38,767 nt of DNA, from contig JAICWV010000014.1 in NCBI GenBank assembly GCA_025966365.1, forward strand, positions 1 to 38,767. Direction: 5' to 3'. Every line of letters begins with the position of its first letter. Position 1 is the stretch's first letter. Shown here piece after piece: positions 1-38,767 of the stretch. The notes beneath the pieces are model-generated. The model had not been told where the DNA came from, made no database searches, and saw nothing but the letters and a program-made list of their open reading frames with translations. The DNA comes from Chloroflexota bacterium (lineage in GTDB: Bacteria; Chloroflexota; UBA5177). Position numbers and translations under genes: made by a program.

Positions 1-116
1 AGTACGCGCTGCTGGCAGCGCTGATCTCGATCGTGGCTATTGTCATGATCCTCGCCATCGGCCCGTACATCCAGAACACCTTCCAGGATGTCGCCAACGC
101 GCTCAAGAGCACGTAG
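1..116 (+). CDS. Flp/Fap-type pilin, C-terminal part (5' truncated by window edge)
   Basis: The reading frame is open from base 3 to a TAG at 114-116 and encodes the last 37 residues of a small pilin. What is visible is the hydrophobic helix (YALLAALISIVAIVMILAIG) and a short polar tail ending NALKST. Flp pilins are cut by a TadV-type prepilin peptidase and assembled by a Tad secretion machine; no tad gene lies in this window. The encoded residues are identical to the C-terminus of the complete pilin at 19582-19788 on the other strand, and the DNA differs at only two of 116 bases (a silent change at 38 and TAG versus TAA). The start, ribosome binding site and prepilin cleavage motif lie outside the window. 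Confidence 0.9.
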   Translation, partial: YALLAALISIVAIVMILAIGPYIQNTFQDVANALKST

Positions 117-143
117 GCTCAGCCCCGACTAGGGGAAAGAAAC

Positions 144-179
144 ACAGAGCGGGCATCGCTTCGGCGATGCCCGCTCTGT
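144..179 (+). terminator. Strong hairpin terminator after the truncated pilin
   Basis: A perfect 16-bp stem (144-159 with 164-179) closes on a TTCG tetraloop, 27 bases after the pilin stop codon. There is no long T tract after it, so it may act as a stabilising 3' hairpin or a tail-less terminator. It separates the pilin from the phosphoesterase gene downstream. Confidence 0.75.
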
Positions 180-233
180 CGTCATGGCGTACCATTTAAC
201 TGTCCGATTTCCATTCGCGCGGGGAGGGTCGTC

Positions 234-2051
234 ACGATTTCGAAGCTGCTCTGTCTTGCCGGCCTCCTCCTGTCGCTTCTGGCCCTCGCCGGCGTCTTCG
301 AGGCTGTCACGGCACCGCGGAGCGCCGCCGCGCACCGGACCATCAAGCAGCGCCGCACGCCCGCGGCCCGCTATCCCATCAAGCACATCGTTTTCCTCAT
401 CAAGGAGAACCATAGCTTCGACAACGTCTTCGGCCGCTTCCCGGGAGCAGACGGAGCGAGAACCGGTCAGATTTCGACGGGGAAGACGATTCGCCTGATC
501 ACGACTCCCGACCACACGCTGCTCGACGTCGGGCACGCCGGCGACTCGGCGTCCCTGGCCATCAACAGCGGCAGGATGAACGGCTTCAACCTGCTACCGG
601 GCGCGCTGCAAAGTGGCCGCGATATCGCCCTGTCGCAGTACGCTCCGGGCCAGGTGAAGAACTACTTCAACTATGCCCGGCGCTTCACCCTGGACGATCA
701 CTTCTTCTCCACCATCTCCGGGCCCAGCTTCCCGAACCACATCGTCACCATCGCCGCCACCTCCAACAACATCGTTGATAACCCGCGCGGGCAGACGCAT
801 CACGCCTGGGGATGTGACGGTGGTCCCTTCAGCATCGTCAATGCCATCAATCCGGCCACCGGAGAGTCCTATCTCACCAAGCCCTGTTTCAACATCCCCA
901 CCATCGTGGATGAGCTACAGAAAGCCCACGTGTCCTGGCGGTATTACGCTCCCGGTAAGTATCAGCCCGGGTACATCTGGAACGCGCTGGATGTCATCAA
1001 GCACGTCAGGTATTCCAGGCTCTGGAAGAGCAATGTGTCGCCGGACACGTCGTTCATAAAGGACGCCAGAGCGGGACGGCTCCCGGCAGTGAGCTGGCTG
1101 GTCATGAACGTGAAGTACAGCGAGCACCCACCTGCCAGCATCTGTGTTGGGCAGAATTGGTCGGTCAAGCAGATCAATGCCGTGATGCAGGGGAAAGACT
1201 GGCCGTCAACACTGCTGGTTCTGACCTGGGACGACTTCGGCGGCTTCTACGATCACGTGCCCCCGCCCAAGCTCAACTACATCAGCTACGGCCCCCGCGT
1301 GCCCACGGTAATCATCTCGCCGTATGCACGTCCGCATTACATCGACCACAGCACGCTCGATTTCACCTCGGTCTTGAAGTTCATCGAAGACGATTTCCGG
1401 CTCAAACCCCTCACGGCGCTCGATCGCCGGGCCGGATCGCTCACGTCCTCGCTCGATTTCCATCAGAAACCATTGGCTCCGTATGTGCAGAAGCCGGCGA
1501 TCTGCCCCAAGACCGACTACAAGATCAACTCCTACATCTCCGGCACCATGCTCAAAATCAACACCTACAAGTACGCCAAAGAGATGCTTGTCCGCCTCTC
1601 CGCCACCAACATCGCGACGCTGATCCTTGGCCCGTCCTCTGCCTACGTCATGAAGGGGGGACAGAAGGCGCGTCTCAGTGATGTCCAGGTTGGGGATCAT
1701 GTCGTGGCGCAGGCGCGGCCCGACCCGCAGCGGGCCCTCACCTACGGAGCGGGGACGATTCGGGACACCGACCTGGAGCCGTACGGACCCAGGAAGGGGC
1801 TGATCCTCAGCATGGGACAGAACAACAGCCTGATCACCGTGCAGTTCGGCAGGAGATCGGTGGTGGTGCCGCTAGGCAAGCGGACGCGGATCGAGCGAAC
1901 CAATGGGAAGCAGGGGTCCGTCGGCGAGCTGGATGCGGGCGACACCATTCAGGTCACGGGAATCCTGAACCGGCGCCTCGACGCGATCGTCAGCTCCAGC
2001 CGGATCAAGCTGCTCCACGCTCCCCGCGTCACCGGATCGCCAAAGTCGTAG
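234..2051 (+). CDS. Secreted phospholipase C / acid phosphatase-family phosphoesterase with C-terminal extension
   Basis: The protein has the family's N-terminal signature [17 protein letters not shown] (starting near base 381) and the later signature [15 protein letters not shown], followed by [11 protein letters not shown]. These are features of the metal-dependent phosphoesterase family that includes non-haemolytic phospholipase C and AcpA-type acid phosphatases. An N-terminal hydrophobic stretch ending near an Ala-rich site predicts export. The last ~130 residues form a beta-rich extension resembling DUF5666-like domains (inference). The first in-frame ATG is at 576, after the catalytic motif, and no in-frame ATG, GTG or TTG precedes it back to base 183. 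A GGGGAGGG site at 221-228 suggests initiation at ACG 234 or ATT 237. So either the start is non-canonical or the start codon has been lost by mutation. The phosphoesterase assignment is firm; the 5' end is not. Confidence 0.8.
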
Positions 2052-2205
2052 AGTCATTGCGCGGTGGATGGTCTGGCAGGAGCCACCCATCACATCAGAA
2101 CGGTCAGGCCGGGATAGGATCAGGGCACGGGTCTTGCAGCGAATCTGAGCGTGGCGCACTGGGCGTCGCCTAGTCACCCTCACGGCAACCAAAGGAGAAC
2201 GGTTT

Positions 2206-2862
2206 GTGAATAGTGACTTCAGCTCGAACAGCGTCCAGCAGGGCATGGACGTCTACGACTCGACCGGTCAGAAGATCGGGAGTGTCTCCGACGTCTATCA
2301 GAACACGGGTGCGGGCGGAATCGGAGGATCCGGCTCCTGGGGCAACGACACCGGCGTCGGCGACGTGATCGTCGAGGAGATCGACATCGTTGCCACGCCC
2401 GACTACGGCACCAGCGGATCGGATATCGGGACCACGAGTGGGTCGGATATCGGCAGCGGTGCAGGCACGTCCAACATCGGAACCGGGACCGGCAGCGCGA
2501 ACTCCGGTACGGGAATCGGAGACAACGGGCCGACCGATTTCAACACCACCGGCACCGCGGGCTATGGTTCCGGCACCGGAGCATCGGATATGGGCAGCGG
2601 AGGCGGCTACGGGACCTCGAACACGGGGACCGCGGGTGGCTTCAGCACGTCACCCGGTGGGATCGGCACCATGGCCTCCACCGGCTACTTCAAAGTAAGT
2701 GAGGGCGGTGTTCTGGGAATCGGCGCCACCGATCTCTATATCCCGTTCAGCGCCATCGCCGACGTGACCGACAACCAGATCAACCTCAACTGCACCAAGG
2801 ATCAGGCCGAGCAGGAGTATCAGCAGAAACCGGCCTTTATCGACAACAACGACAACTCGTAA
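2206..2862 (+). CDS. PRC-barrel/DUF2171-like protein interrupted by a Gly/Ser/Thr-rich insert
   Basis: This 218-residue protein starts at GTG 2206, 7 nt after AAAGGAGA. Residues ~10-30 (QQGMDVYDSTGQKIGSVSDV) look like the first strands of a PRC-barrel/DUF2171 domain. Residues ~160-210 (GYFKVSEGG, LYIPFSAIADVTDNQINLNC) look like its remaining strands plus the usual acidic end helix. Between them lie roughly 110 residues dominated by Gly, Ser and Thr with repeated GSDIG, GTGTG and TSNIG/TSNTG motifs. No signal peptide or membrane segment is present, so it is probably cytoplasmic or envelope-associated. PRC-barrel proteins act as small-molecule or protein adaptors, often in stress responses. The function here is unknown; the domain call is by eye. 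Confidence 0.75.
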   Translation: MNSDFSSNSVQQGMDVYDSTGQKIGSVSDVYQNTGAGGIGGSGSWGNDTGVGDVIVEEIDIVATPDYGTSGSDIGTTSGSDIGSGAGTSNIGTGTGSANSGTGIGDNGPTDFNTTGTAGYGSGTGASDMGSGGGYGTSNTGTAGGFSTSPGGIGTMASTGYFKVSEGGVLGIGATDLYIPFSAIADVTDNQINLNCTKDQAEQEYQQKPAFIDNNDNS

Positions 2863-2890
2863 ACCCCGATTTCAGTAGACGAGCCACGCA

Positions 2891-2917
2891 GAGGAGCGGC
2901 CGGCGGGGCCGCTCCTC
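2891..2917 (+). terminator. Rho-independent-type terminator
   Basis: An 11-bp perfect GC-rich stem (2891-2901 with 2907-2917) with a 5-nt loop lies 28 nt after the PRC-barrel gene. It is followed by the pyrimidine-rich run TTCTCATTT. Confidence 0.85.
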
Positions 2918-2973
2918 TTCTCATTTCACGGACTCTTAATGCCGCTCCAATATCGGACCAGCACTATAGGAGA

Positions 2974-2988
2974 GGCGGCCCGGCCGCC
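2974..2988. promoter_or_regulatory. Palindrome upstream of the HtrA-type protease gene
   Basis: GGCGGCC, one base, then GGCCGCC forms a perfect 7-bp inverted repeat 27 nt before the protease start codon. It follows a TATAGG sequence that could be part of a -10 element. It could be an operator or a 5'-UTR hairpin; no regulator is identified. Confidence 0.35.
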
Positions 2989-3015
2989 ACGTACAATCAG
3001 TCCGAAAGGTCTTTC

Positions 3016-4134
3016 ATGCGTTTTTTGACGTTCCTCCTGTCCCTGATCGTTGCCGCCGTGGTGGGTGGTGCCGCCGGATACCTGGCGGCCAGGCATGAAG
3101 CGCCAGCGGCAGCCTCTCCCGCGCGTGGGCCGACCACGGCCGGCACCGCGACCACGGTGAGTCTCTCCCTGCGGCCCCTGTCCTGGGCGCAGGTTGCCCG
3201 ACAGGACGGCCCGTCGGTGGTGACCATCGTGAACCAGCAGGCGCCGCAGCAGGACATCTTCGGGCAGGTGGTCCCCGGGGCGCAGGATGAGGGCAGCGGC
3301 TTCCTGGTGGACGCGCGAGGCGATATCGTGACCAACAACCACGTGGTGGCGGGAGAACAGAAGCTAACCGTCGTGTTCTCCGACGGACGCAAAGTACCGG
3401 CCCATCTGATTCGCGCCGATCAGTACTCCGACCTGGCCGTCATCCGCGTCCAGACCGACAATCTGCCCGCGCCGCTGCAGTGGGGAAGCAGTGCTTCCGT
3501 GCAGCCGGGCGATCCGGTCCTGGCCATCGGCAGCGCCCTGGGAGAGTTCCGCAACACCGTCACCTCCGGCGTGATCAGCGCGCTGGGCCGCACCATTCAG
3601 GAAAGTGCGCAGGTTTCGCTGCACGGCATGATTCAGACTGACGCCGCCATCAACCAGGGGAACAGCGGGGGACCGCTCCTCAACGATCGCGGCCAGGTGG
3701 TGGGCATCAACACCGCCGTCAACCGTGGCTCAACCACGGACAGTCTCTTCGGCGCCAGCCAATCGGTGGTGGCCGAGGGGCTCGGGTTTGCCATCCCCAG
3801 CGGCACCGCCCGAACGGTGGCGCAGCGGCTGATGCAGAACAAGCCGACGGCCGAACTGGGCGTTCAGTACGTTGAGGTCAGCCAGCAGCTTTCCACGTAC
3901 TACAACCTGCCTATCGGCGCCTATATCCAGGCGGTAGCGCCCAACTCCTCGGCCAGCAAAGCGGGACTGCAGCCCCGCGACATCATCACCAGGATCGATG
4001 GCCAGAAGGTGACCGATCAATCCACGCTGGATCAGACCATCGCGGGCAAAGCGCCGGGGCAGACGGTACAGCTCACGATCTGGCGCAATGGTTCGACCTT
4101 CACCCGAACAGTCAAGCTCGGCGCCAAGTCATAG
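3016..4134 (+). CDS. HtrA/DegP-type serine protease with one PDZ domain
   Basis: This 372-residue envelope protease degrades or processes misfolded extracytoplasmic proteins (family knowledge). The N-terminus (residues ~3-25) is a signal peptide or membrane anchor, followed by an Ala/Pro/Thr linker. The trypsin-like domain spans ~60-265, with the triad visible as His109 (TNNHVV), Asp139 (YSDLAV) and Ser217 (GNSGGP). A single C-terminal PDZ domain follows (~280-370; the segment with GAYIQAVAPNSSASKAGL and DIITRIDGQKV). Length and one-PDZ layout are typical of DegS/HhoA-like members. The ATG at 3016 is preceded by GAAAGG with good spacing. It is flanked upstream by a terminator and downstream by a convergent gene, so it is probably transcribed alone. 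Confidence 0.95.
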   Translation: MRFLTFLLSLIVAAVVGGAAGYLAARHEAPAAASPARGPTTAGTATTVSLSLRPLSWAQVARQDGPSVVTIVNQQAPQQDIFGQVVPGAQDEGSGFLVDARGDIVTNNHVVAGEQKLTVVFSDGRKVPAHLIRADQYSDLAVIRVQTDNLPAPLQWGSSASVQPGDPVLAIGSALGEFRNTVTSGVISALGRTIQESAQVSLHGMIQTDAAINQGNSGGPLLNDRGQVVGINTAVNRGSTTDSLFGASQSVVAEGLGFAIPSGTARTVAQRLMQNKPTAELGVQYVEVSQQLSTYYNLPIGAYIQAVAPNSSASKAGLQPRDIITRIDGQKVTDQSTLDQTIAGKAPGQTVQLTIWRNGSTFTRTVKLGAKS

Positions 4135-4408
4135 AGCCGCCGTCTCGCATCGGTCCCGCCTACTCGTCACCCTGACCCGCCCACGTTTCGTGGTTCCATC
4201 AACTGCATTGATGTCTTTCGGGGTACCCACCGCAGTGGGTCGAACCCAGTGCAACTTCGGTTTGTGCCCCCGCCGTGTCACCTATTTGGGCGATCAACCA
4301 TGCCACCCCATACGACGTCTCGAGGTGCGTCGCCAGAAGCTGCGCGGCGGCGCAGACCGCAATAAATTGCGATAACTACGAAGTACAGCGGAGAGTTGGG
4401 CGGTACAG

Positions 4409-4894
4409 CTACGTCTGAGGAACGGATGAGGTCGCGTCGGTGATCTCCGCGCCCGTTAGCTCCAGCAGGCGATCCGGCGTGATGCCGAAGATGGCGTTGT
4501 AAGCGCCGGCAGCGGCGTAGACCGTCTGGTGGTCCAGCAGGTACCGGTCGAAGAAGGTGCGCAGCGGCTGCCGGTGCCCGACGGGCGGAACGCCGCCCAC
4601 CGCGTATCCGGACAGGGCGATGCACTGCTCGGGCGTCGCCATGCGAACCTTCTTCACGCCTAGCTGCCGGGCGAAGCCACGCGCGTCCAGGCGCTGATCG
4701 CCGGACAGCAAGACCAGCACTGGGCTACCATCCGCCAGGAAGAGCAACGACTTCACAATGGTGGGCACAGAGGTGCCCAGTGCCCGCGCCGCCAGTACTG
4801 CTGTACTGGTATCCGCCGGAAGCTCAACTACCTCGATTCCTTCCGGCTCCAGACGGCGCCGCACCTCCGCGACGCCCAGCACCTGCTCGGTCAT
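4409..4894 (-). CDS. YbaK/ProX-type aminoacyl-tRNA deacylase
   Basis: This 161-residue protein belongs to the YbaK/INS editing-domain family, which hydrolyses mischarged aminoacyl-tRNAs (for example Cys-tRNAPro) in the cytoplasm. The conserved lysine segment (TIVKSLLF) and the VGGVPPVGH loop typical of the family are both present, and the protein is one complete domain. The frame stays open upstream to base 5350, but ATG 4894 is chosen because GGAGGGG lies just before it and family homology begins there. It is divergent from the glycosyltransferase gene, with starts 48 bp apart, so the two promoters must overlap or lie inside the neighbouring gene. Which tRNA it edits cannot be told from the sequence. 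Confidence 0.9.
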   Translation of the reverse strand: MTEQVLGVAEVRRRLEPEGIEVVELPADTSTAVLAARALGTSVPTIVKSLLFLADGSPVLVLLSGDQRLDARGFARQLGVKKVRMATPEQCIALSGYAVGGVPPVGHRQPLRTFFDRYLLDHQTVYAAAGAYNAIFGITPDRLLELTGAEITDATSSVPQT

Positions 4895-4942
4895 TTGGGC
4901 CCCTCCGCCACGGATTCTATCCTTCGGGTGGGGAGGACACCG

Positions 4943-5881
4943 ATGACGCGACTGAGGATCCTGATCTGGCACATCCATGGGAGCTATCTTGACGCCATTA
5001 CCAGCGTGGAGCACGACTGGTACCTGCCGGTTCGAGAGGGGCATTACGGGGGCCGCCGCCTGTCCAGTCCACCCTACGTCCACGAGCTTGCTTACGAGGA
5101 GGTCGGCGACCTGGATCTCGACCTGGTGATCTACCAGTCGCCCACGAACCTCTTCAGCGACGCTCTCAATACGCTTAGCCCACGGCAGCGCCGCCTCCCC
5201 ACAATCTATCTGGAGCACAACACCCCGAAAACCAGCCCCTACGACGCCCGCCACCCGGTGGACGATCCCACCATGCTCCTGGTCCATGTCACCGACTTCA
5301 ATCGCGTGATGTGGGACAGCGGCCGCACGCCAACATGCGTGATCGAACACACAGTCGCGATCGACCAGGACGCCCGCTACAGCGGAGAACTGGAGCGGGG
5401 GCTGACGGCGATCAACGGGATCCAGTACCGGCCGCGCATCGCCGGGCTGGATCTCTTCCTGGAGGCCCGGGAGCAGGTGCCGCTGGACCTATGCGGGATC
5501 GACACCGAAGCGCTGGGGGGGTTGGGTGACATCAAGTACAACGTCCTGCACCGGCACATGGCACAGTACCGCTTCCTTTACAGCCCTATGCGCTATACCA
5601 GTCTGCCACTGGCCGTGATCGAGGGGATGACGCTGGGAATGCCGATCGTGGCACTGGCCACCACCGAGGTGCCGAGCGTGCTCCGAAACGGCGTCCACGG
5701 CTTCATTGCGAACGACAACGAGGAGCTTATCAGGGGAATGCACTGCCTCCTGAAAGAGCCGGCGCGAGCCGCAGAGATGGGACAAAGGGCGCGGGAGCTG
5801 GCCGAGGAGCGGTTTGGGGTGAAGCGTTTTCGCACCGCCTGGAACCAGGCGTTCGAAGCCGCTCGCTCACTCCGCAGCTAG
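4943..5881 (+). CDS. Glycosyltransferase, GT4-like (group 1)
   Basis: This 312-residue protein carries the C-terminal nucleotide-sugar-binding signature of GT-B glycosyltransferases: SLPLAVIEGMTLGMPIVALA, then EVPSVLRNGVHGFI and a final helical region (EPARAAEMGQRARELAEERFG). The N-terminal domain (RILIWHIHGSYL) fits a GT-B Rossmann start. It is shorter than the usual ~380 residues, so the acceptor domain is compact. ATG 4943 follows GGGGAGGA at 4930-4937; the upstream extension to 4895 lacks a site. The substrate is unknown and no polysaccharide cluster is nearby. A cytoplasmic or membrane-peripheral location is likely, since no membrane segment is seen. Confidence 0.85.
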   Translation: MTRLRILIWHIHGSYLDAITSVEHDWYLPVREGHYGGRRLSSPPYVHELAYEEVGDLDLDLVIYQSPTNLFSDALNTLSPRQRRLPTIYLEHNTPKTSPYDARHPVDDPTMLLVHVTDFNRVMWDSGRTPTCVIEHTVAIDQDARYSGELERGLTAINGIQYRPRIAGLDLFLEAREQVPLDLCGIDTEALGGLGDIKYNVLHRHMAQYRFLYSPMRYTSLPLAVIEGMTLGMPIVALATTEVPSVLRNGVHGFIANDNEELIRGMHCLLKEPARAAEMGQRARELAEERFGVKRFRTAWNQAFEAARSLRS

Positions 5882-5915
5882 TCCTCGGCTCCCCACAGCA
5901 ACCCCACGGGGGTGT

Positions 5916-5927
5916 ATATTTCAATAT
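5916..5927. promoter_or_regulatory. Candidate operator for the ArsR/SdpR-type repressor
   Basis: ATATT-TC-AATAT is a perfect 5-bp inverted repeat in an AT-rich island (5914-5940), 26 nt upstream of the repressor start. ArsR-family proteins bind such AT-rich palindromes and usually repress their own operon, so this is the natural autoregulatory site (inference). Confidence 0.5.
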
Positions 5928-5953
5928 CCACTTAATTACTGAAAGAAGCGTTC

Positions 5954-6259
5954 ATGCAGGAGGCCTACCGCGCACTGGCTGATCCACATCGCCGCACCAT
6001 CCTCCGCGTGCTTCGTGGCGGCGAGCGCACCGCCGGGGAGCTGGCCGCGGCTACCGGCCTTCGCCCAGCGGCGCTGACCCACCACCTCACCGTCCTCAAG
6101 CTGGCAGACCTCGTTCGCGTCGAGCGCCGCGGCCAGTTCCAGGTCTATTCCCTCAACACCACCGTCTTCCAGGATCTTTTGTCCGAGCTTCTGGGCTGGG
6201 TGACCGAAGCGATCCCGGATGACGGCAGCTCTTTACCCACAACCGGAGGCCCGACATGA
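5954..6259 (+). CDS. ArsR-family autorepressor, SdpR-like
   Basis: This 101-residue winged-helix repressor has the ArsR layout: ALADPHRRTILRVL, a recognition region with LRPAALTHHLTVLKLADLV, and a wing (VERRGQFQVYSL). There is no cysteine metal site, which fits the SdpR subgroup rather than metal sensors. The stop overlaps the start of the downstream SdpI-like gene by 4 nt (ATGA), indicating translational coupling. In Bacillus subtilis, SdpR-SdpI form a toxin-responsive immunity operon in which SdpI sequesters SdpR at the membrane. The same logic is plausible here, but no sdpABC toxin genes are in the window. Confidence 0.9.
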   Translation: MQEAYRALADPHRRTILRVLRGGERTAGELAAATGLRPAALTHHLTVLKLADLVRVERRGQFQVYSLNTTVFQDLLSELLGWVTEAIPDDGSSLPTTGGPT

Positions 6260-6918
6260 CCCGATCGTTTCGCACCATCTCCATCACGGCCGACGCCGTC
6301 GCCTTCCTGGCATCGGCGCTGGCCTACCCCTTCTTGCCCGAGCGCGTGGCAACTCACTTCGATGACGCGGGCCGTCCCGATCGCTATGGCTCCCGAGCTG
6401 CCGCGGCTCTCACTCTCCCGGCGATCATGGCAGCTCTGGCGGCGTTCGGTGCCCGTCTCGCCATGTGGCCCGGCCGCCGGGATCGGGAAGACAGAGAGTC
6501 TGGAGCTCGGGCCTTGCACGAGGCGGTGAGTTTCGTGCAGCTTGGGCTCCTCTCAGGTCACCTTGCCGCGCTGGCCAACGGCCTCGGCCTCCGTTTCAAC
6601 ATGAGCCGCGTACTTCGAGGGATTTACGGCGTTCTGATGATCTCTCTGGGCAATGTCATCCCCAAGCTTCCGCGGAACGGTCTGGTCGGCATTCGCACTC
6701 CGTGGACCCTGGCCGACCCCACTGTGTGGGAGCGCACCCATCGCCTGGCAGGCTATCTCATCACCGCCGCGGGCGTGGTGGACCTCCTCTCGCTGCCCGT
6801 GAAGGGCAAGCGAGCTGCCCGGCTCCCCACGGCGACCCTCCTCGGCGCCATAGGCGCCTCGAGCGTGTACTCGCTCATCGCCTACGCGCGACGCGACCGC
6901 ACCCGCCGGAACTCCTGA
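6256..6918 (+). CDS. SdpI/DUF1648-family membrane protein
   Basis: This 220-residue integral membrane protein has the DUF1648 hallmark (VATHFDDAGRPDRYGS, residues ~31-46) in the first extracytoplasmic loop. The SdpI signature (GIRTPWTLADPTVWERTHRLAG) lies further on. About five to six hydrophobic segments are visible. SdpI proteins give immunity to the SDP peptide toxin and act as signal transducers for SdpR. The gene starts inside the stop of the repressor gene (ATGA), so the pair is one operon. The C-terminus is Arg-rich and cytoplasmic-like. Whether it protects against a specific toxin is unknown. Confidence 0.9.
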   Translation: MTRSFRTISITADAVAFLASALAYPFLPERVATHFDDAGRPDRYGSRAAAALTLPAIMAALAAFGARLAMWPGRRDREDRESGARALHEAVSFVQLGLLSGHLAALANGLGLRFNMSRVLRGIYGVLMISLGNVIPKLPRNGLVGIRTPWTLADPTVWERTHRLAGYLITAAGVVDLLSLPVKGKRAARLPTATLLGAIGASSVYSLIAYARRDRTRRNS

Positions 6919-7005
6919 GGCAACCACAGTCCCGCGGAGTTCAACCGGAGGTACGTGTATCTGCCTCATTGAAGGCGAGTGTGTGCCTTCCCGTACGCGT
7001 CATCA

Positions 7006-7022
7006 ATTAACTGCGGGTTAAT
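7006..7022. promoter_or_regulatory. Palindrome in the 322-bp gap 6919-7240
   Basis: ATTAAC-N5-GTTAAT is a perfect 6-bp inverted repeat in an otherwise gene-free gap between the SdpI-like gene and the secreted coiled-coil gene. It could be an operator for the gene at 7241. Nothing else recognisable was seen in the gap. Confidence 0.4.
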
Positions 7023-7240
7023 AGCGTGGGTATACGGTACTGCGCGCGTACACCTCGGAATGGAGCCAGTTGGCCGCACGGTATTCGGTCCGCTCAGTTC
7101 GCGACGACATGAGAAGGAGGGCTCACCGGCATAGCGCCGGCGTCGCGGTCACGAGCCGACGTTGACCGGAGCGAATGGAGTCTCCGTGCAAACCAAGCGA
7201 CGCGTGCACGCATATCGAGGAAAGGATAGCAGTACTACAC

Positions 7241-8494
7241 ATGATTACGGATCTCTTGCGAACCCGTAGCACGAGGCGGGCGCTGCCACTGTTGCTTGTG
7301 TCAACGGTGATCGCGGCAATGATTGGCTCCGGAACAGCCCATGCTGCAACTGGCGGTCAGGGCGCAAAGCCCGCCGTCCGTCCCCCCACTCCGGCTCCGG
7401 CCGCATTCCGGTCTCAGTTGAAGGCGTTCTACGCACAAATTGTGCAGATGGGGAACCAGAATCCCGGGTTCAACAAACGTACTGGCCTCGCCGGTCTGGG
7501 AAAGCAGGGAGAACGCGCCGTCGGAGAGATGAGCGCCACCGACCTCGCTACTCTCTACCATGTCGTGGCGTTGATCCCGCAGTGGCGGCACGCGCCCGCA
7601 GAACTTGCGGCATATGACCACCTCCGCCTCGGTACGAAGTCAGGCAATTCGCCCAGGGACATTCTGCCTGGCGCCACGTGTGTCGAGAGCGGCACCACCT
7701 ACACCGAGGTCGGCCTGGCCGCGGTGATCGCCGCGAACGACGCCGCACAGGTGGCGGACATCGCCGTGGAGATCACGCCGGACTCTGCTCTCGAGGGTGC
7801 CCCGGATCCGCTCCGCATCGCGGCTGTTGCGATCTCCAAACCTCTTGATCTGACTGCCACCGGCGTCCAGAATGCGCACGACCTCTACTCGGAGTGTTCG
7901 GCCGACCAGCAGGGCACCCTGATTCAGAGCATCTCCGATAACCTGGCCACGGACACGACCAGTATCCTCACCGCCATTTCCACGCTGAACTCCGACCTGG
8001 ATACCAGTGTCACCAACATTCGCAGCGATATCTCGACGCTGAAGTCCGACCTGGATACCAGTGTCACCAACATTCGCAGCGATATCTCAGCGTTCAAGGC
8101 CGACATGGATACCCGACTAACCACGGTTGTCAGCAAGATCGACGGCGTCCAGGGCACGCTCGACACGACCATGGAACTGCGGCAGATCCACATCCAGGTC
8201 GTCACACCACCCGGTGGCAGAGACGTCCTGGTGTCGACCACCGAAGGCGGGCAGCCGATCACGGCGACCCTGGTGTCGATCAAGGTGGCGTCGGCACCGC
8301 ACCCGCTCACGTTCACCGACATGACCGGGAACGTGACAACCTCCGCCCCCACCGCGGGCGTTCTGGACGTCACCTTCCCCAACACCAATGCAACCAACAC
8401 GGTCTTCCAGATCGTGGTCAAGGAGACCAGCACCATTGACGGCGCGTCCGTAACCCACTACGGCACGATCCTGGTCAACCAGCAGAGCACCTAG
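7241..8494 (+). CDS. Secreted protein with duplicated coiled-coil segment and C-terminal beta domain
   Basis: The family is not recognised. The 417-residue product begins with a clear signal peptide: an Arg-rich n-region, the hydrophobic LPLLLVSTVIAAMIGSG, and an AHA-type cleavage site near residue 35. A helical region follows to ~235. Residues ~240-310 form a heptad-like coiled coil whose 18-residue unit (SDLDTSVTNIRSDIS) occurs twice and degenerates into a third copy (ADMDTRLTTVVSKID). The last ~110 residues are Val/Thr-rich beta sandwich-like sequence (ITATLVSIKVAS, GVLDVTFPNTNATNTVFQIV). ATG 7241 is chosen because the signal peptide starts there. The frame opens at 7175, and a GAGGAAAGG site at 7217-7225 is somewhat far from 7241. 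It may be a surface or stalk protein (inference). Confidence 0.8.
   Translation: MITDLLRTRSTRRALPLLLVSTVIAAMIGSGTAHAATGGQGAKPAVRPPTPAPAAFRSQLKAFYAQIVQMGNQNPGFNKRTGLAGLGKQGERAVGEMSATDLATLYHVVALIPQWRHAPAELAAYDHLRLGTKSGNSPRDILPGATCVESGTTYTEVGLAAVIAANDAAQVADIAVEITPDSALEGAPDPLRIAAVAISKPLDLTATGVQNAHDLYSECSADQQGTLIQSISDNLATDTTSILTAISTLNSDLDTSVTNIRSDISTLKSDLDTSVTNIRSDISAFKADMDTRLTTVVSKIDGVQGTLDTTMELRQIHIQVVTPPGGRDVLVSTTEGGQPITATLVSIKVASAPHPLTFTDMTGNVTTSAPTAGVLDVTFPNTNATNTVFQIVVKETSTIDGASVTHYGTILVNQQST
7982..8088 (+). repeat. 54-bp tandem duplication inside the coiled-coil gene
   Basis: Bases 7991-8034 and 8045-8088 are identical over 44 bp, and the 8 bases before the preceding codon also match. The period is 54 bp, exactly 18 codons, so frame and coiled-coil register are preserved. 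The near-perfect DNA identity indicates a recent duplication. Confidence 0.95.
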
Positions 8495-8535
8495 AGCGCT
8501 TCCGGAGGGCCCAGCTCACCGGATTCGCAACCACG

Positions 8536-8579
8536 GAGACCTCCTGGCATCCGAGACCACCTCGGGGCCAGGAGGTCTC
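8536..8579. terminator. Bidirectional hairpin between convergent genes
   Basis: GAGACCTCCTGGC (8536-8548) pairs perfectly with 8567-8579 across an 18-nt loop. The stem extends further outward through CCAC/GTGG with one bulge. It sits between the convergent coiled-coil gene and the sulfatase gene and can serve both. Confidence 0.75.
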
Positions 8580-8630
8580 GTGGTGTTGCCGTCGTTATTC
8601 ATGGGCCGCACCGCCAAAGCGGTGCGTGCC

Positions 8631-10325
8631 TCAGCGTGCGGAGAGGGCGCCGGCCTTTCGGTGCTCGATCGTTATGTCCTGGCACGAGGGACCTGCGCAC
8701 TGTTCCAGTTGCAGAAGCCGTTCGTGCAGGTTCTCGACCAGTGACTGCTTGCTCGGCCAATGCGCCAGGTTGTTGAGCTCGTGCGGGTCCTTCTGCAAGT
8801 CGTACAACTCTCGGTCGCCCGTCCTGTACTCAATGTAGACGTAGCGGCCGGTGTGGACTCCCTCGTACGGCACTGCATTCCCGGTCTTCCCTTCCAGCAG
8901 GAAATCGCGCTGCCAGACCATCGTCGGGTCTTTCATGAGCGGCACCAGCGAGCGGCCGTCCACCAGACGGAGCGAGTGCGCCCGGGCCAGGTCGAGGATG
9001 GTCGGCGCCAGATCGACATTGACCACAGGTGAGCTACGGACCTCCCCGGCAGGGATTCCGGGACCGCGGATGATCAGCGGCGTCCGCAGCGCTTCTTCAT
9101 AGGGCCAGTACTTGCCGAAGGGGATGCGGTGCTCGCCCAGGAAGAAGCCATGATCGGTGGTATAGATGATGACGGTGTTGTTGAGGATGCCGGCATCGGT
9201 GAGGGTTTGCACGATCCGCTGCACGGCATCGTCGACCGACAGCAGCGATTCCAGCCGGTCCTGGTACATCCGCTTGATGATCTGGATCTCGACGGGATTG
9301 AAGCGCGGCCAGTCTCCGCTCGTGCGCATGAACCTGGGCTTGTCTCCAAACTTACGCTCGTTGAACGACGGGGGCCGTGGCAGCGACACATCGCGGAAGG
9401 TGTCGGCATACTGCGGGGCGGGAACCGCGTATCCATCCGTTACCGGCCGGCGGCAGATGTGCTTGTGGGCCGGCGTTCCGCCTTTGGTGACCGTTTGCCA
9501 GAAGTAGCAGCCATGAGGCTGGGACATGCCGGGCGGAGGCGCGTCCACGCCGGGGACGTCCTTGGGGCCGGCGCCGGAGTGCGGCGCCAGCAGGGCCAGG
9601 TTGAGAAAGAAGGGCTGGGTAGACGTCGCCTGGCGCTTGATGAAGTCCACGGCCAGGCTGGTGAAATAGTCGGTGGAGTAGTACTCCTGCGTGGCCGGGT
9701 AGTTGCGGACCACGCCGTTGTTGTTGAGATGGAAGCCGTAGTAGCGATAGGTGAAGGGATCGATCGACCCATGCCACTCGTTCCAGCCGGGTGGGATCAG
9801 CGTCGGATCGTCGCGCCCGTACCCGTTCAGGTACTTCCCGATGTGGGCGGTGTGGTAGCCCGCATCCTGCAGGGCGACAGGAAAGGTTGTCTGCTGGTTC
9901 TCAAACTGCTGGAACCCTTCTCGAACCGGCAGGTTCGCCCACACCCCGTTGTTGTGGGTGTACTGGCCGGTCAGATAGGTGGCGCGCGACGGGCAGCAGA
10001 GTGGATAGGAGACGTAGCTGTTGCTGAAGGTGATTCCCCCATCCGCAAGCAGCGCTTTGACTTTCGGCATCACGCGCATTGACTCGACCGTCTGATCGTC
10101 GGTCATGATCATGATGATATTGGGCCGGGTGCCGGACGGCGTTGAGGTCGTCTCCGGAGATACCTGAATGGTCGGCGTGCCGGCGGTCTGCGCCACGGTC
10201 TTGACCTGCGGGGACAACGACAGGACGACAGACAGGACCAGCAGCGTACCGGTCACACCCGCCGATAGCAAGCGTCGTGGAGGAAATGGGGCCGAGCGAA
10301 GCCGGCCAGGGGATAGAAACGTCAT
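8631..10325 (-). CDS. Secreted formylglycine-dependent sulfatase
   Basis: This 564-residue enzyme belongs to the type I sulfatase family (alkaline phosphatase superfamily), which hydrolyses sulfate esters. The metal-binding Asp pair is at 76-77 (MTDDQ). The modification signature is C110-C-P-S-R114, followed by ATYLTG, so Cys110 should be converted to formylglycine. A second metal-binding cluster is seen in TTDHGFFLGEH. Residues ~20-40 form a signal peptide or anchor followed by a Pro/Thr linker. ATG 10325 is preferred because the signal region begins just after it, although no good ribosome binding site precedes it; the open frame extends to 10481. No formylglycine-generating enzyme gene is in the window. 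The substrate (carbohydrate, aryl or other sulfate) cannot be deduced. Confidence 0.9.
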   Translation of the reverse strand: MTFLSPGRLRSAPFPPRRLLSAGVTGTLLVLSVVLSLSPQVKTVAQTAGTPTIQVSPETTSTPSGTRPNIIMIMTDDQTVESMRVMPKVKALLADGGITFSNSYVSYPLCCPSRATYLTGQYTHNNGVWANLPVREGFQQFENQQTTFPVALQDAGYHTAHIGKYLNGYGRDDPTLIPPGWNEWHGSIDPFTYRYYGFHLNNNGVVRNYPATQEYYSTDYFTSLAVDFIKRQATSTQPFFLNLALLAPHSGAGPKDVPGVDAPPPGMSQPHGCYFWQTVTKGGTPAHKHICRRPVTDGYAVPAPQYADTFRDVSLPRPPSFNERKFGDKPRFMRTSGDWPRFNPVEIQIIKRMYQDRLESLLSVDDAVQRIVQTLTDAGILNNTVIIYTTDHGFFLGEHRIPFGKYWPYEEALRTPLIIRGPGIPAGEVRSSPVVNVDLAPTILDLARAHSLRLVDGRSLVPLMKDPTMVWQRDFLLEGKTGNAVPYEGVHTGRYVYIEYRTGDRELYDLQKDPHELNNLAHWPSKQSLVENLHERLLQLEQCAGPSCQDITIEHRKAGALSAR

Positions 10326-10565
10326 AGCGCGTGGCTCGGGGGCGGCTTTTGCGGGTGGTCCCGTCGCCTTTCGAGCCGTCCGAACAATGTAGCAGGCCAA
10401 TGGGCCAGGTGCAAAGGGAGCGGGGCCGGGCTCCCGCTTTGTTATCCGGTGCGTCCGGGAATACGTACGCAGTTGATACAACCAGTACCGCGCCGGCCAG
10501 CACGCTGGAGGATGGAGCGCAGGTAGGTATTATGAGCCATCGTCGGGCCGGGAACAGAGGGAAAC

Positions 10566-10757
10566 ATGATGAAACTTGCCGTTGAAGTCGTGATCGCAAT
10601 CGTCCTGCATCCCCTGGCGGTGGTGCTGGCATGGATGAGTCTGGTGCGGCGCCGCGATCTCAGCCTCTCGCAGAAGCTGATCTGGGCGGTCGTTTGCCTG
10701 ATCTGGGGCATCGGGCCGATTCTGTACATCCTGCTTGAAGACGGATCACTCTGGTAG
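10566..10757 (+). CDS. Small two-helix membrane protein, PLDc_N-like
   Basis: This 63-residue protein has two hydrophobic helices separated by a basic loop (VRRRDLSLSQK). The second helix, with GIGPILYILL, resembles the short PLDc_N segment found at the N-terminus of cardiolipin synthases and in many stand-alone small proteins. An AGAGGGAA site precedes the tandem ATGs at 10566/10569. It is divergent from the sulfatase gene. The function is unknown; the two-helix topology is clear. Confidence 0.75.
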   Translation: MMKLAVEVVIAIVLHPLAVVLAWMSLVRRRDLSLSQKLIWAVVCLIWGIGPILYILLEDGSLW

Positions 10758-10860
10758 AGAGGCGGATTCAGCACAGAGTGGTTCTGGCTCACCATCGCAT
10801 GATCCCCCATCAACCTGGCCACACAGCCAAGAAATAGTGCACCGGCGGATAGGTCGCCGG

Positions 10861-11139
10861 TCAGCTCGCGCTCACGCGAAGCTGACCGCGTTCCGGCCGC
10901 ACGAGCTCCTTGCATACCGGCCCCAGCAGCTTCTCCTGCAGATTGCCGGAGTCCTCCGTCAGCACGTGGACCGCGCTCCCATGGAAAACACGCCCCTCTA
11001 CCGTTCCGCACTCCAGCACGCCGCGCTCCTCCGGAGCCAGCTGATCCAGCCGCGCTGCCAGCAGCGCGCCTTCCGGCACCACACCGCGGGTGGTTCGCTG
11101 CCGGTGGCAGCGCACCACAGGACGGTCATCGAGCCTCAT
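10861..11139 (-). pseudogene. Fragment of a cyclase-associated AAA/STAND ATPase gene
   Basis: Reading the minus strand, the segment around 11082-10877 encodes VPEGALLAARLDQLAPEER, GVLECGTVEGRVFHGSAV and VCKELVRPERGQLR. These match, by eye, the region just after the NTPase core in the large adenylate-cyclase/AAA ATPase proteins common in Chloroflexota and Actinomycetota. Only ~70 residues of a protein normally over 1000 residues remain. There is no Walker motif upstream, the sequence loses similarity at both sides, and a TGA ends it at 10861. It is best read as a decaying remnant in a 804-bp gap (10758-11561) with no intact gene. Confidence 0.65.
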
Positions 11140-11142
11140 GGG

Positions 11143-11220
11143 GTGCGGGCATCGAAGCCGGCCTACGGTCCGGCGGGCGATTGCACATCGCCCCGGAAAC
11201 CCCAACCTCCCCGCTGCAAC
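11143..11220. repeat. Dispersed repeat with GGGCGAT-N5-ATCGCCC palindrome (copy A)
   Basis: The block begins with an 18-base motif (11143-11160) found again at 12650-12667 with one mismatch. It contains a palindrome at 11175-11193 with 7-bp arms around TGCAC. It ends with CCGCTGCAAC (11211-11220), which also follows the 12650 copy. Bases 11177-11194 match 38643-38660 perfectly in reverse orientation, and 11173-11189 match 33689-33705 directly. Confidence 0.7.
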
Positions 11221-11238
11221 ATCTTGGGCTGCACCCCG

Positions 11239-11480
11239 GGTGTGACTCACGATTTTGCAGCGGGAAGGTCTGGGAGCCGGGCTGCACGGGAGCGGCGAGC
11301 TCCGGCTCGCCGGCCGCCGGTGGTCAGCTTTGGTTCCGGCACCCCGTCTGTTGCTGGTATGGCTGCACCGACGCGTGCCGGCGCTCTCCGTGCCCCCGAG
11401 ATGCGTGGCCAGGCTGCGCGAACGCGCAGCCGGCGTGCGGGAGCACGCCGCTACTTGACTGCAAAACCGTGAGTTACACT
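11239..11480. mobile_element. Short element bounded by 21-nt imperfect terminal inverted repeats (MITE-like or IS remnant)
   Basis: GTGTGACTCACGATTTTGCAG (11240-11260) is mirrored at 11459-11479 in inverted orientation with 19 of 21 positions identical. The enclosed ~200 bp encodes no recognisable transposase in any frame. A third copy of the same end motif occurs at 38588-38608. The arrangement fits a non-autonomous element or an internally deleted insertion sequence. No target-site duplication could be confirmed, and the family is not assigned. Confidence 0.55.
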
Positions 11481-11561
11481 CACCTGCGTTCCTTCTCTAT
11501 GGGTGCTATATAGACACGGGCCGCCGGGCCCCAGGTCTACCCAGTCGAGGAGGATGTGCCG

Positions 11562-11930
11562 ATGTCAACCGCGGAGCGCGTGATGGAAGCCTATGTGGCA
11601 ATGTGGAATGCCACCGACGAGGAGGAGCGTCGCCGGCTGGCGGAGGAAGCGCTGACCGAGGGCGCGGCGGTCATCTACCCGACTGTTGTCGCGCACGGCC
11701 GCGCCGAGACAGTTACCGCTATCGGTCACTTTCAGGAGCGGGTGCCGGGAGCCCGGTTCATTGCCACCAGCGTTGTCGAGCAGCACCACGGCTGGCTGCG
11801 GACCTCGTGGGACATGACGGTGCCGGACGGGACGGTGCGGATGCAGGGCGAGGACGTGGCCGAGGAGTCACAGGACGGACGGCTGTCCCGCGTGATCGGC
11901 TTCCACAACCCGCTGCCGGAGCGTCCGTAA
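11562..11930 (+). CDS. SnoaL/NTF2-like fold protein
   Basis: This 122-residue protein has the cone-shaped NTF2-like pattern: an N-terminal helix pair (ERVMEAYVAMWNATDEEERR), a segment with VIYPTVVAHGRAE, and a final beta sheet (WLRTSWDMTVPDGTVRMQGEDVAEE, then GRLSRVIGFHN). Such proteins are small hydrolases, isomerases or ligand-binding proteins. The active residue is not obvious. ATG 11562 follows GAGGAGG at a spacing of 8; the GTG two codons earlier sits too close. It is convergent with the DinB-like gene, with a 15-bp gap. Confidence 0.8.
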   Translation: MSTAERVMEAYVAMWNATDEEERRRLAEEALTEGAAVIYPTVVAHGRAETVTAIGHFQERVPGARFIATSVVEQHHGWLRTSWDMTVPDGTVRMQGEDVAEESQDGRLSRVIGFHNPLPERP

Positions 11931-11945
11931 GTCCGGCCGCGATGG

Positions 11946-12455
11946 TCAGTCGGTGAGCACCATCCACTGCTTGCCGTCGATGAGCTCGCGCGCCGCATCC
12001 GCGTGCCCGGCATGGCAGGCGGTCTCCACCATCACATGCAGGATGGTGTCGCGCAGGTTATCGAGCCGAAAATTGCCGAAGAAGTCGGGCCACCAGGCCG
12101 GAGCGGCATCCAGCGGCGTGGCCGCGATGATGGCGTTGGAGCGCTCGATCCCCTGCCGGTAGAGACTGAAGATGTCGTGGGCCTGCACGTCCGGAGCCAC
12201 CTGCCAGGCATTGCCCTCCCCGGACATCTCCTGGACGATATCCGGCTCCCCGGCGGTGACGGCCTGAAACCAGAACCTCTCCACGTCAATGGCTAGATGC
12301 TGCACTAACCCCAGGCAGGTCCACCCGGACGGCAGTACCGGCCGTTTCAGGTCCTCCTCGGAAAGGCCCTCCAGATTCCCGAGCACATGATTGCGCTGAC
12401 TGTTCAGGTAGGCCACGAGCATCTCGCGCTCATTGGCGGCCTCCGTCTGCGTCAT
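11946..12455 (-). CDS. DinB-superfamily protein (DUF664-like)
   Basis: This 169-residue four-helix-bundle protein has the DinB/mycothiol-S-transferase-like pattern with three spaced histidines. They lie in LVQHLAIDVERFWF, ILHVMVETACHAGHADAARE and the central helix region, consistent with a His-rich metal site. Family members are thiol transferases or uncharacterised stress proteins. ATG 12455 is chosen over GTG 12461 because AAGGAG lies 8 nt before the ATG and only 2 nt before the GTG. The thiol cofactor, if any, is unknown. Confidence 0.85.
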   Translation of the reverse strand: MTQTEAANEREMLVAYLNSQRNHVLGNLEGLSEEDLKRPVLPSGWTCLGLVQHLAIDVERFWFQAVTAGEPDIVQEMSGEGNAWQVAPDVQAHDIFSLYRQGIERSNAIIAATPLDAAPAWWPDFFGNFRLDNLRDTILHVMVETACHAGHADAARELIDGKQWMVLTD

Positions 12456-12560
12456 GGTCACAACTCCTTATACGGGAGGTCTAGACGAGCGTAGCAGACG
12501 TTTTCTGGGCTGCGTCCCCAGGTGGAAGTCCGCCTCAGGATTCGACAGCGTCTGACGTCG

Positions 12561-12579
12561 GGCCGATGTGCGATCGGCC
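12561..12579. repeat. Dispersed palindrome GGCCGAT-N5-ATCGGCC (copy B)
   Basis: Seven-base arms flank GTGCG, the same architecture as the palindromes at 11175-11193 and 38643-38660. It lies in the 335-bp gap (12456-12790) between the DinB-like gene and the MFS gene, which otherwise holds the 12650 repeat and an operator-like site. Confidence 0.6.
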
Positions 12580-12649
12580 GGTGCGCCGCAGCGGATGGAA
12601 CCGGGAGCCGGCCCCTACCAGACATTGGTCCGGATCACGGTTCCGGGAA

Positions 12650-12680
12650 GTGCGGGCATCGAGGCCGCTCCGCTGCAACA
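12650..12680. repeat. Partial second copy of the 11143 repeat
   Basis: Bases 12650-12667 match 11143-11160 at 17 of 18 positions and are followed closely by CCGCTGCAAC, as in the first copy. The ~50 bp containing the palindrome in the first copy is missing here. Confidence 0.6.
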
Positions 12681-12729
12681 ACCTGTAGCGCCCTCGGGAG
12701 GTACCGCCGATTGTTTGTGACTCTCGAAT

Positions 12730-12755
12730 AATTAGTGCTAGCCTAAGCATATATT
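12730..12755. promoter_or_regulatory. Candidate MarR operator/promoter of the MFS-MarR operon
   Basis: AAT-N3-TGCT-N6-AGCA-N3-ATT is an inverted repeat in the only AT-rich stretch of this gap, 35 nt upstream of the transporter start. MarR repressors bind 15-25-bp palindromes overlapping promoters, so the MarR protein encoded by the operon is the likely ligand (inference). Confidence 0.5.
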
Positions 12756-12790
12756 CAGCACTCGGCCCAGATCCGAGGGATAGGTATCGC

Positions 12791-14482
12791 ATGGAACAAG
12801 CGGTCTCACAACCCAACGCATCGGCGCTCCCCAACGTCCAGCTTCCGCCCGGGAAGCGCAATGCCGTGCTCTTCGCCGTGCTGCTCGGCCTCTTCCTCGG
12901 CGCCCTCGATCAGACCGTGGTCGGCACGGCGCTGCCCCGCATCGTCACCGATCTGGGCGGCAACGGCTACTACACCTGGGTGGTCACCTCGTACCTGCTC
13001 ACCAGCACGGTCACTGTGCCCATGTACGGGAAGTTTTCCGACATCTACGGGCGCAAGCTGCTCCTCCTGATCGGCATCGGACTCTTCCTGGCCGGCTCCT
13101 GGCTCTCCGGCCTCTCTCAGACCATGGCAGAGCTGATCATCTTCCGCGGCCTGCAGGGGCTGGGCGCGGGTGCCCTCTTCCCCATCGCCCTCGCTATCAT
13201 TGGCGACATCTTCACGCCCCGGGAGCGCGGCCGCTACCAGGGTTTCTTCGGCGCCGTCTTCGGCCTGAGCTTCCTGGTCGGTCCCTTTATCGGCGGCTGG
13301 ATTACCGACAACATCAGCTGGCGCTGGGTGTTTTACGTCAATATGCCGGTCGGCCTGGCAGCGCTGATCGTGATCGCCGTCATCCTGCCCAACTTCCATC
13401 CTCCCGTTCGGACCCATTTGCGCGACCTCGACATCCTCGGCATCATCGTCTTCACCGCTGCCATCGTGCCCATTCTGTTCGGGCTGACCAATAAGGGCCT
13501 CACCAACTCCCACGGTCAGCTCTACGCGTGGACCGACCCGGGCGTCGGCGGTCTGCTGCTCCTCGGCATCATCCTGCTCGGCGTCTTCCTGGTCATCGAG
13601 GCGCGGGCCAAGCAGCCGATCGTGCCGCTCGGTCAGTTCCGGGTGCCGAGCATCTCGGTGACCAACGCCGTCGTCTTCATGATTTCCCTGGGCATGTTCT
13701 CGGCAGTGATCTTCCTGCCCCGGTATTACCAGGCAGTGCGAGGCATTAGCGCTACCCAGTCCGGCTATATGATGTGGCCGCTCCTGGTGGGACTCATGGG
13801 GACCAGTATCGGCGCCGGCATCCTGGTGAGCAAGATGGGCCGCTACAAGATCCTGTTCGTCGTCGCCATGGCGATCTTCGCCTTCGGCTCCTTCCTCATG
13901 ACCCACATCGCGGTGGGGACGGCCGACTGGACGCTCTGGATCTGGATGTTCGTGATGGGAGTGGGCATCGGCCCCTCGATGTCCGTCTCCACGGTGGTAA
14001 TCCAGAGTGCGGTCGGCCCATCCGAGATGGGAGCGGCGACCAGTACCATGACCTTCTTGCGGCAGATGGGCGGAACCGTGGGCCTGGCCATTGCCGGCGA
14101 GTTCTTCGGGGAGCAGTTCACCCAGAAGCTTGCTCCGTCCCTGACCGCGCACGGCGTACCGGGGCGGGTCATCCAGCGTTTCCATGGAGGCGGCTCCTCT
14201 ATTGGCAGCCTGACCGGCGTCGGTCTGAAAACGCAGCTCGCCCATACCTTGCCGCCGCAGCTGCACGGCCTGATTCCACGGATCGTGGCCGGTGTCAACG
14301 ATGCCTTCTCCCAGGCCATCGGCCAGGTTTTCTGGCTCACCGTGGGCGCGGGCATCATCGCCTTCATCGCGTCGCTCTTCTTGCCGGATCTCATGCTGCG
14401 CGGCGCGAGCACCTCCGCCGAGATGGCCGATGTGATTCCCGGAGCCGACGTGCCGGCCGATGAGAAGGAGGCGGCGGGATGA
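12791..14482 (+). CDS. MFS drug-exporter family transporter, DHA2 (14-TMS) type
   Basis: This 563-residue protein fits a proton-driven multidrug exporter of the EmrB/QacA group in the cytoplasmic membrane. Visible motifs are LDQTVVGTALPRIVTDL in TMS1, the loop 2-3 motif A (GKFSDIYGRK), the antiporter motif C region (GPFIGGWITD) and WRWVFYVNMPVG at the usual spacing. About 14 hydrophobic segments are present, and the length is typical of the family. The ATG at 12791 has GAGGGA 10 nt upstream. Its stop overlaps the MarR gene start by 4 nt, so transport and regulation are coupled. The substrate is unknown. Confidence 0.95.
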   Translation: MEQAVSQPNASALPNVQLPPGKRNAVLFAVLLGLFLGALDQTVVGTALPRIVTDLGGNGYYTWVVTSYLLTSTVTVPMYGKFSDIYGRKLLLLIGIGLFLAGSWLSGLSQTMAELIIFRGLQGLGAGALFPIALAIIGDIFTPRERGRYQGFFGAVFGLSFLVGPFIGGWITDNISWRWVFYVNMPVGLAALIVIAVILPNFHPPVRTHLRDLDILGIIVFTAAIVPILFGLTNKGLTNSHGQLYAWTDPGVGGLLLLGIILLGVFLVIEARAKQPIVPLGQFRVPSISVTNAVVFMISLGMFSAVIFLPRYYQAVRGISATQSGYMMWPLLVGLMGTSIGAGILVSKMGRYKILFVVAMAIFAFGSFLMTHIAVGTADWTLWIWMFVMGVGIGPSMSVSTVVIQSAVGPSEMGAATSTMTFLRQMGGTVGLAIAGEFFGEQFTQKLAPSLTAHGVPGRVIQRFHGGGSSIGSLTGVGLKTQLAHTLPPQLHGLIPRIVAGVNDAFSQAIGQVFWLTVGAGIIAFIASLFLPDLMLRGASTSAEMADVIPGADVPADEKEAAG

Positions 14483-14934
14483 TCGAACAACGCATCGGCC
14501 AGGAGACCGACTTCCTGGACGAGGTCCTGGACCAGATCGACGATCTGGTGTCCTACCAGCGCCGGTCTTTCTGCGCCCACGGTCCGCATCGCGAGCTCAG
14601 CCTGCCCCAGCTCTTCCTCCTTGTAATCTTGCACGAGCGCGGGACGCACACCGTCTCAGGGCTGGCGGAACTGCTGGGTGTGACCGCCCCCTCCACCAGC
14701 ACGCTCATCGACCGGATGGAGGAGCGAGGGCTGCTGGCGCGCGAGCGGGACGCCGGGGACCGGCGGGTGGTGCATGTGGCGATCACGGACGCGGGCCATA
14801 CTCTTCTCGACGAGATGATGGGCATGCGGCGCGACCGGCTGCGTCAGGTCCTGGCGCGGATGAACGCGGATGAACTTCAGCATGTCATCGGCGCCGTCCA
14901 GGGTCTGCGCCGAGTGCTCGGGGAGGGCTGCTAG
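14479..14934 (+). CDS. MarR-family transcriptional regulator
   Basis: This 151-residue winged-helix repressor has a helix-turn-helix in HTVSGLAELLGVTAPSTSTL and the family signature DRMEERGLLARERDAGDRR that ends in the wing. It is followed by a dimerisation helix. The start codon overlaps the stop of the exporter gene (ATGA). Having the regulator last in the operon is less common than first, and it gives a simple feedback loop if the palindrome at 12730 is its operator. Its stop codon shares a CTAG palindrome with the stop of the convergent gene at 14931. Confidence 0.93.
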   Translation: MIEQRIGQETDFLDEVLDQIDDLVSYQRRSFCAHGPHRELSLPQLFLLVILHERGTHTVSGLAELLGVTAPSTSTLIDRMEERGLLARERDAGDRRVVHVAITDAGHTLLDEMMGMRRDRLRQVLARMNADELQHVIGAVQGLRRVLGEGC

Positions 14935-15692
14935 CGCAGCAGCGGCGGAGTGTCCGAGCCGCTCACCGGATCGATCCTGGTCACGACCCAGCCCCGGTGG
15001 GCCACGAACCACTGTCCTGACCCGGTGAGCGCGTCATCGTCGCGGGTCGTGTCCGGCCCGCGTGGGTCGCGCGTGAGGGTCCAGTCCTCCTGCCATGTGG
15101 TATCAGCCTCGGACCCCTCGACCACCTTCTCGGTGGCGTCGTCGCGGACCATCTGTTCGCCGCGCAGCCAGAGCCGGACCGTCACCACTTCTTTCCCATC
15201 CACCAGCAGCGCTTTGACGATGCGCGCGTCGTCGATCTCCAGTCCGGGTGTCAGGTGGTGGTGATGCGCGGCGGAGTCGCGGCCGACCGCTTCGCGAAGC
15301 TGGGCCTCGAGGTCAGGACTGAGCTCGGCCTGACCCAGGTCGGGCTGCTCGTACACCCGTGCCCGCTGCAGGATCAGGCAACAATCTCTGGCAACGGAGA
15401 CCACCTCGTGATCGCTAAACGTTTTGTCGGCGTCACTGAGCGGCTCGACGCTGACCCCCGGAGCTTCAGCATCGGGCAGTTTCTCGAATTCGGCGAACAT
15501 CGCCCGGTTGTCGACAACCTCCTGATCCATGTCCTTCAAGACGGCGTTGAGCTTCTCGTCGAAGCCCGGGATGAGGAGGTTGTCGATTTCGTCCGTCATT
15601 CCGGGATGCTTCTCGACAACCTGATCGAGCTCGCGGTCCACCACGCCTTCACCGGCGTGATCGTTTGTCGGCGGTTGGACTTCTTCGGTCAC
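14931..15692 (-). CDS. Tim44-like domain protein
   Basis: This 253-residue protein has a Tim44/MBA1-like fold in its C-terminal half. Strands read DDARIVKALLVDGKEVVTVRL, an EDWTLTRDP strand follows, and the end is WVVTRIDPV. This pattern is common in bacterial Tim44-like proteins, which are NTF2-related and membrane- or lipid-associated. The N-terminal 80 residues are acidic and helical with no signal peptide; a HHHH run sits at about residue 143. The GTG start at 15692 has GGAGG 8 nt upstream. It lies 70 bp downstream of the Kelch gene on the same strand and may share its transcript. The function is unknown. Confidence 0.7.
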   Translation of the reverse strand: MTEEVQPPTNDHAGEGVVDRELDQVVEKHPGMTDEIDNLLIPGFDEKLNAVLKDMDQEVVDNRAMFAEFEKLPDAEAPGVSVEPLSDADKTFSDHEVVSVARDCCLILQRARVYEQPDLGQAELSPDLEAQLREAVGRDSAAHHHHLTPGLEIDDARIVKALLVDGKEVVTVRLWLRGEQMVRDDATEKVVEGSEADTTWQEDWTLTRDPRGPDTTRDDDALTGSGQWFVAHRGWVVTRIDPVSGSDTPPLLR

Positions 15693-15762
15693 CGGTACGC
15701 CTCCAGAAAGGTTTCCACAAGTATAGGGCGGCGCTCAGACGAATGCCGGTACCCCACTCGTG

Positions 15763-16800
15763 CTACCCGGCGATCGCGCTCGCCTCATGGGAAAGCAGGC
15801 CGACCGTGGTGCCGGCCACGGCACGGACCTGGTAGAAGTACTTCGTGCCCGAGACGGTCGCTGCGTCCAGGTAGGTCGTGCCGGTCACGTTGACGGCAAT
15901 CGGAGTGGTGCTCTCGTTTCCAGAGGAGGTACCGCGATAGACGTTGTATCCGGTAATGCCTTTGCCTCCCATGCCCGGCGGAGCCTGCCATGACAGGTTC
16001 ACGCCGGCAGCGCCCCTGGAAGCGGTGGTCGCTTTGAGGCTCCGTGGTGCATCCAGGGTTGGGACCGGCGTGGCAGTCGGCGTACTGGCGGGAATCCGTG
16101 TCTTTTTCGGCCCGGGCGTGGCCGTTGGGGTGTTGGTTGGCGTGCTCGTCGCAGTGGCAGTTGGCGTATTCGTGGGCGTGTCTGTTGGGGTGATCGACGG
16201 GGGGACATTGACCACCGGGACATACGTCCAGGTATCGGCAAGGTAGTTGCCGGCGGAGACGAAGCCACCAAAGAGGAGGAACTGGCTGGTGGCGGCATCG
16301 AAGGTCATGCCGGCCGCGTCCCGAGCAGGAGGTGCGTGGACCGGGGACTGCTGAGTCCAGGTGCTCCCGTCCCAGGTCCAGGTATCGCCCAGCCGGCCGG
16401 CGGCACTGAGCCCACCAAAGAGCACCAGCTGCCGGGTAGCCGGATCGTGGGCCATGCTGGCCCACTCTCGCGCTGGAGGGCTGGTGCTCGGCTGAGCCTG
16501 CGTCCAATTACTGCCGTCCCAGGTCCAGGTGTCACCCAGAACACTGCTGGAATCTGCTCCCCCAAAGAGGACCAGCTGGCCGCTGGCTGCGTCGAATGCC
16601 ATGCCGGCACGACTTCGAGCCGACGGACTGGCGCTCGGCTGCAGCTCACTCCAGGAGGGCTGACTGCCACTCGCGCCGGCAAACGTAGCTCCAAGCAGCG
16701 TGCCATAGAGAAGGAGGGCAAGGGCGAGCAGTCCGGCTATTGCTCTGGGGTATGCCCGGCGCGCCGATGCACGGCAGTCCTGGGCCATGAGGTGGGACAT
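15763..16800 (-). CDS. Secreted Kelch-repeat protein with Thr-Pro linker and FN3 domain
   Basis: This 345-residue exported protein has a signal peptide (AIAGLLALALLLYGTLLGA) ending near residue 37. Three Kelch-type repeats of ~50 residues follow, each with the pattern ...R..(A/S)GM..D.A..Q.(V/L)LFGG...LGDTWTWDG. Then comes a low-complexity Thr/Pro linker (repeats of TPTNTPTATAT) and a C-terminal fibronectin type III domain (LSWQAPPG, GYNVYRGTSSG, KYFYQVRAV). Three repeats make only half of a normal six- or seven-bladed propeller, so oligomerisation or an incomplete fold is implied. ATG 16800 has AAAGGA 8 nt upstream; the frame extends to 16989 without a better start. It is probably a surface protein. 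Confidence 0.88.
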   Translation of the reverse strand: MSHLMAQDCRASARRAYPRAIAGLLALALLLYGTLLGATFAGASGSQPSWSELQPSASPSARSRAGMAFDAASGQLVLFGGADSSSVLGDTWTWDGSNWTQAQPSTSPPAREWASMAHDPATRQLVLFGGLSAAGRLGDTWTWDGSTWTQQSPVHAPPARDAAGMTFDAATSQFLLFGGFVSAGNYLADTWTYVPVVNVPPSITPTDTPTNTPTATATSTPTNTPTATPGPKKTRIPASTPTATPVPTLDAPRSLKATTASRGAAGVNLSWQAPPGMGGKGITGYNVYRGTSSGNESTTPIAVNVTGTTYLDAATVSGTKYFYQVRAVAGTTVGLLSHEASAIAG

Positions 16801-16821
16801 CTTCTGTTCCTTTCCGCTCCG

Positions 16822-16844
16822 GCATGGGCACGTGCTGCCCATGC
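16822..16844. promoter_or_regulatory. Inverted repeat in the leader of the Kelch gene
   Basis: GCATGGGCA-CGTGC-TGCCCATGC is a perfect 9-bp inverted repeat 22 nt upstream of the Kelch gene start, inside the divergent intergenic region shared with the receiver gene. It could be an operator or a leader hairpin. Confidence 0.5.
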
Positions 16845-17036
16845 ACCGGGCCTCCCCGCCAAACAGATCCCCAGATGGGATAATCCCGCTCCAGTGACTT
16901 CGGCCCACTAGCGCGTATCGCGCCACTGAAATCCAGCGTGTCAATATCTGGTAAGCCGGTGGGGTATAGGGCAACCGAACGACCGGCACGGTTATTGCTA
17001 GGTTCCGCCACCAGGAGAAGAACTGGAGGGGAGCGC

Positions 17037-17444
17037 ATGATGACCGGCCGTATTCTGGTCATCGAGGATGACCGGAACATCAGCGAGATGCTGACCGACA
17101 TGCTCCAGAGCGCCGGCTACGAGGCAATCGGGTTACGCCATCCCGATCTCGTGATGGAGGTGGTGGGGCACGAGCGTCCCGACCTGATCCTGCTGGACGT
17201 CATGCTCCCCAGGAAGAGCGGCATCGAGGTCGCGGATCAGTTGTGGGTCAACGGTTTCGGAGCAATCCCGATCATCGCGATGTCGGCATCGCCCATCATG
17301 ATCGATCTCGCCGGTCAGACCCCGTTCTTCGAGTCGGTGCTGCAGAAGCCGTTCGAGATGGATGCCTTCCTGGGCGAGATCCACGACGTTCTCAGGGAGC
17401 ACATTCCCAGCTTCGAGTCAGAGGCAGCCGGATATCCGATGTAG
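17037..17444 (+). CDS. Stand-alone response-regulator receiver domain (CheY-like)
   Basis: This 135-residue single receiver domain has an acidic pocket in VIEDDRN, a phosphoacceptor Asp in LILLDVMLP and the conserved Lys in LQKPF. No output domain follows, so it must act through protein contact or a phosphorelay. No histidine kinase is nearby. Tandem ATGs occur at 17037/17040 after GGAGGGG. The segment normally carrying the switch Thr/Ser reads IIAMSASP, so that residue is present. It is divergent from the Kelch gene. Confidence 0.93.
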   Translation: MMTGRILVIEDDRNISEMLTDMLQSAGYEAIGLRHPDLVMEVVGHERPDLILLDVMLPRKSGIEVADQLWVNGFGAIPIIAMSASPIMIDLAGQTPFFESVLQKPFEMDAFLGEIHDVLREHIPSFESEAAGYPM

Positions 17445-17588
17445 CTGCCGAATGACCCGGCTTCTCTGCCTCTAGAACTGGCCGAGGACGGCATACGGCA
17501 GGACTCCAGGCATGCCGCGTGCCATGCCACACGGCACTGGACGATACAGCAGCGGGCCGGTATACCTGTACTCGTTCATAGGGAGGAC

Positions 17589-17972
17589 ATGGTGGTCATC
17601 GCTTCCCGGTCTGCGCCGGTCACGCAGACCACGGTAATTTTTCCTGTTCGGAATCTCAGTGCCGCACTGGCACACTATCGCGCCCTGGGCTTTGTCCTGA
17701 CCTGGCTGGACGAGGACGCAGCCGTGGCCGTTGTCGAGCACTCCGGCGTGGTTCTGCATCTCGTTACTCGCTCCGGACCGGGCCCGACCGCGCCGCCTGC
17801 CGTCGCGCACCTGTTCGTCGGTGATGCGCGTGCGCTGGCCGTCGAATGGAGCAGGCCCGGCATCGACGGGACGACGGTCCTCTCCGCGCCCGTCGAAGAC
17901 GGGTGGCAGGCAGGGATACACGGCGATCCAGACAATAACCTGATTCACTTCAGCTCCGAAGACGACGCATAG
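17589..17972 (+). CDS. VOC-fold (glyoxalase/bleomycin-resistance-like) protein
   Basis: This 127-residue protein shows two beta-alpha-beta-beta-beta halves: FPVRNLSAALAHYRALGFVL with VVLHLVTRSG, then AHLFVGDARALAVEW with IHGDPDNNLIHFS. The pattern is typical of bleomycin-resistance-type members that bind drugs without catalysis, or of small dioxygenases. GGGAGGA ends one base before ATG 17589, so GTG 17592 or a slightly later codon may be used. The ligand is unknown. Confidence 0.85.
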   Translation: MVVIASRSAPVTQTTVIFPVRNLSAALAHYRALGFVLTWLDEDAAVAVVEHSGVVLHLVTRSGPGPTAPPAVAHLFVGDARALAVEWSRPGIDGTTVLSAPVEDGWQAGIHGDPDNNLIHFSSEDDA

Positions 17973-18088
17973 CCCAACGTTGCTGTGAGAGCAATGTAGG
18001 CTGAAGCGTAAGCGAGCCTGCTCACTCCCCTATGCGGCCGCGCACTCGCCCTCTCAATCCGGAGCAAGAACTGCATGAAGGAGCCGGC

Positions 18089-19456
18089 ATGACAACCACG
18101 CCCGATCTCGCCTCGCTGCATAGTGACCTTCAGACGCATCTCGATGAATCAGCTCGCAAGCACGAGGTGCCCGGTGCTGCCGTCGGCATCGTCGCGGACG
18201 GCGTCCAGGACATCGCCTGTCACGGTGTGACCTCGATCGACAACCCGCTCGAGGTCACCAGGGACACCCTGTTCCAGATCGGCTCCATCGGCAAAACCTA
18301 CACCGCGGCGGTCATCATGATCCTGGCCGAGCGGGGCCTGCTGGATCTACATGCGCCGGTTCGCACCTACATCCCAGAGCTCACGCTGAAGGATGAGTCG
18401 GTCGCCGAGCACGTCACCGTGCTCCAGCTCCTCAACCACACGGCTGGCTGGGCGGGCGATATCATGCGCGATACCGGCAACGGCGATGACGCGCTTGCCC
18501 GATACGTGGCCGGGCTGGCAACCGTCGAGCAGGTCAACCCGCTCGGGACGATCGCATCCTATAACAACGCCGCCGTCAATCTTGCCGGCCGCGTCATCGA
18601 GAAGGTCACGGGCATGACCTTCGAGACCGCCGCGCGTGACCTCCTGCTACGCCCTCTCGGCCTGGAGCAGACCACCTTCTCCATCCAGGATGTGATCGTG
18701 CGCCGCTTCGTGGTGGGCCACGAGAAGCGAGACGGCCGGCTGCAGATCGCGCAGCCGTGGGGACTGCCCCGGAACGGCAACCCGGCAGGTGGCGAGATCG
18801 CACCCGTGACCGACGTCCTCGCCTACGCCCGATTCCACCTGGGTGAGAGCGGTGCCGATGTCCTCGGTCGCGAATCCGTGCGCCGGATGCAGGAGCCGAC
18901 CTTTCCCATGGGTGGCGGCCACGTCGGCATTGCCTGGATGCTGCAGGAAGTCGGCGGGACCCGACTGGTGAGTCATGGCGGCTCGACCAATGGCCAGCAA
19001 GCGGAGCTTGTGTTGGTCCCGGAGCGGAACTTTGCGTTCACCATCCTCACCAATGCGATGGCCGGTATCCAGCTCATCTCCGAGCTGAGCGAATGGATCC
19101 TGGCTGGCTATCTCGGCGTCGAAGCGCCGGTGGAGGAGCCGCTCGAGCTGAGCGCCGAAGAGCTGGCCCCCTATGCGGGCTCGTACGACGGCTATGCCTG
19201 GATTGCCACCCTGAGTGTCGAGGAAGACCATCTGCGCATGGAGATCGTGTTCACCGAGGCCGGCATCGCCGAGGTGGAAGCTGCCGGCATGGACGTCCCC
19301 CAATGGCAGCCCGCCCGCGTCCGCATCCTCCCCAACGACCACTATCTCATCCTCGACGGTGAGTACGGCGGCACAAAGGGAACCTTTATCCGCGAGGGTG
19401 AAGCGGTCGTCGCCCTCGACCTTGGCCGTATCGCCCGCCGTATTCCTCCGCAATAA
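18089..19456 (+). CDS. Serine hydrolase, beta-lactamase/class C fold
   Basis: This 455-residue protein has the penicillin-binding/AmpC-type active site: Ser66-x-x-Lys69 (GSIGK), Tyr158-x-Asn160 (YNN) and His296-Gly-Gly (SHGG in place of KTG). The SHGG variant is typical of the broad 'serine hydrolase' or esterase group rather than of true beta-lactamases. A C-terminal ~100-residue beta domain follows (ELAPYAGSYDGYAW), as in many DUF3471-like or lipocalin-like tails. No signal peptide is visible, so it is likely cytoplasmic. ATG 18089 follows AAGGAG; the frame opens at 18032 without a better site. A strong terminator follows at 19520. Confidence 0.9.
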   Translation: MTTTPDLASLHSDLQTHLDESARKHEVPGAAVGIVADGVQDIACHGVTSIDNPLEVTRDTLFQIGSIGKTYTAAVIMILAERGLLDLHAPVRTYIPELTLKDESVAEHVTVLQLLNHTAGWAGDIMRDTGNGDDALARYVAGLATVEQVNPLGTIASYNNAAVNLAGRVIEKVTGMTFETAARDLLLRPLGLEQTTFSIQDVIVRRFVVGHEKRDGRLQIAQPWGLPRNGNPAGGEIAPVTDVLAYARFHLGESGADVLGRESVRRMQEPTFPMGGGHVGIAWMLQEVGGTRLVSHGGSTNGQQAELVLVPERNFAFTILTNAMAGIQLISELSEWILAGYLGVEAPVEEPLELSAEELAPYAGSYDGYAWIATLSVEEDHLRMEIVFTEAGIAEVEAAGMDVPQWQPARVRILPNDHYLILDGEYGGTKGTFIREGEAVVALDLGRIARRIPPQ

Positions 19457-19519
19457 GAAGGAGAAGGTCAGGGCCGGCGATCGAACGGCACGACCGACCG
19501 ACCAGACCAGCGCACGGAA

Positions 19520-19547
19520 AAAGGGCGCCGCGAGCGCGGCGCCCTTT
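19520..19547. terminator. Rho-independent terminator after the serine hydrolase
   Basis: AAAGGGCGCCGC pairs perfectly with GCGGCGCCCTTT across GAGC (12-bp stem), followed by CCTTT on the plus strand and preceded by an A-run, so it can work in both directions. Confidence 0.92.
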
Positions 19548-19553
19548 CCTTTA

Positions 19554-19578
19554 CGAACACCCGACGGGCGGGTGTTCG
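19554..19578 (-). terminator. Hairpin terminator after the pilin
   Basis: A 10-bp perfect stem (19554-19563 with 19569-19578) with a 5-nt loop starts 4 nt after the minus-strand pilin stop codon. It differs in sequence from the hairpin after the pilin copy at the window start, so the duplicated segment stops at the stop codon. Confidence 0.75.
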
Positions 19579-19581
19579 GTC

Positions 19582-19788
19582 TTACGTGCTCTTGAGCGCG
19601 TTGGCGACATCCTGGAAGGTGTTCTGGATGTACGGGCCGATGGCGAGGATCATGACAATGGCCACGATCGAGATCAGCGCTGCCAGCAGCGCGTACTCAA
19701 TCATGTCCTGTCCTTCCTCATCCCGTCGGAGCAAGTCCGCCAGAACATCTCGCAGGTTCATCGCCTGCAACGTGAAGTACTCGACCAT
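19582..19788 (-). CDS. Flp/Fap-type prepilin
   Basis: This complete 68-residue prepilin has an unusually long hydrophilic leader (residues 1-26). The Flp cleavage motif EEG/QDMIEYALLAALI follows, where the mature protein has Glu at +5 and Tyr at +6, as is usual for Flp pilins. A single hydrophobic helix and the tail NALKST complete it. It should be processed by a TadV-type peptidase and assembled by a Tad machine encoded elsewhere. ATG 19788 has AAAGGGGGA just upstream. Its last 116 bases are nearly identical to 1-116 in opposite orientation. It is divergent from the SWIM-led operon. Confidence 0.93.
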   Translation of the reverse strand: MVEYFTLQAMNLRDVLADLLRRDEEGQDMIEYALLAALISIVAIVMILAIGPYIQNTFQDVANALKST

Positions 19789-19937
19789 TTTTTCCCCCTT
19801 TCTTTCAAAATATGAACGTTGGTTCGATTGGTAACGATACGGGCTGTGCGCCGATCTGTGCATGGGTCAAAGGAAGCGAATCGCACGACCAACGGAGTAC
19901 TCCCGATCGCTGTGATAGGATTGCAGGATTTTCCGCC

Positions 19938-21251
19938 ATGACACTCACCCTGGAACACGTCGAGAGCCTTGCCCCCGATGACCGTGTCCTGGCCGCGGGA
20001 CGGAAGCTTGCCAGACCCGAGGTCTGGCGGCATACCGGACGGCACGAGTCGGTCATCTGGGGAGAGTGCCTGGGCAGCGCCGTCTATGAGGTGCGGGCCG
20101 ACCTTGCCGACACATCCGGCACGTGTTCCTGTCCCAGCCGGAAACTCCCCTGCAAGCATGTGATCGGGCTCCTTACGCTGGAGGCGCAGGGAGCGCTCGC
20201 GGCCCAGACGGATATGCCCTCCTGGGTCACCGATTGGCTCTCCAGACGGCGAGGCACGGAGGAATCGCCGACAATCCCTCCGCGGACCAGGAATCCGGGC
20301 GCTCAGACACAGCAACGCGCCGATCGGCGCCGGCAACGCATCCTGGACGGCATGGATGTGCTGGAAGCCTGGATGTGTGACATGGTTCACAACGGCATCG
20401 CCGGGATCGAGCTCCAGCCTCGCAGCTTCTGGGATCAGCAGAGCGCGCGGCTGGTGGATGCACAGGCGCCGGGGCTGGCAGGGCGGGTTCGCCGCCTGGC
20501 CGGTATCCCGGCATCCGGAGACGGATGGCCCGAGCGGCTTCTCGCCGAGATGGGGAAGATCGATCTCCTGCTTCACGCCTACCGCCGCCTGGACCAGCTC
20601 GATCCGCTGCTCCAGCACGACGTCCGCCAGCTCGTGGGCCTGCGCCTCTCGACCGAGGAGGTTGCCGAGCAGGGAGAGCATCTGATCGACGAGTGGTCGA
20701 TGGTGGGGCAATTGGTGGACGGCGAGGACTCTCTCCACACTCAGCGAACCTGGCTGGTGGGGCTCACCACGGGCCGCTCGGCACTGATTCTTCAGTTCGC
20801 GGTGGGGCGGCAGATCGCCTTTCCCTTTGTGTCCTCGCTCAACGCCGTGCAGCGAATGGAGCTGCACTTCTGGCCCGGACGCTATCCGCTGCGAGCACGC
20901 ATCGATCGACGTCTCGATGTTCCCTACCGGCTCGACGAGCGCCGCCCCGGCCACGCCAGCATCGAGGATTTTCTCGCCGCCACAGCCCGGGCGCTGTCGC
21001 GCAATCCCTGGCTCGATCGTTTTCTGGCCATTCTTCACGATGTGGTGCCGGTTATAGAGGAGGGGGGAGCCTGGTCGGTGCGGGACAGAAACGGCGCCGG
21101 CCTCCCACTGGTGGGACGTGGCTACTGGCGGTCGCTGGCCAACTCGGGCGGCCACCCCATGGATCTGTACGCGGAGTGGGATGGATTCGCACTCCGTCCC
21201 ATGGCAATTCGGGTAATCGAGGACATCCCCACGGCAGGGGCGGGCCGATGA
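19938..21251 (+). CDS. SWIM zinc-finger protein (first gene of five-gene MoxR-VWA operon)
   Basis: This 437-residue protein has an N-terminal SWIM motif, Cys63-x-Cys65-x6-Cys72-x-His74 (CSCPSRKLPCKH), a zinc site used for binding nucleic acid or protein. The remaining ~350 residues are helical then beta-rich, without a domain I can name. The architecture matches the SWIM proteins that head MoxR/DUF5682/VWA clusters in many bacteria and E. coli YehQ (recalled, not searched). ATG 19938 is chosen because the conserved region (LEHVESLAPDDRVLAAGRKL) begins there; only a weak AGGATT site precedes it. Its stop overlaps the next start (ATGA). Confidence 0.88.
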   Translation: MTLTLEHVESLAPDDRVLAAGRKLARPEVWRHTGRHESVIWGECLGSAVYEVRADLADTSGTCSCPSRKLPCKHVIGLLTLEAQGALAAQTDMPSWVTDWLSRRRGTEESPTIPPRTRNPGAQTQQRADRRRQRILDGMDVLEAWMCDMVHNGIAGIELQPRSFWDQQSARLVDAQAPGLAGRVRRLAGIPASGDGWPERLLAEMGKIDLLLHAYRRLDQLDPLLQHDVRQLVGLRLSTEEVAEQGEHLIDEWSMVGQLVDGEDSLHTQRTWLVGLTTGRSALILQFAVGRQIAFPFVSSLNAVQRMELHFWPGRYPLRARIDRRLDVPYRLDERRPGHASIEDFLAATARALSRNPWLDRFLAILHDVVPVIEEGGAWSVRDRNGAGLPLVGRGYWRSLANSGGHPMDLYAEWDGFALRPMAIRVIEDIPTAGAGR

Positions 21252-22090
21252 AGCGGCTCTCCGAGGTGGCGCTGGCCGGAACTGATCAGCAGGGCTTCGA
21301 CCTCTTCGGCCCCGAGCTGGAGATCACCGAGATGGAGGCGCTCCTGCCCGCCGACAGGGAGTGTCGCTTCTTGGTGGCGGCGGGGCTGCTCTCCGTCTAC
21401 GCCGAGGCCGGGCGGCTTCCGCCCAGGGTTCCCGGCATCGACCCGGCGCCAGAAGAATCACTCCCCGCCTGCTCGAAAGAGGTCGCGGAGATCCTGACGG
21501 CCATGCTTCAGAAGGGCACCCCCCTGGGGGGACAGACCCTGTCCGGAGCGGACGCGGCCCGGGTGTCGAGCGGCCTGGGCGGAGAGCACGACGACCTCCT
21601 GCCGGAAGCGCTGGCGCTGCTGGCGAGTCGGGGCCTGCGCCTGCGGCATGTCCTCTTGCCCTCGCTGCTCGCCACGCGATCTCAGTCGCTCCGCCGCGCG
21701 CTTCTCCCCGTTCTCGGCGAGCGCGGACGCTGGCTCGCCCGCTTCAACCCAAACTGGGCCTGGGTTCTGACCATGGATGCCGAGAGCCTACCGCCGAGAG
21801 ACGCGGCACCAGTGGACGGGAAGCGTGACAAGGCGAGCCGGGCCTACGTCGAGCTTCTGCAGCGGACAATGGCGAGCCTTGCCGACGGGAAGGAGCCGCC
21901 GGAGCGCTTGCTCCCCGCCATCCTGCCGGGGGCGCGGTCCATCGCGCCCGACACCATTGACGAGGCACTCTCCCTCTTTCCCTGCCCGGAGCCCGAGGAG
22001 CAAGCACTGAAACCATGGCATCGCCTCCTGACCGCCGCGAGCGAGAAGCTTCGGCTGAGGCAACGATTGATCGAGGAGCTGACGACATGA
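21248..22090 (+). CDS. DUF5691-like helical protein (second gene of MoxR-VWA operon)
   Basis: This 280-residue, wholly helical protein has the DUF5691-type pattern: an opening with LSEVALAGTDQQ, a segment FLVAAGLLSVYAEAGRLPP, and GRWLARFNPNWAW in the middle. DUF5691 proteins normally run well over 400 residues with HEAT-like repeats; this one is short and ends soon after the core. The assignment rests on pattern and on the neighbouring genes. The ATG overlaps the preceding stop and its own stop overlaps the AAA+ gene start, so it is translationally coupled on both sides. Its role is probably as an adaptor or scaffold (inference). Confidence 0.75.
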   Translation: MKRLSEVALAGTDQQGFDLFGPELEITEMEALLPADRECRFLVAAGLLSVYAEAGRLPPRVPGIDPAPEESLPACSKEVAEILTAMLQKGTPLGGQTLSGADAARVSSGLGGEHDDLLPEALALLASRGLRLRHVLLPSLLATRSQSLRRALLPVLGERGRWLARFNPNWAWVLTMDAESLPPRDAAPVDGKRDKASRAYVELLQRTMASLADGKEPPERLLPAILPGARSIAPDTIDEALSLFPCPEPEEQALKPWHRLLTAASEKLRLRQRLIEELTT

Positions 22091-23190
22091 TCGAGGAACA
22101 TTCCAGCGTGCTCGCCGGCGTCGCCCGCGCCAGGTCCGAGCAGCAGTTCGCCGAGGAGCTGGCGGAGCTTCGCATGGCGGATGACCGCCAGCGCCCGCCG
22201 CGCTGGGATCTCTCACCCTGGGCGGTGCGAACCTATCTCCTTGGCGGGACGCTCCCCAGCGGATTCGAAGTAAGTCCCAAGTACATCGGAAACGCGCGGC
22301 TGATGGAAATTGCCATCTCCACGTTGGCCACCGACCGGGCCCTCCTCCTGTCCGGCGTGCCGGGGACGGGCAAGTCGTGGGTGAGCGAGCATCTGGCTGC
22401 GGCTATCTCCGGAGATTCCTCGCTGATGGTGCAGGGAACCGCGGGCACCGATGAGACCGCGGTCCGCTACGGCTGGAATTATGCCCTGCTGCTTCAGAGC
22501 GGCCCGTCCGAGCAGGCGCTCGTGCCCAGTCCGGTGATGCGAGCCATGCAAACGGGGCGGCTGGCGCGCATCGAAGAGCTGACGCGCATGACGGGCGAGG
22601 TGCAGGATGCGCTGATCACCATCCTGTCGGAAAAGACGCTGCCCGTTTTCGAGCTCAACACCGAAGTTCAGGCGCACAAGGGTTTCAACGTCATCGCCAC
22701 CGCCAACAGCCGGGACCGGGCCGTCAACGAGCTGTCGAGCGCGCTGACGCGCCGCTTCAACACCGTGGTCCTTCCCCTGCCGGACACCATCGAGGAGGAA
22801 GTCGAGATCGTAGAGCGTCGTGTCGCCGCCCTGGGACGGGCGCTCGAGCTACCGGCGGAGAAGCCCGCGCTGGAAGAGATCCGCCGCGTAGTGACCATCT
22901 TCCGGGAGCTGCGCGAGGGAGTGACGCAGGACGGGCAGACCAAAGTAAAGTCGCCCACCGGCACGCTCGCCACCGCCGAGGCCATCTCCGTCATCAACAG
23001 CGGCCTTGCCATGGCTGCGTATTACGGCGACGGGACCGTCCGCGCCGCCGATCTCGCGGCCGGCCTGACCGGGACCGTTATCCGGGATCCCGTCCAGGAT
23101 CGCGTGGTGTGGCTGGAGTACCTGCAGACCGTCGTCAAGGAGCGCGACGGCTGGGCAGACTTCTACCGCGCCTGCAACGAGATGCTGTGA
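22087..23190 (+). CDS. MoxR-type AAA+ ATPase (third gene of MoxR-VWA operon)
   Basis: This 367-residue ATPase has Walker A GVPGTGKS (90-97), a Walker B-like strand LARIEEL (159-165) with Glu in place of the usual Asp, sensor 1 Asn in ATANSRD (205-211), and an arginine-finger region ALTRRF (219-224). MoxR proteins form hexamers that remodel partner complexes, usually with a VWA protein (RavA-ViaA, CbbQ-CbbO, BchI-BchD). The IEE-type Walker B is the form I recall for YehL-like members. ATG 22087 overlaps the upstream stop and the TGA overlaps the next GTG start. The frame opens further upstream, but homology starts here. Confidence 0.93.
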   Translation: MIEEHSSVLAGVARARSEQQFAEELAELRMADDRQRPPRWDLSPWAVRTYLLGGTLPSGFEVSPKYIGNARLMEIAISTLATDRALLLSGVPGTGKSWVSEHLAAAISGDSSLMVQGTAGTDETAVRYGWNYALLLQSGPSEQALVPSPVMRAMQTGRLARIEELTRMTGEVQDALITILSEKTLPVFELNTEVQAHKGFNVIATANSRDRAVNELSSALTRRFNTVVLPLPDTIEEEVEIVERRVAALGRALELPAEKPALEEIRRVVTIFRELREGVTQDGQTKVKSPTGTLATAEAISVINSGLAMAAYYGDGTVRAADLAAGLTGTVIRDPVQDRVVWLEYLQTVVKERDGWADFYRACNEML

Positions 23191-25451
23191 CCGTTACCGT
23201 CTTCGGTATCCGCCACCACGGGCCGGGCTCGGCTCGCAGCCTGGTGGCGGCGCTGACGTCGTTGATGCCGGATATCATCCTCATCGAGGGGCCGCCGGAG
23301 GGAGATGCCCTACTGCGGCATGCCGAGGGGGGTGGTTTGCAGCCGCCAGTCGCCTTGCTCGTCTATCGTCCTGACATGCCTCGTCGGGCGGCGTTCTTCC
23401 CGTTTGCCGTCTTTTCGCCGGAGTGGCAGGCAATTCGGTTCGGCCTCACCCACTCGGTCCCGGTGCGCTTTTGCGACCTTCCGCAGGCGGTGCAGCTGGC
23501 CGCCGATCCTGAGGCTGAAGACACTGCGCCGGTGGAGGAAACAACCGGCGAGCTCGGCAACCTCGCGGACAGAATTCGCGGCGACCCGATCGGCGCACTG
23601 GTGGAGGCGGCAGGCTACGAGGATTTCGAGCTGTGGTGGGAGGAGCAGGTGGAGCGGCGTGCCGATCCGCGGGGGCTCTTCGAGGCCATCATGGAAGCCA
23701 TGCGCGCCCTGCGTGCCGAGGCCGGGGTCGGCGACGAGCGAGAGGAACGGCGTGAGGCACACATGCGGCGGTCTATCCGGAAGGCCGAGAAAGAGGGCTT
23801 CGAGCGCATTGCCGTGGTCTGTGGCGCCTGGCACGCCCCGGCGCTGGACGGTCCCTCCTCGGCGAAGAGCGATGCGGCAGTGCTCACAGGACTCAAACGG
23901 GTTCGGGTAGACGCCACCTGGATCCCCTGGTCGAACTTTCGCCTGGCGTACCGCAGCGGCTATGGAGCCGGAATCGTCTCGCCGGGATGGTACGCCCACC
24001 TCTGGGGCGATCCCGAGAACGCAACGGTGGGCTGGATCGTCCGGTCGGCCCATCTGCTCCGCCGGGAGGGCCTTGACGCGCCCGCGAGCAGTGTGATCGA
24101 CGCCGTGCGGCTCGGGGATACTCTGGCGGCACTCCGGGATCGCCCCAATCCCGGCCTGAGCGAGCTGAGCGAGTCCATCCGGACCGTCCTCTGCGCCGGC
24201 CATGGCGCTCCCATGCAGCTCATTCGGCGGCAGCTGGAAGTGGGAGAGGTGATGGGGACGGTCCCGGAAACTGTCTCCCGCGTGCCCCTGCAATTGGATC
24301 TGGAGCGGGAGCAGCGGCGGCTGCGACTGCACGCCGAAGAATCGCGGAGAAGGCTTGATCTGGATCTGCGGCGCGATCTCGACCGCGATCGGAGTGTTCT
24401 GCTGCACCGGCTGAGGCTCCTGAACATTCCCTGGGGCGCCCTTCAGGAGAAGGAGATGCTCACGGCGCGGTCAATTCGGCGGGGCACCTTCCACGAGCTC
24501 TGGCAGCTGCAATGGCACGTCGAGCTCGTCCTGCTGGTGATCGAGCGCACTATCTGGGGAAATACGCTCGGCGATGCCGCGGAAGCGTTCGTCGAGCACG
24601 AGGCCGAGGCGGCAGAGCTTCCTGGACTGACCGAGCTGCTGCATGGTGCCACCGTCGCCAACCTGTCGGGAGCCATCGCGAGCCTGCTCCAGCGGGTGCA
24701 GGCAAAGGCGGCGGTGGCCACCGACGTTCGCCATCTCCTGGCAGCCTTCCCACCGCTGGCCCAGGTGGTTCGCTATGGAGACGTCCGCGGGACGGAAGCG
24801 CAGCAGGTGCTGCCCATCGTCGAGGCGCTCTTCGAGCGAGCGCTCATCGGTCTGCCGGGTGCCTGCACGAGCCTGGACGACGCAGCCGCAGCCGAGATAG
24901 TGACCCTGATGTCTGGTGCCGGCGACGCCCTGTTACTCCTTGACGCCAGCGAGTTGCACGGCGAGTGGCGGGTGCTGCTCCTGCGTCTGGGCCAGCTCCA
25001 GAGTGTTCATCCGCTGGTGCGCGGCTGGTGCTGCCGCCGCGCGCTGGAGCAGCGCAGCATCGACACCGGCGAGCTGGCCCGTCTTGCCCGCATTGCCCTC
25101 TCCCCGGCCGGCTCCGCGTCCGATGCGGCGGCATGGCTGCAGGGGCTCCTTCGCGGCAGCGGGCTCGCCCTGCTTCACCAGGACGGGCTGTGGGTGGCGC
25201 TGGATAGCTGGCTCCAGCGGCTCGACGCCGAAACTTTCACCGCGACTCTGCCGCTGGTCCGGCGGGCCTTCTCCGGATTCCAGGCGCCCGAGCGCCGGGC
25301 CATGGGCGAGAAGGTGGCGCGGCTGCGCAACAGCGAGACCGGCCAGAGCGAGCGAGAAGACGGAGGGACGCCCATCGACCGCGAGCGAGCCCGACTTGTG
25401 CTTCCGGTGCTGGCGCACATCCTGGGAGGGGATGCCGATGCCAATCGATGA
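23187..25451 (+). CDS. DUF5682-family protein (fourth gene of MoxR-VWA operon)
   Basis: This 754-residue protein starts at GTG 23187, overlapping the previous stop (GTGA). Its N-terminal ~220 residues have ordered motifs: GIRHHGPGSAR (7-17), a LIEGPPEGD strand end (32-40), FCDLP (95-99) and VVCGAWHAPAL (210-220). That order is reminiscent of the TraB/ChaN/EreA/TIKI superfamily of hydrolases, where conserved His and Glu line the active site. This link is my inference. The remaining ~530 residues are helical, with a charged stretch near 370-410 (LDLEREQRRLRLHAEESRRR). E. coli YehM is the counterpart I recall. It is the likely effector or substrate of the AAA-VWA pair. Confidence 0.88.
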   Translation: MTVTVFGIRHHGPGSARSLVAALTSLMPDIILIEGPPEGDALLRHAEGGGLQPPVALLVYRPDMPRRAAFFPFAVFSPEWQAIRFGLTHSVPVRFCDLPQAVQLAADPEAEDTAPVEETTGELGNLADRIRGDPIGALVEAAGYEDFELWWEEQVERRADPRGLFEAIMEAMRALRAEAGVGDEREERREAHMRRSIRKAEKEGFERIAVVCGAWHAPALDGPSSAKSDAAVLTGLKRVRVDATWIPWSNFRLAYRSGYGAGIVSPGWYAHLWGDPENATVGWIVRSAHLLRREGLDAPASSVIDAVRLGDTLAALRDRPNPGLSELSESIRTVLCAGHGAPMQLIRRQLEVGEVMGTVPETVSRVPLQLDLEREQRRLRLHAEESRRRLDLDLRRDLDRDRSVLLHRLRLLNIPWGALQEKEMLTARSIRRGTFHELWQLQWHVELVLLVIERTIWGNTLGDAAEAFVEHEAEAAELPGLTELLHGATVANLSGAIASLLQRVQAKAAVATDVRHLLAAFPPLAQVVRYGDVRGTEAQQVLPIVEALFERALIGLPGACTSLDDAAAAEIVTLMSGAGDALLLLDASELHGEWRVLLLRLGQLQSVHPLVRGWCCRRALEQRSIDTGELARLARIALSPAGSASDAAAWLQGLLRGSGLALLHQDGLWVALDSWLQRLDAETFTATLPLVRRAFSGFQAPERRAMGEKVARLRNSETGQSEREDGGTPIDRERARLVLPVLAHILGGDADANR

Positions 25452-26586
25452 AGCCGAGCGGCTACGGCGCTGGCGCTTGGTCCTTGGGGGTCAGGCATCG
25501 GGCCTGCCCGGCCTGACCGGGATCGACGGGGAGATGGATTCCGTTCTGGATGAGTTGTACGACGCCGAGCGATCCGCCGGTCTGGGAAGTTCCGCTCCCA
25601 GGGTGGCGCGCTGGCTGGGGGACATCCGGTCGTACTTTCCCACGCCCGCCGTCCAGGTGATGCAGAAAGACGCGCTCGACCGGCTGGGCCTGAAGCAGAT
25701 GCTGCTCGAGCCGGAGCTGCTGGAGACAGTGGAAGCAGACGTGCACCTGGTCTCCATGCTGCTCTCGCTGAGCCGGGTCCTTCCGACGGAGACGAAGGAG
25801 ACGGCACGCCAGGTGGTCCGGAAACTGGTGGACGACCTTCACCGCCGGCTGGCGGCGCAGCTCATGCAGGCGGTCCGGGGCTCGCTCAATCGGACCACGA
25901 CTTCCCGCCGGCCCCGATTGGCGGAGGTGGACTGGCAGCGCACCATCCGGGCCAATCTGAAGTACTATCTCCCCGACGAAAGGACCGTCGTCCCGGAGCG
26001 TCTCATCGGCCATGGCCGGCGCGCCTCGGCGCTGCAGGATGTCGTGCTGTGCGTGGATCAGAGCGGCTCCATGGCCCCGTCAGTCGTCTATGCCGGTGTC
26101 TTTGCTGCCGTCCTCGCCTCCATTCGAGCCTTGAGCACACGGATGGTCGTCTTCGACACCGCGGTTGCAGACCTCTCGGAGAGCCTTCACGATCCGGTTG
26201 ACGTCCTCTTCGGCACGCAGCTTGGAGGCGGCACCGACATCAACCGGGCCCTGGCCTACTGCCAGCAGGTGATCGTCCGCCCGGTGCAGACAGTCCTGGT
26301 CCTCATCTCCGACCTCTTCGAGGGAGGGAACGCCCCGGAGATGCTGGGACGCGCCGCAACGCTGGTTCAGAGCGGAGTGCAGATGATCTGCCTGCTGGCC
26401 CTGAGCGACACCGGGACACCGGCCTTCAACTCCGCCCACGCCTCGGCGCTGTCCTCGATCGGGGTCCCCACCTTTGCCTGCACCCCGGACCTCTTCCCGG
26501 AGCTGATGGCGGCCGCTCTCAAACGCGAGGACCTGGAGATGTGGGCCTCTCGCCACGACATCGTCACATCTCGGCCCGTACCATAA
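25438..26586 (+). CDS. VWA-domain protein (fifth gene of MoxR-VWA operon)
   Basis: This 382-residue protein has a helical N-terminal half (1-190) and a C-terminal von Willebrand A domain. The MIDAS is complete: DQSGS (207-211), Thr266 in GGGT and Asp292 in ISDLFEGG. Metal-dependent partner binding is therefore expected. No signal peptide is present, so it is cytoplasmic. ATG 25438 has GGGAGGGG at 7 nt; ATG 25432 is too close to it. The gene overlaps the DUF5682 gene by 14 nt. VWA proteins of this type recruit targets to the MoxR hexamer; E. coli YehP is the counterpart I recall. Confidence 0.92.
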   Translation: MPIDEAERLRRWRLVLGGQASGLPGLTGIDGEMDSVLDELYDAERSAGLGSSAPRVARWLGDIRSYFPTPAVQVMQKDALDRLGLKQMLLEPELLETVEADVHLVSMLLSLSRVLPTETKETARQVVRKLVDDLHRRLAAQLMQAVRGSLNRTTTSRRPRLAEVDWQRTIRANLKYYLPDERTVVPERLIGHGRRASALQDVVLCVDQSGSMAPSVVYAGVFAAVLASIRALSTRMVVFDTAVADLSESLHDPVDVLFGTQLGGGTDINRALAYCQQVIVRPVQTVLVLISDLFEGGNAPEMLGRAATLVQSGVQMICLLALSDTGTPAFNSAHASALSSIGVPTFACTPDLFPELMAAALKREDLEMWASRHDIVTSRPVP

Positions 26587-26752
26587 ACGACCGGCTGTTC
26601 AGTGTGAGCCAGCCGAACAGATCGGCCGACTCGTCGTCGGGATCGGCACTGACGTAGACCTCGTCGAGACGTCCCCTGGTGGTACTATCCTGGCAAGCCC
26701 GTCGTCAAGACCCAGCCCGCCCAATCCGGGACCTCGTTGTGCGAGATGAGCC

Positions 26753-29488
26753 GTGGAATCACCTCAGCCGCCATCCTTTGCCGACCTGCTGAAGCTGTAC
26801 CGCACCGGCGCGTGTCTCACGCAGGAGGAGCTGGCGGAGCGAGCCAACTTGAGCGCCCGGTCGATCAGCGATCTGGAACGCGGCATCAAGCAGCGGCCCC
26901 ACCGGTCGACGGTTGATCTGATCGTTGCCGCCCTTGATCTGACGTCGGAGGAGCGAGAGGAGCTGGAGGAAAGCATCCAGCGACGGCGTGGCGCCTACCG
27001 CATCGTCGGCTCGGCCAGTAGGAACACTCCTCCCACCACGGTACCGGTGCCGCCCACGCCGTTGGTGGGACGCGAGCGAGACCTGGCCGAAGCAGTACAC
27101 CGGCTCCGCTGGGGCGGTGTCCGGATGCTGACGATCATCGGACCCGGGGGCGTCGGCAAGACGCGACTGGGCATCGCCATGGCCCACGCACTCGAGGGTG
27201 ATGCCCAGGACGGAGTGTTCTATGTACCGCTAGCTCCGCTGCGCGATGCGGACCTGATCGCCTTGACGCTTTTGCGCGCCCTTGAGCTGCGGCAGACCAG
27301 CGGCCGACCCGCGGACGAAATACTGATTAGCGCGCTTCGGAAGCGAGACATGATGCTCGTACTGGACAACTTCGAGCACCTGCTGAGCGCAACGGACCTC
27401 CTCTCGCGAATGCTCCACGAGTGCCCTCGGCTCAGGCTGGTGGTGACCAGTCGCACAGCGCTGAAGATTCAGGGAGAACAGCGCTTTGAGCTGGCTCCGC
27501 TGGATCTGCCAGGGCCTGAGCAGTTGGCCAATCTCGATACACTCGCCGGCTATCCGGCGGTGGAGCTCTTCGTCGAGCGCGCGAGGGCGATCAAGCGCAG
27601 CTTCGAGCTTTCCGAGGCGAACTTGCGGACCGTCGTCGAGATCTGCTCGCGGCTGGACGGGTTGCCGCTAGCCATCGAGCTCGCGGCCGCGCGCATCAAC
27701 ACCCTCACGCCTCAAGCCCTCCTCATGCGACTCGACCAACGGCTCCGGGTGCTGACCGATGGAGTGAAGGATCTGCCCGACCGGCAGCGCACCATGTCTG
27801 ACGCCATTGCCTGGAGCTATCACCTGCTCGATGCGCCCGCACAACGTCTCTTCCGGAGGCTCTCCATCTTTGCCGGCGGTTGGAGTCTGGACGCGGCCGA
27901 GTGGGTCGATCGGCACCAGGGTGCCGTCCTGCTGCGAGATCTCGACGCGCTGGTGGACAGCAGCATGATCCAGGGGCGGGAGACGGCCGATGGAGAGCCC
28001 CGCTACTCCATGCTCGAGACGGTGCGCGAGTACGGCGCGGCGCAGCTCGAAGCCGAGGGAGCGCTGGATGAGGTACGGGAGGCACATGCGTCGTACTTCC
28101 ACGAGCTGGCAGAACGTGCATTGGTCGAGCTGACCCGCCCGGAGGCGGACATCTGGCTCACCCGGCTCAAGCACGAGGAGGGCAACCTCAGGGCAGCGTT
28201 GCGGTGGCTGGCGGATACCGAACGCATTCAGGAAGGATTGAGTCTTGCCGGTGCCCTCTGGCGCTTCTGGTATACCCGGGGGTCCTTTTCTGAGGGCCGC
28301 AGCTGGCTCTCCCGCTTTCTGGAGCCGGCAGGCGCGGGTCAAGTCGAGCCGGCGCTGCGCGCCCGCGCGTGCTTTGGACTGGGCGCCATGGCCTACTCAC
28401 AGTCGGATTTCGATACCGCTCGAGCGCAGTACGACGAGAGCCTGGCCCTGTGGCGGGGGCTGGGCGACGACGCCGGCGTCGCGGCCGCCCTTAACGGTCT
28501 CGGTACCGTTGCCATCAGTACTGGCGACTATGCGCGTGCCGAGCGTCTCCTCAGCGAGTGCGTGGAATTGCGGCGTCGCGACAGGGACCGATTCGGGCTC
28601 GCCGCCGCGCTCAATAACCTCGCAAACGCGGCGCGCTACCAAGGAGACCTGCAGCGGGCGGCGGCACTCTATGACGAGAGCCTGGAGATCCATGCAGAGG
28701 GCACCGCTCCTCTCGGTGCCGCTGCCACGCTGAACAACCTGGCGCAGCTCATGCTGCTTCGAGGCAACTACCAACGCGCCCGTGAGCTGTCCGAGCAAGC
28801 CCTCGCTCTCGCGCGGGAGTTCGACATGAAGTTCGGAGCTGCCCAGGCACTCGGTGACCTCGGGAGTCTCGCCATCGAGCTCGGCGACCTCAAGAGTGCG
28901 GAGGAACGGTACGACCAGGCGCTGGAGATCTATAGGGAGATCGGGGACAAGTCCGGTACCGGCCTGGTGCTCGTCAATCAGGCGAATCTCGCGCGAGCGC
29001 GGCATGAGTACGGCCGTGCCCGCACGCTCGCGCTCGAAAGCCTCCAGATCCAGCGGGAGGTCCGTGACGAGCGCCATATAGCGTACGGCCTTCGCTACCT
29101 GGGTGACATCGCCCGGGAGCAGGGGGAGTATGCCGAGGCGGCGGAGCACTACCGTGAGGGGCTTCGTCTTGCTGCGAGGATTCATTTCCTGGTGGGCGTG
29201 GCTGAGTGCCTGGAACACAACGGCTGGCTGCTGGCGGCCCAGCGAGGGGGGCAGGGGCCCGCGCTCCTCGGGGCGGCGCACTCTCTCCGCGAATCGTTGG
29301 GGATGGTGCTTACGCCGATGGAGCGACCCCAGCATGACCGTGCGCTCACCGACCTCCGGAACACCCTGAACGAGGACTCGTTCCGCCGGAACTGGGAGCG
29401 CGGACGCGCCATGGGGTGGCAGGACGCGGTAACCGAGATCCTGGAGCGTCCCCATCAGCCGGGTCAGGATGCGGCACCAGCCACGTAG
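26753..29488 (+). CDS. HTH-STAND ATPase-TPR regulator
   Basis: This 911-residue signal-transduction ATPase has an N-terminal XRE-type helix-turn-helix (~10-65; TQEELAERANLSARSISDLE). An NB-ARC/STAND NTPase follows, with LVGRERD (104-110), Walker A GPGGVGKT (130-137), Walker B MLVLDNFEHL (201-210), TSR (232-234) and GLPLAIELAAAR (303-314). A winged-helix part and at least seven TPR-like repeats fill ~490-850 (for example YDESLALWRGLGDDAGVAAA). Ligand binding to the TPRs is expected to trigger ATP-driven oligomerisation and DNA binding. GTG 26753 has no strong ribosome site. It follows the MoxR-VWA operon by 166 bp in the same direction and could regulate it or be read with it. Confidence 0.92.
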   Translation: MESPQPPSFADLLKLYRTGACLTQEELAERANLSARSISDLERGIKQRPHRSTVDLIVAALDLTSEEREELEESIQRRRGAYRIVGSASRNTPPTTVPVPPTPLVGRERDLAEAVHRLRWGGVRMLTIIGPGGVGKTRLGIAMAHALEGDAQDGVFYVPLAPLRDADLIALTLLRALELRQTSGRPADEILISALRKRDMMLVLDNFEHLLSATDLLSRMLHECPRLRLVVTSRTALKIQGEQRFELAPLDLPGPEQLANLDTLAGYPAVELFVERARAIKRSFELSEANLRTVVEICSRLDGLPLAIELAAARINTLTPQALLMRLDQRLRVLTDGVKDLPDRQRTMSDAIAWSYHLLDAPAQRLFRRLSIFAGGWSLDAAEWVDRHQGAVLLRDLDALVDSSMIQGRETADGEPRYSMLETVREYGAAQLEAEGALDEVREAHASYFHELAERALVELTRPEADIWLTRLKHEEGNLRAALRWLADTERIQEGLSLAGALWRFWYTRGSFSEGRSWLSRFLEPAGAGQVEPALRARACFGLGAMAYSQSDFDTARAQYDESLALWRGLGDDAGVAAALNGLGTVAISTGDYARAERLLSECVELRRRDRDRFGLAAALNNLANAARYQGDLQRAAALYDESLEIHAEGTAPLGAAATLNNLAQLMLLRGNYQRARELSEQALALAREFDMKFGAAQALGDLGSLAIELGDLKSAEERYDQALEIYREIGDKSGTGLVLVNQANLARARHEYGRARTLALESLQIQREVRDERHIAYGLRYLGDIAREQGEYAEAAEHYREGLRLAARIHFLVGVAECLEHNGWLLAAQRGGQGPALLGAAHSLRESLGMVLTPMERPQHDRALTDLRNTLNEDSFRRNWERGRAMGWQDAVTEILERPHQPGQDAAPAT

Positions 29489-29961
29489 TTCAACAGGGAG
29501 TAGAGTTCGTAGAACCGTTTCGGGTTGTTTCCAACCACTTTGACGGTTTTCACACCGGTTCGGGTATAGACCGAGACGAACGCCGTCGCCAGATCGCTCG
29601 TGGGGTGCTTGGGGATGATTCTGGCCGGCATCGAAAAGAAGTGCTCTGCATTCGCGAGTCTGAGCAGCCCTGTCAGCGCGATCGGGTACACCTTCTCCCG
29701 TGATTTGATGAGATGGATGGGGCTGGATCGCTGCTCCTTCTTCAGGCTCACCCGGCCATCGGTGTAGATGGTGACGGTGAACGAGCCGAGGGTCGAGAAC
29801 CCTCCCTCCAGCCCAAAGCGAAAGGCAGGACTCCTCGGGTTGGCCGGCAGCTGCCGCACAACCGGTGGCGCGGGCTGAGCGGCCTGGGCCACGGCACCGG
29901 GTAAAAGCATGCCGAAGATGAGGGCTATACCGACGAGGACGACCGGGCGGAGTGCTGACAT
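29464..29961 (-). CDS. Secreted small beta-sheet protein, DUF6438-like
   Basis: This 165-residue exported protein has a signal peptide (PVVLVGIALIFGMLLPGAVA) cleaved near residue 28. The mature part has strands FTVTIYTDGRVSLKKE, a helix LTGLLRLANAEHFF, then FVSVYTRTGVKTVKVV and a final helix. This resembles DUF6438-like small secreted proteins, with low certainty. ATG 29961 has GAGGAGG 8 nt upstream; the ATG at 29976 lies before that site. Its last 25 nt overlap the end of the STAND gene on the other strand. Confidence 0.7.
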   Translation of the reverse strand: MSALRPVVLVGIALIFGMLLPGAVAQAAQPAPPVVRQLPANPRSPAFRFGLEGGFSTLGSFTVTIYTDGRVSLKKEQRSSPIHLIKSREKVYPIALTGLLRLANAEHFFSMPARIIPKHPTSDLATAFVSVYTRTGVKTVKVVGNNPKRFYELYSLLNYVAGAAS

Positions 29962-29990
29962 GGACTGCCTCCTCATACCTGAGTGGTGCG

Positions 29991-30022
29991 GACGGGGAAG
30001 GAACGTCGGTTCCTTCCCCGTC
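29991..30022 (-). terminator. Hairpin after the large secreted-protein gene
   Basis: A perfect 14-bp stem (29991-30004 with 30009-30022) closes on a GTCG tetraloop, 12 nt after the stop of the minus-strand gene at 30034. No T tract follows. Confidence 0.8.
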
Positions 30023-30033
30023 CATGATCTGTA

Positions 30034-32388
30034 CTACTGGCAGTAGGTCGCTACGATCGAGCCGGTGCCCGGAGACACGGGGCTCGCGGCGTAGCCGGGG
30101 TTGGTCCTGACCACGACGATCTTGGTGATCTTGCCCGACATGGTGCTACCGTTCTTGCTGACCCGATCGGTTACAGCAATCCCCATGTAGCTGGGTACGC
30201 CGGCTGGCGGGACCACGCTGTTTCCGGTCGTGGTCGTGAAGGTGCCGCCGCATACCGGCGGGGTACTGCTCGGCACGGCCATGAACCCCTTGTATGAGGA
30301 CGGTGCCTGCCCGCCGGAGAGCGAGTTCAGCTGATACCAGCTGTCACTCCACCACGTCACCTTCGTGCTCGATGTCGCGCCGGCCACGGTCCTGTCGCCC
30401 AGGCTGAAGGCGCCTCGGCTGAGGAACCCGAAGACGATAGCGGACGCAGTGCCGGATGACGGCAGGTAGTACGTGTCTCCGGCGAAGCCGGCCGTCACCG
30501 TCTGCGGCCCCAGGGGCACCGTGACCGGGCTGATGGTGCAGCTTGCGGCTCCGGTCACGTCAGTTGGGCCGGTGGTACAGCTCTGGCTGCTCGCCCCGGT
30601 CCCAAGCGTCAGGGTCAGGGTGCGGCCCATCAGGGGGATTGCTCCGTCTTCCGTCAGGACGCCGGAGAGATGCGCAACGTTGCCCCCGGCCGCGATGGCC
30701 ACGTCACCGGTGTAGGAAATCGCGCTTTCCTCCCTGGTGACCACGATGTTGGCCGTCGTGGTGACGTCCGCATGATGCCCGTCATTCACGGAGAAGGTAA
30801 CCGGGTAGGTGCCAGGGGCAGCGGTCACGGTACCGGACACGGTACCGAATCCGTTCCCATGGTCCGAGAAGCTCAGCCCGGCGGGAAGTCCGCCCACCGT
30901 CATGGTGAGGGTATCGCCGGAGTTGACGTCGTCGGCCAGGATGTTGAAGCTCAGCGGATCGTTGTAATCAACCGACTGGTCGGCGATCGCGCGGAACGTC
31001 GGCGGTGAGTTCTGGACGGTGATGTTGGCATTGGCGGAAGGGAAGAAGGCAACCCCTCCGAGCTGGTCGTTCGCGGAGAAGACGCCGTTGGTGTTCATGG
31101 TGGTCCCATCGGGCTGGGCACCCGTAACCGCCACCTGGAGCACGATGCTGCCCGACGCACCGACGCCAAGGGTACCGATGGTGTAGGTGAGCTGGTTCCC
31201 GCTTTGCACCGGTGCGGGGCCGACCGAGGTGGACGAGTACCGGAGCGATGGAGCCAGGTTCACCTGCAGCGAGGCGTTGTAGGCGCCGTCGGTGCCACTG
31301 GTGTTGGCGTAATTGAATGTGAGCTGGATGCTGTCGCCGCTATTCCCCGCCACTGCGGTGGGGAGCGCGGTTTCACTCACCGTGCCGGTGGGGTCGTCTG
31401 GATGCGCGATGCCGCCATCGGTGTGGCTGTAGCTCGGTGCACAGCCGCTGTTGCCGTAGTCACCGCTGGAATCCGCGCTTCCGAGCTGATTGAGCCACTC
31501 CCACTGGAGACGGTACCTGTGACTGTTAAAGATGAGGTTCGTGCCGTCGCTATTCTTGTCGGCCGAGCCGAAGTAGAAGTTGCACTGATCTCCGTTCTCA
31601 TGGCTCCCGTCGCCGTTGTACCAGGCGTCGAGTCCGGGATCGCTTACCGCCTCGAACTGCTCGTGCGAGCTGGTGTCGGCCGCGGAGTCGGCGACCGGAT
31701 TGTTCGGCGCGGTCCCGACGACGCAGCTGCTGATGCCGGCGGAGATGAACGCGTAGACGATGTCCTGGTCCGACCAGTACGTGTGGTAGGCGCAGAAAGC
31801 GGGGCCACTCGGCGCGGTGGGGAAGGTGCACTCAGACGAATCACATTCCTGGATCCCGAATCCCGTGTATACGAAGTACTCGGCGTTGCTGCCCGACACC
31901 CAGCTCGAATTGGCGGTCCGTGCTCGCTGTATGGCGTTGCGGATATCACCGTCGTTGAGCGGATCAGCCTGCGATCCGGCGTGCGGATAGGCGGTGGTAT
32001 CGACCCAGGAGCCACCATAGCTGCACGAGTTCTGGATCGGTCCATGACTGACCACCGGGTCGGTGGGGTTGGCGGGATCGAAGGACAGCGGCGTCAGGAC
32101 GTTGTAGTACTTGGTGCCGCACACATCCTGAAAGTACTGCTGCATGAGCCCCTCGAACTGGGCATCGGTGTAGGCGCTCCCCGACGGCTCGAACGACCGC
32201 CCGGATGGCAGCCAGAATATCAGGTAATTGGTCGGATTGGGCATCACGTTGCCCCCGTGATAGGTGAGCTCACCCGTGACCAGGCCGTCCGACCGGATTG
32301 CGGCCGAGGCCGGGTGAGCCTGGGTCTGGAACAGAAGCACGATCAGAGCGGCAATGAGAATGCTCTTTCGGCGCGGTAGATGGTTCAT
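30034..32388 (-). CDS. Large secreted protein with HEQFE motif and Ig/cadherin-like repeats
   Basis: This 784-residue exported protein has a signal peptide ([21 protein letters not shown], residues 9-29). Residues ~35-320 form a domain with THGG-like and YHGG segments, many cysteines, and a [11 protein letters not shown] motif (241-251) followed by ENGDQC (264-269). This resembles a group of secreted proteins related to plant EXORDIUM/PHI-1 and to HExxE-bearing putative metalloproteins; the relation is by eye. Residues ~335-480 look like a DUF11-type beta domain, ~485-575 like a putative-Ig/cadherin-like domain ([20 protein letters not shown]), ~580-660 like another Ig-like domain, and the end is a Cys-containing beta module. 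ATG 32388 has AAGGAGA 11 nt upstream. Enzymatic activity is unproven. Confidence 0.78.
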
Positions 32389-32669
32389 GGAACTGGCTCT
32401 CCTTCCACATGTATGGCGCTTGCCGTTGCCACAGAAGCCGGCGTATGGCCAGTGTGCCCTGGTCGAGAGGCGATGACCACGAACATCCACACGACAAAAC
32501 CACACGTTCTGCGGAGGTATCAAGGGAGCAGCAGCGGGACAATATCTGCCTGGGGGAGAAGCGATCAGCTGGAACACTCGTCCCCGATGTTTGTTTTGCT
32601 GCACAGCGTTGTTGTAATCGGCGAGCGCTATCCTGTGGGCGAGAGCTAATAAGAGAGAAGGAACCTTCC

Positions 32670-33110
32670 ATGACTGACACGCAGAAGTCAACCAAGAGCA
32701 CCACCGGCAAGGCATCAAAGGGTTTCACGGCAGAGGAACGAGCCGCGATGCGGGAGGCCGTCAAAGAACAAAAGGCAGCCACCGGAGAAAGCGACGTGCT
32801 CGCCAAGATTGCCGAGATGCCGGAAGCGGATCGCGTCATGGCCGAGCGGATCCATGCCATCATCAAAGCCAGTGCGCCGGACCTCTCGTCCCGAACCTGG
32901 TACGGGATGCCCGCGTACGCCAGGGACGGCAATGTCGTCTGCTTCTTCCAGAGCGCGGACAAGTTCAAGGCGCGGTACGCGATGCTCGGCTTCAGCGATA
33001 AGGCGAAGCTCGATGACGGCACCATGTGGCCGGCCTATTACGCGCTGACGGAGCTGACTCCAGCCGACGAGGCACGGATCGCCGAGCTGGTGAAGAAAGC
33101 GGTGAGCTGA
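32670..33110 (+). CDS. DUF1801/YdhG-type protein
   Basis: This 146-residue cytoplasmic protein has a Lys/Thr-rich N-terminal tail. The DUF1801 core follows: [60 protein letters not shown] and a C-terminal helix [12 protein letters not shown]. The family includes Bacillus Fra, an iron-binding frataxin-like protein, and many uncharacterised stress proteins. ATG 32670 has AGAAGGAA about 7 nt upstream. It is divergent from the large secreted-protein gene. Confidence 0.88.
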
Positions 33111-33837
33111 GGACCAATCTCGCCACCGGGCCCGACTCTGGCCGTGCGGTCAAGGCCCTACGGGTGTAGAGAAGTGCGCTCCGCACCCCGTCGCATGCCA
33201 CGGGCGTCCTGCCGTGAACACCTGGCCTTGCCGGGCGCGCCTCACGTATTAGCAGCGACGTGAGCTGCAGAGTGATTGCAATTCGTCGCCCGCCCGCGCA
33301 GATCAGATCCTGGTCTTCGATGCGGCACGGTGTGCTGAACGTGCAGACGGAGGGCGGTTCGTCCGTGGCCGGCAGCCCGCACCCCGTCTGTCTCTTCATC
33401 CGACCAATGCGTGTCCGTACCGGTCCCTCGACAGTGACCATGTTTGTGGATCCGACCGGCGTTCCCCGGTAGCCGGTCCCTCCGCGGGCCGGATGGGAAT
33501 GGACCAGGGAGTGGGTAGGAACCAGAAGGGGATCGACCCACCGGACCATGGAAGATCCAGCTACAGTCGGGACTCCATGGGGGTCATCGGACAGAGGGGA
33601 TGCCCACTGCCGGCCACGGAGAAACCATCCTATAACGTGGTCCATTAACCCTGGCTGCAGCCTGAGCCAGACGGTGGGCCGCGGTACAGCGGGCGATTGC
33701 ACATCAGCTCGACGTTTCGGGCCGGCGGTTGTACATTGACGTAGATTGGACGCCTATTCAGGTGGGCCGGCCTTTTAGCTGGTCTGGCCTGCGGCGAACA
33801 CCGAGGCTCAAGCCGGAAAGCGAAGGAGATCCGAATC
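33111..33837. other. 727-bp gap with no convincing gene
   Basis: The gap holds two degenerate copies of the dispersed palindromic repeat near its right end and no recognisable gene. A 70-codon plus-strand frame (33260-33472, GTG start) and a longer minus-strand frame are open, but neither has a ribosome site, a known motif or the strong G/C third-position bias of neighbouring genes. Confidence 0.6.
33689..33740. repeat. Dispersed palindromic repeat, two degenerate copies
   Basis: Bases 33689-33705 match 11173-11189 exactly over 17 bp (GCGGGCGATTGCACATC). A second, weaker copy (GGCGGTTGTACATTGACG) begins 34 bases later at 33724. The spacing is close to the 31-32-bp period of the array at the window end. 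Confidence 0.6.
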
Positions 33838-34668
33838 GTGGCTGACTCAGTCGATCTCTACAACACCACGTACAGCAATCTGGAGCTCACCGCGCTCGAG
33901 CAGGTGCGGGTAGAGACATATGGCGAGGATCTGGGTCAGAGTAGCTGGCTGACCGCAGATGAGCTGCGCCGGTTTATCGCCTGGCTTGACCTCACACCCG
34001 ACTCGCATGTGCTTGAGGTGGGCAGCGGCTCCGGCGGCCCCGCTCTCTTCGTCGCCAAACTCACCGGTGCCCGCATTACCGGAATCGACATCAACGAGCA
34101 TGCTATTGCGGCCGGAACCAGGATGGCGCACGACAGCGGCCTGGAAGGGCGGGTTCAGTTCCAGCAGGTCGACGCCAGTCTTCCGCTTCCGTTCCCGGGA
34201 GGAACCTTTGATGCCATCATCTGCGTCGATGCCATCATTCACATGCCTGGGCGCCCAAATGTCCTGGCGGAGTGGCACCGCGTCCTGAAGGACGGGGGCC
34301 TGGCTCTCTTCACCGACTCCACCGTGGTGACCGGCCTGCTGACCAAGGAAGAGATCGCAACCCGCGGCTCTATCGGGTACTTCCTCTTCGCCGCACCCGG
34401 CGAGGACGAGCGGCTCCTCCAAGAGGCAGGCTTCGAAGTGGAGCGTGCTGACGACGTGACGGAGAACGCCGCGCTGGTCGCCAGCCGCTGGTGCGAGGCT
34501 CGCGCACGGCACCGAGAAGCGTTACTCCGTGTGGAAGACGACGGAACCTACGAGGGCTTGCAGCGATTCCTCACCATCGTGGGAACGGTTTCCGCGGAGC
34601 GGCGCCTCTCGCGGTTCGTCTTTGTGGCGCGGAAACCGGGCGCCGGGAGCGAGCTCGCCAGGCAGTGA
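33838..34668 (+). CDS. Class I SAM-dependent methyltransferase
   Basis: This 276-residue enzyme has a Rossmann-type SAM site: motif I VLEVGSGSGGPALFVA (residues ~58-73), acidic motif II ITGIDINEHAI, motif III near FQQVDASLPLPF and motif IV FDAIICVDAIIHM. The C-terminal part is helical. It resembles sarcosine/ubiquinone-type methyltransferases acting on small molecules; the acceptor is unknown. GTG 33838 has AAGGAG about 9 nt upstream. It is convergent with the second STAND regulator gene, with a 14-bp gap. Confidence 0.92.
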   Translation: MADSVDLYNTTYSNLELTALEQVRVETYGEDLGQSSWLTADELRRFIAWLDLTPDSHVLEVGSGSGGPALFVAKLTGARITGIDINEHAIAAGTRMAHDSGLEGRVQFQQVDASLPLPFPGGTFDAIICVDAIIHMPGRPNVLAEWHRVLKDGGLALFTDSTVVTGLLTKEEIATRGSIGYFLFAAPGEDERLLQEAGFEVERADDVTENAALVASRWCEARARHREALLRVEDDGTYEGLQRFLTIVGTVSAERRLSRFVFVARKPGAGSELARQ

Positions 34669-34682
34669 GTCCGGCCCGGCCT

Positions 34683-37010
34683 CTACTTCCGTCCCAGCGC
34701 GTACGCGATCGCCTTTTCAGCCGGCATGCTGTAGCCTGCGTGCCGCGTGCTCTGCCACCGAGCCGTTCCCACGGCTTGCTCCGTACCGTTGAGAAAGTGC
34801 CCAGGAATCGCCAGGTCGAAGAGCCCGGGGTGGGCAGCGATTGTCTCCCTGACCGCAGCGGCGGCCCCGGCGAGGGTGGCCGCTCGATTGTGATCTGCTT
34901 GCGCAGCAGCCACCGCGGCCAGCGTGTACAGTCCATCCGCAATCCCCTGGTGCTCCTGCAGCACTGAGACCGTCAACAGCGCACCCCGGGCGAGGTGACC
35001 GGCCTCATCAACCTCGCCCCTCGCCAGGGCAGCGTGTGCCAGCACGTTGTCGACGCGAGCAGCGAAGACCTGATCACCAATCTGGCGGTATACCCGACCT
35101 CCTTCCTGAAGAGCCGCCACCGCCTCGTCACTGAAGCCGGCGTGCAGGAGTGCGGTTCCCAGGTTCAAGTACGACGTGCCGAGCTGCCAGCTCACCCCAA
35201 GTTGCCGACAGATGACCACCGATTCGCGAAACGGCTCCAATGCATCGACGTAGCAGGCGTGCATCATGGCCACCATTCCCCCGATCGTGAGGGCGTTCCG
35301 GAGATCCATTCGATCCTCGCTTTGCTGAGCCAGTTCATATGCCTCCCTTGCAAGAGTGGCCATGCGTTCGTGGTCGCCCTGTGGAAATGCCAATGCACCC
35401 GCTGCCCACATTGCCTTGGCTCGAAGCGAGGCGGGGGCAGACCCCGCCATAGCCACAGCTGCGTCCACCCACCGTCGCCCCTCAGCGAACTCGCCCAGAT
35501 GTCTCCAGTAACGCCAGAGTGCGACAGCGTATCGGAGGGCAATCACGGTTTTGCGGCTCTCGAGAGCCCAACCCATGCCGGCGCGCAAGTTGGCGCGCTC
35601 GATATCCAGGAGCTGGAACCAGCGTTCGTGCCCAGCCCGCACAAGGTTAGGCTCGGCTTCTTCGGCGAGCTGCAGGAAGTGAAGCGCGTGACGGCGAGCC
35701 GTCTCTAGATTTTCTCCGGCTTCGACCAGACGTTGGGCTGCGTATTCTCTGACGATGTCCGGCATGTCGTAACGTGCAACCGGGTTGTCATGGTCGAGCG
35801 CAACCAGACTCTGGTCCACCAGTGCGCTGATATCTTCAAGCGGACTGCCAGTGTCGCGACCGGCGCCGCAGACGCTGTCCAGATCGTCGAGGCTCCAGCC
35901 ACCCACGAACACCGAAAGGCGCCGAAACAGCACTTGAGCCGGAGCATCAAGGAGGTCAAAGCTCCAGGCCACGGTATCGCGGATTGTACGCTGGCGCACC
36001 GGAAGGTCGACAGGTCCTCCCACCAGAAGATCGAGCCGGTGCTCAAGCTGTCGGCGTATGGAAGCCAGAGGCGCATGCTTCACCCGGGCAGCTGCCAGCT
36101 CAATTGCCAGGGGCAGGCCGTCCAGCCTGCGACAGATCTCAAGCACGAGAGACGCACTCGTCGAGTCGAGCTGCAGATCCGGTCTCACCGCATGTGCCCG
36201 GTGCCAGAAGAGCGCCGTCGCCGGGGCTCCCAGGATGTCGTGCGATGGGTGGTCGCCGATCTGGGCGGGAGTCTCGAGGGGAGGCACCGGAAACTCATGC
36301 TCTCCTCGCAGCCGCAGCGCGCTTCGACTGGTGACCAGGAACGAGATCTGCGGGCAGCTCAAAAGCAGTGAGTAGACCAGTGGCGCCGCTGCCGTCACGT
36401 GCTCGAACGTGTCCAGCACGACAAGTGCCTGTCGTTCGGCCAGGTGTTGGCGCAGAAGCTGCTCGAAATTCGGCCCGGTCTCAACTGCGCCGACGGCCTT
36501 CGCAAGCTCGGGCGCGACAAGCGACGCGCTCTTCAGCTCACCCAACGATACGAAGTAGACGCCATCCCGGAATGTAGGCTGGGCTGCTCGGGCCGCTTCC
36601 AGTGCCAATCGTGTCTTGCCGATGCCGCCGGGACCGGTCAATGTCAGCAGCCGCACGTCGCCGGGCAACAGGGTCGTATTGATGCTTGCCAGTTCCTTCT
36701 CACGACCGAGAAGGGGTGTTGGGAAAGCCGGCAAGACAGTCTGTCGAGGGCCCGATAACGGTCCGACAGCGCGTCCGCGCGCCACCGCGTCGAATGCACG
36801 ACGTTCTTGTTCGTCCAGATTCAGGACGGATGCCAGTCTTCGAGCGGTGTCATGGTGGATCCCGGCGCGTAGTCCGCGCTCGATGTCGCTCACGGTACGC
36901 GCACTGATCCCCGCTCGCTCCGCGAGCTCCTCCTGAGTCAGACCAGCCGCCAGGCGGAGGCGCTTGAGCGACGTGCTAAGCGCGGTCTCGGTTTCGTATC
37001 TCATGTCCAC
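34683..37010 (-). CDS. HTH-STAND ATPase regulator (second copy type)
   Basis: This 775-residue protein has the same plan as the regulator at 26753. An XRE helix-turn-helix (~12-65; TQEELAERAGISARTVSDIE) is followed by LLGREKEL (100-107), Walker A GPGGIGKT (126-133), Walker B ALVVLDTFEHV (195-205, Thr in place of the usual Asn), a VTSR motif and GLPLAIELAAAR. Helical TPR-like repeats run to the end. It is more divergent and has fewer repeats than the other copy. Start GTG 37010 or ATG 37004; neither has a strong ribosome site. It is divergent from the SnoaL-NmrA pair, with a 140-bp gap, so it probably controls that pair. Confidence 0.9.
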   Translation of the reverse strand: MDMRYETETALSTSLKRLRLAAGLTQEELAERAGISARTVSDIERGLRAGIHHDTARRLASVLNLDEQERRAFDAVARGRAVGPLSGPRQTVLPAFPTPLLGREKELASINTTLLPGDVRLLTLTGPGGIGKTRLALEAARAAQPTFRDGVYFVSLGELKSASLVAPELAKAVGAVETGPNFEQLLRQHLAERQALVVLDTFEHVTAAAPLVYSLLLSCPQISFLVTSRSALRLRGEHEFPVPPLETPAQIGDHPSHDILGAPATALFWHRAHAVRPDLQLDSTSASLVLEICRRLDGLPLAIELAAARVKHAPLASIRRQLEHRLDLLVGGPVDLPVRQRTIRDTVAWSFDLLDAPAQVLFRRLSVFVGGWSLDDLDSVCGAGRDTGSPLEDISALVDQSLVALDHDNPVARYDMPDIVREYAAQRLVEAGENLETARRHALHFLQLAEEAEPNLVRAGHERWFQLLDIERANLRAGMGWALESRKTVIALRYAVALWRYWRHLGEFAEGRRWVDAAVAMAGSAPASLRAKAMWAAGALAFPQGDHERMATLAREAYELAQQSEDRMDLRNALTIGGMVAMMHACYVDALEPFRESVVICRQLGVSWQLGTSYLNLGTALLHAGFSDEAVAALQEGGRVYRQIGDQVFAARVDNVLAHAALARGEVDEAGHLARGALLTVSVLQEHQGIADGLYTLAAVAAAQADHNRAATLAGAAAAVRETIAAHPGLFDLAIPGHFLNGTEQAVGTARWQSTRHAGYSMPAEKAIAYALGRK

Positions 37011-37150
37011 AACCGCACCACCATTACGAGCGTTCGATTCGGTGACCGAAACGGTGGGCGAATTTCATGGTGCCATCAGCACTGTGGCCCTATCGTAGGT
37101 GCTAGACACGACGGGCGCACGCCCGTCTCAGCTGAAAGGAGAATGGTCAG

Positions 37151-37594
37151 ATGACGGCAAACGAAGACAGGAATGTACAGACGGTCTTGCGGCTCTATGA
37201 AGAGGCCGGGAATGAAGGACGGCTCGAGGTCCTTGACGAGATCGCGCGGCCGGACCATGTCGAGCACAACCCCTTCCCACAGCAAAGTCAGGGAGTCGAG
37301 GGCTTGAAGCAGCGCATCAGCATGATCCGCGCAGCCTTCAACCCCACCTTCACCATCGAGCACATCATCGCGCAGGGTGATAAGGTGGCCGTGATGTGGA
37401 CCAATCAGGGCACGCACATGGGTGAGTGGTTCGGCTTCCCGCCGACTGGAAAGAGTGTCACCACGCACGGAGTGGATATCCACCTGCTGAGGGAAGGGCA
37501 TCTCGCCGAGCACTGGGATGTTGTCGACACGACCGACTTCCTGGCGAAAGTTGGGGTGCTTCCGGGAGCCCCGGCAGGAGCAGGGAGCCAGTAA
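37151..37594 (+). CDS. SnoaL-like ester cyclase/NTF2-fold protein
   Basis: This 147-residue protein has the SnoaL-like polyketide cyclase pattern: VLRLYEEAGNEGRLEVLDEI, PDHVEHNPFP, then AAFNPTFTIEHIIAQGDKVA, VMWTNQGTHMGEWFGFPPTG, VDIHLLREGHLAEHWDVVD. His and Asp residues expected for the aldol-type active site are present. AAAGGAGA precedes ATG 37151. Its TAA overlaps the next ATG by one base (TAATG), so the two are coupled. Confidence 0.9.
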   Translation: MTANEDRNVQTVLRLYEEAGNEGRLEVLDEIARPDHVEHNPFPQQSQGVEGLKQRISMIRAAFNPTFTIEHIIAQGDKVAVMWTNQGTHMGEWFGFPPTGKSVTTHGVDIHLLREGHLAEHWDVVDTTDFLAKVGVLPGAPAGAGSQ

Positions 37595-38490
37595 TGATCC
37601 TTGTGGCCGGGGGCACAGGTCGCCTGGGTACCAGGGTCGTCAGCCTGTTGAGACAGCGAGAGCTTGGTGTCCGCGTGCTGACCCGCGACCGCAGTCGGGC
37701 GGCGCACCTCGATGGGGCAGGTGTTGAGATCCTTGAGGGCGACATCCGCGACCCGGTCTCCGTGCGCCAGGCGGTCGACGGCGTGCAGCAGGTGGTGTCG
37801 GCGATCCACGGTTTCGCCGGCACAAAGCGCCAGAGTCCCTCCACTGTCGACCGAGACGGCAACCACAACCTCATTGTGGCCGGGAGCGAAGCGGGGGTTG
37901 AGCACCTGGTGCTCGTGTCCGTCAAGGATGCAGGTCCAGCGCACCCAATGGATCTCATGAGAATGAAGTACGCCGCTGAGCAGGAATTGAAGTCCAGCGG
38001 GCTGGCCTGGACGATCATTCGCCCCACTGCGTACATGGAAACCTGGTGCGAGGTACTTGGCCGCCCGCTCCTTGAACACGGAAAGACGCAGATCTTTGGC
38101 CGGGGTCACAATCCGATCAACTGGGTATCAATGTTCGACGTTGCGCAGTTCGTGGAGCTGGCAATTGTGGACCCGACGCTACGTGGTGAGGTGATCGAGG
38201 TTGGTGGTCCAGAAAACCTCAGCATGGAGGCGTTCGTCGGCGTCTTCCGGGCAGAAACTGGTGCGCAGGGGAAAGTGGACCACGTCCCGCCACTTGCGAT
38301 GCGCCTCTCCGCGGTTGCGATGGGGATGGTTAACCCGACCCTGGCCAGACAAATCCGGGCCGGCGTGGTCATGGACACCCAAATGCAGGCTTTTGACGGC
38401 GTAGAGGCACGGCGGTGCTTTCCGTCGATCCCGATCACCAGTTTGCGTGAGGTCGTCAGGCGCGACTTCATTGATGCACCGCATCCCTGA
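37594..38490 (+). CDS. NmrA-like NAD(P)-binding protein
   Basis: This 298-residue atypical short-chain dehydrogenase has the N-terminal Rossmann motif VAGGTGRLGTRVV, then ILEGDIRDPVSVRQAVDGV. VEHLVLVSVKDAG, AWTIIRPTAYMETW and a substrate-side C-terminal domain follow. The usual Tyr-x-x-x-Lys pair is seen only as MKYAAEQEL without Lys, as in NmrA-type redox sensors. It may be a sensor or an isomerase or reductase. It is coupled to the SnoaL gene. The frame opens upstream, but ATG 37594, with AGGAGCAGGG before it, starts the Rossmann fold. Confidence 0.9.
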   Translation: MILVAGGTGRLGTRVVSLLRQRELGVRVLTRDRSRAAHLDGAGVEILEGDIRDPVSVRQAVDGVQQVVSAIHGFAGTKRQSPSTVDRDGNHNLIVAGSEAGVEHLVLVSVKDAGPAHPMDLMRMKYAAEQELKSSGLAWTIIRPTAYMETWCEVLGRPLLEHGKTQIFGRGHNPINWVSMFDVAQFVELAIVDPTLRGEVIEVGGPENLSMEAFVGVFRAETGAQGKVDHVPPLAMRLSAVAMGMVNPTLARQIRAGVVMDTQMQAFDGVEARRCFPSIPITSLREVVRRDFIDAPHP

Positions 38491-38492
38491 GA

Positions 38493-38576
38493 TACGAGCT
38501 CACCCTCTGTCTGTGAGAGCGGCGGGGGTACACCCACAGCCGTGGAATGGTCCGACTCACAGGGGGTGAGCTCGTA
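38493..38576. repeat. 84-bp unit bounded by 18-bp inverted repeats
   Basis: Bases 38493-38510 and 38559-38576 are inverted repeats at 17 of 18 positions, starting 2 nt after the NmrA gene stop. Inner pairing (CTGTGAG with CTCACAG) extends the arms imperfectly. It could act as a transcription terminator or be a tiny inverted-repeat element. Confidence 0.65.
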
Positions 38577-38585
38577 CTAATGCAT

Positions 38586-38608
38586 GGGTGTGACCCACGT
38601 TTTTGCAG
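38586..38608. repeat. Third copy of the transposon-end-like motif
   Basis: GGGTGTGACCCACGTTTTTGCAG matches 11238-11260 at 21 of 23 positions in the same orientation. No partner end is seen before the window stops. Confidence 0.6.
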
Positions 38609-38610
38609 TA

Positions 38611-38767
38611 GGGGCGCTATGCAATCGCGAGCCTGAGATGTCGGGGCGATGTGCAATCGCTGGAGTGAATGTAGGGACGATGTACACTCGCTGGATTGGA
38701 TGCACGGGGGACGTGCACTCGCTGGATTGGATGGGGCGATTTTCAAACGTGGGCCTGAAATGTAGGG
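38611..38767. repeat. Tandem array of ~31-32-bp palindrome-containing units, running off the window
   Basis: Units start at 38611, 38643, 38674, 38706 (27 bp, shortened) and 38733, with a further GGG at 38765. Each begins with a G-run and contains a degenerate GCGAT-N5-ATCGC inverted repeat, followed by a variable tail such as TGGATTGGAT. Units differ from each other by substitutions, so the array is old or diverged. No ORF crosses it. Confidence 0.8.

Follow-up and report, generated by a model that had tools for sequence, protein, structure and literature searches.

The protein encoded at 30034-32388 of the window (the whole 38,767-nucleotide stretch that was analysed) has an N-terminal domain that is a distant homologue of Pfam family PF04674 (Phi_1), the family of plant EXORDIUM/PHI-1, as judged by sequence comparison through intermediate sequences. 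Structure prediction suggests that this domain likely adopts a metzincin-like fold, and we put at roughly 0.55 the probability that it is a metal-dependent hydrolase, probably a peptidase, built on that fold. The original prediction had described the domain as unassigned, which proved wrong.

The reading frame is open for 784 residues on the minus strand, a strand that the original prediction had not given. The gene and the parts of its product are as follows; residue numbers throughout are those of the 784-residue protein unless noted.

30034..32388, minus strand: coding sequence of the 784-residue, likely secreted protein, stop codon included (open frame; relatives with 35-47% identity over the N-terminal domain).
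32399..32406, minus strand: Shine-Dalgarno-like GGAAGGAG, 10 nt ahead of the ATG, as read from the sequence.
32302..32388, minus strand: probable signal peptide, residues 1-29, a hydrophobic N-terminus recognised by eye in the translation.
31396..32301, minus strand: EXORDIUM-like domain as modelled, residues 30-331 (P0002), from alignments A1 and A3 and a model with pLDDT 85.4 and pTM 0.87.
30037..31386, minus strand: C-terminal region, about residues 335-784, probably beta/Ig-like (weak, sub-threshold Pfam matches and a phmmer match).

Judging from these features the protein is likely secreted, and extracellular or held at the cell surface. Its cysteine-rich N-terminal domain spans about residues 30-305. 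All three motifs quoted in the original prediction are present in the translation, its numbering of His242 and Glu246 is correct, and the "many cysteines" it mentioned amount to 8 in the modelled stretch by sequence count. The C-terminal region gave two Pfam matches, PKD_4 (E 0.0016) and Integrin_A_Ig_2 (E 0.0027), both below their own cut-offs, and residues 458-552 matched a solved adhesin chain in phmmer (E 1.5e-5). Because Pfam assigns this part only weakly, the proposed "three or more beta domains" stays plausible as a count. The last 128 residues (30037-30420, minus strand) matched nothing in Pfam or NCBIfam, and no further copy of them turned up in the genome. The stop codon is directly followed by an inverted repeat with perfect 15-bp arms, a 4-base loop and no T-run (29990-30023), a possible terminator. 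Just downstream, a small secreted-looking protein is encoded at 29464-29976 on the minus strand, with a weak DUF6438 match (E 0.00096) that falls below the cut-off. An operon with this gene was considered but found no support: no relative of it stood beside the fetched homologues, many of which had only short flanks, and the hairpin lies between the two genes.

The family assignment depends on a chain of relatives. PF04674, whose gathering cut-off is 25 bits, did not match the window protein (P0001, P0002) at E up to 1, and the protein is therefore termed a distant homologue and not a Pfam member. Searches of Pfam, NCBIfam, PHROGs and PDB sequences with the window protein as query left its N-terminal domain without a family, and the A3 profile run against PDB reached no better than E 0.1. 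Relatives 35-47% identical to the modelled domain score near or above the PF04674 cut-off (for example P0005, 28.9 bits), which was exceeded in 13 of 301 Chloroflexota genomes, and 31 of the 46 members of A3 match the Pfam model at E up to 1 (best 3.6e-26). In Acidobacteriota, PF04674 matches occurred in 11 of 247 genomes, down to E 8.3e-34 and covering most of the model; those copies in the phylum that match the A3 profile score up to 118 bits with PF04674 and carry HExxE. The search across Chloroflexota and Actinomycetota that the original prediction had suggested found homologues of the domain in 49 of 301 genomes (tblastn) and 15 of 246 genomes (A3 profile), respectively, and the Chloroflexota matches establish the HEQFE domain as a real conserved unit. 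Eremiobacterota are also among the named records with an EXORDIUM-like domain. Records labelled "Proteobacteria" (L080 and L082; Centralia_MAG_377) are probably mislabelled, the match coordinates in their genome, G304, being those found in G099, a Chloroflexota genome.

With the N-terminal domain as query, tblastn hit the window's own genome with six match rows, which correspond to five genes. In all, that genome (G000; contigs C82, C87, C197 and C209; loci L001, L002, L132, L133 and L134) encodes no fewer than six EXORDIUM-like copies, which belong to several subtypes and all have HExxE; one of them is cut by the fetched stretch. Elsewhere some copies stand in tandem, as do two in L007, and relatives in L006, L007, L014 and L021 are joined to CarboxypepD_reg, beta-propeller or TIG domains; such fusions fit a cell-surface or extracellular role. 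Like EXORDIUM/PHI-1, the window protein has a cysteine-rich domain of similar length behind a signal-like N-terminal stretch, but it differs in its extra, probably beta-type, C-terminal domains.

Conservation was counted over 139 rows, reduced to 125 non-identical sequences and then to 114 representatives by clustering at 90% identity. The residues of the candidate site are:

31783..31794, minus strand: C199-A-Y-H202, at the start of a predicted strand (H202 in 113/114 and C199 in 111/114 representatives).
31651..31665, minus strand: H242-E243-x-x-E246, at the C-terminal end of the predicted active-site-like helix (each 113/114, 1 gap).
31639..31641, minus strand: Asp250, just past the helix (D 109/114, N 4/114).
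31621..31623, minus strand: Trp256 (111/114).
31582..31599, minus strand: E264-N-G-D267-Q-C269 acidic cluster (E264 112/114, D267 112/114, C269 113/114).

H202, H242, E243, E246 and C269 thus form an invariant set, present in 113 of the 114 bacterial representatives with a gap in the remaining row. Conservation of the site residues extends over four phyla or more. Alignment A1 has 28 rows, three truncated frames having been excluded together with L013, L017, L020 and the second copy in L031. Since 43 named loci were found with the patterns HEQ..E.. or Y[AV]IFW.., that set is biased towards the motif. The sets collected without pattern selection (tblastn, weak-match and Acidobacteriota Pfam-model sets) show the same conservation. 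All rows long enough to cover the site have HExxE among the Acidobacteriota sequences found with the Pfam model (26/26), and so do all 19 rows from weak-match loci, which represent 18 of 20 loci, L125 and L135 having no profile match. HExxE is also present in 31 of 32 Actinomycetota rows, a set found with an A3-derived profile and so carrying a softer bias; the exception is an N-terminal fragment.

The domain of the window protein was modelled with AlphaFold from a 46-row alignment (model 1), with the confidence values given above, and an Acidobacteriales copy (L088) from 33 rows (model 2; pLDDT 89.2, pTM 0.89). In both models the strands are followed by one long helix, and HExxE lies at its end. 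In model 1 this is helix 202-220 in P0002 numbering, bearing H213, E214 and E217, which are H242, E243 and E246 of the full protein, and in model 2 it is helix 177-193. The original prediction had made its proposal depend on His242 and Glu246 being conserved and adjacent; they are conserved in 113/114 representatives, and the two models place them four residues apart (i, i+4) on a single helix.

Structure comparison pointed to metzincins. The best VIA-align row for model 1 was the archaemetzincin-type 3lmc (Z 9.0, rmsd 3.5, 158 aligned residues), and by title 48 of its best 50 rows represent metalloproteases or ADAM ectodomains, some venom proteins being classed by protein name; 8imx, a GPI transamidase, is a non-metzincin row. 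The best row for model 2 was TACE 3e8r (Z 8.7, rmsd 4.0, 174 aligned residues). The entry 6o38, found with both models, we take to be a bacterial protease-chaperone complex; if it is so counted, the best 50 rows of model 2 are all metzincins. These scores are slightly above background, Z 7-8 being typical for models without a clear match. Foldseek likewise ranked TACE/ADAM17 first for model 1 (E 8.7e-3, probability 0.63) and the snake-venom metalloprotease 3k7n first for model 2 (E 2.3e-3, probability 0.99), with no match at E < 0.001 for either model and TM-scores of about 0.2-0.4 for the top hits. HHalign comparison of the trimmed alignment with Reprolysin_4 (13 rows) and M54 (14 rows) found no similarity, the scores equalling those of shuffled controls. 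A probability of 99 obtained with the untrimmed alignment was discarded as an artefact, as it came from only 10-22 aligned columns in a ragged tail and was lost on trimming. A caspase-like reading of the C-x-x-H motif, for which Foldseek listed some caspase rows, was also set aside; no caspase appeared in the VIA-align best 50, an absence that by itself excludes no family or fold class, and the cysteines of the C-x-x-H domain look like disulfide partners.

The likeness to metzincins (reprolysin/ADAM and archaemetzincin) thus lies in the predicted fold, with an HE pair on a long helix following the strands. The metzincin signature is HExxHxxGxxH/D, with glycine at H+7, and the end of the helix in our models coincides with the position of that glycine. 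The domain differs in having HExxE (113/114), with Glu in place of the second His, mostly T or S and not Gly at +7, and a variable +10 position without a conserved ligand. Nor is a Met, as in the metzincin Met-turn, found among the invariant or near-invariant columns, and a prodomain is not evident.

The two invariant histidines, the Glu of the HE pair and the further acids, placed on a metzincin-like fold, suggest a single metal ion with E243 as the base. In such an enzyme one catalytic metal, for which zinc is the natural guess, would be bound at the end of the long helix. H242 and E246 would supply two of its ligands, and the remaining coordination would come from at least one of H202, D250, E264 and D267. 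E243 would act as the general base that activates water. The substrate would be peptide bonds in extracellular proteins, and the C-terminal beta domains may anchor the protein to cells or to its substrate. The absence of the metzincin second His and third ligand means that the site would be either a variant one or a metal site without catalytic function. The Foldseek E-values, the low TM-scores, the near-background Z, the null HHalign result and the absent metzincin signature were all counted against the metal-enzyme reading. The earlier suggestion that HExxE, the following Asp and the acidic cluster make a metal site is nonetheless strengthened, indirectly, by conservation in at least four phyla and by a predicted fold like that of zinc metalloproteases, and the site is putative.

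Zincin-type families whose site residues have been replaced, such as CLCA and the inactive ADAMs, offer a parallel. In those HExxH families the substitution occurs sporadically, whereas in the bacterial EXORDIUM-like domains HExxE is the rule. We take the CLCA motif to be HExxH, and its rendering as HEXXE may be loose wording. That rendering appears in the excerpted text of one paper (PMC6851300). Substituted zincin sites are documented and inactive members persist in such families, according to the excerpted parts of a zincin survey that began from HExxH proteins, and in whose main text PF04674 is absent (PMC3650047).

Three other explanations were weighed against a metal-dependent hydrolase. 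The site might bind metal, calcium or zinc, in a structural or adhesive capacity, making the protein a secreted binding domain followed by Ig-like domains, comparable to the proteolytically dead ADAMs. The missing canonical second His and third ligand would be in keeping with this, as would the acids E246, D250, E264 and D267, acidic residues being as well suited to calcium as to zinc, and the fusions to beta-propeller, TIG and CarboxypepD_reg domains, which suit surface proteins. E243, however, occupies the catalytic-base position of HExxH enzymes and is kept in 113/114 representatives, where drift would be expected if the site were purely structural, and we regard this explanation as rather unlikely. 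That the likeness to metzincins reflects only a common alpha/beta arrangement, the fold being new and the conserved cluster having an unrelated role, would agree with the lack of any Foldseek match at E < 0.001, the low TM-scores and the lack of profile similarity to two metzincin families. But two models with different lead sequences returned best-50 lists composed almost wholly of metzincins and both placed HExxE on a long helix following strands, which makes a new fold very improbable.

The Glu/Asp cluster could instead be a metal-free or metal-assisted active site for a glycan or ester in cell-wall or exopolysaccharide material. Bacterial and fungal esterases do occur in the Foldseek lists of both models, and plant EXO has been linked with the properties of the cell wall and with extracellular carbon status in the excerpted text of two papers (PMC2661892, PMC3691544). 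The esterase (ChoE) rows, however, have probabilities of at most 0.20, no esterase is among the VIA-align best 50, and no carbohydrate-active Pfam family matched, so that a glycan or ester substrate appears improbable.

A more far-reaching reading concerns the whole EXORDIUM family. Its ancestors would be metalloenzymes secreted by bacteria, with a metzincin-like fold and an HExxE metal site, and EXO/EXL of land plants would have kept the fold and disulfides, lost the metal residues and become pseudo-peptidases that bind, and do not cut, apoplastic peptides or glycoproteins in growth. We offer this tentatively, at somewhat less than even odds. The Arabidopsis EXO sequence used here is an approximate text, provisional in its single residues. 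It matches the whole of PF04674 with E 8.2e-126 and is thus a family member overall. An Acidobacteriota profile matched it with E 2.6e-22 (database size set to 20,000) and the A3 profile with E 0.002. In the Acidobacteriota-profile alignment 'laheleeavtDpdlnaWyds' stands opposite 'LASLLAGTATNPFGNGYYQG' of the approximate EXO, and the C..H and the later Cys are kept. Where the bacterial members keep HExxE, EXO has SLLAG; the site is thus lost in this approximate sequence. Four versions of the EXO text altered at the site scored 420.0 with PF04674 when HE was inserted, 419.2 with E inserted, 415.7 with D inserted and 415.0 with H removed, against 419.4 unaltered. The Pfam model is therefore indifferent between HE and SL, and the putative loss of the plant site depends on the approximate text. 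In a tree of 111 rows, which excluded rows shorter than 200 aa, EXO was placed beside two Acidobacteriota rows (99/75), within a 14-row clade (100/97) of 12 Acidobacteriota, 1 Actinomycetota and EXO; its exact position is unsure owing to its long branch and unusual composition. A text search of the literature found no plant EXO peptides.

EXORDIUM has been studied as a brassinosteroid-controlled plant growth protein. The EXO paper of 2009, as excerpted, reported a single homologue among bacteria, in Solibacter usitatus. It had found none elsewhere in bacteria, nor in archaea, fungi, animals or protists, and had seen no resemblance to functionally characterised proteins (PMC2661892). A 2026 paper, in its excerpted text, still gives EXORDIUM an "unknown biochemical function" (PMC13103426), and the two papers bear out the earlier remark that the family has no established activity. 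Among the matches listed in the open-access literature, none proposed a link between EXORDIUM and metzincins or metalloproteases. If the bacterial relatives are metal-dependent peptidases, a small bacterial domain would give a route to the metal, to the substrate and then to the ligands of a plant version lacking the site. It would also add to the metzincin-like folds an HExxE branch that surveys based on the HExxH motif would overlook.

Elsewhere in the window, the gene is flanked by two HTH and AAA/NB-ARC-type regulators at 26753-29488 (plus strand) and 34683-37010 (minus strand), the first with clear TPR repeats. A full-length DUF5682 protein (PF18934, E 5e-244), unrelated to the EXORDIUM-like gene, is encoded at 23109-25451 on the plus strand.
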